DNA of 34,584 nucleotides from an uncultured Methylococcaceae bacterium (GTDB lineage Bacteria > Pseudomonadota > Gammaproteobacteria > Methylococcales > Methylomonadaceae), in assembly GCA_903866825.1 (NCBI GenBank), contig CAIPPE010000258.1:1-34584 (forward strand). The letters run 5' to 3'. The position numbers and the translations under genes were made by a program. The notes beneath the pieces are model-generated. The model ran no database searches. It saw nothing but the letters and a program-made list of their open reading frames with translations, and was not told where the DNA came from. Shown one piece after another: positions 1 to 34,584 of this stretch (positions are counted from its first letter, which is position 1; the number at the start of each line of letters is the position of its first letter).

Positions 1-1
1 T

Positions 2-100
2 CGAAATTGGCAAAGAATCGAAAAGGTTCATCTTAACCCTGATAAAGCCAAAGAAGGTGATGCGAAAGATATAGATATTCAGACAAGAAAAGTAGCGTAA
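2..100 (+). CDS. 3' end of an unidentified ORF, cut by the window edge
   Basis: An open frame runs from the first bases to a TAA at 98-100 and gives 32 residues rich in Lys, Asp and Arg, ending in TRKVA. I do not recognise a family in so short a tail. It is charged and has no membrane segment. It could be the C-terminus of a real gene or a chance open frame, since 32 codons without a stop is weak evidence. Confidence 0.25.
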   Translation, partial: RNWQRIEKVHLNPDKAKEGDAKDIDIQTRKVA

Positions 101-122
101 GTCTTAACCGTCGAGGTGACAA

Positions 123-350
123 CTACATTGACAATTTCCGGGTGTTACCTGATTGGTTTCTGCATTCCCAATTGTAGCCGTATTTGTTTTCACCTAGAGA
201 AACTTTGCCATTGAAATTAGGGATACAATCTGAAGCCGATTTTATTTGAGCTTTAATGCCTTCATTAAACTTATAAAGCTGTGGCTCTCCAACTACCCCG
301 AATGATGTTAAACAAATACTGAAAAGCAATAATAGTCGATAAATGTGCAT
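123..350 (-). CDS. Small secreted/periplasmic protein of unknown function
   Basis: The 75-residue product begins with a clear signal peptide: a short basic start (MHIYR), a leucine-rich core of about 14 residues, then a likely cleavage near residues 18-22 (VVGEP). The mature part is about 55 residues, polar, with two cysteines about 23 residues apart that could form a disulfide in the periplasm. I chose the ATG at 350 because an AGGAT Shine-Dalgarno lies about 7 bases upstream and because it places the signal peptide at the true N-terminus. A longer in-frame start at 401 lies inside the CATG microsatellite and would add 17 residues in front of the signal peptide. No family is recognised. The upstream repeat could in principle affect expression. 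Confidence 0.55.
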   Translation of the reverse strand: MHIYRLLLLFSICLTSFGVVGEPQLYKFNEGIKAQIKSASDCIPNFNGKVSLGENKYGYNWECRNQSGNTRKLSM

Positions 351-382
351 TACTAATCCTAATTGGCTGTTGGTTATTTCTT

Positions 383-403
383 CATGCATGCATGCATGCA
401 TGC
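383..403. repeat. (CATG)n tetranucleotide microsatellite
   Basis: Five uninterrupted copies of the tetranucleotide CATG plus one base lie just upstream of the small exported gene on the minus strand. Tandem tetranucleotides are slippage-prone in bacteria and are a known basis of phase variation when they lie in a reading frame or promoter. Here the repeat overlaps an alternative upstream start of that frame. A functional role is inference only. Confidence 0.8.
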
Positions 404-419
404 AACTTTAAATAGAATT

Positions 420-818
420 TCTCCAGTATTTTCAGGTACGACCGAGCTCCAGCACGTAAATTTTTTGTCACTATTACTAAATATCCGACTCATCCAAATA
501 TATTCGATCATATAATCTTAAACCAATATCTTCGAAGAAACACTATCTATCATACCCAAAAAGCAAAATATCATTAGTTTAACGATTAAGTGGGGCCAGT
601 GTAAACTTGACTACATCTTAAGAGCTAAAAATTACGCATATGTAACTTAAAAAGGTTACAAACAACAGCGCTTTTAGTCCTGAACCCAATATCCATTTCC
701 AAAATTTACCAACTTAGGCATTGATCAAACTGACTAAACGGTAGTTTTTTTAAATATACTTTATTTACCTTGCAGTTTGTGTAAATAGGCCTATAGTTAT
801 TCATAAGCCTTCTGAGTG
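420..818. other. AT-rich intergenic stretch, nothing identified
   Basis: No ORF with a plausible start and ribosome site, no tRNA-like fold and no strong terminator was seen on either strand. An isolated AGCGCT at 667-672 and an AGAGCT followed by an A-tract at 621 resemble units of the array to the right but are out of its register. They may be eroded outliers. Confidence 0.5.
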
Positions 819-1345
819 TGTGCTAAGTTTAGTTAGTCGACTGATTTCTTACAGTTATGCAGCGCTCATCAAACATAATCTAGCGGTCAGCAATTATAAA
901 TTAGTTTAATCAATAATCTCTCAGCGCTAAGAATACATTGCCGAGTACTAGCCCAACCTGACTGAGTGCTAAGCTTATATTCTTTAGCCTCTAAATAAGC
1001 CTGACAGCACAGCGACCTTCCTTACTCACCACTGAGAATACAATTTAGAGTGCTCAAAAATATAATTTGAGCGCTAGATAATCACCACATCAAAGTTTTT
1101 AAGATGACCAACCGCTTAAAAATAGTTTCTCAGTACTCAAAAAGGTTGGGCTAGCGCTCAAATCACTTTTCCTGGCGCCAGGCTATCCTTTTTCACCTAT
1201 CAAGTAGTATTATTCAGTACTTCAACATAAAGCGCCAGTACTCAAAAATATTTTTATACCGGTCAAAAGTTATTATTTTTCAGATTGTCATGACTTTATA
1301 GCGCTACAAAAGTTTGCTTAAGCAGCGCAAAAGACTGGCCCAGTC
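819..1345. repeat. Array of degenerate 21-bp repeats with palindromic hexamer cores
   Basis: Hexamers of the form AGYRCT, or close relatives, recur at a 21-bp period. They begin at 819 (TGTGCT), 861 (AGCGCT), 882 (AGCGGT), 923 (AGCGCT), 944 (AGTACT), 965 (AGTGCT), 1028 (ACCACT), 1049 (AGTGCT), 1070 (AGCGCT), 1111 (ACCGCT), 1132 (AGTACT), 1153 (AGCGCT), 1174 (GGCGCC), 1216 (AGTACT), 1237 (AGTACT), 1258 (ACCGGT) and 1300 (AGCGCT). One-base slips occur near 903-923 and 1091-1111. Many cores are followed by CAAAAA-type A-tracts. The best unit is AGYRCTCAAAAATATWWTT. Later steps (1321, 1342, 1384) fit weakly. Stops interrupt all frames, so it is not a gene now. The spacing of two helical turns would put all cores on one DNA face. 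Confidence 0.8.
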
Positions 1346-1464
1346 ATTAATCGTTTCGGCTAGATGCAGAGCACCAATAGCGGGATGCTAAAAAATCATT
1401 GCAGACTGTTTATTAAGTTCTGCATTACGTCTTAAATTGATCATTAGAATGGAACTAACCTATT

Positions 1465-2154
1465 ATGAGCACCACTACATATATGCCGAGTACTGACAGT
1501 GGTAAAGCAGACTTGCTAAACCATCTGACAACCGCCTTGCCACCTTATGCCACCTTGCTGAACATTTCCGGGGACGAGTTGGCCATACTCAATAATGATA
1601 CCACCAGCTTTCGTTATACCATTCAAAGCGCTGGCGATATGCAAGCCTGCTCTAAAAGCTGGACGGCCTTTAAAAATCAGTTGCGAGATGGCACAAATGC
1701 TTCTATGAGTTTTCCAAAAACACCTATAGCGATTCAACCTGTTCCATCGGTGGTTAACGAGGGAGTTATACCTCGATTATCAGCGTTAGTCGGCCAGATT
1801 AAAGCTAATAAGAACTACACGGATGCTATTGGTAAAGATTTATGGATAATCGGTGCAACACAAGTCATTGATCCGAGTACCTGGAAACCCATTTTAAGTA
1901 TCCAGAACCAGGCCGGACATCCGATTATTGCCTGGACTAAAGGCAATGCCGCCGCAATAGAAATTTGGGTAGATCGGGGTAATGGTAATAATTTTACTCT
2001 TTTAGCCATCAATATCGAACCCAACACGCCTGATAAATGGCCTCTTCCGGCGGCAGGCAATGGTCAAGTCTGGAAATATAAAGCCATTTATTTGTTGCAT
2101 GATGAACAAGTTGGGCAATGGAGTGACGTAATCAGTGTATCTGTTGGCGGATGA
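1465..2154 (+). CDS. Conserved-type hypothetical protein with C-terminal beta-sandwich-like region
   Basis: The 229-residue product has no signal peptide or membrane segment and is probably cytoplasmic. The N-terminal ~120 residues look helical (leucine-rich, with an Ala-Ile-Pro-rich linker near 85-100). The C-terminal ~85 residues alternate hydrophobic and polar positions, with WVDRGNG and a closing W-S-D-V-I-S-V-S-V pattern that resembles a fibronectin-III-like fold. Proteins of this general design, opening with MSTT..MPSTD, occur as unnamed proteins in several Proteobacteria, often near mobile or repetitive DNA; that is from memory. It is the first gene after the 21-bp array, starting about 120 bp beyond its clear part, and has only a weak GGAAC ribosome site about 10 bases before the ATG. 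No function is assigned. Confidence 0.75.
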   Translation: MSTTTYMPSTDSGKADLLNHLTTALPPYATLLNISGDELAILNNDTTSFRYTIQSAGDMQACSKSWTAFKNQLRDGTNASMSFPKTPIAIQPVPSVVNEGVIPRLSALVGQIKANKNYTDAIGKDLWIIGATQVIDPSTWKPILSIQNQAGHPIIAWTKGNAAAIEIWVDRGNGNNFTLLAINIEPNTPDKWPLPAAGNGQVWKYKAIYLLHDEQVGQWSDVISVSVGG

Positions 2155-2162
2155 TTGCTTGG

Positions 2163-2231
2163 GTAAACCTTGACAATAAAACAGTAAGGTAGGTATGTTA
2201 TCTGGATTGTTTAATACCCTGTAAGGTTTAC
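2163..2231. repeat. Separated 9-bp inverted repeat flanking the murI promoter
   Basis: GTAAACCTT at 2163-2171 and AAGGTTTAC at 2223-2231 are perfect inverted copies 51 bp apart. The left arm touches the predicted -35 box and the right arm lies about 12 bases before the murI start. They could be a pair of operator half-sites or the base of a long weak stem. The role is unknown. Confidence 0.4.
2170..2199 (+). promoter_or_regulatory. Predicted sigma-70 promoter of murI
   Basis: A consensus -35 box TTGACA (2170-2175) is followed after 18 bp by TATGTT (2194-2199) as the -10 box. Initiation near 2206 would leave a leader of about 37 bases before the murI ATG. Confidence 0.5.
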
Positions 2232-2242
2232 GAATCAACGCA

Positions 2243-3076
2243 ATGACAAATCCGTTCCCCTCTGTTCGAACCGTCGGGGTTTTCGACTCCGGCGTCGGTG
2301 GCTTGTCCGTACTCAAAGCGATAAGAGAAAAGCACCCCACCATTGATTTTATTTACATCGCAGATTCGGGGAATGCTCCTTACGGAAGCCGATCGGCAGA
2401 ATTTATCGAAAGCCGGGCCTCTCATATAGCAGACTCCCTGATTGACGCTGGAGCAGAGATTATTGTTGTGGCATGTAACACCGCCACTGCAATAGCCGTT
2501 GCAAAGCTACGTGCAAAACTGACCGTCCCGATTGTCGCGATGGAACCCGCCATAAAACCAGCCGTCGCCCATACAAAAACCGGAGTTATCGGCGTTCTTG
2601 CCACAGAAAGAACCATAGAAAGTCCCACAGTTGCAAGACTCTGCAGGGATTTTGGTCAAGGTGTAAACATCCTTTTACAACCCTGCCCAGGCTTTGTAGA
2701 ACTGGTCGAGCGCGGCGAGCTTTCATCCGACTATACCCACGAGTATCTCCGAAAAACTGTGTCCCCGTTGATAGCCCAAGGAGCCGACACCCTCGTACTC
2801 GGCTGTACGCATTATGTCTTTTTGGAACCCGCGATACAACATATCGCTGGACCGGGAGTCCATATCATTGAATCATCTGCAGCCGTTGCTCGCCAAACCA
2901 TGCGGTATCTGGGCATTGAGAAACATATCGACCTCAGTGAGCATGCTGGTAGAGAACTGTTCTTGACTACTGGTTCACCAGAAGATGCCCAGACGATCTT
3001 TTCGCAACTCTGGGGTAGTCCGGTTGAGGTTCTGGCACTTGATAATATAAATGCTTCTTCCAGCGCCACTGGGTAA
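2243..3076 (+). CDS. murI: Glutamate racemase
   Basis: Interconverts L- and D-glutamate in the cytoplasm, supplying D-Glu for peptidoglycan. It shows the FDSGVGGLSV motif (residues 14-23), DSGNAPYG (41-48), the first catalytic cysteine in VVACNTATA (Cys78) and the second in LGCTHY (Cys188), in the order expected for the Asp/Glu racemase family. The length of 277 residues is normal. The start follows a predicted promoter closely, though no strong Shine-Dalgarno is visible. Third positions appear somewhat richer in G/C than in the following genes, which might hint at a different origin; I have not measured this. The AlkB-type gene follows after 31 bp, so the two may be co-transcribed. Confidence 0.95.
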   Translation: MTNPFPSVRTVGVFDSGVGGLSVLKAIREKHPTIDFIYIADSGNAPYGSRSAEFIESRASHIADSLIDAGAEIIVVACNTATAIAVAKLRAKLTVPIVAMEPAIKPAVAHTKTGVIGVLATERTIESPTVARLCRDFGQGVNILLQPCPGFVELVERGELSSDYTHEYLRKTVSPLIAQGADTLVLGCTHYVFLEPAIQHIAGPGVHIIESSAAVARQTMRYLGIEKHIDLSEHAGRELFLTTGSPEDAQTIFSQLWGSPVEVLALDNINASSSATG

Positions 3077-3107
3077 TGATATAAAACACATTAACGACGT
3101 CCACACC

Positions 3108-3698
3108 ATGAATAACATTGTCCCTCACTGCCGGGAACTGGAGGTGGTTGAAGACTTTTACGATGCTAACGAATGTAATAGTCTCTTTCAGCGTTTAATG
3201 CTGGAACAAAACTGGCCTGATAATCGTTATACCGTTGCAGGCAGGCAATTTATTTTGCCCCGATTACAAACCTGGCATGCGGATGCCGGGATTCACTATA
3301 GCTATAGTAATAATCTGCTAGAAACCCGCCCCTGGTCTCCACTTCTGTCGGATATCAGATTAAAAGTTGAACAGTTCTTAAATGTCTCCTTTAACTCCGT
3401 GCTGGTTAATTTATACCGAAATGGTGAAGACTACGTGGGATGGCATTCTGATAATGAATCCGAACTGGGTGAGCAGCCCTTTATTGCCTCTTTAACACTG
3501 GGTGTTGAACGCCCGTTTTGTTTTCGCCATAAAGAAACCGCTGAAACCGGGCATATCCCCTTAAGACAAGGCACCTTGGTATTGATGCAACCGAATTTTC
3601 AGCATCACTGGCTACATAGCGTGCCTATGGATAAAACAGTGACTCAAGCTCGGATTAACTTAACATTTCGCAAAGTGTTTCCCTTAAATAGCCGATAA
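3108..3698 (+). CDS. AlkB-type 2-oxoglutarate/Fe(II) dioxygenase
   Basis: Predicted oxidative dealkylation enzyme acting on methylated DNA or RNA bases, using Fe(II), O2 and 2-oxoglutarate. The 196-residue protein carries the HxD pair in GWHSDNE (His113, Asp115), the distal iron-binding His in LHSVP (His170) and the 2-oxoglutarate arginines in RINLTFR (Arg182/Arg188). YRNGEDYVGWHSD resembles the ALKBH2/3-like branch rather than E. coli AlkB itself. I use the ATG at 3108; an upstream in-frame start at 3051 would overlap murI and add 19 non-conserved residues. selO starts 3 bp after its stop, so the pair is very probably one transcript. Whether it repairs DNA or modifies RNA cannot be told from sequence. 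Confidence 0.9.
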   Translation: MNNIVPHCRELEVVEDFYDANECNSLFQRLMLEQNWPDNRYTVAGRQFILPRLQTWHADAGIHYSYSNNLLETRPWSPLLSDIRLKVEQFLNVSFNSVLVNLYRNGEDYVGWHSDNESELGEQPFIASLTLGVERPFCFRHKETAETGHIPLRQGTLVLMQPNFQHHWLHSVPMDKTVTQARINLTFRKVFPLNSR

Positions 3699-3701
3699 GT
3701 C

Positions 3702-5162
3702 ATGACTCATACTACCCCTTCTGATTGTGCAATTAAGATCCTATCCTGGAATAATCCCTGGCTGCAACTGCCCGAGGACTTTTATCAAATAGTGCAACCG
3801 ACCCCTTTGGATAACCCCTATTTTATTCATTGCAACACTCATACCTCAGCCTTGTTGGGATTATCGGCAGAACAATTACATAATGAAGCCACGCTACATT
3901 TTTTTAACGGCCATCAGTTGCCGCCAGAAATTCAGCCAACGGCAAGCATCTACGCGGGGCATCAATTCGGTATCTTTACGGCTCAGTTAGGCGATGGCCG
4001 TGTGCTGTCCTTAGGCGAAGCTTTAGGCCATGAGGATCATCGCTACGAAATCCAATTAAAAGGCGCTGGCTTAACACCTTATTCCCGGACTCTGGATGGT
4101 CGATGTCCCTTAGGTTCTGCAATTAGAGAATATTTGGGTAGTGAAGCCTTAGCCGGTTTAAACATTCCCACTTCGCGTGCGCTTTGTCTGTTGGGTAGCG
4201 ATACCAAAGTACAAAGAGATTACCTTACCACAGGTGCAATGTTGGTTAGAATGGCGCGGTCACATATCCGCTTTGGACATTTTGAGTATTTTCATCATAA
4301 AGGTGATTTTGAGAACGTAAAAAATCTCACCACGTTTGTCATCGAACAACACTTTCCTGAGCTATTAAATGAGCCGACCGATTTACGTCCATTGCGACTA
4401 TTGGAGGCTATTGTTGAACGGACGGCGTGTTTGATCGCAGATTGGCAAAGCGAAGGCTTTACACATGGCGTTGTTAATACGGATAACATGTCAGTGCTGG
4501 GTGATACTCTTGATTTCGGGCCCTTTGGCTTTATGGAGACTTATAACCCGGAGTTTTCTGCCAATTCTAGTGATGATTTAGCTCGTTATCAATTTGATCA
4601 ACAGCCAGAAATTGGGCGTTGGAACTGTTTAGCACTGGCTGAAGCGATTTCATCATTATTACCTTCTCGTACCATCCCAGCCAAATTGCTGCGTTTATAT
4701 CGACAACACTATCATCAACGCTATCTGCAACACCTACGATTAAAACTGGGCTTACGCACACAACATCCTGACGATACCCAGTTGGTAGAAGTCTTATTAA
4801 CGACACTGCAACAGGGTAACACCGATTACGCGTTATTCTTTCGACATCTGGCTAACTTTAATACACAAGACAAAAATCCAGCACTTTACGCATTAACAAC
4901 TGACGCGGCTAAATTATCAGCCTGGTTAACACTTTACCAAGATCGATTAAGTTTAGAGCATGTCTCCCCACAAGAGCGCCAAAAACAAATGAATCAAGTC
5001 AATCCTTGCACTGTGCTTCGCCGTCATTTATTGGATCAGTCGATTAATGATGCAGAACGAGGTGATTTTACCGCGTTTTATCGTTTGTTAATGCTATTAC
5101 AAAATCCCTTTGAAGAGCAAATAGGCATGGCATTTTATTCACAACCTGAACAAGAAGAATAG
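3702..5162 (+). CDS. selO: Protein adenylyltransferase SelO (YdiU/UPF0061)
   Basis: Pseudokinase-fold enzyme that transfers AMP from ATP to Ser/Thr/Tyr side chains of target proteins; the E. coli enzyme acts in oxidative stress. Family hallmarks are all present: YAGHQFGIFTAQLGDGR (84-100), QLKGAGLTPYSR (118-129, with the ATP-contacting Lys120), REYLGSEAL (142-150) and the metal/active-site stretch NTDNMSVLG...DFGPFGF near 250-270. The C-terminus NPxxVLRxxLxxxAI is also typical. The length of 486 is close to E. coli SelO (478). Bacterial members lack the C-terminal selenocysteine of eukaryotes, as here. It follows the AlkB-type gene by 3 bp, with no separate promoter visible. Confidence 0.95.
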   Translation: MTHTTPSDCAIKILSWNNPWLQLPEDFYQIVQPTPLDNPYFIHCNTHTSALLGLSAEQLHNEATLHFFNGHQLPPEIQPTASIYAGHQFGIFTAQLGDGRVLSLGEALGHEDHRYEIQLKGAGLTPYSRTLDGRCPLGSAIREYLGSEALAGLNIPTSRALCLLGSDTKVQRDYLTTGAMLVRMARSHIRFGHFEYFHHKGDFENVKNLTTFVIEQHFPELLNEPTDLRPLRLLEAIVERTACLIADWQSEGFTHGVVNTDNMSVLGDTLDFGPFGFMETYNPEFSANSSDDLARYQFDQQPEIGRWNCLALAEAISSLLPSRTIPAKLLRLYRQHYHQRYLQHLRLKLGLRTQHPDDTQLVEVLLTTLQQGNTDYALFFRHLANFNTQDKNPALYALTTDAAKLSAWLTLYQDRLSLEHVSPQERQKQMNQVNPCTVLRRHLLDQSINDAERGDFTAFYRLLMLLQNPFEEQIGMAFYSQPEQEE

Positions 5163-5179
5163 CTGAACATTTAACAGCT
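5161..5179 (+). terminator. Weak hairpin after selO
   Basis: AGCTG and CAGCT pair around a 9-base AT loop immediately at the selO stop, followed by a T-rich stretch. The stem is only 5 bp, so it is a poor intrinsic terminator at best. Confidence 0.25.
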
Positions 5180-5336
5180 CTTATATTTAGCCATCATTTC
5201 ATAGATTAGTCTGCCAATGTAGTAAATAATCCAAATAACAACGTGATTGTCGTAATAATTTCATTACCCAATATTTATTTTTAGATCATACATATCTATC
5301 TTACTCATATTTAACACAAAATAACTCTTATGACAC

Positions 5337-5352
5337 TGGCCTGAAATTTGCA
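5337..5352 (+). promoter_or_regulatory. Sigma-54 (RpoN) promoter of the NifF-like flavodoxin
   Basis: TGGCCTGAAATTTGCA carries the invariant GG and GC 10 bp apart, plus TGGC and TTGCA at the -24 and -12 positions. Initiation would fall near 5362, leaving about 48 bases to the ATG. I looked for a NifA site (TGT-N10-ACA) in 5163-5330 and did not find a clear one, so the activator is uncertain (NifA, NtrC or another). Confidence 0.7.
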
Positions 5353-5409
5353 TTTCTTATTTGTAATGACCATAGCGTCTTATCCCACAATCTGAAGCAA
5401 GGGTGATTT

Positions 5410-5949
5410 ATGAGTAAAATAGGCATTTTTTTCGGAACGGATACCGGTAGTACACGTTTGGTTGCTAAAAAGATCTACAGCTTGTTAGGTGAAGAACTGG
5501 CTGACAAACCTAAAAATATCAACCGTACAACACTCGCAGAATTATTAAAGTATGATGCCTTGATTCTGGGCACACCCAGTTATGGGGTTGGTGATTTACC
5601 GGGGCTTGCGGTCGGGTGTATGGAAGCGAACTGGCAGGAGTTTGTACCTTATCTGGATGATATCGATTTAAAAGGGAAGCGCGTCGCTTTATTTGGTTTA
5701 GGAAATCAGGAACGTTATGCGTCTCGCTTTGCCAGTTCTTTGATTCAGCTATATCGGGTGTTTTACGGTTACGGAGCTACCATCATAGGCCCGTGGAGTA
5801 CGGAAGGTTATCAGTTTGAGCATTCTGATTCGATTATCGATAATCAGTTTGTAGGGTTGGTGCTAGACCAGCATACCCAACCCTTCTTAACGGAAGAGCG
5901 GGTTAAAACCTGGCTGTCTCAAATAACTCCGCAGTTATTGCCGGGGTAG
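5410..5949 (+). CDS. nifF: Long-chain flavodoxin, NifF-like
   Basis: FMN-binding electron carrier of 179 residues. The phosphate loop GTDTGSTR (9-16) opens the fold; LGTPSYGVGDLPG and LFGLGNQERYA are the two FMN-contacting loops, and the ~20-residue insertion marks the long-chain type. The stretches KRVALFGLGNQ and WSTEGYQFEHSDSIIDNQFVGL match nitrogenase flavodoxins (NifF) particularly closely, though housekeeping FldA is related. A sigma-54 promoter directly upstream favours the NifF reading: electron donor to nitrogenase reductase under fixed-nitrogen limitation. An AGGGTG ribosome site precedes the ATG. No nif structural genes are in the window, so the gene would be separate from the main cluster. 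It converges with cimA. Confidence 0.85.
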   Translation: MSKIGIFFGTDTGSTRLVAKKIYSLLGEELADKPKNINRTTLAELLKYDALILGTPSYGVGDLPGLAVGCMEANWQEFVPYLDDIDLKGKRVALFGLGNQERYASRFASSLIQLYRVFYGYGATIIGPWSTEGYQFEHSDSIIDNQFVGLVLDQHTQPFLTEERVKTWLSQITPQLLPG

Positions 5950-5990
5950 GCAAAACCGACTTAATGACTCGGCAATTTAGAAAATAGAAA

Positions 5991-7541
5991 TTATTTTTCT
6001 GCCGGAATAACAGATAGTTCGTGTAACTGCATATTGATTATCTTAAGCGTTGCCAATATGCCTGCAAAGACCTGATTTGCGTGTACGGCTAAAGTTTTAC
6101 GACGCTCACCGACACAATCCCAGGTAATCACACACTCGGTTAACGCGTTGGTATTTCCGCCTCTGGGAATACGAACCTCATAATCGAGCAAAGCCGGCAA
6201 GGTGTAGTTATGATGCTTCATCACTTTATTAATCGCATCAATGAAAGCATCAAAACCGCCATTACCCGACCCAGAACCAATATGCTTTGTGCCATTGACA
6301 TTAACCCGTATACTGGCTGTTGATTCTAAATCCAGACCACTGGTAATTGAACAATTCAATAGTTTAATGTGCTGATAATTTTTACTTTCTAACACATCAG
6401 CGATGATAAAAGGTAAATCATCGGTAGTGATAATCTGTTTTGAGTCACCCAGACTCACAATGCGCTCAAGGACCTTTTTCTGATTCTCTTCAGAAAGATC
6501 CAAGGCTAACTTTTCCAGATTCTTCTTTAGAGAGGCTTTACCACTCATTTTCCCTAAGGCATAGCTATGGGTACGAGAGAAACGTTCGGGGCCTAACTTG
6601 GTTTTATATAAGCCACCTTTCTGATCTCCATCTGCATGAATCCCGGCAGTTTGAGTAAATACGTCTGCGCCAATAATCGGAGCATTGGCTGCCACGCGTT
6701 TACCAGAGAAACTTTCGACCATATTACTCAATCGAACAATATGACTCTCATTAAGCGATAACTGCATGTTCATTTTGTCACGCAAAACCACCGCTACTTC
6801 TGCGATTGATGCGTTACCCGCCCGCTCACCTAAACAATTAACCGTGCAATGAATCGCACTTACTCCAGCACGCACAGCCGCCATTACATTAGCAGTGGCT
6901 AAGCCATAATCATTGTGGGGATGAAAATCAAACTGCACTTCAGGGTAACGCTGACACATATCACTCAGGTGATTAAAAACCTCATCCGGTGATAATACGC
7001 CTAAGGTATCGGGCAACATAAAATGCTTAATACCCGAATAACGCAAATTATCCATTAATTGATAAACATACTCTGGACTGTCACGATAACCATTGGACCA
7101 ATCTTCCAGATAGACATTAACATTCAAGCCATTTTCTAAGGCATAGTTAACGGTCTGTAAAATATCAACTGTATGCTGTTCTAAGGTTTTGCCCAGTTGT
7201 TCGCGGCAATGTTTTTCGCTGCCTTTGGTGAGTAAATTGATTACTCGTCCACCGGTGTCTAGAATCCAGTCAACGCTTTTAGTGTGATCAACAAAACCCA
7301 AGACTTCAACACAACCATCAAAACCTTCTTTTAAGGCCCATTGGTTTATATTGGTAACCGCTTCTTTTTCGCCTTGAGAAACACGTGCTGAAGCCACTTC
7401 GATCCGATCGACACGAAGTGACTGCAGCAGAGCCTTGGCAATATTGACTTTCTCGGTCGGCGTAAAAGAAACACCCTGCGTTTGTTCGCCATCACGCAAG
7501 GTCGTGTCCATCAGTTGGATAACTCTAGACGCTGTGGACAT
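5991..7541 (-). CDS. cimA: (R)-citramalate synthase, Leptospira type (LeuA family)
   Basis: Condenses pyruvate with acetyl-CoA to (R)-citramalate, the first step of threonine-independent isoleucine synthesis. The HMGL-like barrel shows TLRDGEQT (14-21), the metal site HPHND (207-211) and NCLGERAGN (235-243); the C-terminal ~120 residues are the LeuA-type allosteric domain. Length (516) and long segments (SLRVDRIEVASARVSQGE; INVYLEDWSNG-like; GKRVAANAPIIG) resemble Leptospira CimA as I remember it, rather than E. coli LeuA (523). It could instead be an isopropylmalate synthase of the same subgroup; substrate cannot be proven here. It is the last gene of leuC-leuD-cimA, 46 bp after leuD, with a modest CAGG ribosome site. 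Confidence 0.75.
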   Translation of the reverse strand: MSTASRVIQLMDTTLRDGEQTQGVSFTPTEKVNIAKALLQSLRVDRIEVASARVSQGEKEAVTNINQWALKEGFDGCVEVLGFVDHTKSVDWILDTGGRVINLLTKGSEKHCREQLGKTLEQHTVDILQTVNYALENGLNVNVYLEDWSNGYRDSPEYVYQLMDNLRYSGIKHFMLPDTLGVLSPDEVFNHLSDMCQRYPEVQFDFHPHNDYGLATANVMAAVRAGVSAIHCTVNCLGERAGNASIAEVAVVLRDKMNMQLSLNESHIVRLSNMVESFSGKRVAANAPIIGADVFTQTAGIHADGDQKGGLYKTKLGPERFSRTHSYALGKMSGKASLKKNLEKLALDLSEENQKKVLERIVSLGDSKQIITTDDLPFIIADVLESKNYQHIKLLNCSITSGLDLESTASIRVNVNGTKHIGSGSGNGGFDAFIDAINKVMKHHNYTLPALLDYEVRIPRGGNTNALTECVITWDCVGERRKTLAVHANQVFAGILATLKIINMQLHELSVIPAEK

Positions 7542-7587
7542 TAAATTTGCCTGTATTGATATTGCAATGGGTGTGTTTTAAATTTAA

Positions 7588-8199
7588 TTAAGCCCAAAGC
7601 CAAGGAAAACTTTGCTTGTGCTGAACTTCGTAAGCAGAAATTTTATCCACATGCTTTAACGTTAAGCCAATATCATCCAATCCACTGAGCAAGTTGCCTT
7701 TACGGAAAGGGTCTATCTCAAAAGTAAAGCCATTACCCGCTGGAGTAATTACTTGCTGGTTTTCTAAATCAACGGTAAAAGTCACGCCTTCGTCAGCACT
7801 GATTTCTGCCATCACTTTATCTAACTGCTCTTGGCTTACGCGAATGGCTAAGATGCCATTTTTAAAACAGTTGTTATAAAAGATATCCGCATAACTGGTT
7901 GAGATAATGGTGTTAAAACCATAATCTGCAATCGCCCAAGGCGCGTGCTCGCGTGAAGAACCACAGCCAAAGTTATCGCCAGCGACTAGAATCTTTGCGC
8001 CTTTGAAAGCCGGTTTATTGAGTTCAAACTCTGCGTTGTCACTGCCATCATCGTTATAACGCCAGTCATGAAATAAGTGAATACCAAAACCACTACGCTC
8101 TACTTTCTTTAAAAACTGTTTAGGAATAATTTGATCGGTGTCTACATTGTTGCGATCCATTAACGCAGCAATGCTGTCATGTTTTAAATACGGTTCCAT
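7588..8199 (-). CDS. leuD: 3-isopropylmalate dehydratase small subunit
   Basis: Small swivelling subunit of the LeuCD isomerase, which converts 2- to 3-isopropylmalate and, in pathways with CimA, citramalate to 3-methylmalate. NVDTDQIIPKQFL (18-30), the LFHDWRY segment and the substrate-site GCGSSREHAPWA are all intact. The length of 203 matches E. coli LeuD (201). It starts 22 bp after the leuC stop with an AGGCAG-type ribosome site and is followed by cimA. Confidence 0.95.
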   Translation of the reverse strand: MEPYLKHDSIAALMDRNNVDTDQIIPKQFLKKVERSGFGIHLFHDWRYNDDGSDNAEFELNKPAFKGAKILVAGDNFGCGSSREHAPWAIADYGFNTIISTSYADIFYNNCFKNGILAIRVSQEQLDKVMAEISADEGVTFTVDLENQQVITPAGNGFTFEIDPFRKGNLLSGLDDIGLTLKHVDKISAYEVQHKQSFPWLWA

Positions 8200-8220
8200 A
8201 ATTTTTGCTCTGCCTGTTGT

Positions 8221-9618
8221 TTAAAGGTTGCGAATATCGACAAAATGACCTGCCGCAGCGGCTGCCGCTGCCATTGCAGGCGACACTAAATGTGTACGAC
8301 CGCCTTTGCCTTGTCTACCTTCAAAGTTACGGTTTGAAGTGGACGCACTGCGTTGACCTTTAGTTAACTCATCACCGTTCATGGCTAAACACATTGAACA
8401 ACCTGGATCACGCCATTCCCAACCGGCTTCAATAAAGATTTTGTCCAAACCTTCGTCTTCTGCCTGCTTCTTAACATGATAAGAACCAGGAACAGCCAAT
8501 GCAGTAACACCTGGCGCTACTTTAGTGCCTTTGGCTACTTCTGCCGCGATTCTAAAGTCTTCAATACGACCATTAGTACAAGAACCAATGAATACTAAAT
8601 CAACAGGAATATCAGTGATTTTAGTATTAGGTGTTAACCCCATATAAGCCAACGCGCCTTCACAGGCTTTACGTTTGCCTTCATCAGCGAAACTTTCTGG
8701 ACTTGGCACCACGCCGTCAACGCCAACAACCTGTTCAGGTGAAGTACCCCAAGAAACCTGTGGTGCAATGTCCGCACCCTCAAGCACAATCGTGGTATCA
8801 AATTCAGCACCTTCATCACTCGCTAAGCTCTTCCAATAGGCAACAGCTTGATCCCAATATTGTCCAGCAGGCGCAAACTCACGGCCCTTTAAATATTCAA
8901 AGGTTTTTTCATCAGGAGCCACTAGACCCGCTCTGGCACCGGCTTCAATCGCCATGTTGCAAAGCGTCATCCGACCTTCCATCGATAATTCTCTAATGGC
9001 AGAACCGGTGTATTCAATAACATAACCCGTACCACCTGCAGTACCGATTTTGCCAGTGATGGCTAAAGCAATATCTTTTGCAGAGGCATATTTTGATAAT
9101 GAACCATTCACCACGACTTGCATGGTTTTAGATTTCTTTTGTGGCAATGTTTGCGTCGCCATCACGTGCTCAACTTCAGACGTACCAATACCAAACGCTA
9201 ACGCACCAAAAGCACCATGAGTAGCCGTATGGCTATCACCACAAACCACTACCATACCCGGATGAACAAAACCGTGCTCAGGTACTACAACATGAATAAC
9301 CCCATTGTTTGGGTTTTTCATGTCATATAGATTCAAGCCATTTTCACGGCAATTGTCCGCCATGGTTTCAATTTGTTTTTTAGCAATAGGATCTGCAATC
9401 GGTAAATCTCTATTTTTAGTCGGTACACAATGATCCATTGTGGCCAAAATACTATGCGGATTACGGACTTTACGTCCCGACAGCTTTAGGCCTTCAAACG
9501 CTTGAGGACTGGTCACCTCGTGCATCAAATGGCGATCAACATAAATCAAAGGAGCCTGGCCAGCCTCGTCAACCACAAGGTGACTGTCCCAAATTTTTTC
9601 GTACATGGTCTTTTTCAT
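8221..9618 (-). CDS. leuC: 3-isopropylmalate dehydratase large subunit
   Basis: Aconitase-family large subunit that binds the [4Fe-4S] cluster. Numbered from the ATG at 9618 (465 residues), the three cluster cysteines fall at 347 (GSCTNGR), 407 and 410 (GCSMC), exactly as in E. coli Leu[15 protein letters not shown] and [13 protein letters not shown] are also characteristic. A TTG four codons upstream (9630) is in frame, but the ATG gives the [13 protein letters not shown] start that matches the family and has GGAA spaced correctly before it. First gene of leuC-leuD-cimA. No leuB or canonical leuA is in the window. Confidence 0.96.
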
Positions 9619-9780
9619 TGCGTATTCCAAAGCTTACATACAGGCCCGTTATTGAGCGTATGGCGTGTTACAGGATAAATCCAGTTGCATAATGTTTATG
9701 CTTAATCAGTTATTATCCCTCAAATCGGGCGTGTTTTGCAATTAAGGGTTATTTAACTTGTCAATCCATTAATACAAATA

Positions 9781-9851
9781 GCAAGTCACTTGCAAGAATG
9801 CATCACTTCATTTATAACTACTCAGCGAATTCATTTGCAATCACTTTGCAG
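9781..9851. promoter_or_regulatory. Possible operator pair (GCAAGTCACTTGC and a degenerate copy)
   Basis: GCAAGTCACTTGC (9781-9793) is a perfect 6-1-6 dyad. GCAATCACTTTGCAG (9837-9851) is a near copy 56 bp away, and TCACTT occurs a third time at 9803-9808. The arrangement in a divergent promoter region suggests binding of a dimeric regulator, unidentified. Confidence 0.35.
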
Positions 9852-9890
9852 AAATATTAAATAAATGCTTACAATTTCAACTCTAGCAAT

Positions 9891-9927
9891 AGCGCCAATA
9901 GCCCTTAAATCAAGTGCAATTGGCGCT
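9891..9927 (+). promoter_or_regulatory. Stem-loop in the leader of the acidic protein gene
   Basis: AGCGCCAAT (9891-9899) and ATTGGCGCT (9919-9927) form a perfect 9-bp stem with a 19-base loop, ending 39 bases before the ATG at 9967. There is no T-run after it, so it is not a terminator. It may be an operator or an mRNA leader structure. Confidence 0.4.
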
Positions 9928-9966
9928 CAATCATCAACTATCTAATTAAATTTTGAGGCAACAATT

Positions 9967-10266
9967 ATGGCAACAGTAGCAGACCCGATTATAGGTAGCT
10001 GGTACAAGGACCTGGAAAACAACTTGAAGTTTAAAGTTGTCGCGATCGATGAAAATGACGACAGCATTGAAGTCCAATACTTGAACGGCGATATCGGCGA
10101 ATATGACAGTGACAGTTGGTTTAGTTCAACTTTTGATTATATTGAAGCCCCTGAAGACTGGGGTGCGGCATATGATGATATGGAAATTGATGACCTTGGC
10201 TATTCAGATACTGATGAACACAAGCCTAATCCTGAAGATTTAGACCTCGACGATTATCTGGACTAA
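9967..10266 (+). CDS. Small highly acidic protein (DUF6763-like)
   Basis: 99 residues with an extremely acidic composition; the last third is almost a run of Asp/Glu (DDMEIDDLGY and DLDLDDYLD). Residues 1-60 look like a small SH3-like or beta-barrel domain, with GSWYKD, FKVVAIDENDDSIEVQY and WFSSTFDY. I believe this is the uncharacterised DUF6763 type found in gammaproteobacteria, but the family name is from memory. A GAGG ribosome site precedes the ATG. It is followed after 15 bp by a P-loop protein and then metA; that order suggests co-expression. No biochemical role is known to me. Confidence 0.8.
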   Translation: MATVADPIIGSWYKDLENNLKFKVVAIDENDDSIEVQYLNGDIGEYDSDSWFSSTFDYIEAPEDWGAAYDDMEIDDLGYSDTDEHKPNPEDLDLDDYLD

Positions 10267-10281
10267 TCAGGAACCGATTGC

Positions 10282-11127
10282 ATGAAAATGAGTTCTCAGG
10301 AGTTTTTGGACTGGCCATCAAAAAGAATAACCTTGCTTGCAATGTCAGGCGCAGGCAAAACAACATTGGCTAACAAGCTACCAAAATCCAAATGGTTTCA
10401 CTATTCAGGTGATTATCGTATTGGCACAAGGTATTTGCGCGAACCGATTTTAGATAATATCAAGCGGCACGCAATGGGCGTACCGTTTTTACGTGATCTT
10501 TTATTATCCGACTCTATCTATATTTCTAATAAGATTACCGTTGATAATCTGGCTCCTGTCTCTACCTTTCTAAGTAAATTAGGCGACCCTTCAAAAGGAG
10601 GGCTACCTTTAGAAGAATTTAAGCACCGACAACATCTCCATCATCAGGCAGAAATTGCTGCAATGAACGATGTACCAGACTTTATTCATAAAGCTGAAGA
10701 TATTTACGGTTATCACCATTTCATCAATGATGCGGGGGGGAGTGTCTGTGAGCTGGATAGTCCAGAAGTATTAGAAACACTGGCACAGAATACCTTAATC
10801 ATTTACATAAGAATACCTGAAGCATTAGAACAGACCATTATCGAACGAGCCAAAACTGATCCAAAGCCCTTGTATTACCGAGAAGCCTTTCTTGATGAAA
10901 AACTTGAAGAATTCATGGCATTAAAAAACTATACGTCTACCGAAGCCATTCCTCCAGATGAATTTGTTTCCTGGATTTTTCCTGAATTATTTAAGTCTCG
11001 ATTGCCCCGCTATCAAGCAATTGCTGACCAATATGGCTATACTGTTGATGCCAATGACGTAGCCCTCGTTAACAATGAAACTGACTTTATCCGGTTAGTT
11101 AGTGCTGCACTTGATAAGCAACCATGA
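10282..11127 (+). CDS. P-loop ATPase/kinase-like protein of unknown function
   Basis: 281 residues with a Walker A motif AMSGAGKT (20-27) right at the N-terminal first strand (KRITLLAMSG), followed by a fold resembling small-molecule kinases or the AAA_33 group. A hydrophobic strand LIIYIRI near residue 175 precedes an arginine-rich helix as in nucleoside-kinase-like lids. No signal or membrane segment. It sits between the acidic protein gene and metA (19 bp from metA), with an AGGAA ribosome site. I recall a similar ATPase adjoining metA/metX in methanotrophs but cannot name a substrate. A link to methionine synthesis or to a small-molecule phosphorylation is inference from position. Confidence 0.8.
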   Translation: MKMSSQEFLDWPSKRITLLAMSGAGKTTLANKLPKSKWFHYSGDYRIGTRYLREPILDNIKRHAMGVPFLRDLLLSDSIYISNKITVDNLAPVSTFLSKLGDPSKGGLPLEEFKHRQHLHHQAEIAAMNDVPDFIHKAEDIYGYHHFINDAGGSVCELDSPEVLETLAQNTLIIYIRIPEALEQTIIERAKTDPKPLYYREAFLDEKLEEFMALKNYTSTEAIPPDEFVSWIFPELFKSRLPRYQAIADQYGYTVDANDVALVNNETDFIRLVSAALDKQP

Positions 11128-11146
11128 ACACGCTTGAGTTAACACG

Positions 11147-12211
11147 ATGCCATTAGTCGCTCATATTGATTTACCCACATTTAGCCGCCTACGTGAAGAA
11201 GGTGAAGAGGTATTATCACCTGATAGAGCCTCAAAACAGGATATAAGAGAACTACATATAGGCTTGCTGAATATGATGCCTGATGCAGCACTTGAAGCGA
11301 CTGAGCGACAGTTTTTTCGCCTAGTCGGAGCTTGTAATCAAATCGTACAGTTTCATGTGCACCCTTTTACGATAGAGGGCCTTAAAAGAAGCCCTGAGGC
11401 CCAAGCGCATATTGATAAGTACTATGAAACTTTTGAACAAATCAAACAGGATGGCTTAGATGCCTTAATCATTAGCGGCGCTAATGTAGTTCATAATAAA
11501 CTACCCGAAGAAGAATTCTGGCAACCACTCATAGAAGTTTTTTCGTGGGCAAAAGAAAATGTTACCTCTATATTGTGTTCATGTCTGGCTACCCATGCTG
11601 TTATTCAATACTGTTATGGTATTGAACGAACTCGCTTACCCGCCAAACGCTGGGGAGTTTTTTCTCACAAACTGATTAACCGAAACCATCCTTTAATTGC
11701 AGAGATTAATACTCGTTTTGATGTTCCACACTCACGCTTTAATGAAATATTTCAAAGTGATATGGAACGGTGTGGACTTAAAGTGCTGGTTGCAAGCAAA
11801 GAAGCAGGGGTTCATCTTGCGGTCAGTCCAGATGGTTTTCGTATCGTGTTTTTTCAGGGTCATCCCGAATACGATGACATTAGCTTATTAAAAGAATATA
11901 AACGGGAAGTAATGAGCTTCTACAACAATGGTAGAAGCGATTACCCGCCATTTCCGGCTCATTATTTTGATGAGACTGTACAAGCGATTTTTACTGATTA
12001 TGAGCAACATGTTTTGGCCGTTAAAAATACCTCTATTCCACTGGCACGCTTTCCTGAGGATCAAGTTATAGAACACCTTGATAACACCTGGAAAGATACG
12101 GCAAAAGCAGTTTTTAACAATTGGCTAGGTAAAATATATCAACTAACCAATGAAAATAGACGCTTACCTTTTATGGATGGCGTAGATTCAAACAACCCTT
12201 TGGGATTATAA
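11147..12211 (+). CDS. metA: Homoserine O-acyltransferase, MetA family
   Basis: Activates the hydroxyl of homoserine with a succinyl or acetyl group, committing it to methionine. NMMPDAALEATERQF (42-56) and the catalytic His-Glu GHPEYD (His239, Glu241) match MetA. The nucleophile motif reads CSCLATHA, so Cys146 aligns with E. coli Cys142 but the usual Trp after it is Leu. At 354 residues it is longer than E. coli MetA (309), with extra sequence in an acidic region near 255-300. Acyl specificity (succinyl or acetyl) is not decidable here. No strong Shine-Dalgarno is visible; it may be coupled to the P-loop gene ending 19 bp upstream. It converges on mpl. Confidence 0.88.
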   Translation: MPLVAHIDLPTFSRLREEGEEVLSPDRASKQDIRELHIGLLNMMPDAALEATERQFFRLVGACNQIVQFHVHPFTIEGLKRSPEAQAHIDKYYETFEQIKQDGLDALIISGANVVHNKLPEEEFWQPLIEVFSWAKENVTSILCSCLATHAVIQYCYGIERTRLPAKRWGVFSHKLINRNHPLIAEINTRFDVPHSRFNEIFQSDMERCGLKVLVASKEAGVHLAVSPDGFRIVFFQGHPEYDDISLLKEYKREVMSFYNNGRSDYPPFPAHYFDETVQAIFTDYEQHVLAVKNTSIPLARFPEDQVIEHLDNTWKDTAKAVFNNWLGKIYQLTNENRRLPFMDGVDSNNPLGL

Positions 12212-12232
12212 GTTCATAAGATTGTAACTTAT
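12208..12232. terminator. Weak shared hairpin between metA and mpl
   Basis: ATAAGTT (12208-12214) and AACTTAT (12226-12232) form a 7-bp AT-rich stem spanning both stop codons of the convergent genes metA and mpl. It is symmetrical enough to act in both directions, but it lacks GC and a clear T-run. Confidence 0.3.
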
Positions 12233-13593
12233 AGTTCTTCTTGTAAACGTTGATAAATACCTCCGAAACTACCATTACTCATTAATACAAAATGCCCACC
12301 TAAACAGGCTTCAACTTTAAGTTTTGCAATAATTGCATCAATTGACTGATAAATTTCAATATTATCTGCATAATGATTGAGCCTGCTTAAGTCCCAATCC
12401 AGATTTTGAGGTTGATAAATAATAGCCAAATCGGCATTAGCCAAAGATTTAGCGAGTGTCTCTGTGTGCACCCCTAATCGCATCGTATTTGATCGTGGCT
12501 CTAGAATGGCGACAATTCGCTCATCGCCAACCTGTTTGCGTAAACCATCCAATGTAGTTGAAATGGCCGTTGGGTGATGCGCAAAATCATCGTATATCGT
12601 TATACCATTAATCTTGGCTATAACTTCCATACGCCGTTTGACATTAATAAATTGAATTAAAGCCGCAATTGAATCTTTTGGCAAAATACCAATATGGTTT
12701 GCTGCAGCAATCGCAGATAAGGCGTTATAAACATTATGTTGTCCAGTTAACGACCAATCAACGACTCCTTGCTCATTATTTTCAAACAAAACTGCAAATT
12801 GACTTCCATCTTCTTTCAATAATTTTGCATTCCATTGCGAACACCCATTGATTGAAGTATTTTCAATCGGTGTCCAACACCCCATTGCTAAAACATCATT
12901 GATATTGGCATCAATTTCAGGACTAATGATCAAACCTTCACTTGGAATAGTTCTAACCAAATGATGAAATTGCCGTTTAATTGCGTCAAGATCCGGAAAA
13001 ATATCCGCATGATCAAACTCTAAATTATTTAGAATAGCCGTACGAGGTCGGTAATGTACAAACTTGGAACGCTTGTCAAAAAATGCAGAATCATATTCAT
13101 CGGCTTCGATTACAAAAAAACCTGACTTATTTTCCGCTCCCCCATCTAACCGGGCTGAAATTCCAAAATTTAAAGGAATGCCACCAATTAAAAACCCAGG
13201 ATTAAAACCTTGATATTCAAGTATCCAACTTAACATACTAGTTGTCGTTGTTTTGCCATGTGTTCCAGCGACACCCAAAACCCATTTATCATGTAAAACA
13301 TGCTCAGCCAACCATTGCGGACCTGAAACATAATTCAAGCCCTTATTCAACACCTCTTCTACTTCTGGATTACCTCTTGAAAGAGCATTACCTATAATCA
13401 CCAAATCTGGATTAGAATCGAGGTTCTCGGCACGATAGCCATCCATTAATTGAATTCCTTGTTGTTGCAACTGTGTGCTCATGGGAGGATAAACGTTTTG
13501 ATCCGAGCCACTGACTTCATAACCCAATTGCCGGGCAATAACTGCCAGACCGCCCATAAAAGTCCCACAAATACCTAAGATATGAATATGCAA
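12229..13593 (-). CDS. mpl: UDP-N-acetylmuramate:tripeptide ligase Mpl
   Basis: Ligates recycled L-Ala-gamma-D-Glu-meso-Dap to UDP-MurNAc in peptidoglycan recycling. It belongs to the Mur ligase family: N-terminal HIHILGICGTFMGGLAV, the ATP loop GTHGKTTTT (110-118), and the Mpl-typical EADEYDSAFFDKRSKF and DDFAHHPTAI. The 454-residue length is as in E. coli Mpl. The start codon is TTG at 13593: the translation then opens with MHIHILGICG, matching MRIHILGICG of E. coli, and AGGA lies 6 bases upstream. No upstream ATG is in the right place. It is divergent from apaG. Confidence 0.95.
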   Translation of the reverse strand: MHIHILGICGTFMGGLAVIARQLGYEVSGSDQNVYPPMSTQLQQQGIQLMDGYRAENLDSNPDLVIIGNALSRGNPEVEEVLNKGLNYVSGPQWLAEHVLHDKWVLGVAGTHGKTTTTSMLSWILEYQGFNPGFLIGGIPLNFGISARLDGGAENKSGFFVIEADEYDSAFFDKRSKFVHYRPRTAILNNLEFDHADIFPDLDAIKRQFHHLVRTIPSEGLIISPEIDANINDVLAMGCWTPIENTSINGCSQWNAKLLKEDGSQFAVLFENNEQGVVDWSLTGQHNVYNALSAIAAANHIGILPKDSIAALIQFINVKRRMEVIAKINGITIYDDFAHHPTAISTTLDGLRKQVGDERIVAILEPRSNTMRLGVHTETLAKSLANADLAIIYQPQNLDWDLSRLNHYADNIEIYQSIDAIIAKLKVEACLGGHFVLMSNGSFGGIYQRLQEEL

Positions 13594-13722
13594 TTTCTTG
13601 TCCTAATGATAATAATAAATAGTATTTTTTTAACGTCTGTTTATTGATGATGAAATAGTTTCTTGCGTTTAATGTTAAGTTACGATGAAATAATCACGAA
13701 ATAATTAACATATGATCTAATA

Positions 13723-14100
13723 ATGACTGAGAAAAATAAAATATTAGTTGAAGCTACGCCCTATTTTATTGCTGAACAATCAGCACCGGAAAAGGATCGC
13801 TATGTGTTTGCCTATACTATCACAATCACTAATAAAGGCTCTGTACCTGCGCAACTATTGAATCGCCACTGGTTAATTACTGATTCGAATGGCAAAATTC
13901 AGGAAGTAAGAGGTGATGGTGTCATTGGCGAACAACCCTATCTTAAACCCGGGGAAATATTCCGCTATACCAGTGGAGCTATACTTGAGACGCCTGTTGG
14001 CACTATGCAGGGTCAATATACAATGCATTCGGATGATGGCGATGAATTTAATGCCACCATACCGAAATTTACTTTATCCATTCCAAGAACCCTGCATTAG
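13723..14100 (+). CDS. apaG: ApaG domain protein
   Basis: A 125-residue single-domain beta-sandwich protein. [37 protein letters not shown] and [18 protein letters not shown] follow E. coli ApaG almost line by line. The domain is linked to cobalt/magnesium phenotypes and to binding of nucleotide phosphates, but its bacterial role is not settled. It is 4 bp from apaH, the usual pairing. No Shine-Dalgarno is visible before the ATG. Confidence 0.95.
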
Positions 14101-14104
14101 TTAA

Positions 14105-14944
14105 ATGTCTATTTACGCGATTGGTGATATACAAGGTTGCTTTGATGACCTATTAAGGCTTTTGGATACCATTTCCTTTAATGAAAATACTGATCAACTA
14201 TGGTTTGCTGGAGATCTGGTTAATCGTGGACCTAAATCGTTAGAAACCCTTCGCTTTGTTAAATCATTAGGGCGTTCAGCTGTCACTGTGCTTGGTAACC
14301 ATGATATGCACTTACTCGCAGCTTCTTGTGTACCTAAGGTAGCGGATAAAAAATGTACGCTAAGTGCAATTTTAGAAGCTCCCGATCGAGATGAATTAAT
14401 TGATTGGCTTAGATATAGACCTTTGTTTCATTATAACGATGATTTCTGTTTGCTACATGCCGGCTTACCTCCACAATGGGATTTCAAAACCACAAAAAAA
14501 ATGGCTCTCTTGGCTGAACAAACATTAAAGAGTCCCGATTATCAAGTGTTTTTAAAACAAATGTATGGTAACAAACCCAATATTTGGTCTACCGACTTAA
14601 AAGGAGCCTCAAGATTACGTTTTATCATTAACTGTTTTACACGCATGCGTTATTGTGATGTTAATGGCCGTCTTGACTTTGCCAACAGCGGTCCTTTGGG
14701 TTCTCAACCAAAGAACTTATTGCCCTGGTTTGATGTTCCAAAACGTAAAAATGCCGACATGCGTATTATCTTCGGGCATTGGTCAACCCTTGGTTATTAC
14801 GAAGGCCCCAATTGCTACGCCATTGATACTGGCTGCTTATGGGGTGGGCAGTTAACTGCATTAAAACTAGACAAAGATACCCAGCGGATAAGCATTGAAT
14901 GCCCAGGCGTGAAAAAACCCAACAAATCTTATAACATGACTTAA
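14105..14944 (+). CDS. apaH: Bis(5'-nucleosyl)-tetraphosphatase, symmetrical
   Basis: Calcineurin-like phosphoesterase that splits Ap4A to two ADP and also removes Np4 caps from RNA. The metal site motifs are GDIQG (7-11), GDLVNRGP (37-44), GNHDMH (64-69) and HAGLPPQW near 120. The His of GDxHG seen in E. coli is Gln here, a variant I recall from other gammaproteobacterial ApaH proteins. FITNxFTRMRYC and the closing DTGCLWGGQLTAL are also conserved. The length of 279 is normal. Last gene of apaG-apaH; converges on the MFS transporter. Confidence 0.95.
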   Translation: MSIYAIGDIQGCFDDLLRLLDTISFNENTDQLWFAGDLVNRGPKSLETLRFVKSLGRSAVTVLGNHDMHLLAASCVPKVADKKCTLSAILEAPDRDELIDWLRYRPLFHYNDDFCLLHAGLPPQWDFKTTKKMALLAEQTLKSPDYQVFLKQMYGNKPNIWSTDLKGASRLRFIINCFTRMRYCDVNGRLDFANSGPLGSQPKNLLPWFDVPKRKNADMRIIFGHWSTLGYYEGPNCYAIDTGCLWGGQLTALKLDKDTQRISIECPGVKKPNKSYNMT

Positions 14945-14997
14945 ACAATACTATTTTTTAGCCTCCCGTATCGATAATATATTTAACCACTGTAAGA

Positions 14998-16320
14998 CTA
15001 AGAAGCAAGGGCTGCCGCTTTGCCCCTAGTTTCATTAACTTTAGTTAATAATAGCAAGCCTAGTATAAAAAACAGGAGTGTCGAAACAAGCGATGAACGA
15101 TGATTTCCATCTGTAAAATAATTGATCAACCCATAACTCAATGGACCTAGTATTGCCGACAAACGGTTTACTAACCCCCACAAACCTAAAAACTCGCCAG
15201 CTCGTTCAGTGGGTGAAAACTTACTCACCAAAGCTCGCCCGACCGCCTGACTTGCGCCCATCGCTATTCCGATAATGTTTCCTGCAATCCACATATCTGT
15301 TGGCGTGCTTGCGAATAAAGCGAAAATAACGGCGATAATCCAGATAACCAGTGTAATAGCGAGTGTTGGAACAGAACCAATTCTATCTTGCAAATGTCCA
15401 CAAATTAAAGCACCTATTGCCGCTGTGACATTCACAACCATAATTAAAATAATCAAAGACTGGGTGTCGAAGCCAATAACCTCTTGTGCATAAATTGCAG
15501 CCAACACCACAACGGTGCTAACGCCAGACTGATAAATACCAAGAGTGATTAAAAACCAGAGTAAATCCCGAAACCGAGTTGCTTCTTTAAAGGTGCTAGC
15601 CAATCGGGCATAGCTAACCTGAAGGTTTGAGAGTCTATCATCACCCTCTACCGGAACGGCTCGCTCTTGTAGCCACATAAAAGTTGGTGCAGCCGCTAAT
15701 GCAAAAATGGATGCAGTAATCAGCAACGTTACTGGCACATAATGAGTTTCTGACAAACCTTGTTGCTTTGCCCAGGTAATATAAGCTAAACAAACTCCCA
15801 AAGTGAGTAATCCTCCAAAATACCCCAAACTCCAACCATAACCCGATAACCGCCCCATATTCTCTTCTGGCACAAGCTCTGGAAGAAATGCAGCAATTAG
15901 GCTTTCACCACTTGCAAACATAATGGCAGAGCTGGTTACCAATATCATTCCAAGCCATATATCACCTGGCCCAACCAATGCCAGTAATGCCGTTGCTGTA
16001 ATACAACCGACGGAAGATATTAATAGAAAAAACTTTTTACAGGCACGATGATCGGCAATTGCTCCAAGTAATGGACCACTGATCATCACTACAAAATTGG
16101 CAATACCAATTGCAACAGACCACAACAAAGTTGATAGTCCTGGAGAATATCCTTGTGAAACACCTGCAACTACTGCCACAAAATAAGCACTAAAGATTGT
16201 TGTTTGTACAACAGTTGTATAACCTGAATTAGCAAAATCATATAATGCCCAAGAGACAAGCTCTCTTCGTCCAGCCCAATTTTTACCATCCATCGCGGTT
16301 TTATTCGGAATGCTATTCAT
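14998..16320 (-). CDS. MFS transporter, UMF1/Atg22-like family
   Basis: A 440-residue inner-membrane protein with about 12 hydrophobic segments. The opening RRELVSWALYDFANSGYTTVVQT is the signature of the Atg22/UMF1 branch of the major facilitator superfamily; ALVSKFSPTERAGEFLGLWGL in the second half is also typical. Yeast Atg22 exports amino acids from the vacuole; the substrate of bacterial members is unknown. AAGGAT precedes the ATG. It lies 55 bp downstream of a TetR-type regulator on the same strand, so it is a good candidate for the regulator's target. Confidence 0.88.
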   Translation of the reverse strand: MNSIPNKTAMDGKNWAGRRELVSWALYDFANSGYTTVVQTTIFSAYFVAVVAGVSQGYSPGLSTLLWSVAIGIANFVVMISGPLLGAIADHRACKKFFLLISSVGCITATALLALVGPGDIWLGMILVTSSAIMFASGESLIAAFLPELVPEENMGRLSGYGWSLGYFGGLLTLGVCLAYITWAKQQGLSETHYVPVTLLITASIFALAAAPTFMWLQERAVPVEGDDRLSNLQVSYARLASTFKEATRFRDLLWFLITLGIYQSGVSTVVVLAAIYAQEVIGFDTQSLIILIMVVNVTAAIGALICGHLQDRIGSVPTLAITLVIWIIAVIFALFASTPTDMWIAGNIIGIAMGASQAVGRALVSKFSPTERAGEFLGLWGLVNRLSAILGPLSYGLINYFTDGNHRSSLVSTLLFFILGLLLLTKVNETRGKAAALAS

Positions 16321-16375
16321 ACTAAATAATCCTTAACAATTGTTATTTACAGTTCTTTCATGCTTTAAAAAGAGC

Positions 16376-16987
16376 TTACTTATTAGTCTCTATAAGCCAT
16401 CCACGCAAGAAATTTCTTACCAACAAGGTGACTATATCTTCTATCTCTTTTATTTCAGATTTATTGCTTTGTGCATTTATCAATAAAACGCAGAGACCTT
16501 GAATTCCTGTTGATAAAGCAATGGCCGCATACTTAATTTGTTCTTCTGTCTGAGCAGGCTTAAGTCGGGCTAATCTGGCTCGAACTGGAAAAAGTATTTT
16601 ATCAATTTTCGTGAGATACCAGGTTTGAGTTTCTTGCTCGACCTTGACAGGTAGATTATATTTAAGTGCATGAGACCACTGATTAAAATTCTTGGTGGCA
16701 TAAGATAAATAACTCATCGCCCATAATTCAAGAAACTGTTGATCATTATCATTATTTACCATAATTAAGTTTTCAGCGAGCTTGTCCAGTGTTCTTGCAT
16801 GGATTTGCATGATCAAATCTGCCATATTCGCAAAGACCATATAGATACTACCAACTGTATAGCCAATTTCTCTGGCTATTCTGCGCACATTTAATGCTGA
16901 TATGCCCTCTTCAGAAACAATTATTTCAGCTGCATTAAGAATTAAGGCTTTTAATTCTTCAGAGCTGTGTTCACTTCGTTTTGCCAT
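16376..16987 (-). CDS. TetR-family transcriptional regulator
   Basis: A 203-residue DNA-binding repressor. The N-terminal three-helix domain is clear: ILNAAEIIVSEEGISALNVRRIAREIGYTVGSIYMVFANMADLI covers residues 16-59, with the recognition helix around IGYTVGSIYMVF. The rest is helical and ligand-binding, with a C-terminal half (IKYAAIALSTGIQGLCVLL) like the WHG/TetR_C_33 group. It precedes the MFS gene by 55 bp, and both probably share a promoter in 16988-17100. I saw no strong dyad near its start that I would call an operator. Confidence 0.88.
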   Translation of the reverse strand: MAKRSEHSSEELKALILNAAEIIVSEEGISALNVRRIAREIGYTVGSIYMVFANMADLIMQIHARTLDKLAENLIMVNNDNDQQFLELWAMSYLSYATKNFNQWSHALKYNLPVKVEQETQTWYLTKIDKILFPVRARLARLKPAQTEEQIKYAAIALSTGIQGLCVLLINAQSNKSEIKEIEDIVTLLVRNFLRGWLIETNK

Positions 16988-17404
16988 ATCTTACCGTTTT
17001 GTTACTTGAATAGAGTCATTCCTTATTATCTTGGTAAAGCTAAGTCTATACACATCCCCTAGCCCAAAATTTTAAGTTATTATTTAATAAAGTGACAGCA
17101 ATTATCTACTAACAATTCATCCATTGAAAATCCATTTTATTTGGCCACAGCGTATTAAACAAATAACTGGAAAAACATGATATTCCTTTATCAAAAAAGA
17201 TATTTTCATTCATAAAAGCCAATCCCTCATTAAGTACAAGATTGACTGAATATTCAATTAATGATTAGATAAGAGGATAACCCACAATAACTCTCAATAA
17301 ATCAGCAGAGTTTCATTAAATAACGCATCTTAACATACTGTAAGTTGACTTCAGTTCTTTAGCTACAGTTGCGGAATACCAAATACTCATCAATAAGGTA
17401 CTTT
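16988..17404. other. Divergent intergenic region between tetR and the TerC-type gene
   Basis: A 417-bp AT-rich stretch with no convincing small gene or RNA fold. A loose dyad TTTATCAAAAAAGATA occurs near 17190. I checked for the conserved core of the yybP-ykoY manganese riboswitch that precedes some TerC-like genes and did not see it. Confidence 0.4.
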
Positions 17405-18412
17405 ATGAAGCATTTTCGTCTTTCCTTTTTCATTACAACAGTTTGTCTATCTATAGCAGTTTATTGGAGTGGCGCAATGGGCGCGTTTATCGCTCTTATT
17501 CTCGGCATTCTCGAAGTAAGCCTATCATTCGATAATGCGGTCGTGAATGCGTCAATATTGAAACGCATGGATGAGCGTTGGCAACAGTACTTTTTAACCT
17601 GGGGGATTTTAATCGCAGTCTTTGGTATGCGACTTTTGTTTCCAATTTTAATCGTAGCGACAGCAACGGGACTTGATTTCATCGCTGTCACCCAAATGGC
17701 ACTGTATGATCCCGATACATATGCTCACCATCTGGACGAATCTCATGTGCAAATTGCCGCTTTTGGCGGTATGTTCTTAATGATGGTATTTTTCTCTTTT
17801 ATCTTTGATGATAGTAAAGAGTTACATTGGCTAGGCTATATTGAAAGAAAATTATCCGACTTTGGAAAGCTTGAATCTATTGAAGTTATTTTAGCCTTAG
17901 CCATTTTGTTGATCGGCCAACACTGGATTCCTGAAACAATTCGTTTAAAAGCCCTGATTGCTGGTATTTCAGGACTCATCCTATTTGTCATCGTTGACAG
18001 CTTGTCCGCATTATTCGAAGACGAAGAAGAAGGTGAAGAAGTTTCTAATGCTATTAAAAAAGGGAGCGTCATGAGTTTCTTATATCTTGAAGTTTTAGAT
18101 GCTTCGTTTTCATTCGATGGCGTTATCGGTGCTTTTGCAATCACCCAAGATGTAGTTATTATTATGCTAGGACTAGCGATAGGCGCTATGTTCGTTAGAA
18201 GCCTGACTGTTTATTTAGTTAGAAAGGGCACTTTAGACGAATATGTCTTTTTAGAACACGGAGCTCATTATGCCATCGGCTCACTTGCGGGTATTATGCT
18301 TGCCAGCATTACTTTCTCTATATCTGAAGTTATAACAGGACTTATTGGCGCTGTTATGATTGGCTTATCTGTTTTATCTTCAATTTTTTACAAGAAGAAA
18401 CATGCCAAATAG
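17405..18412 (+). CDS. TerC-superfamily membrane protein (DUF475)
   Basis: A 335-residue polytopic inner-membrane protein with about 8-9 segments. Two internally similar acidic motifs occur within membrane helices: LEVSLSFDNAVVN near residue 38 and LEVLDASFSFDGVIGA near 230. These are characteristic of the TerC/Alx superfamily, whose members export manganese or contribute to metal resistance; DUF475 itself is poorly characterised. A Glu-rich cytoplasmic loop (EDEEEGEEV) separates the halves. The ATG at 17405 has AAGGTA 5 bases upstream; a TTG 12 codons earlier is less likely. A hairpin follows before rpiA. Confidence 0.85.
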   Translation: MKHFRLSFFITTVCLSIAVYWSGAMGAFIALILGILEVSLSFDNAVVNASILKRMDERWQQYFLTWGILIAVFGMRLLFPILIVATATGLDFIAVTQMALYDPDTYAHHLDESHVQIAAFGGMFLMMVFFSFIFDDSKELHWLGYIERKLSDFGKLESIEVILALAILLIGQHWIPETIRLKALIAGISGLILFVIVDSLSALFEDEEEGEEVSNAIKKGSVMSFLYLEVLDASFSFDGVIGAFAITQDVVIIMLGLAIGAMFVRSLTVYLVRKGTLDEYVFLEHGAHYAIGSLAGIMLASITFSISEVITGLIGAVMIGLSVLSSIFYKKKHAK

Positions 18413-18431
18413 CCTTATATTTAATAAATCA

Positions 18432-18480
18432 GATGAAGGATACCCTATTTCTGAGGTATCATCCCTCACCTTTTATTTTT
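18432..18480 (+). terminator. Predicted terminator between the TerC-type gene and rpiA
   Basis: GATACC (18439-18444) pairs with GGTATC (18455-18460), extended by GAT/ATC after a bulge, and is followed by a T-rich tract (18471-18480). It ends 14 bases before rpiA, so it may be leaky or part of the rpiA leader. Confidence 0.45.
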
Positions 18481-18494
18481 TACGGTAACACACT

Positions 18495-19148
18495 ATGACA
18501 CAAGATGAATTAAAACAAAAAGTAGCTCTAGCGGCTATAGAATACGTTAAAGACGTTGCTATTATCGGCGTAGGTACTGGCTCTACGGTTAAACATTTTA
18601 TTGATTATTTAGCTGATATTAAAGGCAAGATTGAAGGCGCTGTTTCTAGCTCTGAAGCGAGTACAACACACCTGAAAAAAGTAGGAATTCCAGTATTCGA
18701 TCTTAACGCAGTCGGTACATTAGATGTTTATGTCGATGGAGCTGATGAAGTAAGCCCTCATAAGCATTTAATAAAAGGCGGTGGTGGCGCTTTAACCCGT
18801 GAAAAAATTATTGCAGCAGCCAGCAAGAAATTCGTTTGTATCGTTGATGAAACTAAAACGGTTGATGTATTAGGTGCTTTTGCTTTGCCTGTGGAAGTTA
18901 TTCCAATGGCAAGAAGCTATGTTGCTAGAGAATTGGTTAAACTAGGCGGTCAACCAGTATGGCGTGAAAACTACATCACTGATAACCACAACGAAATTCT
19001 TGATGTACACAATTTATCGATCTTAGATCCTATTGAACTCGAAAAAATTATTAACAACATTACGGGTGTTGTCACTAATGGTTTATTTGCTATACGCCCT
19101 GCTGATATCGTTTTAATTGGTAAAGGCTCTGAGGTTATAACCCGCTAA
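18495..19148 (+). CDS. rpiA: Ribose-5-phosphate isomerase A
   Basis: Interconverts ribose 5-phosphate and ribulose 5-phosphate in the pentose phosphate pathway; in ribulose-monophosphate methanotrophs it also serves carbon assimilation. The phosphate/substrate motifs [11 protein letters not shown] (26-36), [17 protein letters not shown] (residues ~77-86, including the catalytic-site Asp) and [11 protein letters not shown] are all intact. The 217-residue length matches E. coli RpiA (219). No strong ribosome site is visible. A clear hairpin follows the stop. Confidence 0.96.
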
Positions 19149-19158
19149 CACCACAGAC

Positions 19159-19190
19159 GTCGAGCAAGTTAACTTGCTCGACATTTTCTA
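19159..19190 (+). terminator. Terminator after rpiA
   Basis: A perfect 24-bp palindrome (19159-19182; arm GTCGAGCAAGTT) begins 11 bases after the rpiA stop and is followed by ATTTTCT. In the opposite direction there is no T-run, so it most likely serves rpiA. Confidence 0.6.
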
Positions 19191-19238
19191 GAGACCCCGA
19201 ATTTCATCGTGCAACCAATCAATGATCCCGAGTTAAGT

Positions 19239-21497
19239 TTATAACTTATTTTTTATTGAAGTAGCTTCCTCATTAATGTGTGAGTCATCTTGATAAATCC
19301 CCGTTAATTTACGCCTAAATTCATTAGAAATTACCCTTGAATCCTGCTTACTTGTTACGACTCGCGGAGTAATTAATACAACTAATTCTGTTTTTTTCTT
19401 TGTCTTATCCGTACTCCCGAATAACTCCCCAACTAGTGGCAAATTAGTTAAAAACGGAAACCCTGTTTTAGTTATTGTATAATTATCAGCTATTAATCCA
19501 CCTAGCACAACAGTTTCGCCATCATGAACTACTACGGAACTGTCAATTTCTTTTTTATCAAAAGTTGCAGTTGAGGTAACGCCTGTTGCAGGTGCTGGTG
19601 CTACATCACTGACGATTTGCTTTAACTTCATAATCACCATGCCATTTGCATTGACTCTCGGTGAAACTTCCAAAGTAACCCCAGTATCTTTATACTGAAT
19701 TGAAGTTCCAAGAGCGATACTTGGTGTTGATCCAGTTGCAACAGGAAGTGAAGATGTACTTGTTTGAACCGGAACTTGTTGACCCACATTGATTTTAGCT
19801 TTCTGATTATTTAACACCATTAATGATGGTGAAGATATAACATTTAAATTAGAAGATTTAGCCAAAGAATTTAAAAGTGATTGCACAGCACCTGAACTAT
19901 ACAATGCAGTCAGCCCTCCGGTTCCCAAAGCTGCAGCAGTTGCAGCTGTAGCGCCTCCAAAAGTTATAGAACTACTCCCATGGGATAAATACCAAGATAT
20001 ACCATAACTTAATTCCCCAGATAATGTAACTTCGACTACAGTTGCGTCAATCAACACTTGCAACGGCATCACATCAAGTTGATTAATAATTGGCAATATC
20101 ACCTCATAATCCTGTGCGGTTGCTACAATGATAATTGAATTATTCGGTTCGTCAGCAATGATTTTTACCTTTCCTACATTTGCAATTGAACCACCGGCTA
20201 TCGGATCAGCACTACTACCAGCTACGGTGGCATCGTTTTCTACCTCGTTGGTAGCAAAGGCACTTAGATTCCCAGATAATCCATTACTCATATTTGTATT
20301 ACCCATACCCGTATTACCTATGCCGGTATTACTCATGCCTGTATTACCCATATTTGAAGGTGAACCTCCCAAACCAGAGGATGAGGAATCTTGACTAGAA
20401 ATACTGTCAGCTGTTTCACCAGGGGCAACCTTAGCGGATGAATCCGAACTTTTAGCACCTGTAAATATCTGATTCAGTGTAGCTGCCAATTTTTTGGCAT
20501 CAACATGTTGAGCTTTATAAACATTTACTCCCCCACCAGAAGCCGTGTTAGCCTTATCTAACCTGGCTATCCAATTTTCTATATCATCTAAATAGTGTGC
20601 CTGATGAGTTACTGCCATAATAGCATTTAAACGTTTAATGGGCATAAACTGAAAAAACTCTGATTCTCCACTTTTTCCTTTCTGGTAGAAGATACTTTGC
20701 AACTCTTTAATAATGGTTTCTGGATCTACATGGGTCAGTGGAAATACACCGAAAGACCGCCCCTTCAGTATATCAATATCAAATGTGTTAATCATATCCA
20801 GTACTCTAGCTATCTCATCAGCCGAGCCAGAAACCACCATAATGTTTCGCTTACTATCTACATTTAAAATTGTTTTATCATGAACGAGTGGCTTTATAAT
20901 ATCTGCAATATCCTTGACTGCAACATTTTTAACAGGAATCACACGAGTTTGATAACCAGCGGATCTGCTTGAAAAATCTGATGTATATAACGCATCCGTA
21001 GCTGGCTCAATGTGATAAATTTTTCCATCTTTAACCAGAGCAGCATTATTCATCCGAAGAACCATCTCTAATGCAGGCAATAATTCGTCTTTGGTTAAAG
21101 GTTCCGTTGTCTGTAAAGTAACTTTACCCGTTACTTTTGGGCTTAACACATAGTTTTGACCTAAAATATCACTCAACACAACTTTCGCTACTTCACCAAG
21201 GTCCGCCTCATCAAAATTAAGGCTATAAGAACCAGATCCTTTTGAAGCTGTATTTCTACTTTTCTTTGGCTCAGTGGAAGCAGCCCGGTCAGAGCTAAGA
21301 TACCTTTCACTGCTGGGTGGTGTAATAGTCGTTTTATTTTCTAACTGTTTAAATACTTCAACTGGCGCCTCCTTTTTCACAGGCTCCAAAGGCAGTTTAT
21401 CACTCTGCTTAAACCCTATTAACTCACATCCGGCTAACGATAAGCCCATAACCAACACACAGCTATTAATACTGATTTTTCTAAGACCTTTATTCAT
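19239..21497 (-). CDS. gspD: Type II secretion secretin GspD (lipoprotein type)
   Basis: Forms the outer-membrane channel of the type II secretion system. The N-terminus has a signal peptide ending in the lipobox LAGC with Cys24, so it is predicted to be lipid-anchored, as in XpsD. N0 (about 90-160) and repeated N1-N3 domains lead to the secretin core, which includes VPVQTSTSS, DTGVTLEVSPRVNANGM and DGETVVLGGLI. A Gly/Asn/Met tract at about 382-405 is built from 15-bp repeats. The length of 752 is normal for this branch. It is the last gene of the eleven-gene operon and overlaps gspN by 4 bp (ATGA). Confidence 0.95.
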   Translation of the reverse strand: MNKGLRKISINSCVLVMGLSLAGCELIGFKQSDKLPLEPVKKEAPVEVFKQLENKTTITPPSSERYLSSDRAASTEPKKSRNTASKGSGSYSLNFDEADLGEVAKVVLSDILGQNYVLSPKVTGKVTLQTTEPLTKDELLPALEMVLRMNNAALVKDGKIYHIEPATDALYTSDFSSRSAGYQTRVIPVKNVAVKDIADIIKPLVHDKTILNVDSKRNIMVVSGSADEIARVLDMINTFDIDILKGRSFGVFPLTHVDPETIIKELQSIFYQKGKSGESEFFQFMPIKRLNAIMAVTHQAHYLDDIENWIARLDKANTASGGGVNVYKAQHVDAKKLAATLNQIFTGAKSSDSSAKVAPGETADSISSQDSSSSGLGGSPSNMGNTGMSNTGIGNTGMGNTNMSNGLSGNLSAFATNEVENDATVAGSSADPIAGGSIANVGKVKIIADEPNNSIIIVATAQDYEVILPIINQLDVMPLQVLIDATVVEVTLSGELSYGISWYLSHGSSSITFGGATAATAAALGTGGLTALYSSGAVQSLLNSLAKSSNLNVISSPSLMVLNNQKAKINVGQQVPVQTSTSSLPVATGSTPSIALGTSIQYKDTGVTLEVSPRVNANGMVIMKLKQIVSDVAPAPATGVTSTATFDKKEIDSSVVVHDGETVVLGGLIADNYTITKTGFPFLTNLPLVGELFGSTDKTKKKTELVVLITPRVVTSKQDSRVISNEFRRKLTGIYQDDSHINEEATSIKNKL
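20281..20355 (-). repeat. Five 15-bp tandem repeats inside gspD
   Basis: Five degenerate 15-bp units of the type GTATTACCCATACCC run head to tail and encode NTGMS/NTGIG/NTGMG/NTNMS pentapeptides. Because 15 is a multiple of three, copy-number change would lengthen or shorten a linker in the N-domain region without breaking the frame. Confidence 0.8.
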
Positions 21498-22105
21498 TGG
21501 GCATTCTCAAGTTCACCTTGTATAGGCATTTGGACATCTTCTGGTTTAGGGACATTAAATCTATTGGGGACATTCATTTTCTTGGATGGATCTTTTACTT
21601 TTTCTTTAACTTTTCGTAGAAGTAGCTCTTTAAGCTGATCTCCTTGCTTAACTATAACCTTATCCTGATGAGCTTCAGACAGTTTCCATCCATCCAAATC
21701 AGCACCTAAAGCAACTCTTCTGTATTTATCTTTTGCTGTCTTACCATTCTCGCGACTAAATAAGGCAGACAAACCTTTTTCTGTAGAATAAATGCCAATT
21801 AACTCCCAATCAAAAACAATGGGTATCTCTACGTTTTGAGCTGTTGCAACTTCTTGAAGAGACTCATCAACTGGACGCCTGCCTTTAATAAATAATGGGC
21901 GCGCAACAAAATCAACATAACTGTCTTGTGGCTTTTTATGAAGATCAATTTGTGGCATATCCTCCAATGAAGCTTTAACATCATTTGGTATTAAAGATTT
22001 CATTACAGCGCGTTGTGACCACCCTGCATAAAGCCACTCACCGGTAATTATAAATAAGCAAGCCACACAAATCGAGGTTAACAAAAATACTAATTTAATA
22101 TTCAT
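21494..22105 (-). CDS. gspN: Type II secretion inner-membrane protein, XpsN/GspC-like
   Basis: A 203-residue bitopic protein: a hydrophobic segment at about 5-25 anchors a periplasmic domain. YVDFVARPLFIKGRRPVDE (about 63-81) followed by a small beta domain (FDWELIGIYSTEKGLSALF...GWKLSEAHQDKVIV) resembles the homology region of GspC/PulC and of XpsN. It occupies the slot just before gspD, exactly where Xanthomonas has xpsN, and no other gspC is present, so I infer that it links the inner-membrane platform to the secretin. It starts with TAATG overlap to gspM. Sequence-family assignment is moderate. Confidence 0.75.
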   Translation of the reverse strand: MNIKLVFLLTSICVACLFIITGEWLYAGWSQRAVMKSLIPNDVKASLEDMPQIDLHKKPQDSYVDFVARPLFIKGRRPVDESLQEVATAQNVEIPIVFDWELIGIYSTEKGLSALFSRENGKTAKDKYRRVALGADLDGWKLSEAHQDKVIVKQGDQLKELLLRKVKEKVKDPSKKMNVPNRFNVPKPEDVQMPIQGELENAQ

Positions 22106-22710
22106 TATGCTGGTTTTCTCATAAAACTAACCGCCTGAAAATTAACATTCAATTCATTACTATCTTCAATTTGACGAGTCACTTTATTTCTTGTTCCCCG
22201 CATAGGTCTTATATCGATTTGATTAATAATTATAAGGGGCTCTGATGTCTCTATTTTATAGAGAACAGACTGTAACACTTGACTATTTCCAGTCATCCTA
22301 ACACTTACCGTTATACGCTTAAAAGCATCTTTATTACTTACCGGTAAAGCTTGCGTACTACTTAACTGTCCTCCAGCTTCAACAATTGTTTTTTTTATAA
22401 ACTCCTGCATTTCTGCAGAAGCTAGGGCATCAGTCGCCTGACGATTAAAATATCCTTGTTGCTCCTGCTTTTTGGATATGTCCGCCATACTATTGGTTAC
22501 TGCCCCTGAATTAGCTAAAATGCGTTCATATTGCTGCAATTTAAAAACCAGATTCTTCTTTGCTTCAAGCAAATCTAGTTGTTTGCTTATTAAAGGTACA
22601 AAAATAGCTAAAATTATAATCAGTACAATCCCCACTAACAAGCCGACGGCAAACAAACTTTGTTGAGATAATTGAAATCTCACCTCAGCATTTTTAAGTT
22701 TATTCCCCAC
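22105..22710 (-). CDS. gspM: Type II secretion protein GspM (T2SSM_b type)
   Basis: A 201-residue bitopic protein with one membrane helix (about 17-42) and a periplasmic ferredoxin-like domain; partner of GspL in the assembly platform. FFKKTIVEAGG-like and SEPLIIINQIDIRP patterns fit the GspMb subtype found with XpsL/XpsM. The start codon is GTG at 22710, supported by a perfect AGGAGG 5 bases upstream and by an 11-bp overlap with the end of gspL. Confidence 0.85.
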   Translation of the reverse strand: MGNKLKNAEVRFQLSQQSLFAVGLLVGIVLIIILAIFVPLISKQLDLLEAKKNLVFKLQQYERILANSGAVTNSMADISKKQEQQGYFNRQATDALASAEMQEFIKKTIVEAGGQLSSTQALPVSNKDAFKRITVSVRMTGNSQVLQSVLYKIETSEPLIIINQIDIRPMRGTRNKVTRQIEDSNELNVNFQAVSFMRKPA

Positions 22711-23806
22711 TTTTTCCTCCTGCTTTCACTACGTCAACAGTTATTTGAAAACGCTCTAAGTTGCTAATTCTATCCTGTGTAACCGGTGAAGCAAATCGCG
22801 CATTTGAAAATAACTCAGACTCTTCTAAAACGGCCAATAACGCCGATGCGGCAGGTGATTCTCCTTGAATTTGCAAATGACCTTCTGAGTATTGTGCATA
22901 ATTTAGAGAAGTATCATCTTTTATTAATAAACTTAATGTGTTCAATATATTAATAACATCGGGACTGGCACTTTTCTCTTTTATGAGTTGACTAGTTTCA
23001 TCAATAACGGCATCAATGGATGATTGCATCGCCTTTACTTTCTTAGCATCTTTCTCCAATTTTTCTGCTTTTAATTGCAACGCATCAACCGTTTGCGATT
23101 CAAACCAAACCGGCATAGCAATAACTAAAATGAGTAAAATACTCGTCATAGCGATGAGCGCCCCATTAAGTACCCGAGGCAAGTTTGCAGTTTTTTGCCT
23201 AAATTTCTCAGGCAACAGATTATAGGCTTCATCGAAGCCATCAAGATTATTAGGTGAGTCTTGATAATCAACAAATAAAAGAGAGATTCCCATTGCCCTA
23301 ACATCGTCATAGAACCCATCTAGTAATTCTCTCGTTGTTAGAATCATCATTACTCTCAGATGACCTGGCTCATTCTCTCCAGCAAGAATCTTAACAGCAA
23401 AATAAACCTGTTCTGCTTTAAACGGTGTATAACGATCTAATTCATAAGAAACAACTTGATGAAGATTTTCTTTTGCTGCGATGGGCAAGCTAAGTTCTTT
23501 TTGGATAGCATCTTGAGATGATAATCTCAGAATTATTTTAGCTTTTATTAACCGTTCATCCTTCGAATATAAATTTTGCAATGTAAAAGATCTATCTGCT
23601 CTATCTACTGTTACAAGATGCTCATTAATATCTAAAAATCGGTACGTAAATACTAACTGATTACCCTTGGGGGCAATAATAATGAACCCTTGTTCATTAT
23701 TTAAAAAAGGCTTTAGTTTCTCTGGAACCAGAAAAACAAGCTCACGCTTCCACCAGCGGAAGAACTGTTTAAAATTCAGATCAATTGTTGAGTTCAGGTT
23801 CAGCAT
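22700..23806 (-). CDS. gspL: Type II secretion protein GspL (PilM/PilN-like)
   Basis: A 368-residue protein with a cytoplasmic actin-like half (LPIAAKENLHQVVSYELDRYTPFKAEQVYF is the typical PilM/GspL stretch), one membrane helix near 212-230, a coiled coil (about 235-275) and a periplasmic ferredoxin-like domain. It binds GspE on the inside and GspM on the outside. The architecture fits the XpsL type with a PilN-like C-terminus. It overlaps the end of gspK by 26 bp. Confidence 0.88.
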   Translation of the reverse strand: MLNLNSTIDLNFKQFFRWWKRELVFLVPEKLKPFLNNEQGFIIIAPKGNQLVFTYRFLDINEHLVTVDRADRSFTLQNLYSKDERLIKAKIILRLSSQDAIQKELSLPIAAKENLHQVVSYELDRYTPFKAEQVYFAVKILAGENEPGHLRVMMILTTRELLDGFYDDVRAMGISLLFVDYQDSPNNLDGFDEAYNLLPEKFRQKTANLPRVLNGALIAMTSILLILVIAMPVWFESQTVDALQLKAEKLEKDAKKVKAMQSSIDAVIDETSQLIKEKSASPDVINILNTLSLLIKDDTSLNYAQYSEGHLQIQGESPAASALLAVLEESELFSNARFASPVTQDRISNLERFQITVDVVKAGGKSGE

Positions 23807-24737
23807 ATTTTTTCACTAATAATTCGCTCATTTTAGCAGTAAATAACGTCTTGTTATTTGCAGTAACACGGCTCCATTTCGTAACTTGAAATGGAGTTTC
23901 AGCACTTTGTTCTGATTTTTTAACCACTACATTAATAGCGGCCTTGGAATGATCATCTAAAACGGCTTCAGAAACCAAATTAAAAACATCATTTTGTCCA
24001 GTAGGATTATTGAAAACTGAATTTAAAGGGAAAGGAGGAGGCAACTGATTAATAATTGCGCTTCGTAATCTGGCGAAAATGTACGAATCAACCAAACCTT
24101 GGTCTAGTCCGGGAATTATCTGTAGAACCTCTTTGCTTGCCATTTGCAAATTGATTTTCGGTTGCCCAGAATAAACTGTAACTAAAGGCTCAATCCATGC
24201 AAATATTGCTTTATCCATGCCCAATACCAATTGTAATTCTTCAATTGATTGGAAGGGCTTATTAGCAGGCTGATAATTTAAACCTGCCTCCTCATATTCA
24301 TCCTTTTCAGCGCCGTTTAGATTGACCAAGTCATCAGTATCACGCCAATCAAGAATAGCACCTAGCAGATGACTTTGCTGATCTTCATCTACAGGGGCAT
24401 GAGCCATCAAACTCTTCAATAATTGCTGATCTGCTTTGTTAATATCTATCTTTCCACCTTCAGATAACAATTGTATTCGGATTTTTGCTCCATCAGCAAT
24501 TATTTCATAAACACGACCATCTGCTTTCCATGCTTTAAAGGGATCAGGACTTAATAACATCATCTCAGCCATTGAAATGCCAGACTCAGCAATAGACATT
24601 GCCTGCGCATTATTTTTAATAGTTGAAACAATTGATGCTTCTCTACGCATGGTTAGTGCAAAACTGCCTGCCATGAGTATCAACAAGCTTAAAACCCACA
24701 ATACCAAAACCAAGGCAACACCTTTTTGTTGCCTCAC
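23781..24737 (-). CDS. gspK: Type II secretion minor pseudopilin GspK
   Basis: A 318-residue minor pseudopilin at the tip of the pseudopilus. The class III leader is MRQQKG followed by VALVLVLWVLSLLILMAGSFAL; the missing Glu at +5 is the norm for GspK. GGKIDINKADQQLLKSL and ILDWRDTDD mark the globular GspK domain with its metal-site region. It starts by ATGA overlap with gspJ. Confidence 0.93.
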   Translation of the reverse strand: MRQQKGVALVLVLWVLSLLILMAGSFALTMRREASIVSTIKNNAQAMSIAESGISMAEMMLLSPDPFKAWKADGRVYEIIADGAKIRIQLLSEGGKIDINKADQQLLKSLMAHAPVDEDQQSHLLGAILDWRDTDDLVNLNGAEKDEYEEAGLNYQPANKPFQSIEELQLVLGMDKAIFAWIEPLVTVYSGQPKINLQMASKEVLQIIPGLDQGLVDSYIFARLRSAIINQLPPPFPLNSVFNNPTGQNDVFNLVSEAVLDDHSKAAINVVVKKSEQSAETPFQVTKWSRVTANNKTLFTAKMSELLVKKYAEPELNN

Positions 24738-25507
24738 CTAAATCCCCCAATAGGATTTATACCTTGCGTACCCATTGGATTAAGGGACTGCGTACCCATA
24801 GAATTTAGACCAGAACCTATATTGTTAACCATTTTATCAGTCACTTTAAGCTCGATAATCATCTCCGGCCAATAAATCCCACTTTCCAACTCAATATTAA
24901 TTTTAACTAAACGGGGCAATATATTCTTATTCAGCCAATCATCAGTCCATACTCCTTTAACGCCCACATTATCTGCACCAAAATACGATAACTTAAAATC
25001 CTTAACGTGTTTTATTAATGTAATCTCTTCTTTCTGCGGCTGATCCCCATCGATTGGTTCAACATAGGGCACTAATGAAACGCTTATTAACTGTTGATCA
25101 TCTACTTCAATTTTATTTAAGGAATAAAGTTGTAATCCAGGTCTAGCTGCACTTACAGGAAATTCAGCAACAAACTTTAAGGATTGAGCATCACCCTGAA
25201 ATGAGAAACCCTGACCTTCTCCTAGTGAATCATTAGATAAAGGCTTTGTAACAGATAAATGTTGTTGAAAAAAATTGTAAACAACTGCTATTTCATTAAC
25301 ATCAGTTATTTTATTTTCGCCCCTTTCCCAGCTATCTGCACATATTTTCAAACTTGCAAATAATAAAACGACCATGAAGCTGAGCAGGGTTAAGGCAATA
25401 AGTACCTCAATCAAAGTAAAGCCTTTGGAATCAGAACGTAATCCAATTGGATGAGACTGATTCGATTTTTTACGAAGCGTCCTAATAAATGCTGCTGTTA
25501 TTTTCAT
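24734..25507 (-). CDS. gspJ: Type II secretion minor pseudopilin GspJ
   Basis: A 257-residue minor pseudopilin. The cleavage site lies at SKG/FTLIE with an unusually long 29-residue leader before it; no closer ATG exists. The GspJ fold follows (SWERGENKITDVNEI; SLVPYVEP). The C-terminus ends in a repetitive tail, SMGTQ / LNPMGTQG / INPIGG, based on a 24-bp repeat. It starts 5 bp after gspI. Confidence 0.9.
   Translation of the reverse strand: MKITAAFIRTLRKKSNQSHPIGLRSDSKGFTLIEVLIALTLLSFMVVLLFASLKICADSWERGENKITDVNEIAVVYNFFQQHLSVTKPLSNDSLGEGQGFSFQGDAQSLKFVAEFPVSAARPGLQLYSLNKIEVDDQQLISVSLVPYVEPIDGDQPQKEEITLIKHVKDFKLSYFGADNVGVKGVWTDDWLNKNILPRLVKINIELESGIYWPEMIIELKVTDKMVNNIGSGLNSMGTQSLNPMGTQGINPIGGFR
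24741..24812 (-). repeat. 24-bp repeats at the 3' end of gspJ
   Basis: Three imperfect 24-bp units encode LNSMGTQS, LNPMGTQG and INPIGGFR. TGCGTACCCAT recurs exactly 24 bp apart (24765 and 24789). Probably a flexible tail that varies in copy number. Confidence 0.65.
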
Positions 25508-25512
25508 CTATT

Positions 25513-25914
25513 TTAGTTGGCTAACTTTAAAGTCGTTAGCTCAACTCGCCTACTGTTTAGAGCCTTACCCCAACTAACAATAACTTTAACTTTAAAAAGC
25601 GTCATTGTGGTTGTTACACTATCGCTATTACCCGATTCAAAAATGTATGGATTCACTGTTAACAGCCAATCATATTTCTCATTTTCAGTACCTGAATCCT
25701 GGCCAACCTGTAAAGGTGTTTCTATTCCTGTTTTAGCCATCAAGCTTTCAGCAACTTGAACTGCTACAGTGTAATCCTCGGCAACAGTTGCTGTATCAAC
25801 CCCAGATGAAAAAATTTTCAGCAAGATACCCAGGGAAAATGCCAGAATTGAAAATGCAATCAAGATTTCCAACAAAGAAAAACCTTTATGATTATTCACT
25901 TGAATCTTTATCAT
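25513..25914 (-). CDS. gspI: Type II secretion minor pseudopilin GspI
   Basis: A 133-residue minor pseudopilin with the leader MIKIQVNNHKG/FSLLEILIAFSIL. I use the ATG at 25914; an in-frame TTG three codons upstream (25923) is possible. It overlaps the end of gspH by 23 bp. The short length and VAVQVAESLMAKTGIETP following the helix are typical of GspI. Confidence 0.9.
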   Translation of the reverse strand: MIKIQVNNHKGFSLLEILIAFSILAFSLGILLKIFSSGVDTATVAEDYTVAVQVAESLMAKTGIETPLQVGQDSGTENEKYDWLLTVNPYIFESGNSDSVTTTMTLFKVKVIVSWGKALNSRRVELTTLKLAN

Positions 25915-26359
25915 CAAGCTCAATTTGACCCGTCAACCAATTTATATCTAATTGCCAAACCGACTTATTTTTCTTCAAGGTCACCCTACCACCTGTTGAA
26001 GAACCATCTGGAAAAAACCGAACACTACCCATTCCTTTACCTTTTAATTCTCTCTGGGCTGTTACCAAAGTGACTCCTATTGACTTTGGAATAACATAGA
26101 TCTTGTCTCGTCGACTAACAGTGTAAGTATTTTGTGTTAAATCAAAGTTAACCGTCATCTCTTGATGAGAAACTAAAGCTTCACCTCGGGCAAACCTTAA
26201 GGCAGACACAATATCCCTAGATGCCACTTTAAGTGCTGTAGCATCATTACCGGACGACAAATTTACGCCAACAACAGAAAAACCCAAAACCATAATAAAT
26301 AATACAATCATTAACTCTAGTAGAGTAAAACCCCTGGTTTTACCTAAACTACTAGACAT
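25892..26359 (-). CDS. gspH: Type II secretion minor pseudopilin GspH
   Basis: A 155-residue minor pseudopilin with leader MSSSLGKTRG/FTLLELMIVLFIMVLGF and the GspH-type body (SALRFARGEALVSHQEMTVNF; FFPDGSSTGGRVTL). The ATG at 26359 gives a normal 10-residue leader; an in-frame TTG at 26401 with AGGATG upstream would add 14 residues and overlap gspG, and cannot be excluded. Confidence 0.88.
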   Translation of the reverse strand: MSSSLGKTRGFTLLELMIVLFIMVLGFSVVGVNLSSGNDATALKVASRDIVSALRFARGEALVSHQEMTVNFDLTQNTYTVSRRDKIYVIPKSIGVTLVTAQRELKGKGMGSVRFFPDGSSTGGRVTLKKNKSVWQLDINWLTGQIELDDKDSSE

Positions 26360-26391
26360 GTTGATGATCGATGCTTGCCTTAATTCGAATG

Positions 26392-26838
26392 TTATTCCCA
26401 ACTAACAACATCCTGATCTTCGCCAGTACCACCTTCTTTTCCATCTGCACCATAAGAAAAAATATCAAATTTTCCATGCTCACCAGGGAAGACATAATGA
26501 TATTCATTTTGCCATGGGTCCAAAGGTATCTTGGACTTTGATAAATAGGGACCACTCCAGTGCTTAGCGTTATCAGGCGCCTCAACTAAAGCAATTAAGC
26601 CTTGTTCAGTGGTTGGATAACTTCCAGCATCCAGTTTGTACATATCTAGCGTTGAAGCCAAATCCTCAATCTGTACCTTTGCTGCTTTAGTTTTAGACTC
26701 GCCCATGTGTTTCATTACTTGGGGTCCAACAATACCCGCTAACATGGCGATAATTCCCAAAACAACCAATAACTCAAGTAAAGTAAAACCCTTTTGTTTA
26801 CCATTTTTTTTATGTCTCATTGTTGCTATTTTTCCCAT
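26392..26838 (-). CDS. gspG: Type II secretion major pseudopilin GspG
   Basis: Main subunit of the pseudopilus. Cleavage at GKQKG/FTLLELLVVLGIIAMLAGIVGP, then the hallmark GspG body: SYPTTEQGLIALVEAP, DPWQNEYHYVFPGEHGKFDIFSYGADG with the calcium-site region at the end. The length of 148 is typical. Translation starts by TAATG overlap with gspF; the internal ATG at 26820 would give a shorter leader. Confidence 0.95.
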   Translation of the reverse strand: MGKIATMRHKKNGKQKGFTLLELLVVLGIIAMLAGIVGPQVMKHMGESKTKAAKVQIEDLASTLDMYKLDAGSYPTTEQGLIALVEAPDNAKHWSGPYLSKSKIPLDPWQNEYHYVFPGEHGKFDIFSYGADGKEGGTGEDQDVVSWE

Positions 26839-28049
26839 TAAAAAGCCAAATCATTAACACTCAAGATAGCAAGTAAAATTGACACAATGATACCTGCAAT
26901 CATAAGCCCCAAAGTAATTATCAGAACTGGCTCAAGAAAAGCTAACAGCCTCTGAATAGCTACTCTGAGTTGTTTATCATAAATAGTTGCAACCCGAAGT
27001 AACATTTCCTCCAGTCGCCCAGTTTCTTCTCCCATCTTAATCATTTGCAATGCCATCTTTGGCAGTAAACGCTTTTCCATCAAGGCATCAGATAAATGCT
27101 TTCCTTGCTTCAAGTGCTCTTCAGCATCCGCAATAGCATCAGCCAATACCAGATTATCGACGGTTTCACGAACAATAACCAACGCAGATAATATAGAAAC
27201 ACCATTGCCCAGCAACGTCCCGAGCGTTCGACTAATATTAGCTGTTTCTTTGTTTGTTATGATAGTACCGGCCAAAGGTAATTTCAAAAAGCGAGCATCC
27301 CAAACTTTTTTTCTGACGGGATCAGCCATCTGATATTTCATATAACTAGAGATAAAAATAATCCCTGTCAACAAAGCCCACCAATAACTTTGTAACCACT
27401 CAGCCAAACCCACAACAATCTGAGTTGACACGGGTAAAGCTTTCCCGGCACTCTCAAACATTTCAGTAAATTGCGGCACAACAAAAGTTAACATAACAAA
27501 TAATGAAGCGAGCGACATGACTAACAAAATAGCAGGATAAATTAAGGCCGTACTCACCGTATCTTTTAATTCCTGAGAACGTTCCAAATACTCTGATAAG
27601 CGTGTTAACACCTCATCAAGACCTCCGCCTGCTTCACCAGCACGCACCATATTCAAATAAAACTTGCTAAAAATACCTTGCTGCTGTTCAAGAGCATCCG
27701 CCAAAGACACACCGCCTTTCACTTTTTCTAAAACCTTGGCAATTAACTTTGTTAAGCGTGGATTATCTTCCGTCAAATCCATTAAAACAGACAGCGATTT
27801 ATCAATAGGCAAGCCAGATTCTAATAATGTTGCTAACTCCCCAGTTAGTAATGCAATGTCTTTCTGCGATAACTTAGCTTGTTTATTTCTCGACCAAAAA
27901 AATGATCTACTATTGGCTGAAGCAACACGAATAGGTATATAGCCCTCGGACTGCAATGCGGATATGAGAAACTTTTCATCAACTACGTCACGAACCCCCT
28001 CTTCCGTTTCACCTAAGCTATTAATTGCTTTATAAGTAAATAAAGGCAT
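26838..28049 (-). CDS. gspF: Type II secretion platform protein GspF
   Basis: A 403-residue polytopic inner-membrane protein at the centre of the assembly platform. Two repeated T2SF domains are seen, each with GEAGGGLDEVLTRLSEYLE (about residues 137-155) and GEETGRLEEML (about 337-347) plus membrane helices near 170-195, 220-240 and 375-398. It starts 1 bp after the gspE stop. Confidence 0.95.
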   Translation of the reverse strand: MPLFTYKAINSLGETEEGVRDVVDEKFLISALQSEGYIPIRVASANSRSFFWSRNKQAKLSQKDIALLTGELATLLESGLPIDKSLSVLMDLTEDNPRLTKLIAKVLEKVKGGVSLADALEQQQGIFSKFYLNMVRAGEAGGGLDEVLTRLSEYLERSQELKDTVSTALIYPAILLVMSLASLFVMLTFVVPQFTEMFESAGKALPVSTQIVVGLAEWLQSYWWALLTGIIFISSYMKYQMADPVRKKVWDARFLKLPLAGTIITNKETANISRTLGTLLGNGVSILSALVIVRETVDNLVLADAIADAEEHLKQGKHLSDALMEKRLLPKMALQMIKMGEETGRLEEMLLRVATIYDKQLRVAIQRLLAFLEPVLIITLGLMIAGIIVSILLAILSVNDLAF

Positions 28050-28050
28050 T

Positions 28051-29736
28051 TTAGTTTTCCGAAGTTACTCGCATAACCTCTTCAAGAGTGGTAATGCCTT
28101 CTATAACTTTAACTAATCCATTTTCATAAAGCGTTTGCATACCTTCAGCAATAGCCAATTTTTGTATAGCCCCAGCTTCTTCATGAGCCATGATAAGTTT
28201 ACGGACTGGATCAGTCATAGGTAAAAATTCAATAATAGCAAGTCGGCCTCTATAACCTGTACCTGAGCAACTTGGACACCCAACAGGCTTATATAAAGCA
28301 ATATCGCTCTGAGAAGAAAAACGCTGTAGCTGTAACTCCTTAACCAATTCAGGTTCAGCAACTGTAATCTTTTTACAAGCTGGACATAATCTTCTGACCA
28401 ACCGTTGCGCCAATATGCCATTGACTGTAGATGTCAATAAATACTCTTCTAATCCCATGTCAAGTAAGCGCGTAATTCCACCAGCAGCATCATTAGTATG
28501 CAATGTGGATAAAACTAAATGACCTGTAAGTGCTGACTGAACAGCAATTCTAGCGGTTTCCAAATCCCGCATTTCACCGATCATAATAACATCAGGATCT
28601 TGTCTTACAATAGATCGTAAAGCAGATGCAAAGGTTAAGCCTATTTGAGGTTTAGCCTGAATTTGGTTAATCCCTTCCATTTGATATTCAACCGGATCTT
28701 CAACAGTAATTATTTTACGTTCAGGCGTATTTAACTGTTTTAATGCAGCATACATGGTAGTCGATTTGCCACTTCCGGTAGGTCCCGTAATCAAAATAAT
28801 GCCGTGAGGCAAAGCAAGTACATTAATAAAGTTTTGTAAATGTCTACCCGCAAAACCCAATGCTTCAAAATCAAGTACCGTATTTTCCTTATCCAATAAA
28901 CGAATTACAACACTTTCCCCATACATCGTCGGTATAGTAGATACCCGCAAATCCAGTTCTTTACCCAACATTTGTATTTTGATACGGCCATCCTGAGGTA
29001 ACCGACGTTCGGCAATATTCAGCTTGGCCATGATCTTAATACGAGAAATCACCGCTGCTGTTGACTTTACATTGGGCGCATCAATCTCCTGTAGAACACC
29101 ATCAACCCGCAACCTTACTTTTAAAGATTGCTCAAAAGGCTCTATATGAATATCTGACGCCCGGGTTTCAATCGCTCGCTGCATAATCAAATTAACCATT
29201 TTGATAACCGGAGCTTCGCTTGCCAAATCCTTCAAATGCTCTAAATCCTCTTCACCAAGATCATCTAAAGCCAAGTCATCGATCAACTTATCCATCTTGG
29301 AACGATCTTCACCATATTGAACATCAAGAGCCGCATCAATTTCTGAAAGTAAACCCACTTTTACAACGACGGGCTTACCTATCATCAAGCTCAGTGCATT
29401 AATAGTGAATTGATCTTCAGGATCCATCATTGCGATGGTCACGCTATTATCAGTTTGACCCAGACCTATAATATGGTAATTCTTTAAAAAACGTAAAGAC
29501 ACCCCTTCAGATAATTGTCTTTCTAATGGATATTGACCAGCGGCCACTTTCTCAAACTTACCCGATTCAATAAATGCATCAGCTACGTCAAGCTCAGAAC
29601 ATAATCCCAATTTAACAAGTAACTTGGGCAAACTTTCACCTACTGAGGTTTTTTGGACCCGCTCAACTTTCTTTAATTCCGAAGCTGACAGCTTATGCCT
29701 TTCCTGTAAAGTTGCTAACAAAGACTTATAAGTCAT
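28051..29736 (-). CDS. gspE: Type II secretion ATPase GspE
   Basis: Cytoplasmic hexameric ATPase driving pseudopilus assembly. After the N1 and N2 domains come SEAPVIKMVNLIMQRAIE and ASDIHIEP, Walker A GPTGSGKS (318-325), the Asp box around ITVEDPVEYQ (343-352), Walker B-type DVIMIGEMRD (382-391) and the zinc tetracysteine CPAC...CPSC (Cys451, 454, 487, 490). The length of 561 fits the GspE/XpsE type. First gene of the operon; its promoter should lie in 29737-29861. Confidence 0.96.
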   Translation of the reverse strand: MTYKSLLATLQERHKLSASELKKVERVQKTSVGESLPKLLVKLGLCSELDVADAFIESGKFEKVAAGQYPLERQLSEGVSLRFLKNYHIIGLGQTDNSVTIAMMDPEDQFTINALSLMIGKPVVVKVGLLSEIDAALDVQYGEDRSKMDKLIDDLALDDLGEEDLEHLKDLASEAPVIKMVNLIMQRAIETRASDIHIEPFEQSLKVRLRVDGVLQEIDAPNVKSTAAVISRIKIMAKLNIAERRLPQDGRIKIQMLGKELDLRVSTIPTMYGESVVIRLLDKENTVLDFEALGFAGRHLQNFINVLALPHGIILITGPTGSGKSTTMYAALKQLNTPERKIITVEDPVEYQMEGINQIQAKPQIGLTFASALRSIVRQDPDVIMIGEMRDLETARIAVQSALTGHLVLSTLHTNDAAGGITRLLDMGLEEYLLTSTVNGILAQRLVRRLCPACKKITVAEPELVKELQLQRFSSQSDIALYKPVGCPSCSGTGYRGRLAIIEFLPMTDPVRKLIMAHEEAGAIQKLAIAEGMQTLYENGLVKVIEGITTLEEVMRVTSEN

Positions 29737-29861
29737 ATTTTTCCACTAATTTTGAATTAATATCTATCGAAATAATAAATTGGATTGGGAGTTGAGCCGT
29801 TATTATAATAATCCACAACCCTACAAACTAGCAGATAACTGAAAGGCTGGACTATCCATTT

Positions 29862-29890
29862 AAAAAGGAGACGTTTTCCAACACTCCTTT
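29862..29890 (-). terminator. Terminator after amtB
   Basis: Read on the minus strand, AAAGGAG and CTCCTTT form a 7-bp stem with a 13-base loop ending in a T-run. A second small hairpin (AAGGAT/ATCCTT, 29894-29908) lies between it and the amtB stop. It separates glnK-amtB from the gsp operon. Confidence 0.65.
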
Positions 29891-29913
29891 ACTAAGGATA
29901 CAATCCTTTATTT

Positions 29914-31206
29914 TTATAAGTCTACATATCCCGTTTCTTCGTGTAAAGCAGTGTCTAATCCTTGCATTTCTTGATCGACTGTTACACGTAGGCCCAAGAA
30001 TTTATCCAGTAATTTTAAAATCACAAAGCTAAAAAAGGCACTCCAGAGTGCTGTAACAACAATCGCTAAAGCTTGAACACTGACTTGATCAGTTATCGAA
30101 ACACCTTCCGCTAATCCAAAACCACCTAAATCAGCACTCACAAAAACACCTGTCAATAATGATCCCGTAATGCCGCCTATGCCATGCACAGGAAATACAT
30201 CTAAAGAATCATCAATTTTTAAAGTACGCTTAACGTATTGAGTCGCATAAAAGCACACAACACCCGCAGTGACTCCAATGACTAGAGCGCCTGATGGACC
30301 TACAAAACCAGAGGCTGGGGTAATTGTCCCTAAACCCGCCACCATACCTGTAACAATACCCAATACGCTGGGTTTACCAAAACGTTTCCATTCAATAAAC
30401 ATCCAAGTTAACGAACCAGCCGCTGCAGCAATATGTGTCACTAACATAGCCATGCCTGCACGACCATCTGCGGTCAATGCACTACCCGCATTAAAACCAA
30501 ACCAGCCTACCCAAAGCATACCAGCACCCGTCACCACCATAGTCATATTATGAGGTGGCATAGCCGTATTTGGAAAACCTTTTCTTTTGCCAAGAACAAG
30601 AGCCGCTACCAATGCAGCGACACCCGCATTAACATGAATAACAATACCGCCAGCAAAATCCAGGGTACCCAGATCCGCTAACCAGCCACCACCCCATATC
30701 CAATGACAAACAGGCATATACACAAGAACCAACCATAAACTACTAAACCAGAGCATCGACGAAAACTTCATACGTTCAGCAAATGCTCCTACGATGAGAG
30801 CGGGCGTGATAATAGCGAAGGTCATTTGAAACATAAAATAAACTGTTTCTGGTATGTCGCCTGTTAGCACTGTCGCATTAATATTGGGTAGAAACACTTT
30901 TGATGCCCCGCCAATAAATTTCTGTAGCTCTCCGCCATTAGCAAAGATAAAACTATAAACACCCGCAAGCCAAAGAATAGAAACAATGCAAGTTATAGCA
31001 AAACACTGCATCAATACAGATAAAACGTTCTTACTTCTTACCAATCCGGCATAAAATAATGATAAACCAGGAATGGTCATAAAAAGAACTAACGCTGTGG
31101 ACGTTAAAATCCATGCCGTATTAGCCTGATTTAATGAATCAGCTAATACTAAATCAGGCATTAGAAATAGACCTAAAATTAATTGCTTAATCGTAGTAGA
31201 GGACAT
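29914..31206 (-). CDS. amtB: Ammonium transporter AmtB
   Basis: Trimeric ammonium channel of the inner membrane. The 430-residue product begins with a cleavable signal peptide (ending LVLADS), then about 11 helices. DFAGGIVIHVNAG holds the first pore His and VFPVHGIGG the second; FYAGLVRSKNVLSVLMQ and WFGFNAGSAL are also conserved. I use the ATG at 31206, which starts 1 bp after the glnK stop and gives the signal peptide at the N-terminus; in-frame starts further upstream lie inside glnK. The channel is expected to be blocked by unmodified GlnK when ammonium is plentiful. Confidence 0.95.
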   Translation of the reverse strand: MSSTTIKQLILGLFLMPDLVLADSLNQANTAWILTSTALVLFMTIPGLSLFYAGLVRSKNVLSVLMQCFAITCIVSILWLAGVYSFIFANGGELQKFIGGASKVFLPNINATVLTGDIPETVYFMFQMTFAIITPALIVGAFAERMKFSSMLWFSSLWLVLVYMPVCHWIWGGGWLADLGTLDFAGGIVIHVNAGVAALVAALVLGKRKGFPNTAMPPHNMTMVVTGAGMLWVGWFGFNAGSALTADGRAGMAMLVTHIAAAAGSLTWMFIEWKRFGKPSVLGIVTGMVAGLGTITPASGFVGPSGALVIGVTAGVVCFYATQYVKRTLKIDDSLDVFPVHGIGGITGSLLTGVFVSADLGGFGLAEGVSITDQVSVQALAIVVTALWSAFFSFVILKLLDKFLGLRVTVDQEMQGLDTALHEETGYVDL

Positions 31207-31207
31207 T

Positions 31208-31606
<399 letters not shown>

Positions 31607-31710
31607 TTATCAATCAACATACAATTGTTAGGCAGTTTTATCGCATTAACAATATCATATTAATATGACCAACCATTTAAATATCCATTAATAAACTTGA
31701 ACTAAAATCT

Positions 31711-33879
31711 ATGCTAAAAATATGTCTACGGTGGTTACTAAGCTTAGTATTCAGGATCAAAATTACAGGCCTAGATAACTATACTAATGCAGGAAAAAGA
31801 GTTTTGATAGTAGCGAACCATACTTCTTTTCTGGACCCTTTACTTCTTGGTGTTTTTTTACCGGATGATATAACCTTTGCCATCAACACCCAAATATCTC
31901 AACGCTGGTGGTTAAAACCCTTCCTCAGCTTATCTAAAGTTTTTCCGATGGACCCTACTCATCCTTTATCACTCAAGGATTTAATTCACCATCTCGAAAA
32001 TGACACTCGAACGGTCATATTTCCCGAAGGTCGAATTTCAGTGACAGGTACACTGATGAAAGTCTACGATGGAACGGGTATGGTCGCGGACAAAACACAG
32101 GCAACGATCTTACCTATACGAATAGAAGGTGCCCAATACACCTATTTTTCAAAGCTACACAAAATTGTCCGATTACGATTATTCCCACCCATAAGCATCC
32201 ATATTTCAAAACCAACCCGAATGTCAGTCCCTGACAACCTAAAGGGTAAAGAAAGGCGAGCCTATTGTGGTCATTTGTTGGCTGACATCATGTCAAATAT
32301 GATGTTTGACACCAGCCATTATCAACAACCCATTTTTTCCAGCTTGCTTGCGGCCCGAAAAATTCATGGAGGACAACACATAATAGTTGAAGATCTTGAT
32401 CGCACAACACTCACCTACAATGATCTCATAACTCGTAGCATAGCCATTGGTCATGAATTAACTAACATCAGCTCGCCTGGTGAGAATGTAGGGATTTTCC
32501 TTCCTAACTCTTATAAAACGTTATTGTGCATCTTGGGCTTACAACTACATGGCCGGGTACCTGCCATGTTAAATTATTCTATGGGTGCAGCAAACATAGT
32601 CTCAGCATGTCTAACTGCAAAAGTAAATATCATCATAACGTCACGCCGTTTTATAGAGCTCGGTCACTTACAAGAAGAAGCAAAACAATTAGAAAAACAC
32701 GGCTCTTTAATCTTTCTTGAGGATTTAGCAAAAAACATTACTACAACCAACAAGTTACTCGCGAAACTAAAATCTGCCACAACCAACCTTTGGTATAACC
32801 CAAACCTGATCGACCCCAACAGCCCTGCCGTCGTTCTTTTTACCTCCGGATCAGAAGGCACTCCCAAAGGAGTCGTTCTTTCTCATACTAATGTGGTTGG
32901 CAATCTCAAACAGTTAGAAGCCTGTATAAGCTTTAATTCACGAGATATAGTCCTCAATTTTTTACCTATGTTTCATTCATTCGGTTTTACCGTGGGAACA
33001 ATACTACCGATTATCAGTGGTATGAGAACTTTTTTCTACCCAACGCCTCTGCATTTTAGCGTGATACCTGAAATTGCTTATGAAACCGAGGCAACCATCA
33101 TGTTTGGGACTAATACGTTTTTTGCCGCTTATGCTAAAAAGGCACACCCTTATGACTTTTATAATTTACGTTATGTTGTCGCGGGTGCCGAAAAACTTCA
33201 AGAAAACACACGCCAACTCTGGGCAGATAAATTCGGCATTCGAATTCTCGAAGGCTACGGGGCTACGGAAACCTCGCCAATTACTTCTGTTAATACACCA
33301 ATGTATCATAAAACAGGGACTGTCGGTCGATTCCTGCCAGGTATGAACTATAAATTAGAACCTATTCAAGGCATTAATGATGGAGGCCAACTACATGTGA
33401 GCGGACCCAACATTATGCTGGGATATATTCTGGCCAATAACCCTGGCACGCTGGTTCCATCTGAATCAATTTATGGTAAAGGCTGGCATGATACCGGCGA
33501 CATTGTTCATGTCGATACACAAGGATTTATCAGCATTCGTGGACGTAGCAAACGTTTTGCTAAAATTGGCGGAGAAATGGTCTCTCTGGTCTCTGTAGAA
33601 CAATTAGCGATTAATACATGGCCAGATGCTCATCATGCGGTCGTCAGCATACCCGATGCAAAAAAAGGTGAACAAATCATTTTGTTGACAACTCAGAAAA
33701 ATGCAACGATTAACGACCTAATGGCTGCCAATAATGGCGTTTCAAATCTAGGTATACCCAAGAAAATTCTAATTACTGAGGCCATTCCCGTATTAGTGAC
33801 TGGCAAAACAAACTACCCAGGCGTAACCGAACTAGTGACTTCCCTTATGACATCTAAAAAGAACAACACAAGCAATTGA
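31711..33879 (+). CDS. aas: Bifunctional lysophospholipid acyltransferase/acyl-ACP synthetase (Aas)
   Basis: Reacylates lysophosphatidylethanolamine at the inner membrane. The N-terminal PlsC domain has NHTSFLD (36-42, His37 and Asp42) and FPEGR (104-108). The C-terminal AMP-binding domain has LFTSGSEGTPKG (about 376-387), GYGATETSP (about 515), WHDTGD (about 592) and a C-terminal TGKTNYPG with the adenylation-type Lys near 699. The length of 722 equals E. coli Aas (719). The companion flippase gene lplT is not adjacent. Only a weak ribosome site is seen before the ATG. A transposase starts 58 bp downstream. Confidence 0.93.
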   Translation: MLKICLRWLLSLVFRIKITGLDNYTNAGKRVLIVANHTSFLDPLLLGVFLPDDITFAINTQISQRWWLKPFLSLSKVFPMDPTHPLSLKDLIHHLENDTRTVIFPEGRISVTGTLMKVYDGTGMVADKTQATILPIRIEGAQYTYFSKLHKIVRLRLFPPISIHISKPTRMSVPDNLKGKERRAYCGHLLADIMSNMMFDTSHYQQPIFSSLLAARKIHGGQHIIVEDLDRTTLTYNDLITRSIAIGHELTNISSPGENVGIFLPNSYKTLLCILGLQLHGRVPAMLNYSMGAANIVSACLTAKVNIIITSRRFIELGHLQEEAKQLEKHGSLIFLEDLAKNITTTNKLLAKLKSATTNLWYNPNLIDPNSPAVVLFTSGSEGTPKGVVLSHTNVVGNLKQLEACISFNSRDIVLNFLPMFHSFGFTVGTILPIISGMRTFFYPTPLHFSVIPEIAYETEATIMFGTNTFFAAYAKKAHPYDFYNLRYVVAGAEKLQENTRQLWADKFGIRILEGYGATETSPITSVNTPMYHKTGTVGRFLPGMNYKLEPIQGINDGGQLHVSGPNIMLGYILANNPGTLVPSESIYGKGWHDTGDIVHVDTQGFISIRGRSKRFAKIGGEMVSLVSVEQLAINTWPDAHHAVVSIPDAKKGEQIILLTTQKNATINDLMAANNGVSNLGIPKKILITEAIPVLVTGKTNYPGVTELVTSLMTSKKNNTSN

Positions 33880-34584
33880 TTTTTTAATAACTAACTGATG
33901 TTACGCAGCTACATCTGAAAAGGTGTATTATTTCAGGATGGAAAAAATAAAATTAGAACTCTACACAGACTACCTGATATGCAATAACGGATTCGCAACG
34001 GCTACCGGATTGTCGGCGATGATAGATGGGGATATAAGCCATGACCAGATGACACGATTTTTGTCATCGCGAGCCTTTACCTCCAAAGATCTTTGGGGAC
34101 AAGTTAAAGCAATAGTCCGTCAGATAGAGCAGGAAGAGGGTTGTCTAATATTTGACGATACCATTCAGGAGAAGGCTTGGACGGACGAGAATGAGATCAT
34201 GTGCTGGCACTTTGATCACTGCAAAGGGCGTACGGTTAAAGGGATCAACTTGCTGAACGCCCTATACTTTAGTGGAGAGGTGTCAATTCCGGTTGCCTTT
34301 GAAGTGGTACGCAAACCTATCCAGTTCAGTGATATAGAGACACGCAAGGTTAAGCGTGCCAGTGTGGTCACTAAAAATGAGCTCATGAGGGAAATGATAG
34401 CGAACTGCGTGATGAATGTTATTAAGTTTCGCTATGTATTGATGGACAGTTGGTTTGCCAGCAAGGAAAACTTTGAGTTCATTCTGAAGAAAGGTAAGCA
34501 TTTTATTGCTGCCCTCAAGGATAACCGCTTGGTGGCTTTAACAGAAGAAGACAAGAAAGAAGGACGCTTTGTACGAATCAGTCA
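33880..34584 (+). mobile_element. Partial insertion sequence, left part
   Basis: The transposase gene and the 58 bp between aas and its start form the left portion of an insertion sequence. It lies just after the aas stop and leaves that gene intact. The right end is outside the window. Confidence 0.75.
33938..34584 (+). CDS. IS transposase, DDE type (IS4/IS701-like), truncated by window end
   Basis: A frame open for 215 codons to the last base. FDDTIQEKAWTDENEI with the first catalytic Asp (about residue 76-78) and VLMDSWFAS with the second (about residue 170) are typical of IS4-superfamily transposases, close to the IS701 branch. The DHCKGRTVKGINLL stretch is common in such elements. The C-terminal Glu of the DDE triad lies beyond the window. 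AGG sits just before the ATG. Codon use is more GC-rich than in neighbouring genes, which suits a mobile origin. The left end of the element should fall between 33880 and 33937, but the terminal repeat cannot be fixed without the right end. Confidence 0.9.
   Translation, partial: MEKIKLELYTDYLICNNGFATATGLSAMIDGDISHDQMTRFLSSRAFTSKDLWGQVKAIVRQIEQEEGCLIFDDTIQEKAWTDENEIMCWHFDHCKGRTVKGINLLNALYFSGEVSIPVAFEVVRKPIQFSDIETRKVKRASVVTKNELMREMIANCVMNVIKFRYVLMDSWFASKENFEFILKKGKHFIAALKDNRLVALTEEDKKEGRFVRIS

Follow-up and report, generated by a model that had tools for sequence, protein, structure and literature searches.

The window, by which we mean the whole stretch of DNA that was analyzed, comprises 34,584 nucleotides from an uncultured Methylococcaceae bacterium. 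Positions 752-2154 of the window constitute one copy of a dispersed module in which a promoter-like left end is followed by an array of approximately 520 bp and then by a gene for a 229-aa protein (Table 1). The left end matches other copies separately, with 77-86% identity, and its sequence suggests that it might serve as a promoter. A promoter scan of positions 600-2300 did not list its TTGCAG/TATAGT pair, and promoter sites are no commoner there than in shuffled sequences (5 versus 4.7). The leader between the array and the gene is the sole part of the query common to the G021 and G029 copies, at 73% identity. No open reading frame of 90 aa or longer lies within the array. Outside the module, a simple CATG/ATGC tetramer repeat is found at positions 383-404, where a 92-aa reverse open reading frame begins.

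Table 1. Features of the module copy in the window, with the evidence for each.
Feature	Positions	Strand	Evidence
Left conserved end, promoter-like: TTGCAG (770-775), 16 nt, TATAGT (792-797) within RGYCTATAGT	752..815	+	Matches in other copies
Array on a 21-bp grid	819..1345	+	Autocorrelation, grid, base frequencies, conservation by phase
Conserved leader between array and gene	1351..1425	+	Sequence matches
Gene for the 229-aa protein (helical N-terminal domain, C-terminal FnIII-like sandwich)	1465..2154	+	Open reading frame, predicted structure
Right module edge	2155..2165		blastn of window positions 1-3100 against murI loci of relatives

An earlier, sequence-only reading of this DNA had described the array as palindromic hexamers set on a 21-bp grid, and had named a lag-21 peak above shuffled controls as its test. 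Autocorrelation of positions 819-1345 shows such a peak: the identity at lag 21 is 0.381 and the highest value among 1000 first-order shuffles is 0.330 (mean 0.267, sd 0.020). Echo peaks are observed at lags 42, 63, 84, 105, and 126, identity falls close to background at lags 20 (0.276) and 22 (0.293), and side peaks at lags 64, 83, and 104 are compatible with one-base slips. The two slips claimed are indeed present, at 882 to 923 and at 1070 to 1111, where the step is 41 bp and not 42 bp. When 500-bp segments were taken through the 34.6-kb window in 25-bp steps, z for lag 21 exceeded 4 solely at starts 701-1201; from start 2001 on, the maximum over 1284 segments is 3.74. The raised lag-21 identity spans approximately 741-1400, with a dip at 951-1010, so the periodicity holds and its limits are wider than the extent of about 490 bp first proposed. 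Using the original core patterns together with AGCGGT, AGCGCA, and AGCGCC, we count 18 cores, of which 16 fall on the grid (861-1300) and 2 do not. The original patterns by themselves place 15 cores on it, slightly fewer than the 17 or more claimed. The count of 11 for AGCGCT, AGTACT, and AGTGCT is exact (5 + 4 + 2), and shuffles lead one to expect approximately 0.85 for the three together per copy of approximately 820 bp.

Gene-bearing copies of the module are homologous from about position 750 to 2151-2156, which is the stop of the 229-aa gene, and this places the module edges near 730-752 and 2151-2156; the flanks are unlike between most copies. Homology to the murI region of relatives starts at 2160-2165, as judged from a comparison with six murI loci out of nine found, and blastn detects no part of the module at the murI loci of these six relatives. 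Given that homology among copies ends at the gene stop and that murI homology resumes at 2160-2165, the promoter-like end, the array, and the gene form one unit, which may be mobile. A short array-like remnant was noticed by eye at the murI locus of G032 (L266).

Related arrays, for which the sequence-only reading had proposed a search, are present both in this genome and in its relatives. The array occurs in ten places in its own genome, namely in the window and in nine others with 67-71% identity; longer copies occur in three congeneric genomes, and shorter end matches in two more, such that 6 of the 61 genomes searched are positive, the genome of the window included. Array copies that lack the gene are found at C222, C143, C145, C118, C303, and C267, and at two places in relatives. 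The next gene is convergent at 7 of 8 such loci (about 6 distinct sites; open reading frames of at least 70 aa), and the right neighbors of gene-bearing copies show no convergent bias (35 on the plus strand, 15 on the minus strand, 40 without a call; n = 90).

Pooling 20 units over up to 16 copies of the window's clade yields a unit consensus of approximately TTTTnY-AGYRCT-YMAAMA. Downstream of the core, A is found at 66% at +8, 42% at +9, and 59% at +11, and on the other side of the core T is found at 46-59% at -6 to -3. Since the A-rich side is mirrored by a T-rich side, the unit is a longer dyad and not a bare hexamer. Thus, the A-tracts previously noted after the cores are borne out as an enrichment for A, but they are one half of a symmetric arrangement, and the statement that conserved iterons do not extend beyond the hexamer is not quite right, because a dyad consensus of approximately 18 bp emerges when copies are pooled. 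Conservation in the clade depends on the phase within the unit: its variance over phases, measured in up to 16 copies, is greater than that of every one of 20,000 rotations (0/20,000). Within the core, the outermost bases are conserved (0.82 for the first, 0.90 for the last), the central YR step is variable (0.53 and 0.59), and as a block the hexamer ranks second among the 21 rotations for conservation. Changes at the central step are mostly transitions (0.73 versus 0.43), an excess for which CpG deamination could account in part. Of 12 full copies, 10 are 694-697 bp in length, one is 654 bp, and one (C145), whose end is non-homologous, is 709 bp. The 654-bp copy carries a two-unit deletion of 41-42 bp, the sole large indel in the homologous stretch. 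An argument for constraint from the rarity of indels was dropped, because the ratio of substitutions to gaps, 106:1 in the array copies, was matched by that of an unrelated repeat in the same genome (110:1).

The 229-aa protein is predicted to contain helices at residues 11-24, 36-75, 101-114, and 120-125. AlphaFold models the whole protein with a mean pLDDT of 86 and a pTM of 0.50, and the N-terminal domain alone with a pTM of 0.71. The top Foldseek matches of the whole protein, aligned over about 100 residues, are largely FnIII-bearing, a domain content that we in part presume, and a PDB search with the helical domain gave nothing meaningful (best E 4.8). Searches of Pfam, NCBIfam, and PHROGs matched the window protein to none of their families at E ≤ 1 and the scanned members of its family to none at E ≤ 0.001; PDB chains matched these members with E values of 0.31 or more. 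The sequence-only reading had proposed to look for a co-occurring DNA-binding gene, and this neighbor is not evidently one, being an acidic protein with an FnIII domain (median pI 5.73 for 55 such proteins). There are 17 matches in the genome of the window and positives in 14 of 121 genomes of its taxonomic family, and the genome of the window is the only positive among 274 drawn evenly from the class. A subfamily scan returned records named Methylomonas, Methylobacter, Thiodictyon, Chromatiaceae, and Verrucomicrobia; one Thiodictyon MAG has 28 matches, the cultivable Methylomonas sp. LW13 has two, and 5 of 240 genomes are positive in the phylum of a Verrucomicrobia MAG.

The rhythm that is common to this family, which we call family 1, is not visible from a single window, and detecting it required the upstream regions of many loci. 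When the best of 50 lags was determined for 106 family-1 upstream regions from Methylococcales, Thiodictyon, and Verrucomicrobia, it was 21 or 42 bp in 94 of them (lag 21 in 64, lag 42 in 30) and another lag in the remaining 12. The corresponding numbers are 3 of 106 for shuffled sequences, 7 of 55 for regions far upstream, and 7 of 62 for downstream regions. These 106 regions were obtained from 129 by removing those shorter than 480 bp and then near-duplicates; they are distinct in sequence, yet related paralogues were kept, so they are not independent by descent. In the subfamily scan set (45 loci, less 4 partial and 2 too short), lag 21 is best in 23, lag 42 in 12, and another lag in 4 of the 39 used. 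A set from Thiodictyon and Verrucomicrobia (35 loci, less 5 too short), which includes L180 from Methylobacter KS41 and 13 of the 28 Thiodictyon matches, peaks at 21 or 42 bp in 29 of 30 cases, with z up to 23. Even for distant members with 25-40% protein identity, the upstream DNA of many loci peaks at 21 bp with unrelated letters, where upstream ends had to be extrapolated, with an error of possibly about 100 bp, if the match starts inside the protein; exceptions without a 21-bp peak include L057, L070, and L077-L079.

While the pitch is retained, the sequence of the unit varies by locus, and where lag 42 wins, adjacent 21-mers are unlike and alternate. The proteins encoded at L200 and L206 are 86% identical, and the 5-mer cosine of their arrays is 0.00. 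Across pairs, the mean 5-mer similarity of the arrays is 0.26 at protein identities of at least 85% (4 pairs, one of them at 0.00) and 0.20 at 70-85%, and it is near background (0.03-0.04) below 60%. Coevolution of protein and array was rejected on the basis of this weak relationship; low array similarity beside close proteins indicates that the neighboring protein does not set the letters. As separate observations on these loci, a related collagen-like (GPPGPP) gene follows the FnIII gene at L200, L206, L211, L214, and L215 of genome G683, and a WD-rich in-frame stretch was seen by eye ahead of the usual start at L200 and L206.

A 385,869-bp sample of the genome of the window holds further 21/42-bp arrays, and those of L220, L221, L224, and L238 lie upstream of proteins of approximately 200 aa with weak, sub-cut-off fn3 matches. 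This second family, which we examined in the genome of the window, has 25 matches there, of which 3 gave no tblastn match and 22 were used. Lag 21 is best upstream of 5 and lag 42 upstream of 7 (12 of 22, compared with 2 of 22 shuffled and 3 of 19 downstream regions), and 5 others peak at 40, 41, or 44 bp. Thus, the pitch is usually, not always, 21 or 42 bp. The two FnIII families are not homologous by hhalign (probability 2.5%), and therefore share architecture alone. Two strong lag-21 stretches of the sample are coding (L223:19001 and L231:1351), a 21-bp array at L223:17490-17920 is on the downstream side of a family-2 FnIII-type gene, and a 42-bp array at L239:4500-4780 lies between two convergent open reading frames without either FnIII gene; for these reasons the sample gives no clean rate. 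A long inverted repeat was noticed by eye at the left end of the 42-bp array of L220 (1743-1787).

Clear dyad symmetry above controls is present in a minority of the arrays. Phase-locked Watson-Crick dyads reach a maximum z above 5 in 31 of 87 arrays, and three control letter maps give 6, 7, and 3 of 87; the other 56 arrays fall below this threshold. Likewise, dyads over long arms are found in 34 of 106 regions, compared with 2 and 2 for the controls, and a unit consensus with at least 8 paired positions is found in 7 of 64 arrays, 17 of which could not be scored since too many positions were undetermined; two control maps each give none among the 64. The dyads differ from locus to locus, as in examples picked by eye: TTCACGTGAA (L044), GGTAAGCTTACC (L083), and arms of CCAAA and TTTGG (L204). 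A coding reading, in which 21 bp would be seven codons, leaves no signal in arrays with GC below 0.42 (n = 38), where the longest open run averages 72 codons versus 66 in shuffles, none reaches 150 codons, and the 5% level is passed by 4 of the 38. It is ambiguous in three GC-richer groups (94 versus 77, n = 30; 130 versus 101, n = 15; 152 versus 125, n = 23), in the last of which 12 of 23 arrays reach 150 codons; we put these longer runs down to repeated stop-free units.

Given the period, its link to two gene families, the phase-locked conservation in the window's clade, and the dispersion of the module, a row of phased dyads on one face of the DNA is the arrangement that would meet the facts with the fewest assumptions. 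We propose, with a probability of roughly 0.4, that the array is a platform of such sites for a putative symmetric protein that acts on the neighboring gene. The idea of a multi-site binding platform, which the sequence-only reading had raised, thus stays the best of those considered by virtue of the peak above shuffles, the related arrays, and the phase-locked conservation, with binding itself as the conjectural part. As we envision it, the array would act in cis as double-stranded DNA, with about 25 positions, many of them dyad-symmetric, pitched at 21 bp (two turns of B-DNA) over approximately 520 bp, such that repeated binding surfaces would be set on one DNA face beside the helical-domain/FnIII gene. 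A protein with two-fold symmetry, probably not the acidic 229-aa protein itself, might bind site after site to form a nucleoprotein filament, and this filament could silence, activate, or insulate the adjacent promoter and gene, so that the role would probably be one of gene regulation. Promoter, array, and gene occur together as a dispersed multi-copy module; selection would act on pitch and dyads, and letters would be replaced locus by locus through amplification of new units. Our computational analysis did not find a binding protein for the arrays. Because the arrays of L200 and L206 have unrelated 5-mers beside close proteins, one sequence-specific partner cannot serve all arrays; either the binders differ by locus or geometry outweighs sequence.

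It is unlikely, in our judgment, that the array works instead as an RNA made from the left promoter, whose string of small hairpins would bind the neighboring protein or regulate its translation. In the window's clade the array does lie between a promoter-like end and the gene, and among 20 related copies AGTGCT (46, with 5.8 expected) outnumbers AGCACT (23, with 8.6 expected), as G-U pairing would favor. Arrays also fold better than shuffles, but both strands do so alike (z -2.21 for plus and -2.38 for minus, 87 arrays), and mismatches counted over the 24 arrays of clearest dyad symmetry include about as many G.T (293) as A.C (268). Covariation was rejected as support for an RNA, since top six-pair sums in the window's clade (133 for Watson-Crick pairs) are not clearly above those of control maps (101 and 122). 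The RGYCTATAGT motif, which was picked after seeing examples, occurs on the gene strand in 17 of 106 family-1 upstream regions, at least five of which are close copies of the window, and on the opposite strand in 3 (6.5 expected). It lies at -490 or further in 11 of these 17, mostly beyond the array, and the other 6 do not fit this pattern; in family 2, all 9 regions that have it carry it on the gene side of the array, no more than 158 bp from the gene, and it occurs on the opposite strand in 4 of 22. Such placement would suit action as DNA better than action as a leader RNA. An Rfam search of ten loci gave no match at E ≤ 0.1 within an array; it returned three weak matches elsewhere and a group II intron (RF00029, E 2.1e-06) at L025:2883-2952, near an array-only copy in G032. 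A fixed pitch of 21 bases is, we reason, not expected for hairpins on flexible linkers. Taken together, the lack of strand bias, the equal mismatches, the weak covariation, and the motif placement favor DNA action over RNA. In type III toxin-antitoxin systems, an RNA of near-identical repeats with a pseudoknot binds its toxin. One account of ToxIN describes a promoter, a tandem array, and a single small gene, the same order as here, with 3 to 5.6 ToxI repeats that have a pseudoknot core and are followed by a terminator and then the RNase gene (PMC8860590). The arrays described here depart from ToxIN in that their 21-bp units number about 25 and are diverged, neither strand is favored, and the protein is FnIII-like. 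Unlike in such systems, a scan of the window placed no terminator-like site between 1345 and 1465, and where ToxN is an endoRNase, the window protein joins a helical domain to FnIII and has no match in a defence library.

A selfish or neutral tandem repeat, built upstream of genes by a copying process with a 21-bp step and then left to decay without function, is just as improbable as the RNA. It would explain why near-perfect arrays (L044, L083, L211, and L215) exist beside much-diverged ones such as that of the window, why close paralogues can have wholly different units, and why indels per substitution are no rarer than in another repeat of the genome. Conservation locked to the unit phase and a near-constant length within the clade (11 of 12 full copies at 694-697 or 654 bp) argue against it, and they likewise disfavor the highly diverged satellite that had been suggested as an alternative, as do a single pitch across three bacterial groups and two protein families and dyads in excess of controls for the neutral process. 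We consider it more improbable still that the arrays are chromosomal partition, anchoring, or replication-like sites that maintain mobile modules. Plasmid iterons and partition centromeres (parC, stb) are direct repeats at near-integral helical turns beside a gene, as the arrays are, and a row of integral-turn repeats followed by one gene is reminiscent of partition loci with a single protein; array-only copies occur, and array copies C143 and C256 each have a neighboring DnaA-box-like repeat, which is also present close to the G021 C45 gene. On the other hand, none of six recurrent groups of flanking open reading frames in short flanks resembles Rep, ParA/ParB, or ParR by eye, units differ by locus, dyads are present in part of the arrays, and one genome holds many copies, with 17 gene matches. 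No relatives of the window protein were found in a phage collection, of one subfamily protein in a plasmid collection, or of the protein in viral contigs. Least probable, and by our estimate very remote, is a guide-RNA array with very short repeats, in which the variable stretches of approximately 15 nt between cores would be guides. CRISPR arrays combine constant repeats with unique spacers, a layout whose absence the sequence-only reading had rightly noted: near-perfect arrays repeat all 21 bases and leave no room for spacers, and the window array has 38% lag-21 identity overall. In TIGR-Tas arrays, repeats of 8-12 nt are interleaved with spacers that are mostly of 9 nt, the partner is a Nop-domain protein, and repeats are conserved within a locus and variable between loci (PMC12045711), a locus-specificity that the 21-bp arrays share. 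Processed 36-nt guide RNAs are a further feature of TIGR-Tas. The 21-bp arrays differ in lacking a constant-plus-spacer layout and in an FnIII-like associated protein without a Pfam or NCBIfam match (E ≤ 1), and hence without a Nop match, and the 21-mers of two arrays are unmatched in viral contigs.

Among families of dispersed repeats, REP/BIME and MITE elements resemble the arrays in having many intergenic copies. Terminal inverted repeats and target duplication are the marks of a MITE or IS element. REP and MITE families have a common sequence, whereas distant arrays have in common their pitch and, in part, their dyads. The TAACTGA repeats of Beggiatoaceae, also from gammaproteobacteria, are described as multi-copy intergenic direct repeats, many of them upstream of start codons, in which one fixed heptamer occurs two to six times per set (PMC4679880); here it is the pitch and not the sequence that is conserved, over about 25 units. 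The multicopy sequences of Geobacter looked unrelated (PMC2700814). Among open-licence PMC papers, we found no description of an element like the one reported here. By analogy, its mode of action might resemble that of an operator array or a centromere, and we assign it to no known family.

The same rhythm in different letters before many genes suggests an undescribed class of DNA element in which geometry takes precedence over sequence. To our knowledge, conservation of pitch without sequence is unlike known repeat or operator families. Ordinary sequence search is blind to such arrays, which become visible once spacing itself is tested, and one DNA geometry links two uncharacterized multi-copy protein families, the first of which occurs in methanotrophs, Thiodictyon, and Verrucomicrobia. 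A bolder proposal, which we regard as doubtful at present, is that these arrays belong to a previously unrecognized genetic system across bacterial phyla, with dozens of modules per genome, in which each helical/FnIII gene would pair with a sequence-unique and geometrically alike dyad array at two-turn pitch ("same ruler, different barcode"), giving each paralogue its own addressable nucleoprotein scaffold. Binding and half-turn phasing are directly assayable in cultivable Methylomonas.

Two further observations concern the neighborhoods of the arrays. Downstream of the array at L027, two small open reading frames, which presumably resemble a BrnT/BrnA toxin-antitoxin pair, precede the next gene. 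Separately, a dispersed repeat of approximately 230 bp carries an inverted pair of sites (CTTATCCACAGnnnCTGTGGATAAG) that we take to be like DnaA boxes. It has 15 matches in the genome of the window, some of which are short self-inverted pieces, and is found at L002:985-1260 and at C73, C256, C207, C226, C314, and C123 of G000.
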